Shown here piece after piece: positions 1 to 52,247 of a stretch of 52,247 nucleotides of DNA. Each line of letters opens with the position of its first letter. Position 1 is the stretch's first letter. Source of the DNA: Sorangiineae bacterium NIC37A_2. GTDB lineage: Bacteria > Myxococcota_A > Polyangia > Polyangiales > Polyangiaceae. The translations under genes were made by a program, and so were the position numbers. The notes beneath the pieces are model-generated. The model did not search any database and was not told the DNA's origin. It saw only the letters and a program-made list of their open reading frames with translations. Where the stretch lies: assembly GCA_002085155.1 (NCBI GenBank), contig NASX01000015.1:1-52247 (forward strand), given 5' to 3'.

Positions 1-1
1 C

Positions 2-135
2 GGAGGCCGGGGGGTAGGGTGGATTCGAGCAGAGCGCGCGCGGTGGGCGCGGAGGCCGGGGGGTAGGGTGGATTCGAGCAGAGCGCGCGCGGTGGGCGCG
101 GCGCGCCGGGTGTAGGGTGGAGCAGTGGAGCGGGC
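2..135. repeat. GC-rich minisatellite, 49-bp unit (locus A)
   Basis: Two identical 49-bp units (2-50 and 51-99) start GGAGGCCGGGGGGTAGGGTG and end GAGCGCGCGCGGTGGGCGC; a shorter diverged third copy follows to about 135. The unit aligns, with small gaps, to the 41-43 bp units at 18001-18169, so both loci carry the same repeat family. It may begin left of the window. No protein-coding signal is seen. Confidence 0.9.
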
Positions 136-148
136 GTGGCTCTTGGGG

Positions 149-197
149 CGGGAGGGAAGGGGAGCGCGCGCGGGGGCGTAGAAATGGGTTTGTGGGT
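149..197. repeat. Dispersed intergenic segment shared with 17941-17986
   Basis: The block reads roughly GGGAGGGAAGGGGAGCGCG then GGGGCGTAGAAATGGGTTTG. A near-identical block lies at 17941-17986, and its first half recurs near 18218. It flanks the minisatellite at both loci, so it looks like part of the same composite repeat. Function unknown. Confidence 0.75.
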
Positions 198-260
198 GGC
201 GTGTCCAGCGCGCGCGGCCGGGCGACGGCGGGAGGTCCGTGCTAGAATGAACCTCTTCCC

Positions 261-575
261 ATGAGCCTCGCTCAGCTCGAATCTTTCGTGGCCGTCGCCG
301 AAGAGGAACACCTCACGCGCGCCGCGCGCCGGCTCCATATTTCCCAGCCGCCGCTCACTCGCCAAATCCGCGAGCTCGAGAATGAGCTCGGCGTTCCTCT
401 CTTCGAGCGCACCCCGAAGGGGATGAAGCTGCTTCCGAGCGGGGCTGAGCTTCTCGAGCGAGCGCGGGAGATTCTGCGGCTGGTCGAGGAGGCGCGCGGC
501 GCATTTTTGGCGGGGCGCTCGGAGGGAGCCCGGGCGCAGTTGAGGCGCGCCGCTCGAGACGATGAGCTCAGCTGA
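261..575 (+). pseudogene. Truncated LysR-family regulator (HTH domain only)
   Basis: The 104 residues match the N-terminal winged-helix domain of LysR-type regulators: a start typical of the family (LAQLESFVAVAEEEHLTRAA), the recognition region SQPPLTRQIRELENELG and the PLFERT turn, then the linker helix to about residue 85. LysR proteins are normally about 300 residues with a periplasmic-binding-like effector domain; none is present here or downstream. The frame stops (TGA at 573-575) inside repeat copy 1, so replacement of the 3' end by the repeat or a deletion is likely. A -10-like TAGAAT lies at 243-248. It could still make a short DNA-binding protein, but I favour a gene remnant. Confidence 0.8.
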
Positions 576-625
576 AGGCTCGGCTGGACTCAGGCTCCTG
601 TGATGGACCGGGGCCAGAAAAACGA
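565..625 (+). repeat. Dispersed GATGGACCGGGGCC element, copy 1
   Basis: GAGCTCAGCTGAAGGCTCGG, a 15-20 bp variable part, then GTGATGGACCGGGGCCAGAA and an A-rich, purine-rich tail. Four more copies in the same orientation start near 12331, 18298, 25127 and 33876. The 5' part overlaps the stop codon of the truncated LysR frame. GGCTCGG can pair imperfectly with CCGGGGCC, so a transcript could form a stem-loop. Confidence 0.85.
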
Positions 626-779
626 GAGCGAAGACGGACGCGCGTGGCTGACGGAAGGGCTCGGCGAGCCACTTTGCCGGGGAGCCGCTGTGCGAAGCAC
701 GAACGTCTCACGGAGGGCGGGGGAGCGCTCTCTCAAATGGTTCGGCCTGTGCCGGGCGGCGTGGTAAGAGAGGCGCCTT

Positions 780-1403
780 ATGTTTACGGGTCTGGTCCTC
801 GGGACAGGCGAGCTCGTCCTTCGCGAAAAGTTAGAGACAGGTGAGAGAATCGGCATCAAACATCCCCTCGGCGAGCTCGAGCTCGGGGAGTCGATCGCCG
901 TGTCGGGCGCTTGTTTGACGGTGACCGGGGAAGAGGTGAACGGCTCCGAGCGCGTATTTTTTGCGGATGTGTCGCCGGAGACCTTTGCGCGGACGACGCT
1001 CGGCGATCTTGGGATCGGGGCGCGGGTAAACCTCGAGCGGTCTCTGCGCGCGAGCGATCGGCTCGGCGGACATATCGTTACGGGGCACGTCGACGCTGTC
1101 GGGACCGTCGAGAGCGTGCGCGACCTCGGCGCAGAGATGACCGAGCTCAAGATTCGCTTGCCGAGGGAGCTCGGGCCGCTCGTTGCCGAGAAGGGATCGC
1201 TTGCGATCGCGGGCGTCTCGCTCACCGTGAATTCGGTCACGGACGATGAGCGCGGTACGGTGGCTGGCTTTCTGATCATCCCTCATACGAAATCCATCAC
1301 GACGCTCGGCGAGCTCTCCGCCGGAAGCCGGGTGAATCTCGAGGTCGATTTGCTCGCCCGCTATGTGGCGCGCCTCGCGCTCGGGCGTTCAGACAAGAGC
1401 TGA
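780..1403 (+). CDS. ribE: Riboflavin synthase, alpha subunit
   Basis: Converts two 6,7-dimethyl-8-ribityllumazines into riboflavin and a pyrimidinedione, the last step of riboflavin synthesis, in the cytoplasm. The 207 residues show the two-fold lumazine-binding barrel: N-terminal MFTG, SGACLTV (about 42-48), NLERS, then GHIVTGHVD (about 97-105), the second-barrel motif GVSLTVN (about 144-150), IPHT and NLEVD..ARYV near the end. Length is normal. ATG at 780 follows GAGAGGCGCC and gives the family-typical start. No FMN riboswitch pattern is visible upstream. The other riboflavin genes resume at 3398, separated by a reversed GH3 gene. High confidence. Confidence 0.96.
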   Translation: MFTGLVLGTGELVLREKLETGERIGIKHPLGELELGESIAVSGACLTVTGEEVNGSERVFFADVSPETFARTTLGDLGIGARVNLERSLRASDRLGGHIVTGHVDAVGTVESVRDLGAEMTELKIRLPRELGPLVAEKGSLAIAGVSLTVNSVTDDERGTVAGFLIIPHTKSITTLGELSAGSRVNLEVDLLARYVARLALGRSDKS

Positions 1404-1471
1404 GCCAGGGCGGGCCGCCTCGCGGGGTTCCCTCAAGAGAGCATGGGGAGAGCGCGGCTCCGCCTGTGTGC

Positions 1472-3121
1472 TCAGTTCCCGATGAGCTGACGGAGGCGGT
1501 CCTTCTGGGCGTCGCTCAAGATGCGCGGGAACTTGGCTTGGACGTTGTTCAGCGCTCCCTCGCCCATGAAGCGCTGGATGGTGCCCTTCGGCATCGGCGT
1601 GAAGCGGGCGCGCAGAATCGCCGCGTCATTGATTCGGTGTTCGCGGTAGACGCGATTGACCTTGCAGAGGCCCTCATCGAAAGCTTCGGCGAACGCTTCG
1701 ACGGGGAAATCCGGGACGTCGTCTTCGAACTCGGCGAAAAGGTTGTACTGGCTCTTGGCGGTACCGTTCACGCCGACGTCCGCTCCGCAGGTGTAGTCGC
1801 GGGTCGTGCGCGGGAATTTCTTGAGCGCGTACTCGAAGGCTTCCTGGATCTCGACGTGGGTCGTGAGCTCCTGGGTCGTGGAGAGGCAGCCGGAGAGCCG
1901 TCCGGCGAACTCCATGCGGTGCGGCCAGAGGGTCGGGAAACGCACGATGTCGCCGAGCCGGTACGCTGAAAGGCCGCTCACGGTCGACACGTAGAGGACG
2001 TAGTTTTGGTTTTGCTCGACCTCGTGCAGCGCGTAGCGGCGCGGGGAGTCGGTGGTGCCGTAGTCTTCGAGCTTCACGAACTCAAAGAAGACGCCGCGAT
2101 CGGGGATCATGCGCATGCCGGGCTCACCGGTGAAGTCGGTGCAAGCGTAGAGGCCGCCTTCGGTAGCGTTGTAGGTGTCGACGAGGCGGAAGTTCGGGTT
2201 GCCGATGCGCTCGCGGATGACGCCGATGTACGGACCCGCGGCGACGCCGCCGCCAAAACCGACGCGCAGGTTCGGCCAGACCTCTTGGACGGTGTTGCCG
2301 GGGAGGCCGCGCTTCTTCGCCTCTGCGAGGACTTTGTCGAAGAGGAGCGAGAACCAACAGGTGGTCCCGGCGATGCCGCAGATGTCGTAATCGAAGTATT
2401 CGGCGGCGATCTTCTCGAGCTTGGTGTTGATGTCCGGCTCGAGCTTGATGGGGCCGCGGGGGAGCTGGAGCGGCTGCGCAATGAGGGGCATGTGCACGCT
2501 CATGATCGCGGGATTATTGCTGACGATGACCGGACCTTGGTGTTTGAAGTTCGGGGGCGGCAGGATCGCGATCTGGTAACCGCTGGTAAAGGCGAGGTCC
2601 CGGTGAGCAACGACGTAGCGCTGAGCCGCGTCAGCGCTCGCTTTCTTGGTGAGCTCGATCTGCTGCAGCGTGATCGGCAGGAATTTCGAGCGACCGCCGG
2701 TGGAGCTTCCAGAGCTGTTTCCGAAGTAGGTGACGCCCCCCTTCACGAGCACGTCGTGCTCGCCGAGCATCATGCGCTCGATGTAAGGGAAATAGGAGTC
2801 GTAGTCCGCGAGGGGGACGTTCCGTTTCCACTGCTCGTAGGAGTAAGTTCGGTCGAGGCCGTGTTTGCGCCCGTACTCGCTCGGACCATTGGCCGCTGCG
2901 ACGAGGCGCATCATCTCGAGCTGCGTCTCTTCGAGGTGCACGAGCGCCCGATCCCAGCTCCGCATCCGGAGCTCTGCGAGGGACCAGAAGGCCGCGCCGA
3001 CGACGCCCGGGTAGGGGGGCTTCTTGAGCTTTTTCTGCGCGGAGCGGACGTTGGCACTCAGGGTCATGGGTGGGCGGACTTTTTTCGAGAGGTCCGAGTC
3101 CGTCAAGAACTTTCGCCGCAT
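1472..3121 (-). CDS. GH3 (auxin-responsive promoter) family protein
   Basis: About 549 residues similar to the bacterial branch of the GH3 family, acyl-acid amido synthetases of the adenylating (ANL) superfamily; plant members conjugate hormones to amino acids. The ATP/AMP-binding loop is clear (FGNSSGSSTGGRSKFLPIT, about residues 135-153), and later motifs include NATEGG (about 320-325) and YRLGDIVRF (about 388-396). The bacterial substrate is unknown. The start is uncertain: ATG at 3121 or ATG at 3067, neither with a good ribosome-binding site. It lies convergent to ribE and divergent from ribBA, so it splits an otherwise typical riboflavin gene order. No reason to think it works in riboflavin synthesis. 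Confidence 0.85.
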   Translation of the reverse strand: MRRKFLTDSDLSKKVRPPMTLSANVRSAQKKLKKPPYPGVVGAAFWSLAELRMRSWDRALVHLEETQLEMMRLVAAANGPSEYGRKHGLDRTYSYEQWKRNVPLADYDSYFPYIERMMLGEHDVLVKGGVTYFGNSSGSSTGGRSKFLPITLQQIELTKKASADAAQRYVVAHRDLAFTSGYQIAILPPPNFKHQGPVIVSNNPAIMSVHMPLIAQPLQLPRGPIKLEPDINTKLEKIAAEYFDYDICGIAGTTCWFSLLFDKVLAEAKKRGLPGNTVQEVWPNLRVGFGGGVAAGPYIGVIRERIGNPNFRLVDTYNATEGGLYACTDFTGEPGMRMIPDRGVFFEFVKLEDYGTTDSPRRYALHEVEQNQNYVLYVSTVSGLSAYRLGDIVRFPTLWPHRMEFAGRLSGCLSTTQELTTHVEIQEAFEYALKKFPRTTRDYTCGADVGVNGTAKSQYNLFAEFEDDVPDFPVEAFAEAFDEGLCKVNRVYREHRINDAAILRARFTPMPKGTIQRFMGEGALNNVQAKFPRILSDAQKDRLRQLIGN

Positions 3122-3397
3122 AAGGAGGCTCGACTGGGCGCAGTGAGCCTCGTTTGGGCGGTGACACTGGACTCTGCTGCCCTCACGAGCACCTCTGATG
3201 CACCTGGATTGGCCCGGGCGCGCCGCCTGGACGCAAAGACCTCGCGCTCACGATTCTCCCTGAACGTGGCCAGCATCGAAAGCCCGGAAAGAGGCCAGTT
3301 CGGGGCGAACAAGGCATGAGAGACGCGCGGAGGGCGCAGGGCGCGGAGGGCGAAGCCCTTGCCAAGCCCCGATTTGAGCGCCATGGAAGCGCGCAGC

Positions 3398-4600
3398 ATG
3401 AGCCGGGACGAGCCGACGCGCTTAGATATCACCCCAGAACATCTCAAGAACGTTCAGGCGGCGATCGACGATATCCGCGCCGGCAAGATGGTCATCTTGG
3501 TCGACGATGAAGATCGCGAGAACGAAGGGGACTTGTGCCTCGCCGCCGATCGCGTCACCCCCGAAGCGATCAACTTCATGGCGCTCTACGGGCGCGGGCT
3601 GATCTGCGTGACCATGACCGAAAAGCAGATCGAACAGCTCGATCTGCCGCTCATGACCGCGCCGGGCCGGGCTGGACCGCCCCTCGGGACGGCTTTTACG
3701 GTGAGCATTGAAGCGCGTCACGGCGTCACCACGGGCATCAGCGCCAAAGATCGCGCCCACACGATCCGGACGGCGATCCGCCCCGACGCGCGTCCCTCCG
3801 ACCTTGTCGTGCCGGGTCACGTGTTCCCGCTCAAGGCGAAACGGGGCGGGGTGCTGGTGCGAGCTGGCCAAACGGAGGGCTCCGTCGACCTTGCTATGCT
3901 CGCGGGCCTGACTCCGGCGGGAGTGATCTGTGAGATCGTGCGCGACGACGGGAACATGGCGCGCATGCCCGATCTCGAGGAGTTTGCGAAGATTCATGGC
4001 CTGCGCCTTCTGACGATCGCAGATCTGATTTCGTACCGCCTGCAGACGGAGACCTTCGTCACGCGGAGAGAGGAAACCGAGATCGAGCTCGACGAAACGA
4101 AGAGCTCCTGGCGCCTCATCAACTACGAAGCGACCCTCGACGATCAGCCGATTTTGGCCTTCGTGAAGGGCGACGTGAGCGGCGGCGGCTCGGTGCTGTG
4201 TCGGATGCACCGCGGTTCGATCCTCGGAGACATCTTCTCCTCGACCGCGAGCGAAGGACGGCGCAGCCTCGTCGAGTCGATGCGCGCCATTGAGGCGGAA
4301 GGGCGCGGGGTCATCGTCTATCTCCCGCCGCGCGGAGAGGTATCGCTCGAGCTCGCCCAGCGTCAGAAGGGCCCCCAGAAGCCTCAAGGCGAGGGCGAGC
4401 GCCCGCCAGGCACGCTCCGCGAGTATGGTCTCGGCGCCCAGGTGCTTCGGGACCTCGGGCTCCACGAGGTGCGCCTGCTCACGAACAACCCCCGCAAGAT
4501 CGCGGGCATCCGCGGCTACGGACTGTCGATCGAGAGTGTCCCCTTGGGTGGGGCGCCGGAGATCGTTGTCCCCGACGCGGGAGCAGTTCAGGCGGGCTGA
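3398..4600 (+). CDS. ribBA: DHBP synthase fused to a degenerate GTP cyclohydrolase II domain (RibBX type)
   Basis: The N-terminal ~200 residues are 3,4-dihydroxy-2-butanone-4-phosphate synthase, which supplies the four-carbon unit for lumazine: [31 protein letters not shown] and the active-site stretch EIVRDDG are intact. The C-terminal half aligns with GTP cyclohydrolase II, but where active enzymes have CLTGD..GS..CDCG it reads [13 protein letters not shown], losing all three zinc-binding cysteines; RGIGL is also replaced. The terminal [11 protein letters not shown] is kept. So the first half should be active and the second should not. ATG at 3398 is preferred (GGAAG 13 bp upstream); ATG 3383 and TTG 3359 are possible. 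Followed by ribH after 59 bp. Confidence 0.93.
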
Positions 4601-4659
4601 CCGACAGAGCTCCGGGGCGGCTTGCGTCCCCAAGGGAGCTCGGGCAACGTGAAAGACAA

Positions 4660-5154
4660 ATGAGCCAAGAGCTGCCTCTGCTTATCGAAGGCGATCTCGT
4701 TCGATCGACCGGGAGCCGTTTCGCCATCGTCGCGACCCGTTTCAATGAGCTGGTCGTGGACCAGTTGCTCGATGGAGCTCTGTCGGCGTTCGCGCGCCAC
4801 GGGGTCGCTCGCGCAGACGTCTTGGTCGTGCGCGTTCCGGGCGCCTTTGAGCTGTCTCCTGCGTGTCTTCGGCTGTGCCAGAGCGGAAAGTTCGACGCGG
4901 TGGTCGCGCTCGGTTGCGTGATTCGCGGCGCCACAGCCCATTTTGACTACGTCGCCGGAGAAGCGGCGCGTGGTGTCGCCCATGCGGGTTCGGTCACCGG
5001 TGTCCCCGCCATCTTCGGTGTACTCACCACGGACACTCTCGAACAAGCCTTCGATCGAGCGGGAGCGAAGGCTGGGAACAAAGGCGCCGAGGCGGCAGTC
5101 ACCGCCCTCGAGATGGCCAGCTTGAGTCGGAAGTTGAAGAGCCATGGGCTCTGA
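4660..5154 (+). CDS. ribH: 6,7-dimethyl-8-ribityllumazine synthase
   Basis: Condenses 5-amino-6-ribitylamino-uracil with 3,4-dihydroxy-2-butanone-4-phosphate to the lumazine used by ribE. The 164 residues carry the family landmarks: RFNE (about 27-30), VPGAFEL (about 59-65), LGCVIRGATAHFDYV (about 84-98, with the catalytic His) and TDTLEQA...AGNKGAEAA near the C-terminus. Usual length. It sits between ribBA and nusB, and its last 11 bp overlap the nusB start, so these genes are probably co-transcribed and translationally coupled. Confidence 0.96.
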   Translation: MSQELPLLIEGDLVRSTGSRFAIVATRFNELVVDQLLDGALSAFARHGVARADVLVVRVPGAFELSPACLRLCQSGKFDAVVALGCVIRGATAHFDYVAGEAARGVAHAGSVTGVPAIFGVLTTDTLEQAFDRAGAKAGNKGAEAAVTALEMASLSRKLKSHGL

Positions 5155-5584
5155 GAGCGATCGAACCAATGCGCGTACCCTGGCGCGCGAAGCAGCGCTC
5201 CAGATGCTCTATGCCTTCGAGGCGGGGCCGAACTCCGTCGAACAGGTGATCGCAGCTTTTTGGCGCGAAACTCCGGCCGATCCCGAGGCCAAGGAGTACG
5301 CCGACGAGCTCGTGCGCGGCGTTGCGGGTGAGCTCTCCGAAATCGATGAAGCCGTGCGGTCAGCGAGTCAGAACTGGAGACTCGAGCGCATGGCGCGGGT
5401 CGATCGCAACGTGCTCCGGCTCGCGACCTTCGAGCTCAAGTCGGCTCAGATCCCGCGCTCGGTGGCGATCGACGAGGCGGTTTCGCTCGCCAAGAAGTTC
5501 GGCACGGAAGAGAGCGGCAAGTTCGTCAACGGTGTGCTCACCAAGGTCGCTGACGATCTCGGCCGCGTCGATCTGGATCGCTGA
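5144..5584 (+). CDS. nusB: Transcription antitermination factor NusB
   Basis: NusB binds boxA RNA with ribosomal protein S10 and supports antitermination of rRNA operons. The 146-residue helical protein shows ARTLAREAALQMLYAFE at the N-terminus, then RLERMARVDRNVLRLATFE (about 79-97), IPRSVAIDEAVSLAKKF and FVNGVLTKV, all family hallmarks. ATG at 5144 lies inside ribH (11-bp overlap). ribH-nusB coupling is a widespread bacterial arrangement. Confidence 0.96.
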   Translation: MGSESDRTNARTLAREAALQMLYAFEAGPNSVEQVIAAFWRETPADPEAKEYADELVRGVAGELSEIDEAVRSASQNWRLERMARVDRNVLRLATFELKSAQIPRSVAIDEAVSLAKKFGTEESGKFVNGVLTKVADDLGRVDLDR

Positions 5585-5595
5585 GAGGAGGTCCG

Positions 5596-6123
5596 GTGGA
5601 GATTCGCTTCATCGCGCCGGAGCTTCGAGTCCTCGATCTCGTCACGCAGGAGCTCCTGATCCTTCCTCTCTTCGAAGACGAAAGGCCGCCGACCGGAGCT
5701 GTCGGGCTCATCGACTATCGCCTCGCGGGCCATCTGTCCGCGGGCATCGTGAGCGGCGAGATCCGAGGCAACTTGCTCGAAGCACAGGTCCTGCCCGGAC
5801 GACCGAAGACGGGTTTTGAGCAGATCTTGATCATCGGAGCGGGCGCTCGCAGCGACTTCAGCCCCCAGATCTTCTCTCACGTCGTGCAGCGTATGCTCGA
5901 CGGCGCGGTCGAACTTGGAGCCCGCAGAGCCATCGTTGAGCTCCCTGGCCGCGCTCTGGAGCTCATCGAGCCGGAGCTGGCCCTCGAGCTCTTGGTAGAG
6001 CTCGGCCGCGACAAGGACCGCATCGACACCTGGACCCTGCTCGAGCCCGCCCCTGCCCAGAAGCGCATGAGTGGTGCAGGCCAGAGCGCCCCCTCGCGCC
6101 GCTGGGGCGTGCGGGCAGAGTGA
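5596..6123 (+). CDS. Stand-alone M17 leucyl aminopeptidase N-terminal-domain-like protein
   Basis: The 175 residues resemble the macro-like N-terminal domain of M17 leucyl aminopeptidases (ELLILPLFEDERPP, GLIDYRLAGHLS, then a central LIIGAG strand), but the metal-binding catalytic domain is absent and the frame ends with a short Ser/Arg tail. No active-site motif is visible, so a peptidase call would be wrong; a binding or regulatory role is possible. GTG at 5596 is backed by GAGAGGAGG 5-13 bp upstream. Only 11 bp separate it from nusB, so it is probably in the same transcript. Moderate confidence in the domain, none in function. Confidence 0.65.
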   Translation: MEIRFIAPELRVLDLVTQELLILPLFEDERPPTGAVGLIDYRLAGHLSAGIVSGEIRGNLLEAQVLPGRPKTGFEQILIIGAGARSDFSPQIFSHVVQRMLDGAVELGARRAIVELPGRALELIEPELALELLVELGRDKDRIDTWTLLEPAPAQKRMSGAGQSAPSRRWGVRAE

Positions 6124-6127
6124 GACC

Positions 6128-6862
6128 TTACTTCTTCGCTCTCTTCTCGCTCAGCGACTTCTCGATGACCTTCTTGGCTTGTTCGTCGGGTTCGACGATG
6201 AAGCCCGCGAGTTTCACGCTACCATCGTGGATCTCGTCGTACTCGAAGGTCACGCCGGGGTAGAAGCCGCGGGCGTAGAGGCCATCAGGGCCGAGCTCGG
6301 GGAGCTTCTCCTCGCGCGGGGGCTTACCGTATTCCTCTTCGGCGATGTGCTTGAAGAGGCCGATCATGATCTTGGGCGGGACGCCGCCTTTGAAGGTCCC
6401 GTAATAGCGAGGCTCCTTGAGATCGTAGCCGCGCACTTCGCGGTCGCGGCGGTGCACATGAATCCCTGTGAGGACTGAATCTTCGAAGGTGAGCTCGAAG
6501 CCGTGGTCGATGTACGCGCAGCGTTTCTTTTCGACCACGCCTGACGGGGTGGTTTCTCTTTCGATCTTCTCGGCGGCGCAGGGTGCTTCGAGACGTTTTT
6601 GGATCACCTCTTCGAACGCGCCGAAGAAGAGCGACCCGATTCCTTTGCCCGGTGTGACCCAAAGCTCGGGGCCGATCAGCTCCATGGAGCCTTTCGGAGC
6701 ACCCGGCGGAGCGGGTGCGTCTTTGGCTTGAGGTTCCGTCGGCTTCTCCGCGGAGGGGTCGGTGGCGGGCTTTTCCGACGCGCGGGACGCGGGCTCAGCC
6801 TTTTCGCGGCAGGACAGGGGGAGAGCCAAGAGGAGGAGCGGTGCGAGGCGCGAGAGTGTCAT
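6128..6862 (-). CDS. Predicted lipoprotein of unknown function
   Basis: The frame is open further upstream, but ATG at 6862 gives a classic lipoprotein signal: a short basic start, a leucine-rich core and the lipobox LALPLSC (Cys18). A 45-residue Ala/Pro/Glu-rich linker follows, then a ~180-residue globular domain with alternating strands (FELTFEDSVLTGIHV, VTFEYDEIHDGSVKLAGF) and a Lys-rich end. I do not recognise the domain. It faces nusB convergently with 4 bp between stops and is divergent from the ArsA-like gene, sharing a ~58-bp promoter region. Confidence 0.75.
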   Translation of the reverse strand: MTLSRLAPLLLLALPLSCREKAEPASRASEKPATDPSAEKPTEPQAKDAPAPPGAPKGSMELIGPELWVTPGKGIGSLFFGAFEEVIQKRLEAPCAAEKIERETTPSGVVEKKRCAYIDHGFELTFEDSVLTGIHVHRRDREVRGYDLKEPRYYGTFKGGVPPKIMIGLFKHIAEEEYGKPPREEKLPELGPDGLYARGFYPGVTFEYDEIHDGSVKLAGFIVEPDEQAKKVIEKSLSEKRAKK

Positions 6863-6920
6863 GGTCGTCGAGGCTCTGCTAAGGACAGTCCGGAGCGGCG
6901 GCGCGAGAGCACCGGGACTA

Positions 6921-7835
6921 ATGCACGAGCTCATACGTCTTAGATTCGTTTTTGTGACTGGCAAGGGAGGGGTCGGGAAGAGCACGGTCGCAGCCGCGCT
7001 CGCCGCCTTCGCCGCGAGCCAGGGCAAGCGCGTGCTGCTCGTCTCCGCGCAGGGCAACCGGGCGCCGGGCTTCTTGTTCAATACGGAAGTTGGGTCGCAG
7101 CCGACTGTCGTCGCTCGTGGGCTCTCCGCGATCATCATCGATCCGGAAGAGGCGCTCCGAGAATACGCGGAGGACGCCATGGGCAGTCGACTCCTCGCCT
7201 CGGCGATCTTAGGACCCCAAATCGCTCGCGGGTTCCTGCGCGGTATTCCAGGGCTCTTGCCTTGGGCTTTGCTGGGAAAAGCCTGGTACGCGACGACCGA
7301 CGCAAAGGAGGGCCCGGGGCTCATCGGGGCTCCTTATGACCTCGTTGTGTTCGATGGATTCGCGACCGGAGACGGGACCGATCTCCTGCGAGTTCCGAAG
7401 ATCGTCGTCGAGATCGCGCCGCCGGGGCGGCTGCGGCGGGACGCAGAGAGCTGTTATGAGTTGCTGATGGATCCGCGGCGGAGCGCGGTCGTGCCGGTGA
7501 GTGTGCCGCGAGCGCTTGCGGCCTCCGAGGTCGTGGAGCTGTGCCAGGAAGTGAAGCAGGAGCTCGGATACCCCCTCGGCCCGATTGTCCTGAACCAGCA
7601 CCGTCCGGCGCTCCTCACGGACCTGGAGCGGGAGCAACTCCTTCAGGCGGGTCCTCCGGCGGAGGCGGCTCAGCGCGTCTTTTTTGAGCGGGCCGGACTC
7701 GAGGCGGCGGAAGAGCGGGCGCGCGAGCAGCTCAGAACGTTGAACCAGCCTATTTTGGCTCTTCCGGCCTGTTTCCCGGCGCCGCGCGGCTATGATGAGC
7801 TGCGAAACTTCGCACTGAGAGCGGAATTCTGCTGA
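6921..7835 (+). CDS. ArsA/GET3-family P-loop ATPase
   Basis: 304 residues from ATG 6921. FVFVTGKGGVGKSTVAAALA (about 9-28) is the deviant Walker A motif with signature lysine of the SIMIBI/ArsA class. The later VVFDGFATGDGTDLLRVP (about 142-159) corresponds to the ArsA switch segment that usually reads FDTAPTGHTLRLL. There is only one ATPase half and the metalloid-binding cysteines of ArsA are not seen, so arsenite export is not implied. In myxobacteria such ATPases often occur as unequal pairs; no partner is in this window. An upstream ATG at 6861 is in frame but overlaps the divergent gene's start. Confidence 0.8.
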   Translation: MHELIRLRFVFVTGKGGVGKSTVAAALAAFAASQGKRVLLVSAQGNRAPGFLFNTEVGSQPTVVARGLSAIIIDPEEALREYAEDAMGSRLLASAILGPQIARGFLRGIPGLLPWALLGKAWYATTDAKEGPGLIGAPYDLVVFDGFATGDGTDLLRVPKIVVEIAPPGRLRRDAESCYELLMDPRRSAVVPVSVPRALAASEVVELCQEVKQELGYPLGPIVLNQHRPALLTDLEREQLLQAGPPAEAAQRVFFERAGLEAAEERAREQLRTLNQPILALPACFPAPRGYDELRNFALRAEFC

Positions 7836-7922
7836 GCGGGAGACATCCGCAGGCAAGTTCTTCCTCTTCCAGGCGTGGTTTCGAGGGCGACAGGCGCTAT
7901 CGTTCGTCCGTCCGCCGTCGAT

Positions 7923-9722
7923 ATGGAAGCCGTTCGTCTGGAGCCAGGTACCGTTCTCGCCGGCAAGTATCGGCTCGAAGAACCTTTGGGCGAAGGGGGC
8001 ATGGGGACCATCTACCGGGCCGAACACCTGGCGCTCCGGGCTCCGGTGGCGGTGAAGGTGATCGACAAGGCGGTCACCGAGGGCGATGTCGCCTACTCCC
8101 GGTTCATCCGCGAGGCCCAGGCGGCCGCGTCGCTCCGCAGCCCCCACGTAGTGCAGGTCCTCGACTACGGGACCGAGGGGGACATCCCTTTCATGGTGAT
8201 GGAGCTCCTCGAGGGCGAGACCCTGGCGGCGCGCCTCGAGCGGGTCCAGCGTCTCTCGCCTGCGGAAGCCTACAAGATCCTCAGCCACGTCTCACGGGCG
8301 ATCGGTAAGGCGCACGAAGCGGGCATCATCCACCGCGACCTCAAGCCCGATAACGTCTTCCTCGTCCATAACGAGGGCGACGAGATCGCGAAGGTGCTCG
8401 ACTTCGGCGTCGCGAAGGTCGGCTCCCAGGTGCTCTCGGGGACCGAGACGCGGACCGGTTCGCTCCTCGGAACGCCCTATTACATGAGCCCCGAACAGGC
8501 TCAGGGAAACAAGGAGATCGACCATCGCTCGGACCTCTGGGCGCTTGGGGTGATCGCTTTTGAGTGTTTGACGGGGCGGCGTCCGTTCATGAGTGACGGG
8601 CTGGGCGATCTCGTGATCCAGATCTGCATTCGCGATATCATCCTGCCGAGTCAGGTCGCGCCGGTCCCTCCAGGGTTTGATGAGTGGTTTCTTCGAGCCG
8701 TGGCGCGCGACCCCGACGAACGATTCCAGTCGGCCCGGGCGCTCATCGACGCGCTCGCCGATGCGCTCGGGATCGTGCGGGAGACCGGCCCCGATTCGCT
8801 CGGACGAGACGATCTGGTCCCCGATTCGCTGAGGCGCCCGCTCACGCCTTATGCGCCGGAGGTCGGGCGCCCGCTCACGCCTTTTGCGCCGGAGGTCACC
8901 CGTTCCCCTTACGCGCCGGATGTAGCTCGTGTGGCGACGCCTTACGCGCCGGAAACGGCGGCGGTGGCCACGCCCTATGCGCCCGACGTGGCTCGAGGAG
9001 TGACGCCTTATGCGCCGGACGCTCGCATCAGCACAGAGTTCCCTGGACGCTCGAGTGATGTCTGGGCGAGCATGACCGGTCGGACTTTGGAGGACGTACG
9101 GCCACCGGAGTTTCGTTCCTTGGGTCCCGGCATCCCGCGGCACGCGGTGGCGGAGCCGATTCCGGCCCCGTCGAGCTCCTTAGGTCGCAGTGCCCTGATC
9201 CTCGGCGTCGTCTCGATGATCTTCGGCAGTGGCCTCGTTTTTGGCTTGAACCGCGCGGGCATCAAACTCCCTGAGGTCGCGAGCTTCTTCCAAACAGCGA
9301 AACCGGCGGTTCGCTCCTCCGCCTCCAAGAAGAGCACCCCTCAGGCCGCGGAGAAGGCGGGCGCCACGAGCGCCACGACGAGCCGAACCACCACGGACAC
9401 GAAATCCGAGACGCAGCGCAAGGCGACCGTCCCGAAGAAGGCCGCAGCTCCTGTGCAGCTCGACGAGCTCCCCAAGGCGCCCAGCCTGACCCAGGAGCCC
9501 GCGGCTCTGCCGGAAGAAGACGTCCTGCCGCCGGAGATCCTCGAGGTGCGGCCCACGCCCGCGACCGAACCCGCCTCGGGGAACCCTGGCGAAGCTCCTG
9601 CCCCGGGCGCTGCCGAGCCGACGCTGGCGCCCTCGGCCCCGGCACCACCGACGCCAGCGCCCCCCACCGCTGCGTTTCCCGCACCGAACGCCCCGGGCGC
9701 GAGCCCCGCTGCCCCACAATAG
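7923..9722 (+). CDS. Membrane-anchored Hanks-type Ser/Thr protein kinase with TPYAP repeats
   Basis: About 599 residues from ATG 7923. The kinase domain (about 12-285) is complete: glycine loop LGEGGMGTIY, ATP lysine in VAVKVI (about 45), HRDLKPDN (catalytic Asp about 139), DFG (about 160), and GTPYYMSPE. A linker at about 307-367 holds six copies of a TPYAPE/D-like unit ending in Arg or a small residue; threonines before proline could be phosphosites. One membrane segment follows (LGRSALILGVVSMIFG, about 420-442), then a ~155-residue Ala/Pro-rich tail outside the cytoplasm with no recognisable sensor domain. An in-frame GTG at 7875 would add 16 residues. Orphan kinase; substrate unknown. Confidence 0.93.
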   Translation: MEAVRLEPGTVLAGKYRLEEPLGEGGMGTIYRAEHLALRAPVAVKVIDKAVTEGDVAYSRFIREAQAAASLRSPHVVQVLDYGTEGDIPFMVMELLEGETLAARLERVQRLSPAEAYKILSHVSRAIGKAHEAGIIHRDLKPDNVFLVHNEGDEIAKVLDFGVAKVGSQVLSGTETRTGSLLGTPYYMSPEQAQGNKEIDHRSDLWALGVIAFECLTGRRPFMSDGLGDLVIQICIRDIILPSQVAPVPPGFDEWFLRAVARDPDERFQSARALIDALADALGIVRETGPDSLGRDDLVPDSLRRPLTPYAPEVGRPLTPFAPEVTRSPYAPDVARVATPYAPETAAVATPYAPDVARGVTPYAPDARISTEFPGRSSDVWASMTGRTLEDVRPPEFRSLGPGIPRHAVAEPIPAPSSSLGRSALILGVVSMIFGSGLVFGLNRAGIKLPEVASFFQTAKPAVRSSASKKSTPQAAEKAGATSATTSRTTTDTKSETQRKATVPKKAAAPVQLDELPKAPSLTQEPAALPEEDVLPPEILEVRPTPATEPASGNPGEAPAPGAAEPTLAPSAPAPPTPAPPTAAFPAPNAPGASPAAPQ

Positions 9723-9762
9723 AACCTGAAAAAGGGCTCCCCGAGAGACTCGGTCGCTCCCT

Positions 9763-9786
9763 GGGAGGCAAAAAAGGTTGCCTCCC
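9763..9786 (+). terminator. Hairpin after the Ser/Thr kinase gene
   Basis: A perfect 9-bp stem, GGGAGGCAA paired with TTGCCTCCC, encloses a 6-base loop 40 bp after the kinase stop. There is no T-run after the stem, so it may act as an RNA-stabilising hairpin rather than a classic Rho-independent terminator. Confidence 0.6.
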
Positions 9787-9815
9787 GGGCGAGCTGCGCG
9801 TAGATCCCCGCCCCC

Positions 9816-9935
9816 ATGTTCCTTCCTGGCCTTCGTCTCAAGCACTCCCGCAAGACCGACCGCAAGCGCTCGACGCTCAAGAACGCGGAGCATCGTCAGA
9901 AGAACCGTCGCCGTCGCAACGGTCTCAAGAAGTAA
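9816..9935 (+). CDS. Small, strongly basic 39-residue protein (hypothetical)
   Basis: An ATG-to-TAA frame encodes 39 residues of which 18 are Lys, Arg or His, beginning MFLPGLRLKHSRKTDRKRST and ending RRRRNGLKK. The composition suggests an RNA- or ribosome-binding peptide such as those of small ribosomal proteins, but I do not recognise a family. It sits alone between two strong hairpins (9763-9786 and 9961-9992), as a separate transcription unit would. No clear Shine-Dalgarno sequence precedes the ATG. It is too short for statistical support, so it is a candidate only. Confidence 0.45.
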   Translation: MFLPGLRLKHSRKTDRKRSTLKNAEHRQKNRRRRNGLKK

Positions 9936-9960
9936 GAAAGCGCCTGGTCGGCGTTTTGTT

Positions 9961-9992
9961 CGCCCCGATCACCCTAAGCGGTCATCGGGGCG
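9961..9992. terminator. Bidirectional hairpin between the small ORF and the histidine kinase
   Basis: CGCCCCGAT pairs with ATCGGGGCG, and ACC with GGT, separated by one C-C mismatch and a 6-base loop. It overlaps the last codons of the minus-strand histidine kinase (stop TAG at 9974-9976) and lies 25 bp after the small basic ORF, so it can serve both convergent units. Confidence 0.6.
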
Positions 9993-12115
9993 CTGCCGCT
10001 TTGTGCGCGCTTGAGCTTTACGATGCACTCCGTGCCGTCGCTTGCCCGAGCGAGCTCAAGACTCCCGCCCATCCGCTCGACGTGTTCTCGCGCGAGCTTC
10101 AGTCCGAAGCCCTGACCGCGTTCCCCGGCGGTCCCTCTGGAACTCGGCGATGCTCCCTCACTGTCGAGCTGCGCGAGTACTTCGTCGGGAAGGCCGGGCC
10201 CCCAGTCGCGGATGCTGATGCGCACTTCGTCACCGACCTCGTCCGCCGAGACGGCGATGGCTGATCCTTCGGGCGAGAACTTGATCGCGTTGCTCACGAG
10301 GTTTCCGAGCACGCTCTCGACGAGAAGAACGGGCTCAGCGAGCGCCAAGGGTGCCGGGTTATGGGGCTCAACGGCGCCCGAGATCGTGAGCCGGAGGCCT
10401 TTCGCGTCGAGGTGCGGTTCGAAGGCCTCGCGAAGGAGCGAAAACGCGTCGCTCAGTGAATAGGCCGTCAGCTTTGGCTCGCGTCCGGCGCCGAGCAGGA
10501 AGTGTTTGGAGAGAGTGATGAGTCTCTCGACGCGTCGACTCAAGGAGAGCAGACGTGCGCTCTGCGCATCTGGTTCGGCGCCATCGAGAGAGAGCGCGAT
10601 GGCTTGCAGATTATTGCTGGCGTCGTGGAAGAGAGTTCCGGCGAGGCGACGATTCTGGGCCATCTCTCTTTGCAATGACTCTTCTTGTTCGAGCAAGGTG
10701 CGTGAGTAGTGAGTGCGCAGGGACAGCAGTCGACCGACGACGAAGACGATCACGACAAAGCTGAGCAATAGGTTCGTCAGCAAGCGCTCTTGGTAGGGGT
10801 AGAGCGGAGCGCGCAGCCCGACCCAGAGAAGAATCGAGGCGTAGAGGGCCAGCGTGAAGAACGCGGCGGGCCCTCGACTGAGGAGCACCACGAGCAGGAC
10901 GGCCCCCGGCATGAGGACCAGCGCGGGGGCGTCCGGAGTCGCGCCATAGGCGGCGATTTGAGCGCTGAGGGGCCCAAGGGCGAGCACGCCGATCATGAAC
11001 GCCGTCGACTCGAGCAGGCGACTCCCATGGGGCTTTTGGAGCCAGCGCTCCATGAGCAGGCTGAGTGTGAGCGCCGCCAAGGCGGGTATATAGGCAGCGC
11101 CCGTCATGGCGTTCCGCACGGCGAAGAACAACATGAGCAGAGCGCCGAGCCGGAGCCAGGTGCGCACAGCATCGACGCGAATGCTCCGATCGGGATCGAC
11201 GGGCTGTTCCGGTCGCTTCGAATCATGGTGAGCCAAGACCTTCGCTTTGCGCAGGGTTCCGATCAGCCGCGAGAGGACCTCTTGGAAAGCGGCGGTCTGC
11301 TCTTTGTTCAGGGAGGGATTCGCCGAGGCTGCGAGCACGAGCTCATGGGCGTTTGGCTCGAGCTCATCATAGATGGTCTGGGTGAGCTTGCGGCGCTCGT
11401 CTTTGAGCCGAGAAAGTTCCGCGTTTCGCGCCTCGATGACGCGCTCATAGGCGCGGAAGGAGCGATGCAGCGTGTAGGCGAGTCCAGCGGCAAAAACGGT
11501 CATCGCGATCTCGTCGGAGAAACGCAGCCGCTGGACGAGGGTCGGCAGCTCGGTGGTCCAAGCGAGCCAACCGAAGCTCAACAGCATCGCGCCGGCGATC
11601 ACGACGCCGAGCGCAGGTCCGAGCACGAGGATGGCGAGGAACCCGGGGAGGAAGGCGAGCGCGAGGGTGGACGCGGTGGCGCCCCCTCGGCCGACGGCGG
11701 CGCTATGAAAGACCAGGACCAGCGTCAGAAAGACGGGGAACATGACGATCGCCTCGAGCCTTCGCTTGAAGGAGATGAGCCAGACGGCGAGGCTCACGAT
11801 GGTCATCGTGAGCGCAAGTCCTGCGCTCGTTCCGAAATAGAACTCACGGAGCGTCACTGCGCCAGACGCGAGCGCCACCGTGAGAAGGAACTCACGGAGC
11901 AGCTTGTGCTGCATCTCTGCGAGCGCGTAGCGCACGTCGCTCAGCTTCTTTTCTTTGGCTTCGGGACCATCCCCCACGGCGGTATCCCTATTCGAGCTGG
12001 CTTCATGGGCGATGTCTATGTGGGCGGGTGGCGGCGTCAGCGGGGGCTCGGCGAGCCGGAACGTGGAAGCCGAGAGGCGCGACAGAGCGCGGCCCGTTTC
12101 CTCAATGAAATCCAC
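9974..12115 (-). CDS. Membrane histidine kinase with duplicated membrane/DHp modules
   Basis: 713 residues. Two membrane blocks (about 74-215 and 316-460, each several helices) are each followed by a helical cytoplasmic stretch. After the second block comes a working kinase core: H-box LFHDASNNLQAI (His497), N-box SVLGNLVSNAIKFSPEG (about 601-617), DWGPGLPD (about 637-644) and GFGLKLAREH (about 669-678). The stretch after the first block (about 228-300) has DHp-like coiled-coil character with YDELEPNAHEL in place of an H-box, but no ATPase domain, which suggests an internal duplication. There is no periplasmic sensor domain and no response regulator alongside, so it is an orphan; the signal is unknown. 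The 275-bp space upstream holds repeat copy 2. Confidence 0.9.
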   Translation of the reverse strand: MDFIEETGRALSRLSASTFRLAEPPLTPPPAHIDIAHEASSNRDTAVGDGPEAKEKKLSDVRYALAEMQHKLLREFLLTVALASGAVTLREFYFGTSAGLALTMTIVSLAVWLISFKRRLEAIVMFPVFLTLVLVFHSAAVGRGGATASTLALAFLPGFLAILVLGPALGVVIAGAMLLSFGWLAWTTELPTLVQRLRFSDEIAMTVFAAGLAYTLHRSFRAYERVIEARNAELSRLKDERRKLTQTIYDELEPNAHELVLAASANPSLNKEQTAAFQEVLSRLIGTLRKAKVLAHHDSKRPEQPVDPDRSIRVDAVRTWLRLGALLMLFFAVRNAMTGAAYIPALAALTLSLLMERWLQKPHGSRLLESTAFMIGVLALGPLSAQIAAYGATPDAPALVLMPGAVLLVVLLSRGPAAFFTLALYASILLWVGLRAPLYPYQERLLTNLLLSFVVIVFVVGRLLSLRTHYSRTLLEQEESLQREMAQNRRLAGTLFHDASNNLQAIALSLDGAEPDAQSARLLSLSRRVERLITLSKHFLLGAGREPKLTAYSLSDAFSLLREAFEPHLDAKGLRLTISGAVEPHNPAPLALAEPVLLVESVLGNLVSNAIKFSPEGSAIAVSADEVGDEVRISIRDWGPGLPDEVLAQLDSEGASPSSRGTAGERGQGFGLKLAREHVERMGGSLELARASDGTECIVKLKRAQSGSAPMTA

Positions 12116-12330
12116 GCCCGTTGCCTGGGGCAGAGGGGTGGGCAGCGCAGGACCCGGCTCCCGGGGCCTCTTGCCGCTCAGGACTATGCCGTGATGAGCT
12201 CCGGTGAGCTTCTGTTCAGAAGAGGCGGAGAGGACCGGAAGGGGGGCTGACGAGCGTGGCGAGAGCCCCGAGCGGCGGGAGGAACCGCCCGCGCGCGGAG
12301 CTCACGGGGGCGCTCACTCTGCGGAGTTTT

Positions 12331-12382
12331 CGAGGAGCTGAAGGCTCGGCCGGTCCACCACGGGTGGGATGGACCGGGGCCT
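12331..12382 (+). repeat. Dispersed GATGGACCGGGGCC element, copy 2
   Basis: GAGCTGAAGGCTCGG, a spacer, then GGGATGGACCGGGGCC; the A-rich tail is missing. It lies just past the 3' end of the minus-strand RNase G/E gene, within the 273-bp gap to the histidine kinase start. This is the most diverged of the five copies. Nothing else was found in the gap apart from the presumed promoter of the kinase gene. Confidence 0.75.
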
Positions 12383-12388
12383 CATGCA

Positions 12389-14446
12389 TCACTCACCTTT
12401 CAGGTCGTACTGCTCGATGTGGTATTCTTTGCGCGGGACGAGCTTGATGCGTCGCATGTAGCGCGCTTCCGCTTCCTTCACTGCCACGCGCTCTTCGCCC
12501 TGGAGCGTGTCGATGACCGCAGGGTGAGCGTTCACCGTGATCGTGTAACCAGGCAGACTGCTGCGTTCACGACGAACCTGCCGGAGGATCTCGTAGGCGA
12601 TGGTGGTGCGCGACTGGATGTGGCCGGTCCCGTCACAATAGAAGCAGGGCTCATTCAGCGTGCGGCTCAAGCTCTCGCGGGTCCGCTTGCGGGTCATCTC
12701 GATGAGCCCGAGATCGCTGATGCGGTTGATGGTGGTCTTGGCCTTGTCCTTTTTCAGGGCGAGATCGAGCGCGCGGTAGACCTTCTCGCGGTTTGCGCGG
12801 TTTTCCATGTCGATCAAGTCGAGCACCACGAGCCCGCCGACGTTCCGGAAGCGGAGCTGGTAGGCGATCTCGTCGACCGCCTCGAGGTTCGTCATGAGCG
12901 CGGTCTCTTCGAGATTGCTCTGACCTTTGCCGACGAAGCGGCCGGTGTTCACGTCAATGGCCGTGAGCGCCTCCGCCTGATCGATGATCAAGTAGCCGCC
13001 GCTCTTGAGCGGGACCTTACGGCTCAGGGCGCGGGCGATCTCGTCCTCGATGCCGTAAGCATCGAAGACCGGCTCGTCGCCTTGGTAAAGCTCGATATCC
13101 TTGACACGCTCGGGCAAGAACATCTCGACGAAGCGGATCAGACGCGCGTACTGCTCGCGATCGTCGATGACGATCTTCCCGATCTCATCGGTGAACAGGT
13201 CGCGGGCAGTCTTCAGGACGAGGTCGAGCTCGGCGTAGAGCAAACAAGGAGCTTTTGCGCTCTCGACCTTCTTGCTCACGTCGTTCCAAAGCCGCATCAA
13301 ATAGCCAAGGTCGGCCTTGAGAGCCTTTTTGGTCAGGCCGGCGGCGACCGTGCGCACGATCACGCCACCGGTCTTCGGCTTCATGCCATTGATGACCTCA
13401 CGCAGTCGGGCGCGCTCGCTGGCCGAACCGATGCGCTTCGAGATGCCGACGTGATCGACGGTCGGCAAAAATACACAGTAGCGTCCGGGGAGCGAGACGT
13501 GGCTCGTCACGCGCGCACCTTTGGTTCCGATGGGCTCCTTGGAGATCTGGACGATGACCGCGTCGCCTTCTTTCACGACGTCGGTGATCGGGATGCTGCG
13601 CGAGACGCGAGAGCTCTTGCGCGCGTCGTCCCGTGAGCGCCCGTTCGAGCTGGACGCCTCGCGGGTTTCCCGGGAGGCGCGGCGCTCGCTCCCGCCATTT
13701 TTGCGGGCGCGGTCGTTCGTCTTGCGGCGGCGACGCTTGCGCCGGGCGCGGAGCTCCTCTTCTTCTTCCTCTTCTTCGTCGTCGTCAGGATCGTCGTCGA
13801 GCTCCTCGGGCTCTTCGTCTTCCTCTTCGCCGTCGTCCTCATCCTCGAGGTCGTCGTCCTCATCCTCGAGGTCGTCGTCGCCCTCATCCTCGAGGTCATC
13901 ATCGCCGGTGGCGTCGGGACTGGAGTCACCGCTGTCCGAGTCGACGCCGCTTTCCTCGTCGTCGTCCTCATCCTCGAGGTCGTCCTCATCGTCGTCGAGA
14001 TCGTCGTCTTCGTCGTCGGACTCGGCGATCAGTTCTTCGTCGTCGTCATCGCCGTCGTCCTCGGCGAGAGCGGCGGGAATGACGGAGGTACGCGGTGGCT
14101 CACTCGGCCCGCTCTCGGGCACGTCTTCTTCCTCACCGCCTTTGGCGAGATCTTTACCGCTCTCGCTCTTGTCGATTTCGCCGAAATCACCCGACAAATA
14201 GGCTTCGAAGTCGTCGGGGCGGATCAGGTCTTCGACGTGGAGGAACGCGGCGCGCTCCATGCCGACGTCGATGAATGCGGCCTGCATGCCGGGCAAAACC
14301 CGGGTCACGCGGCCGAGAACAATATTTCCTACGGTGCCGCGATGGGCGGCGCGTTCGATCTGCAGTTCAGCGATGACCCCATCTTCGATGAGGGCCACAC
14401 GCGTCTCTCGCAGATCGCAGTTGATGACGAGAGTGTTGGGGGACAT
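12389..14446 (-). CDS. rng: Ribonuclease G/E with a ~200-residue charged insertion in the S1 domain
   Basis: Single-strand endoribonuclease for RNA processing and decay. The family core is intact: N-terminal half of the S1 domain (NIVLGRVTRVLPGMQAAFID..), first catalytic Asp in LTAIDVNTG (Asp498), second in LDLIDM (Asp546), and the zinc-link CxxC of CFYCDGTGH (601-604). Between about residue 84 and 283, inside the S1 domain, lies an insert: a very long Asp/Glu tract (about 105-231, runs of up to 8 acidic residues) then an Arg/Lys block (RARRKRRRRK, about 233-242) and a Ser/Arg stretch. S1 resumes at ITDVVKEGDAVIVQI. The C-terminus is RNase G-like, without a scaffold tail. GAAAGG 9-14 bp before ATG 14446 fits an RBS. 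Confidence 0.94.
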   Translation of the reverse strand: MSPNTLVINCDLRETRVALIEDGVIAELQIERAAHRGTVGNIVLGRVTRVLPGMQAAFIDVGMERAAFLHVEDLIRPDDFEAYLSGDFGEIDKSESGKDLAKGGEEEDVPESGPSEPPRTSVIPAALAEDDGDDDDEELIAESDDEDDDLDDDEDDLEDEDDDEESGVDSDSGDSSPDATGDDDLEDEGDDDLEDEDDDLEDEDDGEEEDEEPEELDDDPDDDEEEEEEEELRARRKRRRRKTNDRARKNGGSERRASRETREASSSNGRSRDDARKSSRVSRSIPITDVVKEGDAVIVQISKEPIGTKGARVTSHVSLPGRYCVFLPTVDHVGISKRIGSASERARLREVINGMKPKTGGVIVRTVAAGLTKKALKADLGYLMRLWNDVSKKVESAKAPCLLYAELDLVLKTARDLFTDEIGKIVIDDREQYARLIRFVEMFLPERVKDIELYQGDEPVFDAYGIEDEIARALSRKVPLKSGGYLIIDQAEALTAIDVNTGRFVGKGQSNLEETALMTNLEAVDEIAYQLRFRNVGGLVVLDLIDMENRANREKVYRALDLALKKDKAKTTINRISDLGLIEMTRKRTRESLSRTLNEPCFYCDGTGHIQSRTTIAYEILRQVRRERSSLPGYTITVNAHPAVIDTLQGEERVAVKEAEARYMRRIKLVPRKEYHIEQYDLKGE

Positions 14447-14994
14447 GAAAATCTACCTTTCAGCGAGCCGGATTCACGGATCCCCGGCTCGGTCCCGCCT
14501 ATGCGCTGCAACATCCTCTCGCGCTCAGAGAGAGAAATGGCTCCTTCGAGGTCTCCGAGTCGACTGACCGGGACACGCCGCCCAGACCCGATGTGGGGGG
14601 CGGAAAAGGGAGAGATGCAATGCTCGGCGAGCATGAAAAACCTTGGTGCAGTCAGTGCCCGCGAGACCTTCGAGTGACCCCCGAGAGCCCGCTAGGGACC
14701 CGCCCAGCATGGGCGCAGCCTGCACGCGAACACTGATTTCAGACGGGATCATGGGCAAGCAGATTTGTCAAATGACACGGAAATTGTTCATGTTTTTTGC
14801 TTCACCCTGGGCGCCTCCGGCCCCCTGGGGGGCGGACTCACCTGGTCCGCTCTGCCCCGCGCGGGGTAGGCGGCAAGGGGGCGCGGGCGGCGACAAGGGA
14901 GCGCCGAGGGGGCGCGTCCAAGGGGCAGGGCGCGCTTGCCGGGGAACGTTCGGAGGAGTGGCTTTTCGAGAGAGAGTCGGCGACGCTCTCCTCT
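14447..14994. other. 548-bp intergenic region without a recognisable gene
   Basis: Divergent gap between rng and the exonuclease gene, expected to hold both promoters. A short perfect hairpin, ATGCTC-GGC-GAGCAT followed by A5, lies at 14620-14639. A locally AT-rich stretch (about 14745-14805) could hold a promoter, but no convincing -35/-10 pair stands out. No known RNA gene was recognised. Confidence 0.5.
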
Positions 14995-15783
14995 GTGGCG
15001 CATTCCTCCGTGCTCGTTCTCGACATCGAGACCATCGTCGACCCCGAGCTTCCCATCACGGAGAGCGCCGAGCCGACCAAGCTGCCCGCTCCCCCTCACC
15101 ATAAGATCGTCACCATCGGCGCGCTTCTGCTCGGAGCGGACTTAGCGCCCCGTCGACTCGGGCTCGTCGGGCGTGAGACAGAGGACGAAGCGACGATCGT
15201 CCGTGAGTTCGCGGAGCTCGTCGAACGGCACCAACCGACGCTCGTGACCTATAACGGCCGCGGCTTCGATTTGCCGGTGATCGCGATGCGCTGCTTGCGT
15301 CACGGAGTTCCCTTTGGCGCCTATTACCGGCGAAGCGACATGCGATATCGCTTCAGCGCCGACGGCCACTACGATCTGATGGATTATCTCTCGGACTACG
15401 GCGCGAGCCCGCGCGCCCGGCTCGATGTCGTCGCGAAGCTCTGCGGCATGCCGGGCAAAGTCGGTGTGGACGGCAAGGACGTGGGACCGCTGGTGCACGC
15501 GGGGCGCATCGACGAGGTGCGCAACTACTGCCTGTGCGACGTTGTACAGACGGCGGGCGTGTTTCTGCGGGTCGAGTTCCTTCGCGGAGGACTCGGGAAA
15601 GAGGAGTACCTCCACGCGATGCGTGCGTTGATCCGGCTATCGCGGGAGGACGAGCGGGTGAGGCCGGTCGGCCAAGCGCTCTCGGAGGAGCGTCTCTTGC
15701 TCGGGGAACCCCTCGACGTCGATGCGGCTGAGCCCGGGCAGAGCGTCCCGCCTCTCTCGCTGCCCGTCGCGTCCGAGGATTGA
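14995..15783 (+). CDS. Predicted 3'-5' exonuclease (DnaQ-like, PolB-exonuclease type)
   Basis: 262 residues from GTG 14995. DnaQ-fold motifs are present: Exo I VLVLDIETI (Asp-x-Glu, about 7-15), Exo II TYNGRGFDLPVIAMRC (about 86-101) and Exo III YCLCDVVQTAGVF (about 178-190). This matches the predicted 3'-5' exonucleases related to the B-family polymerase proofreading domain, acting on DNA or RNA ends; the substrate is not known. The polymerase domain is absent. A ~70-residue acidic, Pro-containing tail follows the fold. The frame is open far upstream, but GTG 14995 places the first strand near the N-terminus as usual; the RBS is weak. Confidence 0.85.
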   Translation: MAHSSVLVLDIETIVDPELPITESAEPTKLPAPPHHKIVTIGALLLGADLAPRRLGLVGRETEDEATIVREFAELVERHQPTLVTYNGRGFDLPVIAMRCLRHGVPFGAYYRRSDMRYRFSADGHYDLMDYLSDYGASPRARLDVVAKLCGMPGKVGVDGKDVGPLVHAGRIDEVRNYCLCDVVQTAGVFLRVEFLRGGLGKEEYLHAMRALIRLSREDERVRPVGQALSEERLLLGEPLDVDAAEPGQSVPPLSLPVASED

Positions 15784-15817
15784 GCGGGGCGCGGCGCGCC
15801 GACGTCCGGCGCGCTCG

Positions 15818-15844
15818 AGTGATCGGACATGATCGATCACTTTT
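15818..15844 (+). terminator. Rho-independent terminator-like hairpin
   Basis: AGTGATCG pairs perfectly with CGATCACT across an 8-base loop and is followed by TTTT, 35 bp after the exonuclease stop. The remaining bases to 16118 hold no recognisable gene, only GC-rich sequence; the GGAGG of the next gene lies at 16109-16113. Confidence 0.6.
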
Positions 15845-16118
15845 CGGGTTCGGAGGGGGTGTCCGGGCGGGGAAGGCGCGCGCGCGGCTCCGGCGAGCGG
15901 AGGCAAAAGGAGCGCCCGAGAGGCGGCTCTTCCAGCCAATAACAGCCGAATGGTGCGCCCCGGCCCCGGCGTCGTGGCGTGAGAGGGCCCGCTCCCCGGG
16001 AGAGGACCGAGGGCGAACAGGGGCAAAACTCGCGCTGGCACATCGGTTGCTCAAGGGGTCCTGACAAGGGCGCTCAGCGAAGTGGTTTCGCGGGCTCCCG
16101 AAGCACTTGGAGGTGGCG

Positions 16119-16577
16119 ATGGACGGAGCAGTGCAGATGCGCATCACGACAACGGAGACGGGGATTGGCCGCGGAGACATTTGGCCGCGCGAGGAGCGTT
16201 CGGGCGCGGAGGAGAGAGAGCAGCGGGAGTACGGCGGGGGAGCTCTGCAGGAGCTCGAAGGCATGCCGGCGAGTGGAGTCGAGCGCGCGCGGGTTCGACG
16301 CCAGACTCCCGTGGGAGCTCTCGAGGTCGCGACGGCGCCGGATATCGTCCTGAACGGAGTGTCCCTCGAGCTCTCGCGCTTGCACAGTCGAATTCTGGCG
16401 GCTTTGCTCGAGAGTACGGAGCCGCTGCCGACGACGCGCATTGCGGAGATCGTCTGGCAGGGACGTTTCGTCGCGGAACACACTGTGCACAGCCAGATCG
16501 CGCTCTTGCGCGCGCGGGTGCTCGACTTTGGGCTGCGGATTCGCAGCGTGCGCGGCAAAGGTTACGTCCTCGAGTGA
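16119..16577 (+). CDS. Winged-helix (OmpR/PhoB-type) DNA-binding protein without receiver domain
   Basis: 152 residues from ATG 16119, supported by GGAGG six bases upstream. The last ~80 residues form an OmpR/PhoB-type winged helix: LSRLHSRILAALLESTEPL, then the recognition region VAEHTVHSQIALLRARV and the terminal wing IRSVRGKGYVLE. The N-terminal ~70 residues are Glu/Arg-rich, low-complexity and probably disordered; there is no phospho-acceptor receiver domain. It is therefore a DNA-binding protein whose input is unknown. It is convergent with alr, 40 bp away. Confident about the domain only. Confidence 0.75.
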   Translation: MDGAVQMRITTTETGIGRGDIWPREERSGAEEREQREYGGGALQELEGMPASGVERARVRRQTPVGALEVATAPDIVLNGVSLELSRLHSRILAALLESTEPLPTTRIAEIVWQGRFVAEHTVHSQIALLRARVLDFGLRIRSVRGKGYVLE

Positions 16578-16617
16578 GCGCGCGCCGGGGGGGCGCGTCC
16601 GCGGGCGGTCTTTTAAC

Positions 16618-17850
16618 TTAGGCGCCGCGATAAAAGCGAGGCACGCGGCGGGAGATGTTGGTGAGAATTTCCCAGGGAATGGTCCCGGCGCGCGCGGCGA
16701 GCTCGGTGGCGCCGATTTCGAAGGCGTGAGTGCCTTCTCCAGATTCCGGCGCGGCGCGACCACCGAGCAGCGTGACTTCGTCGCCGAGAGCGGCGCCCGG
16801 GATGTCCGTCACGTCGATCATCGTCATGTCCATGCTGACGACGCCAGCGATCGGAGCGCGCCGACCTCTCACAAGAAGCTCCCCATTGTTCGACAGGGCG
16901 CGCGAAAGACCATCCGCGTAGCCCATGGGCACGGTAGCGATAAGGGAGCGACGCCGGGCACGGAACGCGCTGCCGTAGCCGACCGGATCGCCCGCATCGA
17001 GGACTCGGAGCGACACGATGCGACTCTTCACGCTCATGGCGGGCCGGAGGCGACGGAGCAGCGCGCGGGACGCTTCGGAGGCGGGGAGCTCACCGTCCGA
17101 GAAGGGGCTGACGCCGTAGAGGAGGATGCCGGGGCGCGCGAGGTCATAGTGAGGATGGTCCCCGAGCAGAGCGGCGCTGTTTTCGGCGTGGCGCGCGCGG
17201 GGGACGAGCCCGTGCCTCTTGAAGATCGCCGTCGCTCCCTCGAAGTTCCGGAGCTGTTCGGGGGCGTTGCCCGTGCTCGGTCGATCGGCGGTCGCGAGAT
17301 GGGTCATGAGACCGTCGAAGATGATCTCCGGGCGGTCGCGGAGGCGCGCGGCCCAGCGGTCCCAGTTTTCGCGCCGCTCACCGAGGCGCCCCATGCCCGT
17401 GTCGACCTTGAGATGGGCCTCGAGGGGCGCGCCGTCGCTGCGGCGGACCGCGTCCGCGAGCGCTTCGAGCTCCCCTTCGCTCTGGAGCACCACCGTGAGC
17501 CGATGGTGCACGAGCTCCGAGTAGGCGTTTCCGTAATAGCCGCCCATGACCAGGATCGGCGCTGTGACGCCCGCTTCGCGCAGCTCGACGCCCTCTTCGA
17601 CGAGCGCGACGCAGAGCCCGTCGATCCCGGCGCGCTCGAGGGTGCGCGCGACCGCCTTAGCGCCGTGACCATAGGCGTCCGCTTTGACGACGCCCCAGAT
17701 GGCCACGCCGGGCGCGGCGCCGCGCAAGAGATGGAGATTGTGGCGGAGGCTGTCTAAGTCGACGACGGCGCGCGTCGGGCGCACAACGTCGGTCGGGAGC
17801 GCGCGCGCGGGGCGAAAGACGCGCGGGACGTCAGCTTCGCTCTCGCTCAT
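16618..17850 (-). CDS. alr: Alanine racemase
   Basis: PLP enzyme converting L- to D-alanine for peptidoglycan. 410 residues with the PLP lysine in VVKADAYGHG (about 55-64), HLKVDTGMGRLG (about 145-156), the MTHLATAD segment (about 182-189), the catalytic tyrosine in VGYGSAF (about 269-275), and VSMDMTMIDVT (about 318-328). Two-domain layout and length fit. ATG at 17850. The extra ~25 residues before the barrel are not conserved in the family. It is a single-gene unit with no cell-wall genes next to it. Confidence 0.95.
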   Translation of the reverse strand: MSESEADVPRVFRPARALPTDVVRPTRAVVDLDSLRHNLHLLRGAAPGVAIWGVVKADAYGHGAKAVARTLERAGIDGLCVALVEEGVELREAGVTAPILVMGGYYGNAYSELVHHRLTVVLQSEGELEALADAVRRSDGAPLEAHLKVDTGMGRLGERRENWDRWAARLRDRPEIIFDGLMTHLATADRPSTGNAPEQLRNFEGATAIFKRHGLVPRARHAENSAALLGDHPHYDLARPGILLYGVSPFSDGELPASEASRALLRRLRPAMSVKSRIVSLRVLDAGDPVGYGSAFRARRRSLIATVPMGYADGLSRALSNNGELLVRGRRAPIAGVVSMDMTMIDVTDIPGAALGDEVTLLGGRAAPESGEGTHAFEIGATELAARAGTIPWEILTNISRRVPRFYRGA

Positions 17851-17937
17851 CGGGGCCTCGGCTCCATGGGGGTGCCCAGCCTATAGCGCATCTCCAGGGA
17901 GGGGAGGCCTGAAAAGCGCGCCAGGAGCGCGCGCGGG

Positions 17938-18260
17938 GGCAGGGAGGGAAGAGGAGCGCGGGAAGGGGCGTAGAAATGAGTTTGTGCGGAGCCCGCGGGG
18001 GGCGCGGAGCGGGCGGGAGAAGGTTGAGCGATGAGCGCGCGGTGGCGCGGAGCGGGCGGGAGGTAGGTTGAGCGATGAGCGCGCGGGCGCGGAGCGCCGG
18101 GGAGAAGGCTGAGCGATGAGCGCGCGGGCGCGGAGCGCCGGGGAGAAGGCTGAGCGATGAGCGCGCGGAGGCGCGGAGCGCGCGGTGGCGCGGAGCGCGC
18201 GGGGGAGCGCGCGGTGGCAGGGAGGGAAGATGAGCGCGCGCGGGGGGCGCGGAGCGCGAG
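17938..18260. repeat. GC-rich minisatellite, 41-43 bp units (locus B)
   Basis: After a block shared with locus A (17941-17986), four units start at 18001, 18044, 18086 and 18127, each of the form GGCGCGGAGCG...GGAG, AAGGCTGAGCGATGAGCGCG. Shorter decayed units (GGCGCGGAGCGCGCGGT) continue to about 18260. Units 3 and 4 are nearly identical, indicating recent duplication. Together with the two elements below it fills the 640-bp gap between alr and the GST gene; long frames across it are repeat artefacts. Confidence 0.9.
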
Positions 18261-18297
18261 GGGCGCGGCAGTTTCCGGTGAGGAAAGTTGAGGCGTC

Positions 18298-18365
18298 GAG
18301 CTCAGGGGAAGGCTCGGTGGGGCTCTGCTGGAAGTGATGGACCGGGGCCAAAGAAGGAAGAGGAG
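18298..18365 (+). repeat. Dispersed GATGGACCGGGGCC element, copy 3
   Basis: GAGCTCAGGGGAAGGCTCGG, spacer, GTGATGGACCGGGGCCAAAG and a purine-rich tail. It follows minisatellite locus B by about 40 bp and precedes the 49-bp tandem repeat. It lies 3' of the minus-strand GST gene. Confidence 0.85.
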
Positions 18366-18380
18366 CGAGCTGGCCCTTCC

Positions 18381-18489
18381 GGGTGCGCTCCGGCGCTTTC
18401 GGCGGAGCCCGCGTGGAGCAGGAGCGACCGGGTGCGCTCCGGCGCTTTCGGCGGAGCCCGCGTGGAGCAGGAGCGACTGGGTGCGCGCC
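18381..18489. repeat. 49-bp tandem repeat abutting the GST 3' end
   Basis: Unit 1 (18381-18429) and unit 2 (18430-18478) start GGGTGCGCTCCGGCGCTTTC and end GGAGCAGGAGCGAC plus C or T, so they differ only at the last base. A third copy starts at 18479 and breaks off after GGGTGCGC, just before the GST stop codon (18490-18492). Confidence 0.9.
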
Positions 18490-19128
18490 TCAGTTGAGCT
18501 TGGGCGGTTCGAGCGGAAGGTAAGTCTTGCGGAACTCGGGGAGCGCTTCGAGCCGCGCGCAAAAGGCTTCGAGGCGCGGCGCGAGATCGAAGAGCCGAAA
18601 ATCCGGATGCGCATCGGTCGCGAAGCGGAGCGCAGTGCCGACGATGATGTCTGCGTGAGAGATGCGCTCGCTCAAGAAGCCGCTCTCGGGTGCCCTCTGA
18701 TCGAGCCAGCGCGCGGAGTCCTGGAGCTGGGTGCGGATGCGTTCCAGCCAGGGGCGGCTCCGCGCCTCCGGCGCGTGGAAGTTGAGCTCATAGACGCCGT
18801 GCACGGCCTTGTCGGCGAGACCGGCGGCGACGCCGATGATTTGGCGCGCTTTCAGGCGATCCTCAGGGCTCTCGGGCAGGAGGACCCGCTGCTTCGGCTC
18901 CTGCTCGTCGAGGTAAGCGAGGATGACGTGACTATCCATGAGCAGCTCCCCGCTCGGCAGCCGCAAGGTCGGGGCGCGGCGGAGGGGACTATACTCGGCG
19001 AAGCGCTCTGCATCGCCCACGGTGCGAAGCGCGAGATTGTCGTAGGACTTCCCGTAGAGCTCGAGCGCGATCGCGACGCGGCGAACGAAGGGCGAATCGA
19101 GCATCCCAATCAACAAATAGTCCGTCAC
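18490..19128 (-). CDS. Glutathione S-transferase family protein
   Basis: 212 residues. The N-terminal thioredoxin-like domain has MLDSPFVRRVAIALEL (SPF-VRR near the usual catalytic Ser/Cys position), RAPTLRLPSGELLMDSHVI (cis-Pro then the Glu/Asp-Ser glutathione-binding pair), and an all-helical C-terminal domain with the ADIIVGTAL N-capping segment. Conjugation or reduction with glutathione is known for the family; the substrate here is unknown. Its ATG overlaps the stop of the MATE gene by 4 bp (ATGA type), so the two are translationally coupled, consistent with a detoxification and export pair. Confidence 0.88.
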   Translation of the reverse strand: MTDYLLIGMLDSPFVRRVAIALELYGKSYDNLALRTVGDAERFAEYSPLRRAPTLRLPSGELLMDSHVILAYLDEQEPKQRVLLPESPEDRLKARQIIGVAAGLADKAVHGVYELNFHAPEARSRPWLERIRTQLQDSARWLDQRAPESGFLSERISHADIIVGTALRFATDAHPDFRLFDLAPRLEAFCARLEALPEFRKTYLPLEPPKLN

Positions 19129-20522
19129 ATTGCCTCCGTTTCTGAGAGCGAGAGGGGAGCGATGGACTCATCGTCCCCGAGCTCCGCGAGCTTCTTCTTC
19201 GTGCGGAGCGCGATGATCGCGAGGCCAATTGTCACCTCGACGAAGATCGCCGCCCAGGCCCCCGACGCCCCCATCGTACCCTGCACGCTCCAAAGATAAG
19301 TGAGCGGAGGCGTCACGATCCAGGCGCAAAGCACCGCGCACCAAGCCACGAAGTGGAAATCGCCGAGGCCCCGCAGGGTGCCCTTGAGGATGTTGTAGGC
19401 GGCGTTCGCCATCTGGATGCTAGCGGTGCCGATCAGGGCGGGAGTTGTCGCGGCGACGACCGTGGGTTCGTGGGTGAAGGCGCGGGCGATCGGCAGGCGA
19501 AGCAGGACACAGGTGGTGCTGAAGAGGACCGCGAAGCCGACAGCAAGCCAGACGCCTGCCTGGTTGATGCGGCGGATGAGCGAGTAGGAGCGCGCCCCGA
19601 AGGCCTGCGCCGTGAGCACCGAGGCAGCGTCCGAGAGCGCAATGAGCGGTAAGAACGCGAACAGGCTGACCTGGAGCGTGATCTGATGCGCCGCAACGTG
19701 CGCCGAGCCCGCGTAGGAGAGGAGCAGGGGGACCGCGGCGAAGGCCATCATGTCGAGCACCCGCTCGGCGCCCATCGGTGTTCCGAGGCGCAAGAGAGCC
19801 ATCGCTTCCGCGTTCGAAGCTCTCCAGGCGCCCTTCCAGAGCCCGACCCGACGACCCCCAGACGCGCCGAGCGCCTCTTTGGCGGCCATGAGCAGAACGA
19901 GCAGCTCGACGCCGTGGGCGATGGCGGTCGCCAGGGCTGAGCCATCCGTTCCGAGGCCGAACACGAACAGGAAAATGGCGTTGAGAGGCACGTTCACGAC
20001 GTTCGCCACGATCGCCGCACGCATGGGGGCGCTGGCCCAGGATTGTCCGGTGAGCCATTGGCCGAGCGCCGCGCTCGCGAGGATCGCCGGGATGCCGAGG
20101 CCGCGGATGGCCGCGTAGCGAGCCCCTTGGGCACCAGTCTCCGGATCTGCCGCCATCCAAGGCAAAAGCGCCGCGCTTCCGAGCGCGACGAGGAAGCTGA
20201 CGAATCCGAGTCCGAGCCCGAGCCGGAGAAAAACCCCGAGCAAGCGATCGATTTCCGCCTGGTCCCGTCGACCCACCGCCTGCCCTACGAGCATGCGGCA
20301 GGCGGAGAGCACCGATTGGCCGAAGGAGCTCACGGTCAGCACGAACATCGAGCCGAGCCCGACCGCGGCGAGGGCTGCCTCCCCGAGCCTTCCTACAAAA
20401 AGGGTGTCGACCACGCTCATCATGCTGAAGGAGACGAGCTGGAGCACGAGAGGCCCGGCGAGCTTCAGAAGGGCACGCTCGGGGGCTTTCGACCAGGAAG
20501 GAGCGGAAGGAGAAGAGGACAC
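19125..20522 (-). CDS. MATE family efflux transporter
   Basis: 465 residues with about 12 membrane helices in two repeated halves. Family hallmarks include the N-terminal LKLAGPLVLQLVSFSMMSVVDTLFVGRLGEAALAA segment (about 20-54, two helices) and the matching second-half opening RLGTPMGAERVLDMMAFAAVPLL. MATE pumps export cationic drugs or metabolites using a Na+ or H+ gradient. GTG start at 20522, with a weak RBS. First gene of a MATE-GST pair. No adjacent regulator; the upstream ~230 bp to the next gene contain no other recognisable feature. Confidence 0.93.
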   Translation of the reverse strand: MSSSPSAPSWSKAPERALLKLAGPLVLQLVSFSMMSVVDTLFVGRLGEAALAAVGLGSMFVLTVSSFGQSVLSACRMLVGQAVGRRDQAEIDRLLGVFLRLGLGLGFVSFLVALGSAALLPWMAADPETGAQGARYAAIRGLGIPAILASAALGQWLTGQSWASAPMRAAIVANVVNVPLNAIFLFVFGLGTDGSALATAIAHGVELLVLLMAAKEALGASGGRRVGLWKGAWRASNAEAMALLRLGTPMGAERVLDMMAFAAVPLLLSYAGSAHVAAHQITLQVSLFAFLPLIALSDAASVLTAQAFGARSYSLIRRINQAGVWLAVGFAVLFSTTCVLLRLPIARAFTHEPTVVAATTPALIGTASIQMANAAYNILKGTLRGLGDFHFVAWCAVLCAWIVTPPLTYLWSVQGTMGASGAWAAIFVEVTIGLAIIALRTKKKLAELGDDESIAPLSLSETEAM

Positions 20523-20754
20523 GACCGAGAGGGGGCCGGTGAGGATGGCATCCGGACGCGAGCGTCAGGAGGGCGCGCTGGGCGGCCGAAGGGGAGAACT
20601 CGTCCTCTGCGCTTCAAGGACGCGCGAACTCTGAAGTGAGAGTCGAGGGGCGTCAAGGCGTCGAGGAGCGAGTATTTCGCGGGAAAGGCGCCTGCCAGCC
20701 CAGGAAGAAAAAGATGGACTCAAGGGATCGCTGCCGCGGTCGTTCTCCCCGGAG

Positions 20755-21030
20755 ATGACCAGCGCAATCGGCCGAGCAGGGGAGGGTGCCATCGTCGCGA
20801 TCGGTGACGCCTTTGAACGTCACGCGTCCGCCGCCGAGCAGGTGGCTCGCGGATTCCCATCCGACACGGCAGCGGCTCAGGTGGAGCTCTCGCCGGAGAG
20901 TCGCGACCTCGCAGCTGCCTTCGTTCAGATGATCGACGCGGGCGCGTCCGTGTCGGCCCAAGTCACCGTCCTCGAGACCGTCGATCAAACGACGAAAGAG
21001 CTCACCAGCGATCGCGACAATTCGAAATGA
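20755..21030 (+). CDS. Small protein resembling flagellar rod/hook terminal helices (hypothetical)
   Basis: 91 residues. The start (MTSAIGRAGEGAIVAIGDAF) and the end (LAAAFVQMIDAGASVSAQVTVLETVDQTTKEL) follow the pattern of flagellar basal-body rod proteins such as FlgC, whose N- and C-terminal helices pack together and end ...V.M..A....A...V.ETAD....L. The whole middle of a rod protein is missing and no flagellar genes are nearby. Orphan proteins of this style occur widely, with unknown function. ATG 20755 has no well-spaced RBS. Coding is plausible rather than certain. Confidence 0.45.
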   Translation: MTSAIGRAGEGAIVAIGDAFERHASAAEQVARGFPSDTAAAQVELSPESRDLAAAFVQMIDAGASVSAQVTVLETVDQTTKELTSDRDNSK

Positions 21031-21191
21031 AGCGCTTCCCCTCAAGAAAAAACAAGGTGCGGACGCGCTCGTCCCCCCGAAAAACCGACGAACGGATGCG
21101 AGTCGCTCAGCGGTCTCTCACGAACTGGGCGCCCTCGTTCAGCCTAGGATTCGCCTGAAGAGCCCAGGCTCACGAGCGCGAGCGAGCGCGC

Positions 21192-21218
21192 GGCAAATGT
21201 GAATCGTAACATTTTGCC
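21192..21218. promoter_or_regulatory. Inverted repeat in the region upstream of the VWA lipoprotein
   Basis: GGCAAATGT and ACATTTTGCC form a near-perfect palindrome around an 8-base centre, in a locally AT-rich stretch 140 bp before ATG 21360. It could be an operator or a terminator for the small ORF upstream. The rest of the 330-bp gap (21031-21359) shows only an A-rich patch near 21043 and an AGGAG at 21339-21343. Confidence 0.4.
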
Positions 21219-21359
21219 CTGCTACACAATTCCACTCAAACAGGGTCCCGATCGCGGAATCTTGAAAGTGGAAGCACATTCGCGACTTTGGTGAGGTGCC
21301 TCGCGTTACCATTCCTAAGCTGGCCCCTTCGAGCCAGCAGGAGCGGGTGAACGCGCCCG

Positions 21360-22832
21360 ATGCACTCGATGAACCGAAGACTCGCATACTCAGGTTTGAG
21401 CTCTCTGCTCGTGGTTGGATCCGTTTTGGCTTGCGGCTCTTCGAAGGCCCCGGGTGACAAGGATCCCGGACCTTCGTCGGGCGCGGACTCCTCGCAGAGC
21501 GACGGAGACGGAAGCGGCGACGGGAATCCGGCCGGAAGCGGCGGGAATTTCAGCGACGGCGGCGACGACGACTCCGAGGATGGTCTGATCGTCGGAGGCG
21601 GCACGGGCGGCTCGGGGTCGGTCGCTTTTAACGGCGGGGTCCGGGTCCTCACGGCTGACGAGGTGGCGGAGCTGACGGAGAGCGAGTGCGCCGGGTTCAG
21701 CGACACGCCGGACGTCTACCTGCCGACGCTGCAGCTGATCGTCGACCAGAGCATGTCGATGAACGACCCGCCCTGTGTCGACATGGGCGGAGAAGTGCCC
21801 GGCACCGGCGGCGGCCCCGGAGGCGACGACGGACCGATCGTGGGTCCGGGCCCGGGTCCCGGTCCCGGACTGGGTGGGTGTGCGACCGGGACGATGTACA
21901 CCCCTGAACCTGTCGAAGGTTCGAAGTGGCTCTTGAGTGTCCCGCCGATGCTGGCGGCTCTCGACGCATTTCCCGATGGGATGTCCGTCGGAATGCTTCT
22001 GTTCCCGACCGCTGACTCGACGCGCGGCATGGCTCAGTGTGTCAGCGATCAGAGCATGATCCCGATTCAGCCGCTGGGAGCCCCAGGCTCGATGCAGCGC
22101 GCGGCGCTCGCGGATGCGCTCACGAACGCGCGCCTCGTCTACAACACCCCGACCCACGACGCGCTCCACTTCGCGCTGACCGAAAGCCTCGAGCCTTACG
22201 AAGGGGGAGGGGCGAAGTTTGTCGTCCTTCTCACCGATGGCGCTCCGACGCAGCCCCTCGGCTGCGGACGCACGAATGGGAGCAGCGCGACCGCCCCGCT
22301 CCAGCCGATTCTGGACGAGATCGCTGCGGCCGCCGCGAAAGGAATCAAGACCTATATCCTCGGCGCACCGGGGAGCGAGAAGAACGGTCAGACCAACGAA
22401 GACATGCGGCCCTTCCTCTCGGAGGCGGCGAAGCTCGGCGGGACGGCGCCGGATGGCTGCCAGATCGATAGCGCCCCCTATTGCCACTTCGACATGAGCG
22501 CGGAGCCCGACTTCGCCGCTGCGCTGGCCACCGCCCTCGGCAAGGTGACCACGGGCGTTGTTGACGCGTGCACCTTCGTCATCCCCGAGGACATCGGCTC
22601 GAAGAGCGAAGAGTTCGACGTCGATAAGACGAATCTCATCGTCAAGAAGGGAGATGGATCGCAGGTCCTGATCTTGCGGGACGACTCTCCGGCGGACTGC
22701 TCGGAAGGCTGGACCCTCAATGGAAACCAGATCACCCTCTGCCCGCAGACCTGTGACTCCTACAAGGCCGACCCGACCGCGGAGGTCACCCTCTCCTTTG
22801 GGTGCAACGCGATCGAGCCTCTGCCCGCCTGA
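21360..22832 (+). CDS. VWA-domain lipoprotein with Gly/Ser/Asp-rich linker
   Basis: 490 residues. Signal peptide with lipobox SVLACGS (Cys25), then a ~65-residue Gly/Ser/Asp-rich linker. A von Willebrand factor A domain starts near residue 120: the MIDAS metal site reads DQSMS (129-133, the DxSxS motif), with TPTHDAL (about 263-269) and LLTDGAP (about 290-296). A Gly/Pro-rich loop (about 142-173) is inserted right after the MIDAS strand, including a perfect GPGPGPGPG run. Cys-containing C-terminal domain of ~90 residues. Probably surface-anchored and adhesive or ligand-binding. ATG 21369 is an alternative start. Confidence 0.88.
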   Translation: MHSMNRRLAYSGLSSLLVVGSVLACGSSKAPGDKDPGPSSGADSSQSDGDGSGDGNPAGSGGNFSDGGDDDSEDGLIVGGGTGGSGSVAFNGGVRVLTADEVAELTESECAGFSDTPDVYLPTLQLIVDQSMSMNDPPCVDMGGEVPGTGGGPGGDDGPIVGPGPGPGPGLGGCATGTMYTPEPVEGSKWLLSVPPMLAALDAFPDGMSVGMLLFPTADSTRGMAQCVSDQSMIPIQPLGAPGSMQRAALADALTNARLVYNTPTHDALHFALTESLEPYEGGGAKFVVLLTDGAPTQPLGCGRTNGSSATAPLQPILDEIAAAAAKGIKTYILGAPGSEKNGQTNEDMRPFLSEAAKLGGTAPDGCQIDSAPYCHFDMSAEPDFAAALATALGKVTTGVVDACTFVIPEDIGSKSEEFDVDKTNLIVKKGDGSQVLILRDDSPADCSEGWTLNGNQITLCPQTCDSYKADPTAEVTLSFGCNAIEPLPA

Positions 22833-22953
22833 TTCTCCCCTATCTTTGGGCCCCGGCGCGTGACTCCCGAGGGGTCGTGCCCGAGCCTTTGTCTGAGAAA
22901 GGCTGGCGCGCCTGTCCCCGCTTGCTACGCTTCCATGTTCCCCGGGAGGTTCA

Positions 22954-24231
22954 ATGGAGGAGGCAACTACGACATGGAGCCGGGAGGCGCTGCTTCGCGC
23001 CCCGCGTCCGCGCCAGCTCCCGCTCGCTCCGGTCGCCGATCCTCCGCGGCGCAAGTTGCCTCTGCTCGCCGAGCCGACGGAGGTCGATCGCGTCCGACCG
23101 ATCTATTGTGTCTGGGAGATCACGCTCGCTTGTGATCTCGCCTGTCGCCATTGTGGCTCTCGTGCGGGAAAGGCGCGTCCGAGTGAGCTCTCGACCGAGG
23201 AGGCGCTCTCTCTCGCCGATCAGCTCATCGAGCTCGGCATCCGCGAGGTCACGCTGATCGGCGGCGAAGCGTACCTGCGGCCCGACTGGCTCCAGCTCGT
23301 CGAGCGCTTCGCGCGCTCGGATGTGCTCGTCTCGATCACGACGGGCGGGCGCGGTTTGACCCCCGAGCTCGCGCGAGCCGCGAAAAATAGCGGTCTTCGC
23401 GCCGCGAGCGTCTCCCTCGATGGCATGCGTGAGGTGCACGATCGGTTGCGCGGGGTCCAGGGATCGTTTGACGCGGCGCTCCGCGCGATGGACGCGATCG
23501 GGAGCGCAGATCTCGAGCTCTTCAACAACACACAGATCAATCGTCTCTCCTATCCGGACTTGCCCGAGCTCCTCGAGACGATCGCGGCGCGCGGCTCGCG
23601 CGCTTGGCAGATCATGCTGACGGTGCCGATGGGGCGAGCGGCGGACGAACCCGAGGTGATGATCCAGCCCTACGAGCTCGTCGAAGTGTTCCCGCTGCTC
23701 GCAACGTTGAAGCAGCGCGCCGATGAGCTCGGTGTGCTCGTCTGGCGCGGCAACACCCTCGGCTATTTTGGGCCCTACGAGAGCATCCTTCAGAGCCATC
23801 TGCCGAGCGGGCACGGCTCGTCCTGTGGCGCGGGTCGTTCCACGATCGGTATCGAAGCAGACGGGACCATCAAAGGCTGCCCCTCGCTCGGGACGAAGAA
23901 GTGGACCGCGGGGAACATTCTCGACGCTCCTCTCGAGGACATTTGGACGAAAGCAGAGCCGCTCCGTTACACACGAACGCGCACCGAGGCCGATCTCTGG
24001 GGCTATTGCGCCGAGTGTTACTACCGAAAAGTCTGCAAAGGCGGGTGCACCTGGATGAGCGACATGCTGCTCGGGCGCCCCGGAAACAATCCCTACTGTC
24101 ACCACCGGGCCCTCGAAATGAAGGCCCGCGGCCTCCGGGAGCGAGTCCAGAAAGTCGAGGCCGCTCCCGGTCAACCATTCGATCAGGGGCTCTTTGAGCT
24201 GATCGTCGAACCCCTTGTCGCGGGCACGTGA
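22954..24231 (+). CDS. Radical SAM/SPASM maturase-like protein
   Basis: 425 residues. The radical SAM 4Fe-4S motif is C60-x3-C64-x2-C67 (CDLACRHC), followed by GGEAYLRPDW (about 103-112) and the barrel segment SVSLDG. The C-terminal SPASM region has seven cysteines (C291, C309, C352, C355, C361, C365, C382; YCAECYYRKVCKGGC), as in enzymes carrying two auxiliary clusters, which mostly modify ribosomally made peptides or proteins. ATG 22954 has GGGAGG 5-10 bp upstream. The gene is directly followed, same strand, by a Gly-rich protein with repeated PxYGA motifs, the natural candidate substrate. No separate leader-binding domain is seen; the ~45 residues before the barrel are Pro/Arg-rich. Confidence 0.92.
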   Translation: MEEATTTWSREALLRAPRPRQLPLAPVADPPRRKLPLLAEPTEVDRVRPIYCVWEITLACDLACRHCGSRAGKARPSELSTEEALSLADQLIELGIREVTLIGGEAYLRPDWLQLVERFARSDVLVSITTGGRGLTPELARAAKNSGLRAASVSLDGMREVHDRLRGVQGSFDAALRAMDAIGSADLELFNNTQINRLSYPDLPELLETIAARGSRAWQIMLTVPMGRAADEPEVMIQPYELVEVFPLLATLKQRADELGVLVWRGNTLGYFGPYESILQSHLPSGHGSSCGAGRSTIGIEADGTIKGCPSLGTKKWTAGNILDAPLEDIWTKAEPLRYTRTRTEADLWGYCAECYYRKVCKGGCTWMSDMLLGRPGNNPYCHHRALEMKARGLRERVQKVEAAPGQPFDQGLFELIVEPLVAGT

Positions 24232-24313
24232 GGAGGAGCTCTTGAGCTCACCGGAAGATGGGGCACCTGGGGGCGCCCGAGAAAGTTCTACTGAAGTCTA
24301 GAGTGAGGATGTT

Positions 24314-24931
24314 ATGAAATTGGTACCATGTGCTTCTTGTTCTCGTCACATTGCTCTCGAAGAGACGGCCTGTCCTTTCTGTGGTGCGCCCCATGAGGCG
24401 GGTGTGGAGGCGGCGCAGGCAGCGGTGGCAGAGCGCTGGGAGTCGACGACGCGCCTCGGCCGCGCGGCGATGATTGCGCTCGGGGCGCTGGCGGTGGCGC
24501 CGGCGGCCTGTGGCGGCGAGTCGGACTCGGGAGGAACCGGTGGCCGCCAGGGGACAGGTGCTATGGCGAATGCCGGCGGCGCTGAAGCCACAGGAGGCGT
24601 GGGGGCGAGCAGTGGCGCGGGCGGAGATCAGGCGTCACCGGTCTACGGCGCGCCGGCCATCGGAGGACAGGGCGTCGTCACGGGCGGTCAGGGCAACGGC
24701 GGCGGCACGCCTTCCGACGGCGGAGGATCTCCGGGAGGAGGCGCGTCCCCCGGCGGAGGCGCGTCCCCCGGCGGCGGCGCAGCGGGGATCGGCGGAGACC
24801 TGGTCGCGCCCGTCTATGGCGCGCCCGCGGCCGGTGGGCAGCGGACGGACGTGGGATCGGGAGGCGGTGGCGTGGACGTCCCGATCTACGGTGCCGCGCC
24901 CATCGGTGCCCATAAGATCTTTAGGCGCTAA
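24314..24931 (+). CDS. Zinc-ribbon, Gly-rich protein with three PxYGA motifs; candidate radical SAM substrate
   Basis: 205 residues in four parts: an N-terminal zinc ribbon (C6-x2-C9 and C20-x2-C23, CASC and CPFC); a linker; a hydrophobic segment ending in a cysteine (AAMIALGALAVAPAAC, to Cys66), either a membrane span or a lipobox-like site after a cytoplasmic head; and a ~140-residue Gly/Ser/Ala-rich tail. In the tail PVYGAPAIGG (109-118), PVYGAPAAGG (166-175) and PIYGAAPIG (190-198) recur, each preceded by Gly-Gly and a short stretch. An in-frame repeat ASPGGG lies at about 138-155. I infer, not see, that the 83-bp-upstream maturase modifies the Tyr-containing motifs. GAGG precedes ATG 24314. 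Confidence 0.7.
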   Translation: MKLVPCASCSRHIALEETACPFCGAPHEAGVEAAQAAVAERWESTTRLGRAAMIALGALAVAPAACGGESDSGGTGGRQGTGAMANAGGAEATGGVGASSGAGGDQASPVYGAPAIGGQGVVTGGQGNGGGTPSDGGGSPGGGASPGGGASPGGGAAGIGGDLVAPVYGAPAAGGQRTDVGSGGGGVDVPIYGAAPIGAHKIFRR

Positions 24932-25517
24932 CAAAACGCAACTAAGCGCCGCTGCCGAGCGCCGGCCGGGGGACCGAGCTGCTCCGGGGCGGCGCGCGCC
25001 TGCTGGTCCCAGCGAAGCGCTCTCGAGAGCAGGTGCGCCTCGAGAGTTGGCGAGGGCGGGTGCGCCCAGGGCATGGGAGGCGCGGGCTTTCGTGAAAGGA
25101 GCGAAGCGATCGGCGGCGGGAGCAGGCGAGGGCTCGGTTGGGCTCAGCTTTTTGTGATGGACCGGGGCCAAAAAACGGGGACGAGCTACGAGGCGCGGCG
25201 CGTGCGGTTCGGGTCCTTCCGGGTGGTGAGGAGGCGAGGAGCGAAGACTCCTGGACGAGCGCCCGGCGGCGACGTTGGTGCTTTGATAAGTGGGTGGGAG
25301 GGTGTGGGCAGGGACTGAGCGAGTGCTGAGGTGACGTCGATCCCTGGGGCAAGAACGTACATCTCGCGGGGGATCGAGGGCGATCTGTGACACTTTGCTA
25401 CGGGAATCGCTTTCGCCGAGGTAGCTGGAAACTCTTGCGATTTCTCGAAACTTTGGGATTCTGGCGGTCGAAATATTCGGGGCCACTTCGAGACCCCGGG
25501 GAAGGTTCAAGAGATCA
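24932..25517. other. 586-bp intergenic region containing repeat copy 4
   Basis: No gene recognised. It holds dispersed element copy 4 (25127-25185) flanked by GC-rich sequence. The last ~150 bp before the DUF4398 gene become more AT-rich, as expected of a promoter region, but no clear consensus boxes stand out. Confidence 0.6.
25127..25185 (+). repeat. Dispersed GATGGACCGGGGCC element, copy 4
   Basis: GCGAGGGCTCGG, spacer, GTGATGGACCGGGGCC and A6, then CGGGGACGAG. Same orientation as the other copies, about 200 bp past the end of the PxYGA-motif gene. Confidence 0.85.
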
Positions 25518-25883
25518 ATGAATCGGCAAATTCTGACGCTCATCGGATCCCTGGCGATCTCGGGGATCGTGAGCGCATGCGGGGGCGCAGCCGTCCCTAA
25601 CCAAGAAATGACAAGCGCCAAGGCGGCGGTGAGCGGCGCCGAAGTCGGCGGCGCGCAAGACGAGCCTCAGGCGGAGCTTCGTTTGAAGCACGCTCGCGAT
25701 CGCATCGCGGAGGCTGAGAAGCTGATTGAAGAGGGTGAAAATGAAGCTGCGGCGCGCAAGCTCCGCGAAGCTCAGGCGGACGCGGAGCTCGCGCTCGCTC
25801 TTTCTCTCGAAGCGAAGGCGATCGCTGACGCTGAGCGTTCCCTCAAGCGAGTCAAAGAACTCATGGAGCAACCCCAGTCATGA
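25518..25883 (+). CDS. DUF4398-like helical lipoprotein
   Basis: 121 residues: signal peptide with lipobox GIVSACG (Cys21), then a long amphipathic helical region rich in Ala, Glu, Arg and Lys (about 50-118), as in DUF4398 lipoproteins. Its stop overlaps the start of the following OmpA-family gene by 4 bp (ATGA), so the two are translationally coupled and likely act together at the outer membrane. The ATG follows GGAAGGTTCAAGAGATCA, which contains a plausible RBS. Confidence 0.8.
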   Translation: MNRQILTLIGSLAISGIVSACGGAAVPNQEMTSAKAAVSGAEVGGAQDEPQAELRLKHARDRIAEAEKLIEEGENEAAARKLREAQADAELALALSLEAKAIADAERSLKRVKELMEQPQS

Positions 25884-26740
25884 AGAAGCAACATCTCGGC
25901 TCGGTGATTGTCTTGGCGACCGCGGCGGTCGCTTGTGGTGCGCCCTCGCTTCCTCCGCCGGAGCTCGTCTCGGCCCGTGAAGCGTACACGGTCGCGGCCA
26001 ATGGCCCCGCCAGTCAGCTCGTTCCGGCGCGCCTCGACGAGGCCAAGCAGGCGCTGATCCAGGCGGAAGAGGCCTGGGAGGACGATCCGAAGGTCAAGGA
26101 CGAAGAGACCCGGACCCTTGCCTATATCGCTGAGCGCAAGGCTCGCGCGGCGGCCGCTCTCGGCGGCGCTGCCAAGGCGGAGAAAGAGCGCAAGAAGTAC
26201 GACGACGAGTACATCGAACTCGAGCGCAAGCGCGCCTCGATGACGAAGGAAGAGCTCGGTAAGGTGAAGTCGAGCCTTCAGGAGAAGGAAAAGGAGCTCC
26301 AGCGCGAGCGCGAAGCGCGCGCGGCGGCCGAACAGAAGCTCTCGGCGGCGCTCTCGAGCCTGAAGGAGATGGCCAGCGTCAAGGAAGAAGCGCGCGGTAT
26401 GGTCATCACCCTGAACGGCGCGGTTCTCTTCACGACCGGAAAGTCGGAGCTCCTCCCCCTCGCCAAGCAGAAGCTCGATGAGGTGGCGAAGGCGCTCGGC
26501 GATCAAGAGTTCAAGAAGATCGTCATCGAGGGTCACACCGATTCGCGCGGCACCGTGAAGGACAACGAGAAGCTGAGCCTCGCGCGCGCGACCTCCGTCA
26601 AGAACCACCTCGTGTCTCAGGGTCTGGACGGCTCGAAGATCGAGGCAGTGGGTCTGGCGGCTACGCGCCCGATCGACACGAACGACACGGCGGAAGGCCG
26701 CGCGAACAACCGTCGCGTCGAGCTGATCGTCACGCACTGA
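25880..26740 (+). CDS. OmpA-family lipoprotein with DUF4398-like N-terminal region
   Basis: 286 residues: lipobox AAVACGA (Cys19), an Ala-rich DUF4398-like helical segment (about 25-90), a long charged coiled coil (about 95-165) and a C-terminal OmpA-like peptidoglycan-binding domain (about 170-286) with IVIEGHTDSRGT, LSLARATSVKNHLVSQG and GRANNRRVEL. Anchored in the outer membrane by lipid and bound to peptidoglycan by the OmpA domain, it probably bridges the two. Second gene of a pair with the DUF4398-like lipoprotein, whose helical part resembles its own N-terminus. Confidence 0.9.
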   Translation: MKKQHLGSVIVLATAAVACGAPSLPPPELVSAREAYTVAANGPASQLVPARLDEAKQALIQAEEAWEDDPKVKDEETRTLAYIAERKARAAAALGGAAKAEKERKKYDDEYIELERKRASMTKEELGKVKSSLQEKEKELQREREARAAAEQKLSAALSSLKEMASVKEEARGMVITLNGAVLFTTGKSELLPLAKQKLDEVAKALGDQEFKKIVIEGHTDSRGTVKDNEKLSLARATSVKNHLVSQGLDGSKIEAVGLAATRPIDTNDTAEGRANNRRVELIVTH

Positions 26741-26811
26741 TCGCGGAGAAACGCTCCCTTTGAGACGGCGCGCCCGCGCCGTCGCGGGGGGAGCTCCTCG
26801 CGGTCGAAATC

Positions 26812-28554
26812 TTGGCCAGTGGAGCTTCGTCGTGGCACCCGGTGGGGGTGAGACGCGCGCAGGTCCCGCTGGCCTTGGCTTTTTTTGTGCCGTTTTTGAG
26901 CGGCCTTTGGCACCAGAACGCCGGCGCCCTCTATCGTACGGACGCGGCGCTCTTGCAGATGCAGGGGCTCGCGCCGAGCCTCTCCGGCTCACTGAGCGCC
27001 CTTTTGGCGCGGGGGGCTACCGCGCTCCCCCTCGGCGATGTCGTCGCGCGGGCGGCGGCTCTGAGCGCGCTCCTCTTGGGTCTGTCGGGGATGCTCGTGT
27101 TCCTCGCCAGCATGAGGCTCCTGCGCCGTGAGGGGAGCGGCTCCGAGTGCGACCCTTGGCTCTCTCTCGGCGGCGCGCTGATGGCGACGGCGACGCTCCC
27201 CGGCCTGACGGAAGGAACCATCGCAGGCGGGGGCGCTCTGGGCCTCTGTCTTGCCCTCTATTGGCTTCACCTCGACGGGCAGCTGAAGCGGGGCTCGAGC
27301 TTCTCGAATGCGGCCCTCCGCGGCGCGCTCACGGTCGCCCTCTTGGTCGAGAGTCCTGCGCTCGCTCTCGGGCTCTTGTTCACGAGCTTCCTCCCGCGCT
27401 TCTTCCGGAACCTCGGGCACATCGAGCTTCAGAACATTCGTCCGCCGGAGAAGCGCTCGAGCTCGCCAGAGGTCGGGTTCGGGCTCGGGGCGCTCCTTTT
27501 GTTCGGTGGGCTTGTCCTGAGCGAGGCGCTCGCGGCGGGCAAAGGGGGCCTCGCGGGGCTTGTGGAGATTCGTTCTTGGACCCTGAGCGAAGAGGCGCGC
27601 GCGAGTGTGCTTTGGCCTCTGAGTGAGCTCGGTCTGCTCTGGTCGATCGCGGCGCTCGTGGGGCTGCTCTCGCTCGGTGTGCGCCGCTCGCCAGCGCTCT
27701 GGGTTCCGCTCGGGATCTTCGCGCTCGATCTGGTCGTACCTCGTTCGGGACCCGGCGGTTGGCTCGATCCGGAGCTCACAGCGTCTCGCGCCGCTCTCCA
27801 TCTGACGACCATCGCGCTCCTCGCTCCGCTCGGCGCGCTCGGTTTGCGCGTGGCGGCGCTCTTGGGACCGGCTCTGCGTCTGCCGGCGAGCCGCATGAGC
27901 GCAGCTTTGCTCACGACGCTCGGCGTCGCGGCGGCGCTCGCCGGAGTCGAAGAAGCCGCGAACATCGCCCGACGTACGAGCACGCTGGCGATCCGGGTGA
28001 GCGGTGAAGAGCTGATGCGCCAGCTCCCGCCTTCGAGTCTGATCGTGGCGACTTCGGAGCGCCTCTCCCGGCGGCTCCTGGCCGTACAGGCGCTCGGAGA
28101 GAGGCCTGACGTGTTGGTTGTCCCGCTCGAGTTCCTCGGGGACGCCTACAGGTTTGGCGCTTTGGTGCGCGCGGAGCCTGTGCTCGAGCGTCTCGTGGTC
28201 GACATGAACGTCTCCGGCGCGCCGAGCGAGGAAGCTCTCTTCCGCCTCACGGACGTGCGCCCCGTCTACGTCGAACCCGATCCGAAGTGGGAGCCGAAAC
28301 TCCTCGCGCACCTCGAGCCGACTCCCGTCCTCGCGCGCTACTCGCCACACACCTTGAGCGGCCCCGAACGCCGCATCATCTACGCACGGGAAGAGACCGC
28401 CTTCAAAGAGCTGCTCGGCCTGACGGAGCTCGGTGTCGAAGGCGATCCGGCGACCCGCCGTCTGCTCGTCGAGCGCCATGAAACTTTGCGCCGAGCCATC
28501 GAACGGGCGGGAGACTCAGCGACCGCGGAGCTGATGGCGCTCGCGACGCTGTGA
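26812..28554 (+). CDS. Polytopic membrane protein, DUF2723-like
   Basis: About 580 residues with roughly nine hydrophobic segments up to about residue 380, then a ~190-residue soluble part with alternating strands and helices (SSLIVATSERLSRRLLAVQ, PDVLVVPLEFLGD). The layout and the early RTDAALLQMQGLAPSLSGSL segment resemble DUF2723-type proteins, where a charged residue after the first helix is typical of GT-C-like glycosyltransferases; the match is loose. Start unclear: TTG 26812 or GTG 26839. Substrate unknown; no sugar-nucleotide genes are adjacent. Confidence 0.6.
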   Translation: MASGASSWHPVGVRRAQVPLALAFFVPFLSGLWHQNAGALYRTDAALLQMQGLAPSLSGSLSALLARGATALPLGDVVARAAALSALLLGLSGMLVFLASMRLLRREGSGSECDPWLSLGGALMATATLPGLTEGTIAGGGALGLCLALYWLHLDGQLKRGSSFSNAALRGALTVALLVESPALALGLLFTSFLPRFFRNLGHIELQNIRPPEKRSSSPEVGFGLGALLLFGGLVLSEALAAGKGGLAGLVEIRSWTLSEEARASVLWPLSELGLLWSIAALVGLLSLGVRRSPALWVPLGIFALDLVVPRSGPGGWLDPELTASRAALHLTTIALLAPLGALGLRVAALLGPALRLPASRMSAALLTTLGVAAALAGVEEAANIARRTSTLAIRVSGEELMRQLPPSSLIVATSERLSRRLLAVQALGERPDVLVVPLEFLGDAYRFGALVRAEPVLERLVVDMNVSGAPSEEALFRLTDVRPVYVEPDPKWEPKLLAHLEPTPVLARYSPHTLSGPERRIIYAREETAFKELLGLTELGVEGDPATRRLLVERHETLRRAIERAGDSATAELMALATL

Positions 28555-28744
28555 GGGGGCCGATTCGGAGCGCGTACGCGCGGTGACGAGGGCTTGACTC
28601 GCGACCTGCGTGAGTACGAAAAGCTTGCGCGAGTTTGCATGGGTGCCGTCGCCTGAGGCCCGGGTTGCATGAGTGATGGCACCTAGCTTCTCCACCTCAT
28701 CAAAGATAACATGTAACCACTGGGTCTCTGGGGAGGAGCAGGCG

Positions 28745-29761
28745 ATGGATCGGATCGCGAAATGTCGAGAACATGGGCTGGCCTATGATCCGACCCGCTC
28801 ACAAGGCTGTGTGCTCTGTCGGCGGTCCATTCCCGTCAGCCAGAAGCCCGGAGCGTCCGGGATGGCGTGGCTCGTCAGCGCTATCATGCTGGGAGGACTT
28901 TTGGTCCTCGGAGTTGTGAGGTTTCGCAGAGGGGCCGCAGGTTTGTCTGGTCTCGCGGCCGCAGTCGAAGCCGCGCAAGTCCCCACTGACGGGACAATCG
29001 AGAAGGAAGAGACAGAGGTCCCCGCTCGCGCCCTTGCCCAGGGCGACGCAAAGAAAGGTCGTCGGGCGCGGGGAGAGGAGGTCTGGGGCGAAATCCAGCA
29101 TCGGAACAGCGCAGGGAGGTCCGGCGCATTTTTTCTGCCGCCCTCCTCCTATGAACGCGTGCCTCTATTGGTCGCACTTCACGGTACGGGCTCGAATGGT
29201 CGGGCCATGATCGGGGAGTTTCAGAGCCTGGCGTTGGACCGAGGCTTCGCACTTCTCGGTCCCGATTCTCGTGTTTCTCCCGCTGGCGATTGGACCTGGC
29301 AGGTCGCCGACCAACCGAATGAAAGAACTCCGGACTTCTGGCACATTCATGCATGTTTGGACGAACTGATGGACCGGTACGGCGACCGTTTGAAAGCGGA
29401 AAACGTTTTGATTGTTGGCCACTCGGGGGGCGGCAGCACGGCCCCGTATCTGGCTACGAACAGCAGCCCATTTTCCGCGTTCGCTGTTCTGCATGGAGGA
29501 GTTTTTGCCGGTGGCCTGGGCCCACGCCAGGTTCGCGGCTGGTTCTCCACGGGGAGGGAGGACAACATGAGACCACCGTCGCTCGTTCGAGCCGCGGCTG
29601 CGCAAGCCCGGTCCTCGGGCCTCCGGGACATCGAGTACCGTGAGTTTCCTGGTGGGCATGGGCTCGGAGAAGAAGAGAGGCGAGCTCTTGTGAATTGGTG
29701 GCTGGGCGAAAGTGCTCTTCACTCCCCCGGCGGGCAAGCTCTCTCCTCCGGAGAGCTTTGA
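28745..29761 (+). CDS. Membrane-anchored alpha/beta hydrolase with N-terminal Cys/His motif
   Basis: 338 residues from ATG 28745 (GAGGAG upstream). The N-terminus carries C7-x2-H10 and C22-x2-C25, a possible small zinc-binding head, then one membrane span (WLVSAIMLGGLLVLGVV, about 42-58) and a Lys/Glu-rich linker. The rest is an alpha/beta hydrolase of the LpqC/phospholipase-carboxylesterase type: oxyanion region LLVALHGTGSNG, nucleophile GHSGGGS (Ser), a Asp in TGREDNM, and FPGGHGLG (His). So an esterase facing the periplasm is likely; substrate unknown. The zinc-type head on an anchored protein recalls the 24314-24931 gene. Confidence 0.78.
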   Translation: MDRIAKCREHGLAYDPTRSQGCVLCRRSIPVSQKPGASGMAWLVSAIMLGGLLVLGVVRFRRGAAGLSGLAAAVEAAQVPTDGTIEKEETEVPARALAQGDAKKGRRARGEEVWGEIQHRNSAGRSGAFFLPPSSYERVPLLVALHGTGSNGRAMIGEFQSLALDRGFALLGPDSRVSPAGDWTWQVADQPNERTPDFWHIHACLDELMDRYGDRLKAENVLIVGHSGGGSTAPYLATNSSPFSAFAVLHGGVFAGGLGPRQVRGWFSTGREDNMRPPSLVRAAAAQARSSGLRDIEYREFPGGHGLGEEERRALVNWWLGESALHSPGGQALSSGEL

Positions 29762-29873
29762 GCGTAGGACGGTGCTTCCGGCGCTCCGCGCGAGACGAGT
29801 TCGACCGTCATTCTCGCTCGGCGCGCTTTCGCCTTTCCGCGTCGTCCTCCCAAGCTTCGCGCGAACAGGGACT

Positions 29874-31079
29874 TCAGCCTTCCGGCGGCGGAGGAGCCTG
29901 GGGCCGAGAGGGCGGCCGCGCGTGACGGGAGGGGGCGGAGTCCGTGAGAGGATTGTAAGCGAGGCGCGTGAGCTCGCGGCGCTTTTTGGCGCGGAGGGCG
30001 ACGAGCGCGAGGGAGGCGGAGAGCAGTCCGAGGCCGACGACGGGGAGCAGCGGCGAGGGCGCGCTCAGGCGGAAGAGGGAGCCTGCGCCGGGCGCGGGGG
30101 TGACGTGGGGGCGGAGCGGAAGCCCGTAGCGAGTCGCGAGCTCGACGGCCTGGACGAGGTGGATGACAGGGATGCCCTGTTTGGACAGGGCGCCCATCAC
30201 GGACTCTTCCGAGACGTCAGGGCTCGGGAGGTTGATGCCAGGCTGGAACTGGCCCTGGGCGCGGCTGCGTCCGAAACTCACGGCTCCGCCGCCGATGTTG
30301 ACGTAGGCGCGAAGAGGCGCGCCGGCGCGGGCTCGTTCGATGGCGGCGAGCCGCTCGGCGAGGGACTCTTCGTAGCTCGTCGCTCGCAGGCGCTCGGCGC
30401 CGCTTCGCTCGATGGCGGCCTCCAAGATGGCCGTGCCTTCCTCGCTCAGGCCGCCTCCGAGGTCCTCGAGACCTCCGAGGCTCGCGGCTAAGGTCTTTGT
30501 CTTGAGGAGGCCGCGCTCGTTCAGGAAGGTCGCCATGTCGAGCCAGGAGAACTTCTCGTCGCTGGCGCCGTAGTCGCTGGCTGCTGCGGAGGCGATGACG
30601 ATCGGACGGAGACCGAGCTCTTCGGCGGCCACGAGCGCCGCGATGTTCCAGGCGGGGAAGGACCCTGTCACGCCGAGGGCGATGACGTCGCCCTGTTTCA
30701 GGCCGAGCTCCAGGTAGAAGGCCAAGATGAGCGCGGCGAAGTTCGGGTTGACGCTCGTTTGTTTCGCCGAGAGGGCGCCGCTCGAGGTGGTGATCGAGGT
30801 CGCGGGGCGGAAAATGAGTCCGGAGCGGGCGGGGTCGAGCTCGGGGAGCAGGGGAATGTCGCGGCGGAGCCGCTCCTCTCGGATCGCGTCAAAAGCGCGC
30901 TGGGTGTGTTCGGCGGCCGTTCGCGCCAGATCCCGGTGCGCGCTGCCCGGAGACCAGGGACGGAGCTCGATCGTGAGAAGGACGAGGGTTCCGATGAGCG
31001 CGACGACCAGGAGCTCGAGGGTGCTCGGTCCCGGAGGGCGATGGTAAACCCGCTGTCCGCCGAAGAGAGGCTTGTTCAA
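29874..31079 (-). CDS. pgsW: Poly-gamma-glutamate system protein PgsW
   Basis: 401 residues. One N-terminal membrane helix (about 21-41), a ~290-residue soluble region with hallmark segments of this family (TSITTSSGALSAKQTSVNPN, then GDVIALGVTGSFPAWNIAAL, SWLDM, KTKTLAASLGGLEDLGGGLS, AYVNIGGGAVSFG and GIPVIHLVQAVELA), a second helix (about 343-362) and a basic Pro-rich tail. PgsW occurs with pgsB and pgsC in some bacteria instead of PgsA; its biochemical role is unknown. Its start overlaps pgsC by 4 bp. Third gene of the operon. Confidence 0.82.
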   Translation of the reverse strand: MNKPLFGGQRVYHRPPGPSTLELLVVALIGTLVLLTIELRPWSPGSAHRDLARTAAEHTQRAFDAIREERLRRDIPLLPELDPARSGLIFRPATSITTSSGALSAKQTSVNPNFAALILAFYLELGLKQGDVIALGVTGSFPAWNIAALVAAEELGLRPIVIASAAASDYGASDEKFSWLDMATFLNERGLLKTKTLAASLGGLEDLGGGLSEEGTAILEAAIERSGAERLRATSYEESLAERLAAIERARAGAPLRAYVNIGGGAVSFGRSRAQGQFQPGINLPSPDVSEESVMGALSKQGIPVIHLVQAVELATRYGLPLRPHVTPAPGAGSLFRLSAPSPLLPVVGLGLLSASLALVALRAKKRRELTRLAYNPLTDSAPSRHARPPSRPQAPPPPEG

Positions 31080-31537
31080 GGGAAGAGCCCACCCGGCAAG
31101 AGCTCTTGTCCGAACAGGCAGAGGAGCAAGAGGCGTACGAAGGATGAGCAGATCGTGATCGAAGAGAGCGTGAGCAGGACGCCCTGGCGATCCATCCAGA
31201 TCGCGATCAGGCCCGGAATGATGTAGCCGACGGTGAGCTCGGCGGGGTCACCTTGGAGGGAGGCGAGATGTGTCGCGAGGGCTCCTGCGAGGTACCCAAA
31301 GAGCACGGCGAGGGCCGTGCGCCTGCGCCCGTAAAGGACGAGGAAGCTCCCAAACAAACGCAGCGCGCCATAAGCGAGCAGCGATGCGATGAGCAGTACG
31401 AACAGGCTCTTCGGCCGATCGAGGGCGAGCGCGACGTAGCCCGGCACGACCATCCCCGCTGCGCCAATCGACGCGAGCTCGGCGAGGGCCAGGCTTACAA
31501 CGAGGCCGATGCCGATCGAGATTGGAAGGAGCTCCAT
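31076..31537 (-). CDS. pgsC: Poly-gamma-glutamate synthase membrane subunit PgsC/CapC
   Basis: 153 residues of almost continuous membrane helices (about 5). Family signatures: ELASIGAAGMVVPGYVALALDRP near the N-terminus (about 20-42), then RRRTALAVLFGYLAG and TVGYIIPGLIAIWMDRQG. CapC/PgsC assists the CapB ligase in polymerising and exporting poly-gamma-glutamate. It overlaps the end of pgsB by 43 bp and the start of pgsW by 4 bp, so translation is tightly coupled. Confidence 0.92.
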   Translation of the reverse strand: MELLPISIGIGLVVSLALAELASIGAAGMVVPGYVALALDRPKSLFVLLIASLLAYGALRLFGSFLVLYGRRRTALAVLFGYLAGALATHLASLQGDPAELTVGYIIPGLIAIWMDRQGVLLTLSSITICSSFVRLLLLCLFGQELLPGGLFP

Positions 31538-32745
31538 GAGCCTTTTGGTTCTTCTCGCAGTTTGGCGATGAGCTCAAGGCCGATCCCGCCAATATTGCCG
31601 ATGCCTACAGCGACGCCATGAGGCCCGGCCAGGGCCGAGAGCTCGCGCGCGAGCTCGACGGGTGTGTGACTCGAGGAGGAGATGATGGCCTCCTCGGGGA
31701 TCCCTGCGGCGAGCGCGCGATGGGTGAAGAAGGAGCGTCCCGTGCCGACAACGAGGTAAGCGTCGGCTGGAGTCCAGCGGGCGACCGCGTCGCCGAGTTG
31801 TGTGGACCTGTCGGCGCGGTCTTCGCGGCAGTTGATGAGAGCGACGCGGCGGACGCCCGAGTCCGTCCGAGCGAGGGCGAGCTCCCAGACCTGTCCGGTG
31901 GACTCGGGATCGTTGGCGGCGAAGCCGTTGACGAAGACGAACTCGCGCCCTTCGAAGCGGACGTATTCGATGGTGAGCGCTCCGGGATCGGGACGCGCGC
32001 GCTGCATGCCGATCAGCGCCGTGCGACGGGGCACTCCGAGCTCTTCACAGACGGCGAGGGCGAGCTGGACGTTCTCTGCGTGTTCGATGTAGCGGAAGCG
32101 GCGGAGCTCCCGTTCGGTGACGGGCTCCTCCGCTGTCTCCGGGCGGACGACGCGCCCGGTCGCGCCTCGGTCGGAGAGGACCTCGGCGATGAGCGGCTGA
32201 AAGCGGGGCTCGGCCGTGATCAAACGGCCACCCGGCGGGACGCTGCTGAGCAGGGCCTGAGCGACCCCCGTCGCATCCGGGCCCATGACGTCCAGATGGT
32301 CCTCGCGGATGTTGGTGATGACCCCGATGGTGGGTCGGACGATGCGCGCCGTCGAAACCCACTGCAGAAATGGTTGGAGCGCCATGCACTCGATCACGAG
32401 CGCTTCGGAGCGTTCCTCGGCGGCGCGCCGCAAGATGGAGACTTGTTCCCCGATGTTGGCGCGGCCCGCGCGCAAGATCGGATCTTCCTTGCCGTCCGGG
32501 AGAATGAAGCGGGGGAGGGTCCCTGTTGTCTTTGCGGTGGTTCGGATGCCCCCGGCGCGGAGGCCCGCCGCGATCAGGCGCGTCACGCTGGATTTCCCGC
32601 GGGTGCCGTTGACGTGCACACGGATCGGGACAGCCTGGTGAGCGCGGCGGAGCAGGATCGCCTCTCTCACAAGCCAAAGAAGCACGAGGGCCGCGAGGCT
32701 CGCGAGCACCAAGAGCTCTTTGGTCCAGAGGGGCAGAGAGGTCAC
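31495..32745 (-). CDS. pgsB: Poly-gamma-glutamate synthase, ligase subunit PgsB/CapB
   Basis: ATP-dependent amide ligase that polymerises glutamate through its gamma-carboxyl group; related to Mur ligases. 416 residues: N-terminal membrane helix (about 8-27), then VHVNGTRGKSSVTRLIAAGL (P-loop, about 43-62), NIGEQVSILRRA, ITNIREDHLDVMGP (about 145-158), and NGFAANDPEST and VALINCREDRADRS towards the end. The Mur-type ATP-binding motif is intact. First gene of pgsB-C-W; there is no pgsA/capA or gamma-glutamyl hydrolase in the window. Divergent from a 2OG-oxygenase gene with ~190 bp between starts, which must hold the operon promoter. Confidence 0.95.
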   Translation of the reverse strand: MTSLPLWTKELLVLASLAALVLLWLVREAILLRRAHQAVPIRVHVNGTRGKSSVTRLIAAGLRAGGIRTTAKTTGTLPRFILPDGKEDPILRAGRANIGEQVSILRRAAEERSEALVIECMALQPFLQWVSTARIVRPTIGVITNIREDHLDVMGPDATGVAQALLSSVPPGGRLITAEPRFQPLIAEVLSDRGATGRVVRPETAEEPVTERELRRFRYIEHAENVQLALAVCEELGVPRRTALIGMQRARPDPGALTIEYVRFEGREFVFVNGFAANDPESTGQVWELALARTDSGVRRVALINCREDRADRSTQLGDAVARWTPADAYLVVGTGRSFFTHRALAAGIPEEAIISSSSHTPVELARELSALAGPHGVAVGIGNIGGIGLELIAKLREEPKGSWSSFQSRSASASL

Positions 32746-32938
32746 GGGGAGTTCACAAACAGAGTTGCTTCTGTCGTTCTACCCGAAGAGCTCGCGGCTT
32801 GGCTAGCGGGGCCTGCCGAGCGATCGCGCGCGGCGAGGTTCGTCTCGAGAGCCGGGGGCGCGCGGGAGCAAGGAGAGCTGGCGAAGTCGCGCGGTGGTAG
32901 TGGACGGGGCCTGAGCGCTCGCTATACCGGGCGGTGAA

Positions 32939-33793
32939 ATGGTCACTGAGGAAGTTTCGGTCTTTCGGTCTTCTGGCGTCCCTGCATACTTTTTTGATCG
33001 GGCGCGGCTCGTAGAAAAAGCGCGCTCGCTCGCGCCCTCCTACGCTTCCGCGGAACCTTTCCCTCACATCGTCATCGACGATTTTCTTCCGTCGGATGTG
33101 CTCGACGCGGTCCTCGCTGAGTTCCCTTCACCGCAGTCGGGGAGCTGGGAGAAGTACAACGACGCGATGCAGAAGAAGTACGGCAGCCGCGACGAAGAAG
33201 TGCTCGGTCCGACGACTCGCATGGTACTCCATGAGCTCAACTCCGGAGCTTTCCTCGCCTTTCTCGAAGAGCTCACGGGCATCAAGGGACTGATCCCCGA
33301 TCCGTGGTTCGAGGGCGGCGGTCTGCATCAGATCGTGCGCGGCGGTCTGCTCAAGGTGCACGTCGACTTCAACAAACACACGCTGACGCGCCTTGATCGC
33401 CGCATCAACGCGCTCCTCTACCTGAACCGCGATTGGGACGAGAGCTACGGCGGACACCTCGAGCTCTGGGATCAGGACATGCGAGAGGCGGTGAAGAAGA
33501 TCGCCCCGGTGTTCAATCGGCTCGTCGTCTTCAACACGACCGACTTCGCGAACCACGGACACCCGGAGCCGCTCACCTGCCCCGAGGACCGCTCCCGGCG
33601 CTCGATGGCGCTTTATTACTATTCGAATGGGCGTCCGAGGGAAGAACTGCGGGCGAGCGCGCATACTACCGTATTTAAGCGTCGCCCTGGCGAGCTGATC
33701 CCGTGGACTCTGTCGGAGCTCGGCGAGAATTTGATGCCGCCGGTGGTGACGGAGATGATCCGCCGCGCGAACTTCTTCAAAGGGCGACGCTGA
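32939..33793 (+). CDS. 2-oxoglutarate/Fe(II)-dependent oxygenase
   Basis: 284 residues matching the prolyl-4-hydroxylase-like 2OG-Fe(II) fold. The iron ligands are visible as HVDFN (about 141-145) and the distal His in NHGHPEPL (about 200-207), with a 2OG-anchoring Arg in RRSMALYYYS (about 215-224). FPHIVIDDFLP near the N-terminus is a common entry strand. Likely hydroxylates a protein or small molecule; substrate unknown. Divergent from pgsB, so both may share regulation, but no functional link is shown. ATG 32939 is preceded by GGCGGTGAA. Confidence 0.85.
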   Translation: MVTEEVSVFRSSGVPAYFFDRARLVEKARSLAPSYASAEPFPHIVIDDFLPSDVLDAVLAEFPSPQSGSWEKYNDAMQKKYGSRDEEVLGPTTRMVLHELNSGAFLAFLEELTGIKGLIPDPWFEGGGLHQIVRGGLLKVHVDFNKHTLTRLDRRINALLYLNRDWDESYGGHLELWDQDMREAVKKIAPVFNRLVVFNTTDFANHGHPEPLTCPEDRSRRSMALYYYSNGRPREELRASAHTTVFKRRPGELIPWTLSELGENLMPPVVTEMIRRANFFKGRR

Positions 33794-33806
33794 GGGAGCA
33801 TCTTGA

Positions 33807-33828
33807 GCGCGGGCGCTTGCGCCCGCGC
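33807..33828. terminator. Long GC hairpin between convergent genes
   Basis: A perfect 10-bp inverted repeat, GCGCGGGCGC and GCGCCCGCGC, with a 2-base centre, 14 bp after the oxygenase stop. Convergent GMC gene ends at 33990. No T-run, so termination would rely on the stem or Rho. Confidence 0.55.
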
Positions 33829-33875
33829 GGTGTGTTGAGCATTCGAGCGCGACGGAGCGTCAGCGATCGGAGGTG

Positions 33876-33945
33876 GACTCAGGCGAAGGCTCGGCCGGGC
33901 TCCATCGCGGACATGTGGACCGGGGCCAAAAAAAGGGAGCTCAAA
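33876..33945 (+). repeat. Dispersed GATGGACCGGGGCC element, copy 5
   Basis: GGACTCAGGCGAAGGCTCGG, then the spacer, ATGTGGACCGGGGCC (one substitution in the core) and A7, then GGGAGCTC. It sits in the gap between the convergent oxygenase and GMC genes. Confidence 0.8.
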
Positions 33946-33989
33946 GGAGCTGGGGGAAGCGCACCCCGGACCGAGGGTCGCGGGGCCTC

Positions 33990-35645
33990 TTACGCGATTC
34001 TCCCCGGTTCTCGGAGAGCGTGGTCGCAGGCGCGCAGGGTGATGGCCATTTCCGTGAGGGTCGGGTTTTGCCAACCAGAGGTCACCCAGCAGGCGCCGTC
34101 CGTCACAAACAAATTGCTCACACCCCAGACGGCGCCGAAGCTGTCGGTCACCGAGTGGTCCGGGTGGAGTCCCATGCGCGCGCCGCCGACCTCATGCACG
34201 AACATGCCCGGCGTCGACAGGGTCCACTCCTTCTGAATCTGCTTCAGGAAGTTTTGCACGAAGGGCGTGTAAAAGTGGTCAGTGACCATGCCCGGGATGC
34301 CTCCCGCGCGTCGCACCATCTCCTCCGTATCTGCGCGAGCGGCGGCAGCCACAGCCAAATCGGCCTCCTTCCAAGAGCAGGTGATGTGGGGCACCGGGAT
34401 GCCATAACGGTCGCGGACCGTGGTGCTGAGCTCGATGCGGTTCTCGAGGTGGGGCAGGACTTCGCTGCGTCCGCAGAGGAAGCCGAAGGCGACGCTTTTA
34501 TGGCGCCGGAACAGCCGCGGCACGGGCATACGCTGGATGCCGCCCCAGATCCCGAAGCCGCGCAGGTAGGGCTGGTCGCGTTTTCCGAGGTTCTGGTAGC
34601 GGGGCACCATGATCGAAGCGCACCCAGAGAACTCATAACTCTCTCCAGTTTCCTTGACCTCAGGCAGCGTGAAGTAGACGTTGCCGGCGCTGTGGTCCAT
34701 GACGAAGCGACCGAGGATGCCCGAGTTGCCGCCGAGGCCGTTCGGGTGCTCGTCGGTTCTCGAGTTCAATAGCAGCCGGACGCTCTCAATGGTCGAGGCG
34801 CAGAGGAAGATGCGCTTGCCGCGGACGATGTGGCGCTCGCCGGTTCGGGTATCAACGAACTCGACCGCCTCGGCGCGCTCTTTTCCTGGTTCGAGGAGGA
34901 CCCGGGCCGCGCGCGCGTTCGGTCGAATCGTACAGAGCCCCGTATCGACAGCTCGCTTCAACGTCGTTTGAACGCTGGTGATGCGCGAGTAGTCGATGCC
35001 CCGCTCTGGGCTGCGCTCGCCGTCGATGCCCCGGGAGACGATCACGCGGCGGTCGTCGTATTGAGCCTCGACCTTGCTGCGGAAGTACTCTTCGCCGGGC
35101 GTGAGCTCCTTCTGTCCAGCGAAGTTCCCGTCGGGGATCTGCGGGAGGTCCTCACGGCTTCCAAACACGCGCAAGAGCCCCTCGAGCTCTGAGTAATAGG
35201 GCGCGAGATCGTCGTGGGAGATCGGCCAGTCGACGCCGAAGCCGTCAACGCTTGCGGCCTTGAACTCGTAGTCGCTGAGGCGCGGCGTCACAGCGTCCCA
35301 GGTAAGCGTGCGTCCGCCGAGGCGGCCGCCCCGGATCCAGCGGAAGGGAGAGTCGTCCGGCGTCGTGTAAGGGTTGTCCTTGTCGTCGACGAAGAAGTCC
35401 GGGTTCGTGGCCCAGTAGGTTGGATGATGCTTTTGGGTGTCCTGACGATGCGAAAAGGCGTGTCGATACAGGGCCCGGGGGGCGTTGGTGAGGAAAGAGG
35501 CCCGGTGCTCTTTGGGACTTGAGCTCCGAGAGGCTTCGAGTACCAGCACGCGCAGGCCACCTTGCGTGAGCTTCCACGTTGCTGCGCCTCCATTGGCCCC
35601 CGACCCGACGACGATGGCGTCCCAGACCTGATCGGTTACGTCCAT
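33990..35645 (-). CDS. GMC-family FAD-dependent oxidoreductase
   Basis: 551 residues. N-terminal FAD-binding motif VVGSGANGGAATWKL (about 12-26, GxGxxG), a RWIRGGRLGG segment (about 102-111), RIFLCASTIESVRLL (about 282-296), and the C-terminal active-site region HEVGGARMG (about 491-499) with GWQNPTLTEMAI (about 526-537), where the GMC catalytic His and Asn/His lie. Such enzymes oxidise alcohols, including sugars and sterols. Length is normal. Probably co-directional with the aldo/keto reductase (51 bp upstream), which suggests a shared transcript. Substrate unknown. Confidence 0.88.
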   Translation of the reverse strand: MDVTDQVWDAIVVGSGANGGAATWKLTQGGLRVLVLEASRSSSPKEHRASFLTNAPRALYRHAFSHRQDTQKHHPTYWATNPDFFVDDKDNPYTTPDDSPFRWIRGGRLGGRTLTWDAVTPRLSDYEFKAASVDGFGVDWPISHDDLAPYYSELEGLLRVFGSREDLPQIPDGNFAGQKELTPGEEYFRSKVEAQYDDRRVIVSRGIDGERSPERGIDYSRITSVQTTLKRAVDTGLCTIRPNARAARVLLEPGKERAEAVEFVDTRTGERHIVRGKRIFLCASTIESVRLLLNSRTDEHPNGLGGNSGILGRFVMDHSAGNVYFTLPEVKETGESYEFSGCASIMVPRYQNLGKRDQPYLRGFGIWGGIQRMPVPRLFRRHKSVAFGFLCGRSEVLPHLENRIELSTTVRDRYGIPVPHITCSWKEADLAVAAAARADTEEMVRRAGGIPGMVTDHFYTPFVQNFLKQIQKEWTLSTPGMFVHEVGGARMGLHPDHSVTDSFGAVWGVSNLFVTDGACWVTSGWQNPTLTEMAITLRACDHALREPGRIA

Positions 35646-35696
35646 AATTCCGACTTCAAAGTGATCTCAAAGATAGACGCGGAGCGCCGAGCCACA

Positions 35697-36605
35697 TCAC
35701 GGGGCCTGAATCCGACGCGCATCCTCCTCGTCCATAGGCGTTTGGCAAGCCAGGAGGTTAGCGCGCATGCGCTCGAGGCTTCGGGTTGCCACGCTTGGGT
35801 ACACGGGGAAAGGGCTCGCTTTCAAAAAGGCGAGGAGCGCGTTTTCGATGGAAGTTCCGTGCGCATCTGCCCAGGCCTGGAGGCGAGCGCGACGAGCTAG
35901 GTTCTCCGGTGTGTCGTAGACGGAGCCTCGCGGGTTCTTGAGATAGCCGCCACCGAGAGGCGACCAGGCGAGCACCGCGAGCTGGCGCTTGGTGAGGAAC
36001 TCCTGGGCCGCGCGATCGCCGGTGATGCTGGTGCAGCCGGGCCAGGGCGTCTTCTTCCAGGCGAAGAGCGAATACTGTGGGCTCGTCATGAGCGCAGGGG
36101 GCAGCCCGACGGCTTTGCCTGCTTCTTCGAGGGCTTCGAGGCGCTCATGGGTCCAGTTCGAGACGCCCCAGGCTCGGATCTTTCCCGCTCGAAGAAAGGA
36201 GGCGAGAGTGCGCGCGATTTCTTCGAGCGGCGTGACCTGGTCGTCTCGATGCAAAAAATAGAGCTCGACCCAGGAGGTCCCGAGGCGGCGCAGGGAAGCC
36301 TCGAGGTCAGCTTCGAGGGCCGCGCGCCCCAGGCGATGGGGAGCGACGATCGGGATCGGATGCCCCCCTTTGGTGGAGAGAAAGAGGCGCTCCCGGTTTT
36401 TCCTCGCGCGCATCCACTCCCCGAAGAGCCGTTCGGTGCCGCCCGCTTGATAGGATGCGGCAAGATCAAAGGCCGTGAGGCCAAGCTCCAAGAGCCCGTC
36501 GAGGTACGCAAAGGCCGGCTGGGAGCTCACAAAAGGCAGGCGGACGACCTGGCCGAGATGCGAAGTTCCTACAAAAAGCGGCGGAAGTGAGCTGAGATCG
36601 ACCAT
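35697..36605 (-). CDS. Aldo/keto reductase
   Basis: 302 residues, TIM-barrel NAD(P)H-linked reductase. The catalytic tetrad is recognisable: Asp and Tyr in FDLAASYQAGGTE (about 46-58), Lys in LSTKGG (about 76-81), His in LYFLHRDD (about 115-122); WGVSNW (about 146-151) follows as usual. The nucleotide-binding end (SVATRS) is near the C-terminus. Upstream of and co-directional with the GMC gene (51 bp apart), so they may form a redox pair on an unknown substrate. Confidence 0.87.
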   Translation of the reverse strand: MVDLSSLPPLFVGTSHLGQVVRLPFVSSQPAFAYLDGLLELGLTAFDLAASYQAGGTERLFGEWMRARKNRERLFLSTKGGHPIPIVAPHRLGRAALEADLEASLRRLGTSWVELYFLHRDDQVTPLEEIARTLASFLRAGKIRAWGVSNWTHERLEALEEAGKAVGLPPALMTSPQYSLFAWKKTPWPGCTSITGDRAAQEFLTKRQLAVLAWSPLGGGYLKNPRGSVYDTPENLARRARLQAWADAHGTSIENALLAFLKASPFPVYPSVATRSLERMRANLLACQTPMDEEDARRIQAP

Positions 36606-36733
36606 GACGAGCCGGGGAACAAGCCCAAGTACAAGCTCGTTCCCGGTGCGTCTAGGTCTCGGTCGATCTTCTGCGGGCAGAGCGGGAGCGGCGGCGGTTG
36701 TTTTCGCCGCTCACTTCCGATGAAGCGGTCGGG

Positions 36734-37954
36734 TCAGTTTGCGCCGATCACTTGCGAGCGCGCTTCGCCGTTCACCTCGAAGGTGATCCCCGTCATGGTG
36801 ACCGTGCCCCGCGTGTTGTCGTCGATCTCGCTGCCGACCTCGAGACGGGTGACCCACATGTCTCCGTTGAAGCCGGGGCGGCTCAGCAGGTAGTCGATGA
36901 AGGGTTTGACATCGAGCTTGCCGCTGAAGTTCTTCTGGGGACCGGAGTTGTCGCGGAACTGGTAGTAACGCCAGCCATCGGCCCAGTTGTCACGCTGGAC
37001 CCAGAGCGTGTAGTTCCTGCCGCCCGAACCGACCTGGTCCGGTCCTGAGACCGAACCACCTTCGAAGGCGCCATTTTGGCCGGGCCCGTCCTTGGGCCAG
37101 CGGCCGGGCTGCCAACCCCAGAAGGTCATGAGCTCGGCGAAAGCGCTGTGAGCGCGACCTTGGGGCGTGGGTTGTGTGGGATCGACGTCACTGATCCAGA
37201 ACTCGAACGTGATGTTCCAGGACTCCTCAGCTTCGAGGGAGATGTTCAGGTTCTCAACGGTAACGCTAGCACTCTGGATCTCGCTGAGCTTCTTCGGGAG
37301 GAGCGTCGTAGAGCTGAACTCCGGGGAGGTGACGAGCGAGTTGCCGATACCGAACGGGTGGATGCCGAACTCGATCTGGGGAAAATCGGGTTTGGACCCC
37401 TGACCGCCGCAAGAGGGGCGATCGAACGTCCAGCCAAAGCTCGAGTCCTGTCGCACGAACACGCTCATCGGCGTGTTGCAGCCGAGATCTTCTGAGCCCC
37501 AGTTGTTGTTCAAGATGCGGATGTCTCCGATGCGGAGATAGTCCTGGGGTACAGAGGACATCGAGCCCGGGGCGGCGTTCGGCTTGCCCTCCTTGTCGAC
37601 GTCAGGACCGCCTGCGCCTCCGTCACCCGGCGTTCCCCCGCCGCTCCCGGTCCCAGCGCCGCCGCTTCCGGTCGGTGCACCCCCCGCATTCGAGTTCACA
37701 TCACCGCCGACACCCGAACTACCTGCGCCCACGCCCGGTGCTCCGCCTGCCTGGGGACCTGCGCCGCCAGAAGGACCCCCAATGGTTCCGTCGCCGCCGC
37801 CTCCGGTGCCTGCGCCCCCGGCCCCGACCTCGGAGCCACCGGAGCCATTCGGCAGAGCGCCGGAGTCATCGGCGCTCGGTGAGCAGTTTGTGAGGAGAGC
37901 GAAGGAGGCGAGGGAAGCGAGGGACCCGAGAGAGACGAAGCGCGCGTGAAGCAT
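36734..37954 (-). CDS. GH12-like glycoside hydrolase lipoprotein with Gly-rich linker
   Basis: 406 residues from ATG 37954. Lipobox ALLTNC (Cys24), then a ~95-residue Gly/Ser/Ala-rich linker (about 29-125) and a ~270-residue beta-sandwich domain. FAELMTFWGW (about 272-281) matches the GH12 nucleophile motif (E-L/I-M-I-W; Glu274), and LEVGSE (about 371-376) fits the general acid/base position (Glu376). LRIGDIRILNNNWG (about 140-153) matches the usual opening strand. So a surface-anchored beta-1,4-glucanase or xyloglucanase-type enzyme is likely. The open frame upstream is ignored since this start gives the signal peptide. Confidence 0.72.
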   Translation of the reverse strand: MLHARFVSLGSLASLASFALLTNCSPSADDSGALPNGSGGSEVGAGGAGTGGGGDGTIGGPSGGAGPQAGGAPGVGAGSSGVGGDVNSNAGGAPTGSGGAGTGSGGGTPGDGGAGGPDVDKEGKPNAAPGSMSSVPQDYLRIGDIRILNNNWGSEDLGCNTPMSVFVRQDSSFGWTFDRPSCGGQGSKPDFPQIEFGIHPFGIGNSLVTSPEFSSTTLLPKKLSEIQSASVTVENLNISLEAEESWNITFEFWISDVDPTQPTPQGRAHSAFAELMTFWGWQPGRWPKDGPGQNGAFEGGSVSGPDQVGSGGRNYTLWVQRDNWADGWRYYQFRDNSGPQKNFSGKLDVKPFIDYLLSRPGFNGDMWVTRLEVGSEIDDNTRGTVTMTGITFEVNGEARSQVIGAN

Positions 37955-38212
37955 AAAAAGACTTTCGAGGGCGTGCGCCGGGGGCGCGAAATGAAGCTCG
38001 AACATTATCAGAAAGCGCGGTCGATCCGTCGCGCGCTCCCGACAGGGAGGGTGTCGAAGTGGGTCTACCGTCGAGCGACAATGGATTTTCTCAGTGTGGT
38101 CGCGGGTGAGGCCCTGCCTTTTTCCTACGTGGCGTGGTACGGGGTCGGGCCCGTCCACCGACGAGCGCCCTCGGCTGTGTCGTCCCCCTCGCTCCCTGCC
38201 CCGAAAGCACTC

Positions 38213-38635
38213 ATGCAGCGCTACGGCGATCTGCTTCGCTTCGTGCTGGTCGGTGCGAGCAACACGGCCCTTGGTTACCTGATGTTCGCCGGGTTCTTGT
38301 GGGTCTTGGGGGATGGTCCCGGGCGCGCGGGTCTCGCGCAGCTCTTCGCCTATTGCGTGGGGACGCTGTGGTCCTTTTATTGGAACCGCCGCTGGACCTT
38401 CCGCAGCTCCGGGAAGGTAAAGAGCGAGGGAATCCGCTTCGTCGGGCTCCAGGCCGTGCTCGCGCTCACGAGCTCGGGAGCGATCGCCTTCCTTTCGGCT
38501 CAGCTTACCATCTCGGTGCACATCATCTGGGTCCTGGTGACGGCGGTGATTACGGCCGTGAATTTTGTTGTCTCGAAGTACGTCGTCTTTCGTGGAGGAC
38601 GACTGCGACACGAGCAGCAGCCGACGGCGGACTGA
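38213..38635 (+). CDS. GtrA-like membrane protein
   Basis: 140 residues from ATG 38213. Four membrane helices as in the GtrA family (PF04138), which helps move lipid-linked sugars. Hallmarks: RYGDLLRFVLVGASNTALGYL near the start (LRF-VG-NT), then LAQLFAYCVGTLWSFYWNRRWTF and a C-terminal VNFVVSKYVVF. A longer frame from 37946 overlaps the GH12 start and lacks conservation, so the later ATG is chosen. The 258-bp gap to the divergent lipoprotein should hold promoters for both. No glycosyltransferase is adjacent. Confidence 0.85.
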   Translation: MQRYGDLLRFVLVGASNTALGYLMFAGFLWVLGDGPGRAGLAQLFAYCVGTLWSFYWNRRWTFRSSGKVKSEGIRFVGLQAVLALTSSGAIAFLSAQLTISVHIIWVLVTAVITAVNFVVSKYVVFRGGRLRHEQQPTAD

Positions 38636-38803
38636 CGGGCCTCAGGCTGGCGAATCAGGGGCTTTGGGCCTCGGAGGGGCGCTTGGGGCGCAGAGCGGCA
38701 GAGCGCGGCAAGCCCTTGGTGGGCACCGAGAGAAGGTGAGCTGCGCGCCGAGCGGGAAGACCTCATCGATCCGAGATGATCGGGGGCGATAGGACAAAAA
38801 GAG

Positions 38804-38835
38804 AAGAGCCGGCCCCTCTTGGGAAGCCGGCTCTT
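38804..38835 (-). terminator. Rho-independent terminator for the HEAT-repeat gene
   Basis: Read on the minus strand: AAGAGCCGGC stem, 12-base loop, GCCGGCTCTT, then CTCTTTTTG. A 10-bp perfect stem with a T-rich tail, 43 bp past the stop at 38878. Best-formed terminator in the window. Confidence 0.8.
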
Positions 38836-38877
38836 TGAACACTTCAGACCCGAAAGTCGAAAGGTTTCCCGCGAGGA

Positions 38878-40632
38878 TCAGGAGCCGCGCGCCAGGAGGC
38901 GGTAGGAGACCTGACGGAGACCGGAGTCACCCGCCGCCTTGTGCGTGTCAGGCGACTTCGCGTTCTTGTCGATGATCGCGTTGAGCGCGTCCTGGACAGC
39001 CTGGTCGCCCTTCGGGGTCAGGTAGTCGATCGTCTGAGCAGCGACGAAGCGCACCGCAGCATTGTCGATTCCGTCGAGGTGCTTGATGAGCTCGTCGCGG
39101 CTCTCCGCATTGCCAAGCACGCCGATCATGTAAGCGGCCTTGATGGCGCCGAGCTGGTTCTTCTCCTCTTGGTAGACGCTCTTTTCGACGGCCTCGAGGT
39201 AACAGGCGACCTTGTCTCCGCACTCCTTCACGACCGCCTCGGCGCCCTTCACGAGATCGTCCATCTTGTACTTCTTGGCTGCAGCCGAGACCTCAGCCCA
39301 GTACTTGGCGGGAGCGAGCTTGAGAGCGGACATCGTGAGAGCTTGCTGAAGAGCGGTCTTCTCTTCGCCGCCACCCTTGGTCTTCTCTGCCATCTCGAGC
39401 ATCCAGGGGATCATGCTCGGGTCGTAGAACTGAGCGGCGGCCTCTGCGAGCAGGACCAGACCGGGAGTACCTTGAACGGCGGTGTCGAGCGGGATGCTCT
39501 CGAAGGCCTTCTTGAAGGCTTCCTTGGAGGCGGGGGTCGCCGGAATCTTCGCGAGCTCGCGGGCGACCAAGACCTTGTCCGTGTTGTCCGCCTTGCCTTC
39601 GAGGATCGACATGAGCGGCGCGAGGCCTTCGCTGCGGCTCGTGAGGCCGATGATGCTGGCGGCGATCGAGAGGGCAGGGTTCCCCTTCGGCTCTTCCTTG
39701 AGGTCCTGAGCCTTGACGAGCTCCTTCTTGTGGTAGCTAACCAGCGGATCCTTCTCGTCGAGCATCTTGATGGCGCGGTCGACGGAGGGCTTTCCAATCT
39801 TCACGAGGGCGAGCAGCGCCGTCGTGGCGATCGAGCTCTTCGCGGGAGTCAGGATGACCTTGATCAGCGGCTCCACAGCGGCCGGATCGCGGAGCTCACC
39901 GAGGACCTGTGCCGCGGTCACCTGCCAGAACTGCTGGCTGCGGAAGGGATCGACGAGATCGCGAGCCTGCTCTTTGGTCTTAGCGGCCTGCGGATCTTTC
40001 ATCTCCTGATCGAGCAGAGCGATGAGCGAAGAGGACCAGCCGGGATCGGGAGCGGCGACCATCGCTTCGCTGTAGTCGCGGTAGGTGATGCCGCCGAGCA
40101 TCGTGTGCGCCTCGAGTTTCTCGAAGGCAGCGAGCACGCTGGGTGCGAGCTCCTTCGACTTCATGTCGCCGTAGGCGCGCACAGCCCATTTGATGTCCGC
40201 CTCGTCCTTCGTCTTGCGCGGACGATTCGCGAACTCATCGAAAGCCTTCTTGAGGGCCGGGATCGTGCGGGGATCGCGGAAATCAGCGAGCAAACGGATC
40301 AGACCGACGCGCGTTGCGGTGTCGAGATCCGCGTAGTTCGTTACGTAGGCTTCCGTGAGGGGGCCGACCAGCTTGTCCTCGAGATCCTTAACGACCTGCT
40401 CTTCCTTGTTGCCGTTCGCCTTGGTGAGCGCGTCGTCCAAGAACTGAGTGAGGCGCTTGACGGCGCGCGGACGCCACTGCGGGTCGTCCATCTTGTCGAG
40501 CCAATATTCGGGCTGGTTCTCGTTCTTGCAGCCGACGAGGACTGGGGAAACGAGGGCGGCGGTGGTGACGGCTGCAGAGCCGATGAGCAGGGAACGGAGA
40601 AGCGCGTAGGTAGCGCGCGAGGCTCGGAACAT
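38878..40632 (-). CDS. HEAT-repeat lipoprotein
   Basis: 584 residues. Signal peptide with lipobox SPVLVGC (Cys35) and a charged KNENQPEYWLDKMDD after it. The mature part is helical repeats of HEAT type: several copies of the pattern A...LL.....D....V..L (for example GLIRLLADFRDPRTIPALKKA, AAQVLGELRDPAAVEPLIKVI, AAYMIGVLGNAESRDELIKHL). Such solenoids bind proteins or act as scaffolds; no catalytic motif is visible. Single gene with its own terminator. ATG 40632 is followed upstream by GGGAGG in the sense direction, a good RBS. Confidence 0.88.
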   Translation of the reverse strand: MFRASRATYALLRSLLIGSAAVTTAALVSPVLVGCKNENQPEYWLDKMDDPQWRPRAVKRLTQFLDDALTKANGNKEEQVVKDLEDKLVGPLTEAYVTNYADLDTATRVGLIRLLADFRDPRTIPALKKAFDEFANRPRKTKDEADIKWAVRAYGDMKSKELAPSVLAAFEKLEAHTMLGGITYRDYSEAMVAAPDPGWSSSLIALLDQEMKDPQAAKTKEQARDLVDPFRSQQFWQVTAAQVLGELRDPAAVEPLIKVILTPAKSSIATTALLALVKIGKPSVDRAIKMLDEKDPLVSYHKKELVKAQDLKEEPKGNPALSIAASIIGLTSRSEGLAPLMSILEGKADNTDKVLVARELAKIPATPASKEAFKKAFESIPLDTAVQGTPGLVLLAEAAAQFYDPSMIPWMLEMAEKTKGGGEEKTALQQALTMSALKLAPAKYWAEVSAAAKKYKMDDLVKGAEAVVKECGDKVACYLEAVEKSVYQEEKNQLGAIKAAYMIGVLGNAESRDELIKHLDGIDNAAVRFVAAQTIDYLTPKGDQAVQDALNAIIDKNAKSPDTHKAAGDSGLRQVSYRLLARGS

Positions 40633-40799
40633 TCTGATTTTCCTCCCGAAAGGTCCTGGTGGTGGGCGCGAATTTGCGCGTCCAGCACCCTATGCCCCTC
40701 GGGGTGAAACTGTCAACGAAACCGCAAAGTCGACGAGCTGTCGCCGAGCGATCACCTTCGGACGCAGTGTCGGGAAACACAGTCCGGGTGTGTGTGGTT

Positions 40800-41639
40800 T
40801 TATACCCGACCGCGCTTTTCGAGCTCAGCCTGCAGAAGCGGCGCAACGAGGCGCACCGTCTCGCCGTGGAGGTTCGGGTTCCCCGCGACGATGCCAGTAT
40901 CATTTTTCAAGCTTGGCGCTCGGTAATCGAGGTCGTTTCCGAGTGCGTCCGTGTAGGTGCCCCCGGCCGCGCGCAAAATGGCTTCCGGTGCGCACGCGTC
41001 CCAGCGACATCCCGCATGCTCAGGTGCGAGATATATATCAGCGCGTCCGTCGACCACCGCGGCGCCCTTCAGGCCCGCGCTTCCGATCGCCAGCACCCGC
41101 GAGACCGCGAGTCGTTCGATCGCCTGTTCGAGGAGGCTCGTCCTATGGGACCGGGAAGAAACGACAGCTGCGTCCGCGAGGGAGAGCGTTTCGGGCACCC
41201 GAACTTCGCTCACGGAACCATCTCGATCGATGCGGAAGGCGCCGCGTCCGAGGGCGCCGGCCCAGGCGATTCCCGAGACAGGTGCCACGAGGACGCCGTG
41301 GGTCGGCCGCTGTCCATCGAGCAGTCCGATCATGACCACGAAATCGTCGGTCCTATCGACAAAGGCGCGCGTGCCGTCGACCGGATCGACGAAGAAGACG
41401 CGCTCGAAGCTGCGAAAATCTGCCCAATCTTCCTCGGGGCTCTCCTCCGCAACGATCGGGGTGTTCGGCTCCAGCTCCCGGAGCCGCGCGCAGATCAGCG
41501 TGTTGGCGCGGCGGTCAGCTTCGGTCACAGGGTCCGCGGGACCTTTGTAATCGACGGCAAACGGACGCGCGTAGACGTCCATGATCTCGCGGGCGGCTTC
41601 GCGCCCAATCGCAAGCAGGTTCTGGAGCAGCGCATCCAT
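40800..41639 (-). CDS. CysQ/inositol-monophosphatase family phosphatase
   Basis: 279 residues, Mg2+-dependent phosphatase fold. Metal-binding motifs: DPVTEADRRAN (about 36-46), VAEESPEED (about 63-71), VDPVDGTRAF (about 84-93) and WDACAPEAIL (about 213-222). The motif spacing fits CysQ-type 3'(2'),5'-bisphosphate nucleotidases, which recycle PAP in sulfate assimilation, or inositol monophosphatases; sequence alone does not separate them well. The aldo/keto reductase gene ends 10 bp upstream, so the two may be co-transcribed. Confidence 0.85.
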   Translation of the reverse strand: MDALLQNLLAIGREAAREIMDVYARPFAVDYKGPADPVTEADRRANTLICARLRELEPNTPIVAEESPEEDWADFRSFERVFFVDPVDGTRAFVDRTDDFVVMIGLLDGQRPTHGVLVAPVSGIAWAGALGRGAFRIDRDGSVSEVRVPETLSLADAAVVSSRSHRTSLLEQAIERLAVSRVLAIGSAGLKGAAVVDGRADIYLAPEHAGCRWDACAPEAILRAAGGTYTDALGNDLDYRAPSLKNDTGIVAGNPNLHGETVRLVAPLLQAELEKRGRV

Positions 41640-41649
41640 CGGGGGCCGC

Positions 41650-42600
41650 CTAGCGTGTCACGCCAAAATCCGAAAGGCGCGCTTCGAGTGCGGTCCGTTT
41701 GACCTCACTCAGAGGTTCGCCTCGGGTCTCGCGGACGAGCTGGTCGAGCTGTTGACTCTGCCGGGGTCCGAGGATCACGCTCGAGCAGAGGTCCTCGGCG
41801 AGGGCAAAGAGGACGGCTGCCGCTCGCATCGTCGGGACGTCGCCGGAGACCAGGGGGCGCACGGCAGCGAGCTGGTTGATGCGCGTGCGGACCGCACCGT
41901 CGGGCCAGCGCTTTCCTCGGTGATCGCCGTAAGAAAACATCTTGCCCGGGAGCCAGCGGTTCGTGAGGAGGCCGTACGCGAGCACGCTGTGGAAGAGGAG
42001 GCCAACTCCCGTCTCGGCGATCTTGTCGCGGAGGGCTCGGTAAGGTCCGACGTGGAAAATGTTGTAGGTGAGACTGAGCACGTCGATGCCCGCTTCGAGG
42101 GCTTTTTTCCCGACCTCGGCGCTCCCAGCGCTCACGCCGTACGCCACGATATCACCGCTCTTCTTGAGCTCCCGGAGCACGTCGAGGGCGTCGCTCTTCT
42201 CGAGAGCGCGCAGGCTTGGGTTATGGAGAAGCGCGACGACGCGAGGAGGTTTTCCGCGTCCCTCTCCGCGCAGGCGCTCGAGGGATTCCGTGGACTGCCG
42301 CTTCAGGAAATCCGCAGAGAAGTCGCGCCTGGGCGGGGAAGCGCCTCGATCGGTCCCCCAGCGCGTGACGACGATGGCGTCCTTGTCCTCGAGAGCTCTG
42401 CCAAGGTCACTCTCGATCACCCCACCACTATAAGAGGCGCTCGTCTCGAACAGGTTGATGCCCATCGCGAGCGCTCGCGAGAAGAGTCCGGGGATATCGC
42501 CCTCGAGCACGGACCCGTAACTTTCGGGGACGAGACCCCAGGTTCCGAGCCCGAGCTCGCTCACTTCGATGCCGGTCTTTCCGAGCTTGCGCTTCTTCAT
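41650..42600 (-). CDS. Aldo/keto reductase with altered catalytic tetrad
   Basis: 316 residues with the aldo/keto reductase start KLGKTGIEVSELGLGTWGL and barrel layout (LLHNP about 194-198; YGVSAGSAEVG about 223-233; ILGPRQSQQLDQL for cofactor binding near the end). The usual tetrad Asp-Tyr-Lys-His is not intact: FDTAD reads NLFETSASY (Asp to Glu), and the Lys position reads VVTRWG (Lys to Arg), while Tyr and His remain. Enzymes altered this way can be weakly active or serve as cofactor-binding proteins. First gene of a pair with the CysQ-like phosphatase. Confidence 0.82.
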   Translation of the reverse strand: MKKRKLGKTGIEVSELGLGTWGLVPESYGSVLEGDIPGLFSRALAMGINLFETSASYSGGVIESDLGRALEDKDAIVVTRWGTDRGASPPRRDFSADFLKRQSTESLERLRGEGRGKPPRVVALLHNPSLRALEKSDALDVLRELKKSGDIVAYGVSAGSAEVGKKALEAGIDVLSLTYNIFHVGPYRALRDKIAETGVGLLFHSVLAYGLLTNRWLPGKMFSYGDHRGKRWPDGAVRTRINQLAAVRPLVSGDVPTMRAAAVLFALAEDLCSSVILGPRQSQQLDQLVRETRGEPLSEVKRTALEARLSDFGVTR

Positions 42601-42671
42601 CCGCCCTATTCATACACGAGACAGCCCCCTTGCTTCACCCCGGAAGGCGGCCTAAGGCCCGCTTCCCCCCC

Positions 42672-43322
42672 GTGCCGCCCGATTCCGACTCCCCCCGGCC
42701 TGCTCCGCGCTTCGTCGACCCCTACGCCCACGCGCCGCGGCTCCCCGATGAAGGGTCCCTCGATCTGCGGGCGGTCTTCCATGGTCCCCGGGCCCCGGGA
42801 CCCGTGGAGCTCGAAATCGGCCCAGGTCGCGGCTGGTTCACTGTGGAGAGGCTCGAGCTCGATCCGGGAGCCTACGTTGTGGGGCTCGAAATCAAGCGGA
42901 AATGGGCCACGATCGTCGACGAACGCCTGAAGAAGCGGGGCCTCGGCGGGCGCGGGCGCGTGTTCGCAGAGGACGCACGCTTGATTGTTCCGCGCCTCGT
43001 GCAGGAGAGCCTCGCTCGCGTTTATCTCCATTTTCCTGATCCCTGGTGGAAGAAGAGGCACCAGAAGCGCCTCGTCTTGGGTGCACCGCTGCTCGATGGT
43101 CTCGTGCGCGCCCTCGCCCCCGAGGGAGAGTTCTTCGTGCAGACGGACGTGCTGGAGCGCGCTGAGCGATACGAAAGTGAGATCGACGCGCACGGAGGCT
43201 TCCGCCCGGTGCAGGCGACCGCGCGCATCGAGGACCACTCGTATGGGGCTCGCTCGCCGCGGGAGCGCATCGCGATCCGCGACGGGATCCCCGTCTATCG
43301 CCTTCTCTATCAGAAGCGCTGA
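42672..43322 (+). CDS. trmB: tRNA (guanine-N7-)-methyltransferase
   Basis: Methylates G46 of tRNA with S-adenosylmethionine. 216 residues from GTG 42672; TTG 42630 is an alternative. SAM-binding LEIGPGRGWF (about 48-57), GLEIKRKW (about 71-78), the FPDPWWKKRHQKRLVL signature (about 122-137) and the C-terminal Tyr/Arg-rich end. The ~35 residues before the domain are Pro-rich and poorly conserved. 71 bp separate it from the divergent reductase. High confidence. Confidence 0.93.
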   Translation: MPPDSDSPRPAPRFVDPYAHAPRLPDEGSLDLRAVFHGPRAPGPVELEIGPGRGWFTVERLELDPGAYVVGLEIKRKWATIVDERLKKRGLGGRGRVFAEDARLIVPRLVQESLARVYLHFPDPWWKKRHQKRLVLGAPLLDGLVRALAPEGEFFVQTDVLERAERYESEIDAHGGFRPVQATARIEDHSYGARSPRERIAIRDGIPVYRLLYQKR

Positions 43323-43398
43323 TCGAGCCCGGTCAGGGGCGGCGCTCCTTGAGCGTGGCGGTTGTGACCTGGGACCATCGCGCTTACGCTCGGAAACC

Positions 43399-43884
43399 GT
43401 GCATCGCGCTGCCGCTCCGGGGATGATCGCCGCACTCTCGGCTCTCGCGATCCTCGCGCCCGCGTGCCAGAGCTACTCGAGCCAGCTCGTGCGCGCCCAG
43501 GCCTTCTATCAAGAGAGCCGTTACGAAGATGCCCTCGCCATCTTCCGGTATCTCGGACCGAATGAGGGAGCCCTCGAGCCGAGGCAGAGAGTTCGCTACT
43601 ACTACCTTCGGGGGATGACGGACGTGCGGCTCGGATTCAAAGATGACGCCCGCTATTGGCTCGCGCTCGCCCGGGCGAGCCTGAAGAGTGCCGCGAGCGG
43701 GCTCACTCCCGAGGAAGCAGATCGACTTGAGCTGACGCTCAATGACCTAAACGAAGATCATCGCCGCACCATGCGGGGGTACGTCGAAACGGTAGAGGCT
43801 CAGGCGATGTCATGTCGCTGGAGCAGTGATTGCGAGGACGGTTACGTGTGCAAGGCGAATCAGTGTGTGAGCACAGACTCTTGA
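43399..43884 (+). CDS. Lipoprotein with tetratricopeptide-like helices
   Basis: 161 residues from GTG 43399 (ATG 43423 also fits). Lipobox LAPACQS (Cys23), then helices of TPR type: QAFYQESRYEDALAIFRYL and RYYYLRGMTDVRLGFKDDARYWLALA. A Cys-containing end follows (SCRWSSDCEDGYVCKANQC, five Cys), like the short disulfide-rich tails seen in many myxobacterial lipoproteins. It precedes a second TPR lipoprotein by 14 bp, so both are likely co-expressed and may interact. Confidence 0.78.
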   Translation: MHRAAAPGMIAALSALAILAPACQSYSSQLVRAQAFYQESRYEDALAIFRYLGPNEGALEPRQRVRYYYLRGMTDVRLGFKDDARYWLALARASLKSAASGLTPEEADRLELTLNDLNEDHRRTMRGYVETVEAQAMSCRWSSDCEDGYVCKANQCVSTDS

Positions 43885-43898
43885 AGTCGGAGGTCAAA

Positions 43899-45131
43899 GT
43901 GAAGGGCTATCGTGAGGGTTGGCTCGGAGTGGCTCGAGCCGAACAGCCCCCAAGGCGACAGCAGCTTGACGGGAAGCGAGCGCTTGGCCTTGGCCTTTCG
44001 CGGAGCTCCTTCTCGGTGGCCCTTTGTCTGTTCGCTCTTGGCTGCGCCGGCAGAGGAAAAGAGGCAAGTGCACCCGGTCGTGATGCCCATGTGAACGTTC
44101 CGACTACGGTCATCACGAAAGACACGGGAGAGAACATCGCGGATTTGCTCGCACGGGCCGATCGCGCGGCAGAGGATGGCGCTTACGAAGAGGCGATCCA
44201 CCTCTACCATCGAGTCATCGACGCCGATCTCGAGGGGGACTACCGGACGCGCGCGTTCATTGGGCTTGGCACAATCCACGACGTCGAAGGGCGAGCCGAA
44301 GCAGCTCTCGCTGCCTATCAGAGCGCGGTGCCGACGAGGGGTCCGTCTTCGCGGCCCGAAGTGGGACCGCTGCGCGTGCGGATCGTTCGTTTGCTGGTAT
44401 TTTTGGAGCGCTTCGTGGAAGCCGAGGAAGTGGCGCGGGAGCTCGACCCGAGTGAGAGGCCAGTGCTCGAAGCGGTCATCATCCACGCCGCGCGCGCCCT
44501 CGGACTCGTTGAGCGAGGTGAGCTCGATGAGGCCCAGCTCGAAATCGGACGCGGCAGACAGCGGCTCGACGACGCTGGGCTCGGTCAGCTCATTGAGGTC
44601 CCGCTCGACGTCGCGGCGCTCGAGTATGCTCGAGGTGAGCTCTTGCGCCGCCGTGCCGAAGCCATCGGCTTCGACCCATTGCCGCTCGACTTCGCGGCGG
44701 CGCTCGAGGAGCGCTGCCGGTACATTCTCGATGCTCAAGCGGCCTATTCGGAGGTCATGAAGGCCGGCAGCGCTCAATACTCAGCGATGGCGGGCGTGCG
44801 CGTGGGGAGCCTGTATCAATCGCTCCACTCCGACTTGATCCGCATGGGCCGACCGACCACAGCGGACACCCCCGAGAAGCGCATGTTGTTCGAGGCGGCC
44901 CTGCGCCTTCGGTACGCGATTCTGCTCAGGAAAGCGGCCGCGATGATGGAAAGCACAGTGCGCATGATCGAGCGGACGGGTGAGGGTGGCCAGTGGGCCG
45001 AGCGCGCGCGACAGGCGCTCAGTGAAATATCACAAGCGGAGCGGAGTGAGCAGGCGCTCATCGACGCGCTTCCCGTCGCGCGAGCGGACATCGAACGCGC
45101 CCTCGCGGATCTCGGGGAACGGGCGAAGTAG
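43899..45131 (+). CDS. TPR-type lipoprotein
   Basis: 410 residues from GTG 43899, chosen because GGAGG lies 6-10 bases upstream. Lipobox CLFALGC (Cys49) after a longer basic N-region. The mature part is helical with TPR-like pairs (ADRAAEDGAYEEAIHLYHRV, GLGTIHDVEGRAEAALAAYQ) and a long charged C-terminal helix. No enzyme motif. Likely a periplasmic or outer-membrane scaffold working with the lipoprotein before it. Confidence 0.82.
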   Translation: MKGYREGWLGVARAEQPPRRQQLDGKRALGLGLSRSSFSVALCLFALGCAGRGKEASAPGRDAHVNVPTTVITKDTGENIADLLARADRAAEDGAYEEAIHLYHRVIDADLEGDYRTRAFIGLGTIHDVEGRAEAALAAYQSAVPTRGPSSRPEVGPLRVRIVRLLVFLERFVEAEEVARELDPSERPVLEAVIIHAARALGLVERGELDEAQLEIGRGRQRLDDAGLGQLIEVPLDVAALEYARGELLRRRAEAIGFDPLPLDFAAALEERCRYILDAQAAYSEVMKAGSAQYSAMAGVRVGSLYQSLHSDLIRMGRPTTADTPEKRMLFEAALRLRYAILLRKAAAMMESTVRMIERTGEGGQWAERARQALSEISQAERSEQALIDALPVARADIERALADLGERAK

Positions 45132-45863
45132 GCCGTGCGAGGCTGGCTCCCCCGGGACCTCTGCTTGGCGCCCTCAGAGCCCTCAGTTCCAGCTCACCGA
45201 AGTCGCTGCGGGGCACAATCTTGGACAGAGCCCGCTCGTCTTGCGCTGGACGAGGGAGTCGGACGGCTCGACGGGGATCCTTGTTTTTACGGCGCTCTGG
45301 CAACAGCTGATTCGGTAGTCCCCGAGGCCGGTCAGTGAGTTCAGCGCCACCGTCCACTCGCGGTGTCCTGTAAGGGGAATCCCTCGGCCGTACCCGGCAG
45401 GGAGGGGCGTCTCGACCGGGGTGGCTTTCACGGTTCGTCGCCCGCGGGGGGATCCAAGGTCGCGAATTTGCGAGAGTTTCGTGATATTTGGAGCGGTGCG
45501 ATTCGTGCTTGACTCGGCCGAGTGAAGGGGCTAGTTCAGCGCACCCGCCGTCCCTGGGTGCTTAGGGTTGATTTGTCTTCTTTCCAGGCCGCTTTTTTGG
45601 CCAGGTAAGGAGGGAGAAGCCCGAAAGCAGCCACCGGAGCTCCGATTCCGGAAGGTCGGCGGGTGGGGCCAGAGGATCCTCCGCGATCCAAGGCCGCAGA
45701 ATCCCCACAGTACCCCTGTGGGCCTTATTCCGAACCGCCGCCCGTGTCTCTCCGAACTTCGATCCCTGTCTCTTACGCGCCCGCCCGCTGTGGCTCGGCT
45801 CGAGGGGCCTCGATCTATGGGCGGCGCAGCCTCGGGGACTCGGTTCGCCTCGCTCCTGTCACC
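45132..45863. other. 732-bp region before the tRNA-tuf cluster, no recognised gene
   Basis: A weak promoter-like pair, TTGACT (45509-45514) and TAGTTC (45532-45537) with 17 bp spacing, lies in an AT-richer patch and may drive the tRNA operon. A perfect 7-bp hairpin, CCCACAG-TACCC-CTGTGGG, is at 45704-45722. Frames at 45183-45431 (minus) and in one plus-strand frame are open but show no recognisable family, so I do not call a gene. Confidence 0.45.
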
Positions 45864-45936
45864 GTTGGCGTAGCTCAATTGGTAGAGCACCGGTTTTGTA
45901 AACCGAAGGTTAGGGGTTCAAGTCCCCTCGCCAGCT
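45864..45936 (+). tRNA. tRNA-Thr (anticodon TGT)
   Basis: Acceptor GTTGGCG pairs with CGCCAGC (one G-T wobble), D arm GCTCAATTGGTAGAGC, anticodon loop TTTGTAA and T arm GGGGTTCAAGTCCCC. The closing pair of the anticodon stem is a C-A mismatch. First of four tRNAs before tuf. Confidence 0.95.
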
Positions 45937-46030
45937 CTCCTGAGGCTCGCCGGACGATTGCGCGAGCCCACGGCGTCGGTCGTCGGTACTCGAGGACCAT
46001 CGGGGAGACGGTAAAAAGTTTAGTTTTTTC

Positions 46031-46113
46031 GGAGGGTTGCCCGAGTGGCCAAAGGGAGCAGGCTGTAAACCTGCCGGCGTCAGCCTACGTTGGTTCGAAT
46101 CCATCACCCTCCA
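46031..46113 (+). tRNA. tRNA-Tyr (anticodon GTA)
   Basis: 83 bases with a long variable arm, as in bacterial class II tRNA-Tyr. Acceptor GGAGGGT pairs with ACCCTCC; anticodon stem GCAGG / CCTGC encloses CTGTAAA; T arm TGGTTCGAATCCATC-like segment. Confidence 0.97.
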
Positions 46114-46158
46114 CTAGGTCGTCCGCTTCTTCTGCGAGCGACCTGATCCATCAAACAC

Positions 46159-46231
46159 GCGGGAGTAGCTCAGTTGGTAGAGCGTCAGCCTTCCAAGCTG
46201 AATGTCGTGGGTTCGAATCCCATCTCCCGCT
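46159..46231 (+). tRNA. tRNA-Gly (anticodon TCC)
   Basis: Acceptor GCGGGAG pairs with CTCCCGC; D arm GCTCAGTTGGTAGAGC; anticodon stem TCAGC / GCTGA around CTTCCAA; T arm GTGGGTTCGAATCCCAT. Confidence 0.97.
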
Positions 46232-46299
46232 CGAAGGTCAAAAGGGCCCTCGGGCTCCGCTGACCCTTGGGCGGTTCAAATCGTCACTTTCTTCACCTT

Positions 46300-46372
<73 letters not shown>

Positions 46373-46437
46373 CTCCCGGGGGCTCCCCTGAAACAAAACG
46401 CAAACCGCGAATCACGTCACAGGTAACGAAGGCAGTC

Positions 46438-47628
<1,191 letters not shown>

Positions 47629-47653
47629 GGAAGCGGCGTAGGGGTCCGCAGCC

Positions 47654-47827
47654 ATGCTCTCGTCCAAACGACAAGAGAAGCAGCGGATCCCGATCGTCCT
47701 GGCCTGCTCCATCTGCGGAGGGCGGAATTTCAAGACGACTCGTGGAAGGCACCAAGAAGGAATCCTCAGACTCAAGAAATTCTGCCCAGCCTGCGGGAAA
47801 CACACTGAACACGTGGAAAGCAGGTAA
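47654..47827 (+). CDS. rpmG: Ribosomal protein bL33
   Basis: 57-residue large-subunit protein with two CxxC pairs (CSIC and CPAC), the zinc-binding form of bL33, and the typical core NFKTTRGRHQEGILRLKKFC (about 25-44). Lies 26 bp after tuf, before tRNA-Trp, the usual neighbourhood for rpmG. Confidence 0.95.
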   Translation: MLSSKRQEKQRIPIVLACSICGGRNFKTTRGRHQEGILRLKKFCPACGKHTEHVESR

Positions 47828-47833
47828 CGGAGG

Positions 47834-47860
47834 AAGCCGGCTCTCAAGGGGCCCGGCTTT
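47834..47860 (+). terminator. Hairpin after rpmG
   Basis: AAGCCGG pairs with CCGGCTT around a 12-base loop, just after the rpmG stop. Followed by only a few T, so it may instead mark processing before tRNA-Trp. Confidence 0.5.
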
Positions 47861-47896
47861 CGCCACATCAGGGGATCATCCCCGGAACATTTGCAC

Positions 47897-47969
47897 AGGG
47901 GTATAGCTCAGTCGGTAGAGCAGCGGATTCCAAATCCGCAGGTCGGGAGTTCGAGCCTCTCTGCCCCTG
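47897..47969 (+). tRNA. tRNA-Trp (anticodon CCA)
   Basis: Acceptor AGGGGTA pairs with TGCCCCT (one A-T end pair, T-A etc.); anticodon stem GCGGA / TCCGC around TTCCAAA; T arm GGAGTTCGAGCCTCT with one mismatch. Between rpmG and secE, the standard place. Confidence 0.96.
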
Positions 47970-48012
47970 CAACCCGAAAGTAACCGCTCCCGGGCGGAGA
48001 ACGAAAGTCTTC

Positions 48013-48546
48013 ATGGCAAGCGATTCCGACGATACCAAAACCCTCGAGGACAAAGAGGCCGATCCGAACCCTTCGGGTCAGGCTCCGCTCGCGGTGGAGG
48101 AAGGGGACGACGATGTCGGTCGCCTCCCCGCGGTGCTCGGGGTGGATCGCTATGTCCACGCTGCGTTTTTCATCGCTGCCCTGATCGCGTCGTACCTCGC
48201 TGCTCAGATCCTCGGTCTGATCTGGAACACGTTGACCGGATTCCCTGAGGCGGTGCGGGCCGTTCCGCTGTTGCTCGAGTACAGCGAGGACGAGCGTGGC
48301 ACCATTTGCCTGGTCATCGGTGCAGTTGTGGGCGTTCTGTCGGTTTTGCGCTACTACCGTCGGCCCAGCATCAAGGGCTGGGCATTTGGGGTGGCGCAAG
48401 AACTCGGTCGCGTCACCTGGCCCGCGAGGGACACAGTCACAAACGGCACACTCGTTGTCATCGTCGCAAGCCTCATCGCTACTATCTACGTAACGCTACT
48501 GGATCGCTTCTGGGGCTACCTCACGAATTTGGTGTACGGAGCATGA
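48013..48546 (+). CDS. secE: Preprotein translocase subunit SecE with N-terminal extension
   Basis: 177 residues. The C-terminal ~60 residues are SecE: an amphipathic helix with ELGRVTWPARDTVTNGT (about 129-145) and one membrane span (about 146-165). Before this are an acidic N-terminus and two further membrane helices (about 50-71 and 97-113), giving a three-helix form like that of E. coli rather than the single-span form. ATG 48013 is followed by the nusG start in a 4-bp overlap (ATGA). Confidence 0.93.
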   Translation: MASDSDDTKTLEDKEADPNPSGQAPLAVEEGDDDVGRLPAVLGVDRYVHAAFFIAALIASYLAAQILGLIWNTLTGFPEAVRAVPLLLEYSEDERGTICLVIGAVVGVLSVLRYYRRPSIKGWAFGVAQELGRVTWPARDTVTNGTLVVIVASLIATIYVTLLDRFWGYLTNLVYGA

Positions 48547-49103
48547 GCTCACAATCAACTACCGATCAGCCGGCCACGAAAAAGTGGTACGTCGCCACGA
48601 CCTACTCGGGATTCGAGAATAAGGTGAAGTCGGCGCTGCTCGAGCGGATCCGCCAGTTCAAGATGGACGACCGCTTCGGTGAGATCTTGATTCCGACCGA
48701 GCAGATCACGGAGACCAGCAAGGACGGTAAGGTGCGGACCCGTTCGCGCACGACCTTCCCTGGCTACATTTTCGTCGAGATGGTGATGGGCGAGGAAGCT
48801 TGGCACCTCGTCAAGGACACGCCGAAGGTTACCGGTTTTATTGGGAATAACCGGCCGCAGGAGGTGCAGCCACCGTCGATCGACGGGCTGCGCCGCGGCA
48901 TCTCCGAGGGCGCTCAGAAGCCCCGGCCGAAGTATGAGTTCCACGTGGGCGACGAGGTTCGCGTGGTCGTGGGTGCGTTCGCGAACTTCTCTGGCACGGT
49001 CCAGGAAGTGAACAGCGACAAGCAAAAGTTGAAGGTCAAGGTGAGCATCTTTGGTCGGGACACGCCGGTCGAGCTCAACTTTTCAGATGTAGAGAAGCGC
49101 TAA
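48543..49103 (+). CDS. nusG: Transcription termination/antitermination factor NusG
   Basis: 186 residues from ATG 48543. N-terminal NGN domain (KKWYVATTYSGFENKVKSAL, IPTEQ, TFPGYIFVEMVMGEEAWHLV, VTGFIG) and C-terminal KOW domain (GDEVRVVVGAFANFSGTVQE). Binds RNA polymerase, and Rho or S10. Translationally coupled to secE. Confidence 0.97.
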   Translation: MSSQSTTDQPATKKWYVATTYSGFENKVKSALLERIRQFKMDDRFGEILIPTEQITETSKDGKVRTRSRTTFPGYIFVEMVMGEEAWHLVKDTPKVTGFIGNNRPQEVQPPSIDGLRRGISEGAQKPRPKYEFHVGDEVRVVVGAFANFSGTVQEVNSDKQKLKVKVSIFGRDTPVELNFSDVEKR

Positions 49104-49118
49104 GCGCGAGAGACGATT

Positions 49119-49565
49119 ATGGCTGCCGCGAAGAAGAAGATCACTGGTTACATCAAGCTGCAACTGCCCGCCGGTAAGGCGAATCCGGCGCCGCCCGTGG
49201 GTCCTGCCCTCGGTCAGCATGGCGTCAACATCATGCAGTTCTGTAAGGACTTCAACGCCAAGACGGCGAAGCTCGGCGACACTGTCGTTCCGATCGTCAT
49301 CACCGTCTACGCGGACCGCTCCTTCAGCTTCGTGATGAAGTCGGCCCCCGCCAGCATCCTCATCAAGAAGGCCCTCGGCCTGAAGATGGGTAAGCCGGGC
49401 TCGGGTTCGAAGGAGCCGAACAAGCAGAAGGTCGGCAAGATCACCTGGGATCAGCTCCGCGCCATTGCGCAGGAGAAGCTTCAGGACATGAACGCGACGG
49501 ACGTCGAAGCCGCAGCGAAGTCAATCGCGGGCACCGCTCGCAGCATGGGCGTCGACGTCATCTGA
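49119..49565 (+). CDS. rplK: Ribosomal protein uL11
   Basis: 148 residues binding 23S rRNA at the GTPase-associated region. [37 protein letters not shown] and the C-terminal TAKSMGVDV-type end ([11 protein letters not shown]) are standard. Starts 15 bp after nusG. Confidence 0.97.
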
Positions 49566-49589
49566 CGTTCCGCTCTTCCGAAGCTTCCC

Positions 49590-49606
49590 TCCCGGAAACT
49601 CCGGGA
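49590..49606. promoter_or_regulatory. Small hairpin in the rplK-rplA gap
   Basis: TCCCGGA and TCCGGGA form a perfect 7-bp stem with a 3-base loop, in a 150-bp gap where many bacteria have none or a short one. It may influence processing or translation of the rplA-rplJ transcript. Confidence 0.4.
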
Positions 49607-49715
49607 CGATAGAACATCCTGAGTTTCCCCCATCCCCAAAAGTTACTGGCCCGGGCTGACCGACCCAAAAAGCGGTGAGCTCATTCAGGGTCCAGGAGTC
49701 GAAAGACGAACCTCT

Positions 49716-50432
49716 ATGCCAAAAAAGATTGCAAAGAAAAGAGCGCAAGCTCTGGCCGGCTTTGAGCGGCAGAAGCTGTACTCCGTCGAGGAGGCTGCTG
49801 ATCTCGTGAAGAAGCTCGCTTACGCCAAGTTCGACGAATCCGTCGACATCGCGGTGCGCCTCGGGGTGAATCCGAAGCACGCCGACCAGATGGTGCGCGG
49901 CGCGGTCGTCCTCCCTCACGGGACGGGCAAGTCCGTGCGCGTCGCTGTCTTCGCTCGCGGCGACAAGGAGAAGGAAGCTCGCGAAGCGGGCGCCGATTTC
50001 GTGGGCGCCGACGACCTGGTGAACGAAGTTCTCGGCGGCATGCTGGACTTCGACCGCGTGATCGCGACCCCGGACATGATGGGTGCGGTCGGTAAGCTCG
50101 GTCGCGTCCTCGGTCCGCGTGGCCTCATGCCGAACCCCAAGGTCGGCAGCGTGACCCTAAACGTGGGGCAGGCCGTCCGCGAGGCGAAGGCTGGTAAGGT
50201 TGAGTACCGCGTCGACAAGGCCGGCGTGGTTCACGCGCGCATTGGCCAGAGGTCCTTCGGTGCCGACAAGCTGAGTGAGAACGCCCGCGCCATGGTGCGT
50301 GAGCTCATCGCGCGTAAGCCCTCGACCGCCAAGGGAACCTATCTCCGAAGCATCACTGTTTCGAGCACGATGGGCCCCGGCGTGAAGATTGACACCTCGA
50401 GCGTCGCCGCCACCGGCGAGGAGGAGAGCTAA
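49716..50432 (+). CDS. rplA: Ribosomal protein uL1
   Basis: 238 residues, L1 stalk protein. Signatures [54 protein letters not shown] and [16 protein letters not shown] are all present. Its stop codon shares one base with the ATG of rplJ (TAATG), so the two are coupled. Confidence 0.97.
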
Positions 50433-50953
50433 TGTTGCGTGCAGACAAAGAGCTCGCGGTCAGCGCGATCCGTGAGCGATTCTCGAAGATGTCCTCGGCG
50501 GTTTTCGTCGACTTCTCGGGCATGACGGTCGAGGAGCTCACGAGCCTCCGCGGCAAGTTCCGTGAGAAGGGCGTCGAGTACAAGGTTCTCAAGAACACCC
50601 TCGTCAAGAAGGCCCTCGGCGACGAGCCTTTTTCGGGCAGCCTGTCGAAGGTCCTGCGCGGCATGACCGGTATCGCTTGGAGCTTCGAGGAGCCGAGCGC
50701 TGCCGCCCGCGTCGTCAAGGACTTCGCCAAGGAGAACGAGAAGCTGAAGATCAAGGCCGGCCTCATGGACGGTCAGGTCCTCAGCCCCAAGCAGGTCGAG
50801 GATCAACTCGCGACCTTGCCGAGCAAGGACGAAGCGCGCGCGATGTTGCTCGCTACGTTCAACGCACCTGCGCAGACGTTCGTCCGTCTGCTCAATGCAC
50901 CCCTCCAGCAGATGGTCCTCGTTCTCGAGGCCAAGCGAAACAAGGGCGGCTGA
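50432..50953 (+). CDS. rplJ: Ribosomal protein uL10
   Basis: 173 residues, base of the L7/L12 stalk. FVDFSGMTVEELTSLRGKFR and YKVLKNTLVKKAL in the N-terminal RNA-binding domain are typical, and the C-terminal helix that binds L7/L12 follows (RLLNAPLQQMVLVLEAK). One-base overlap with rplA. The usual autoregulatory leader would lie upstream of rplJ; here rplA abuts it. Confidence 0.96.
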   Translation: MLRADKELAVSAIRERFSKMSSAVFVDFSGMTVEELTSLRGKFREKGVEYKVLKNTLVKKALGDEPFSGSLSKVLRGMTGIAWSFEEPSAAARVVKDFAKENEKLKIKAGLMDGQVLSPKQVEDQLATLPSKDEARAMLLATFNAPAQTFVRLLNAPLQQMVLVLEAKRNKGG

Positions 50954-51104
50954 GCCGCTCTTTCATCCAAAACCCTCAAGCTACCCCGTGGTGAAGCGAT
51001 TCGCCTCATCCGGAGTCACCGCGTAGAACCCATCAACAAATCGAACGTCAAGGACCGCATCCGGACGAATGAGCCGGAGCGGCAGTTCCAGGAGTAAAAC
51101 AAAA

Positions 51105-51485
51105 ATGGCCGATATTACTAAGGACCAGGTAGTCGACTACCTCTCGAACCTCCCCGTGATCCAGATCGCTGAGCTCGTGAAGGAGCTCGAGGCGAAGTGG
51201 GGCGTCAGCGCAGCACCCGTGGCTGTTGCTGGTGTGGGCGGCGGCGCCGCTGCTGCTGCTGAGGTCGAGGAGAAGGACGAGTTCGACGTCGTGCTCGCTG
51301 ACGCGGGTGCGCAGAAGATCAACGTCATCAAGGTCGTTCGCGAGATCACCGGTCTCGGCCTCAAGGAGGCAAAGGACCTGGTCGAGGGTACGCCCAAGAC
51401 CCTCAAGGAAGGCGTCAACAAGGAAGAAGCCGCCGACCTCAAGAAGAAGCTCGAAGAAGCAGGCGCAAAGGTCGAGGTCAAGTAA
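51105..51485 (+). CDS. rplL: Ribosomal protein bL12 (L7/L12)
   Basis: 126 residues from ATG 51105, with AGGAG 12-16 bp upstream. N-terminal dimerisation helices ([20 protein letters not shown]), a Gly/Ala hinge, and the C-terminal domain with [20 protein letters not shown] (about 65-84) that contacts translation factors. 151 bp separate it from rplJ. Confidence 0.97.
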
Positions 51486-51538
51486 CCACCTCGTGCTTTG
51501 GCCTATCAGGTGGCTTCGGAATCCGTGTCAGAGCACCT

Positions 51539-51565
51539 GCCCGCCCGGTAATGGGGTGGGCGGGT
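51539..51565 (+). promoter_or_regulatory. Hairpin in the rplL-rpoB gap
   Basis: CCCGCCC and GGGCGGG form a perfect 7-bp stem with an 11-base loop. In many bacteria a partial terminator or RNase III site lies here and sets the ratio of ribosomal protein to RNA polymerase; no T-run is present, so processing is equally likely. Confidence 0.5.
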
Positions 51566-51678
51566 CGCTCCGACGCGCCTATTTGAGTCGTGAGGGAATT
51601 GCCCGTGCGGCAGAGCGCGGACGCATGGTTCGCGTGTGACTAACGTCGCGCGGCCCGTTTTGAGAAACAAGCAAAAAA

Positions 51679-52247
51679 ATGGCTTCCAAGGTCCAATCCA
51701 ACTTCCGTCATCGTACCAATTTGGGTCAGGTTGAGTCCGTCGTCGACGTACCGAACCTGATCGGCATTCAGAAGCGAAGCTACACCATCTTTTTGCAATC
51801 GGACGTCGATCCGAAGCAACGACAGGACGTTGGCCTCGAGGGCGTTTTCAAGAGCGTCTTCCCGATTCGCGACTTCGATGGAACGAGCGAGCTCGTCTAC
51901 GTCGGCTACACGCTCGAGAAGCCCAAGTATGACGTCGAAGAGTGCCGCCAGCGCGGTATGACCTTCGCGGCGCCGATTCGCGTCACGACCCAGCTCATGG
52001 TCTACGACGTGCGCGAGGGCGGCGAGCGCATCGTGCGCGACATCAAGGAGCAGGAGGTCTACTTCGGTGAGATCCCGCTCATGACCGAGACGGGCACGTT
52101 CATCATCAACGGCACCGAGCGCGTCGTCGTTTCTCAGCTCCACAGGAGCCCGGGCGTCTTCTTCGACCACGACAAGGGCAAGACGCACTCCTCCGGCAAG
52201 CTCCTCTACTCAGCTCGAGTCATCCCCTACAGCGGTTCTTGGCTCGA
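51679..52247 (+). CDS. rpoB: RNA polymerase beta subunit (N-terminal part, cut by the window end)
   Basis: 190 residues from ATG 51679 up to the edge. SFRHRTNLG-type start ([20 protein letters not shown]), then the conserved [20 protein letters not shown] and [10 protein letters not shown], all diagnostic of the bacterial beta subunit. The rest lies outside the window. Confidence 0.98.

Follow-up and report, generated by a model that had tools for sequence, protein, structure and literature searches.

This locus raises the question of what a radical SAM/SPASM enzyme does to the protein encoded beside it, a zinc-ribbon protein whose tail repeats one short tyrosine motif. Both genes lie on the plus strand of the window, the whole 52,247 nt stretch of Sorangiineae bacterium NIC37A_2 DNA analysed here. 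The first (22954..24231) encodes a 425 aa PlpX-like radical SAM/SPASM maturase, a putative splicease, and the second (24314..24931), which follows on the same strand after a gap of 82 bp, encodes a putative substrate of 205 aa made up of a zinc ribbon, a hydrophobic signal-like stretch, a lipobox-like Cys and a Gly-rich tail. We hypothesize that the maturase carries out tyramine-excising protein splicing of the PlpX kind at the xYG sites of such substrates, a reading that sequence comparison makes likely. The chemistry itself is already known, from the spliceotides; judging from the sequences, it is the ribbon-lipoprotein substrates, scattered as they are, and the changing location of the ribbon that look like a new variant. 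The open-licence literature yielded no description of a splicease substrate with a zinc ribbon, and papers outside it may already provide one.

The predicted maturase scores 77.1 bits against Pfam Radical_SAM, where the cut-off is 29.5, and 33.6 bits against SPASM, where it is 21.5. In alignment with PlpX all ten cluster cysteines are kept, namely the three of the CxxxCxxC radical SAM motif (Cys60, Cys64 and Cys67; 23131..23154, plus strand) and the seven of the SPASM region from Cys291 to Cys382 (Cys291, 309, 352, 355, 361, 365 and 382; 23824..24099, plus strand), and the two enzymes are 48% identical across 381 residues. These matches, with the three xYG tyrosines of the neighbouring protein, bear out the pairing of a radical SAM/SPASM enzyme with a ribbon/xYG protein described in the first-pass annotation. 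The PlpX locus used for comparison came from a search of 27 genomes belonging to the same family as a Xenococcaceae genome, seven of which gave matches; one locus (L238) encodes precursors containing FPIRPLYGLPI and AVAAMYGVVFP, which fit the PlpA-derived tags of PMC10533398, and was taken as the PlpX locus on that account. The same text reports that PlpXY excises tyramine, C8H9NO (about 135 Da), from XYG, and that PlpX acts together with PlpY (PMC10533398). Another report assigns PlpX to IPR026482 (PMC11002830).

The two top NCBIfam matches of the window enzyme are TIGR04103 (nif11-class maturase 3), at 473.4 bits against a curated cut-off of 725, and TIGR03913 (GDL motif maturase), at 447.2 bits against 591.75 and over profile positions 11-394 of 477 only; as both cut-offs are missed, it was assigned to neither family. 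In contrast, PlpX (824.4 bits) and a Nostoc enzyme (853.1 bits) lie above the TIGR04103 cut-off. In a quick tree of 120 rows with a midpoint root, most maturases of the window's phylum stand apart from the PlpX/TIGR04103 and GDL clades, in more than one group, and the window enzyme sits alone on a long branch (0.7). A structure model built from 33 input sequences (mean pLDDT 76.8) predicts an rSAM/SPASM fold apart from residues 1-47, where pLDDT is below 50; with no confident fold there, no RRE is seen in that segment, and a winged-helix RRE domain sought on the maturase itself in the predicted model and by fold comparison was absent. The 5.0 Mb genome of the window encodes one full maturase and the remnant of a second.

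The putative substrate contains five cysteines, of which four (Cys6, Cys9, Cys20 and Cys23) form the ribbon CASCSRHIALEETACPFC (24329..24382, plus strand), the proposed docking module, and the fifth, Cys66, ends a hydrophobic stretch beginning at residue 51 (24464..24511, plus strand) with the lipobox-like sequence PAAC. Its only tyrosines are those of the tail sites, each followed by Gly: PVYGAP with X = Val110 and Tyr111 (24638..24655), PVYGAP with X = Val167 and Tyr168 (24809..24826), and PIYGAA with X = Ile191 and Tyr192 (24881..24898), all on the plus strand. Three or more P-x-Y-G motifs arose in none of 20000 shuffles of the tail, and across the six reading frames of the window P-x-Y-G appears in four other stop-to-stop frames of 27 to 81 codons, once in each and never more. 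A DNA pattern for V-Y-G-A run over the whole genome was uninformative (57 matches against 37 in a reversed control). The substrate gene is the sole leader-profile match in the genome at E<=0.1, 150 of 223 first-look candidates having been scored. Upstream of the pair lies a gene for a VWA-like protein (under the Pfam cut-off), and downstream are two for DUF4398 proteins, the second with an OmpA domain. No known RiPP protease was found among the nine neighbouring ORFs scanned, and the earlier observation that neither a protease nor a peptide exporter adjoins the pair holds; a MATE-family transporter (19125-20522) is encoded on the opposite strand, 2.4 kb upstream.

Homologues of the enzyme were sought in 377 genomes of the window's phylum (E<=1e-60, with at most four candidates scored per genome) and found in 142. 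From the matches listed, 80 stretches with 87 maturase genes were taken, making 88 with the window's gene; since these stretches came mostly from the best of the matches listed, the sample leans toward closer relatives. Around the 88 genes were 107 same-strand ORFs with a four-Cys ribbon, identified without requiring YG, and 105 of them contain YG after the ribbon; all six ribbon ORFs on the opposite strand also contain it. Tyrosine is concentrated at these positions, with 187 of 214 tyrosines in YG in the 85 ribbon ORFs that carry Cys-x-x-Cys-x-Arg/Lys-His, against 54 of 893 in the maturases. For 75 of the 88 maturase genes a same-strand ribbon ORF is no more than 2.2 kb away (68 if a shared substrate is credited to a single maturase only). 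By regular expression 72 of the 88 have a ribbon+YG neighbour, and a profile recovered the leader for 10 of the remaining 16; four of these leaders are encoded on the opposite strand, and that of L083 has PIYS in place of YG. Both methods and both strands together place a leader in the stretches of 82 of the 88 genes, 81 with YG (L099 being assessed through L349, on the same contig). L110 and L116, near a contig end, have a YG neighbour in which no ribbon is visible, and for four genes (L086, L095, L119 and L134) a leader gene is absent from the stretch.

The residue before the tyrosine varies. Among 359 sites in 169 substrates X is Ala (86), Leu (73), Pro (38), Arg (38), Met (29), Val (24), Glu (18), Ile (17), Asp (13), Lys (11) or one of five others (12 together), and is never Thr or Gln. 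The motif had been described as PxYGA; the Tyr-Gly core stands and Pro is common at -2 (162 of 359 sites), whereas the strict form does not, and the motif is better written xYG. Nor is YG absolute, as shown by PIYS in one substrate of the window's phylum and by Y-A and Y-M in GDL-type substrates.

The two families also go together across genomes. The leader profile A2 covers the ribbon and the hydrophobic stretch, with at most 17 candidates scored per genome in a first search and at most 150 on rescoring. Both it and a 99-segment leader profile were built from ribbon genes picked with YG present, their segments stopping at the presumed lipobox Cys, ahead of the YG (one of the 99 includes a YG). 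At a leader threshold of E<=1e-6, 87 of the 377 genomes have both leader and enzyme, none the leader only, 55 the enzyme only and 235 neither (Fisher 7e-48, uncorrected for shared descent), so that the predicted co-occurrence is found, with the enzyme present in all 87 leader genomes. At E<=1e-4, where A2 matches 117 of the 377 genomes, the counts are 101, 16, 41 and 219, again uncorrected for shared descent; in the 16 the leader matches weakly (E 1e-6 to 1e-4) and no enzyme is matched at 1e-60, and the 41 have the enzyme and no leader match at 1e-4. Leader genes reach 27 and 26 per genome after rescoring, many at a distance from a maturase. In 58 such stretches of 2.5 to 4.8 kb, hand-picked from 12 genomes that share the window's family or order, a search for maturases found nothing, and yet YG is present in 63 of the 63 leader ORFs and accounts for 135 of their 156 tyrosines. 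Homologues that are not neighbours had been named in the first-pass annotation as evidence against the pairing; they do occur, in these 58 stretches, with YG kept in every gene. Retention of YG where no maturase was found argues for a single enzyme acting in trans on many substrates. In some of these proteins a folded domain follows the site, for example OmpA in L322 (48.3 bits). That the anchored protein is probably modified at the repeated tyrosine motifs of its tail, as proposed earlier, is thus well supported by the sequences of neighbouring (105 of 107) and dispersed (63 of 63) substrates alike.

How the substrate is anchored admits two readings. A Cys behind a hydrophobic stretch is found in 98 of the 107 substrates encoded near a maturase and in 54 of 62 dispersed ones, against 2 and 4 in shuffled sequences, in agreement with the original suggestion of an envelope-anchored product rather than a small secreted peptide, and that Cys is lipobox-like in 91 and 53 of them, respectively. 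YG sites lie beyond it in 318 of 319 cases (152 substrates), which suggests that the ribbon and signal sequence may form a leader cut off by lipoprotein signal peptidase, an enzyme encoded in the window's genome; a leader that is itself a lipoprotein signal sequence may in turn explain the absence of a leader protease. On these grounds we consider it moderately likely that the substrate is processed as a lipoprotein at Cys66. The alternative, an uncleaved membrane anchor with the ribbon inside, the tail outside and Cys66 incidental, is less probable and still a serious contender. It draws on the window's own box, which reads PAAC with a non-canonical Pro at -3 (the hydrophobic stretch having a KD value of 1.62), on the genes in which the hydrophobic-plus-Cys pattern as scored is missing (9 of the 107 near a maturase, 8 of the 62 dispersed), and on the region of some 45 residues with the ribbon ahead of the signal sequence, an unusual arrangement. 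Against it stand the frequencies of the pattern, and of lipobox-like sequences within it, given above.

The part played by the ribbon is best judged from its distribution. In Azospirillum and Aureibacter the related maturase carries the same kind of ribbon at its C-terminus, and in Tropicibacter a ribbon stands at the N-terminus of the maturase. When the ribbon profile was run against the 8634 ORFs of 86 gene neighbourhoods in other phyla, four scored above threshold and all four were maturases, and in four whole plasmid records the single match to the leader profile at E<=0.1 fell in each case within the maturase gene. When 398 genomes from the Thiothrix phylum were searched with TIGR03913, scoring up to three candidates per genome, three matches appeared at E<=1e-90: a maturase with a fused ribbon, one with a ribbon just downstream in another reading frame (a separate gene or a frameshift), and Thiothrix itself, whose enzyme is without a ribbon. 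A C-terminal ribbon was found on none of the 87 maturases of the window's phylum, the window enzyme or 80 mostly cyanobacterial maturases (one of them incomplete). By profile (E<=1e-2) no ribbon was detected in 80 mostly cyanobacterial stretches; the ribbon-only profile detects it in 68 of the 80 stretches of the window's phylum, some of the missed ribbons being longer. PlpY, conversely, is seen at E<1e-3 in 30 of 85 cyanobacterial stretches and in none of 81 of the window's phylum. A ribbon on either partner, with PlpY in cyanobacteria instead, is what would be expected of a docking module, and we think it likely from these sequences that the ribbon recruits the substrate to the maturase, perhaps as a portable module that forms part of the substrate or of the maturase according to lineage. 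Short ribbons do, on the other hand, converge easily.

A ribbon that is an ordinary cytoplasmic metal-binding domain, uninvolved in recognition by the maturase, seems to us the less likely reading. CxxC...CPxC ribbons are common, and that of the window substrate matches several generic Pfam ribbons weakly and falls under every Pfam cut-off (the top match being DZR_2, with 15.6 of 27 bits); the YG context alone could suffice for recognition, and leader-independent tyramine splicing is reportedly the topic of a 2024 paper, which would count for this alternative. It has to contend with the exclusive occurrence, outside the window's phylum, of the above-threshold ribbons within maturases, with the like position of the plasmid leader matches, and with the conservation of the ribbon: the His that follows its first Cys pair hardly ever varies, and 78 of 101 substrates retain Cys-x-x-Cys-x-Arg-His.

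As to the chemistry, a loss of 2 Da per motif had been the first expectation. It finds no support and was set aside as the first choice, given that 105 of 107 neighbouring and all 63 dispersed substrates retain YG and that the nearest characterised enzyme compared, PlpX, excises tyramine, which is why we restate the predicted change as tyramine excision. The two systems share, besides the enzyme, xYG in a Pro-rich context (PLYGLP in PlpA of Pleurocapsa sp. PCC 7319, PVYGAP in the window). They differ in their leaders, which are of the Nif11 or nitrile-hydratase type there, whereas the window has a zinc ribbon and lipobox-like Cys; the Nostoc substrate likewise matches Nif11, and the window substrate gave no Nif11 match at E<=0.1. 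The motif recurs on unrelated scaffolds beside relatives of the enzyme, as AQPVYGAP five times in a candidate Eremiobacterota genome, QPVYG in Thiothrix, RPYG/QPYG on DUF1843 scaffolds in Azospirillum and Aureibacter, and ALYGLPP on a Nif11 scaffold in Nostoc. The DUF1843 systems resemble that of the window in their related maturase, in the kind of ribbon and in having xYG near the DUF1843 start; unlike it, they have the ribbon on the maturase, their substrates are small peptides without one, and YA or YM occasionally takes the place of YG. The Aureibacter enzyme, too, misses the TIGR03913 cut-off (535 of 592 bits).

Modification of the same tyrosines by another radical reaction, whether a crosslink (2 Da loss), epimerisation or hydroxylation, we regard as improbable, though several observations would fit it. 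The enzyme falls short of both curated family cut-offs, the sites presented to its relatives in GDL systems include Y-A and Y-M, and the fold is common to SPASM enzymes of other chemistry such as SkfB, PqqE and SuiB, which make other products; SkfB (6efn) is the closest fold match of the model (TM 0.59/0.65). The partner PlpY, in which the window differs from PlpX, also went unseen in the surroundings searched: no PlpY-like ORF was found at E<1e-3 in the 80 stretches and the window (best E 0.73), with a 56-aa query of limited sensitivity, and none by profile at <1e-3 in the 80 stretches. A PlpY search of 195 genomes of the phylum of L222, a set other than the window's 377 and run with no positive control, matched nothing and is uninformative. 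Against another reaction weigh the 48% identity to PlpX, the closest characterised enzyme compared (SkfB, PqqE, SuiB and other SPASM maturases reach only 16-22% in fold alignment), and the near-universal YG of neighbouring and dispersed substrates, which follows the XYG rule. An LPR/LPK element resembling that of PlpY is visible at the precursor N-terminus in Thiothrix, Thiofilum and the candidate Eremiobacterota; the profile match is non-significant (best E 0.38) and the assignment correspondingly weak. Finally, although Gly-rich tails are common in high-GC genomes, a chance adjacency of the two genes with a tail of low-complexity filler is scarcely credible and was rejected, given the retention of YG, the 87 genomes with both families against none with the leader only, and the shuffled tails.

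Our current working hypothesis is that the PlpX-like maturase would excise tyramine at the three xYG sites of a substrate docked on it through the ribbon. The substrate would afterwards be exported and processed as a lipoprotein at Cys66, a step that would strip off the ribbon and signal sequence as the leader and leave a lipid-anchored tail bearing electrophilic ketoamides, either within the envelope or at the cell surface. One report describes the products of spliceotide systems as inhibitors of proteases (PMC11117315), and alpha-ketoamides, according to another, bind catalytic serines reversibly (PMC8154582). By analogy the ketoamide tail might capture proteases, reversibly and covalently, a role that we put forward tentatively. 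The X residue of each site would presumably be P1, and we take it that the Pro-Val and Pro-Ile of the window sites would suit elastase-like enzymes. So varied a set of X residues points to a panel of protease inhibitors at the surface; adhesion or crosslinking through the ketones are possible alternative roles. It is conceivable, if short of probable, that genomes of the window's phylum each encode a few spliceases, which modify scattered envelope lipoproteins in trans, with a portable ribbon and a self-removing leader, to build a protease-trapping ketoamide coat in which X sets the target.

What had been an orphan gene pair thus becomes a testable case of backbone splicing in a protein rather than a peptide, in which the enzyme is defined and both the three sites and the mass are predicted. 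Should the ribbon indeed recruit substrates, it would be a recruitment module distinct from the RRE, one that protein engineers could use to direct splicing. Provided that the dispersed families are truly substrates, an unusual post-translational change of the backbone would extend across many envelope proteins of these bacteria.

The genome from which the window derives carries, besides the intact gene of the PlpX-like radical SAM/SPASM enzyme (a putative splicease), a 214-codon frame (in stretch L004) that holds a remnant of a second such enzyme. The splicease-like part lies at G000:C142:4952-5104 on the minus strand; there, the motif DLWGYC is joined directly to a copy of the splicease C-terminal end (ARGLRERL...FEVIVEP) and the SPASM region is mostly absent. 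The window itself also encodes a poly-gamma-glutamate system protein (TIGR04332; 29874-31079, minus strand; 290.8 bits, above the cut-off).

A zinc ribbon of the kind found in the putative substrate is placed differently in some other genomes. In a Tropicibacter oceani plasmid stretch (L224) it forms the N-terminus of the maturase. Beside this maturase lie another radical SAM gene and two peptidases, one trypsin-like and one M23; a clear YG substrate was not seen in this stretch. In L355, a ribbon ORF (5185-5445) lies immediately 3' of a maturase match whose own end lacks a ribbon; this ORF is either a putative standalone docking protein or the product of a frameshift. A 179 aa protein with five AQPVYGAP motifs lies immediately 5' of the maturase in a candidate Eremiobacterota genome (L217), and no ribbon was seen in its scaffold. 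The substrates of PlpX-clade enzymes in L209, L210, L212, L213, L217 and L222 begin with an LPR/LPK element that resembles the core of PlpY, the PlpX partner, a likeness for which the profile match was not significant.

The sites also vary. Substrates of the GDL kind (TIGR03913 maturases with DUF1843 peptides) in L356 (2427-3722) and L142 (4593-4757) have PLYAAP, PLYAVA or MYMATV in place of the expected YG, and may be either unmodified paralogues or signs of a relaxed site rule. Near a maturase lacking a leader gene (L086), the 94 aa ORF dn323 ends in KYGAPPMRK, but its remaining sequence does not resemble that of a ribbon substrate. Variant substrates in L088, L094, L096 and L098 have a single PYGCVFPD core followed by a cysteine, so that xYG occurs together with flanking cysteines at some sites.
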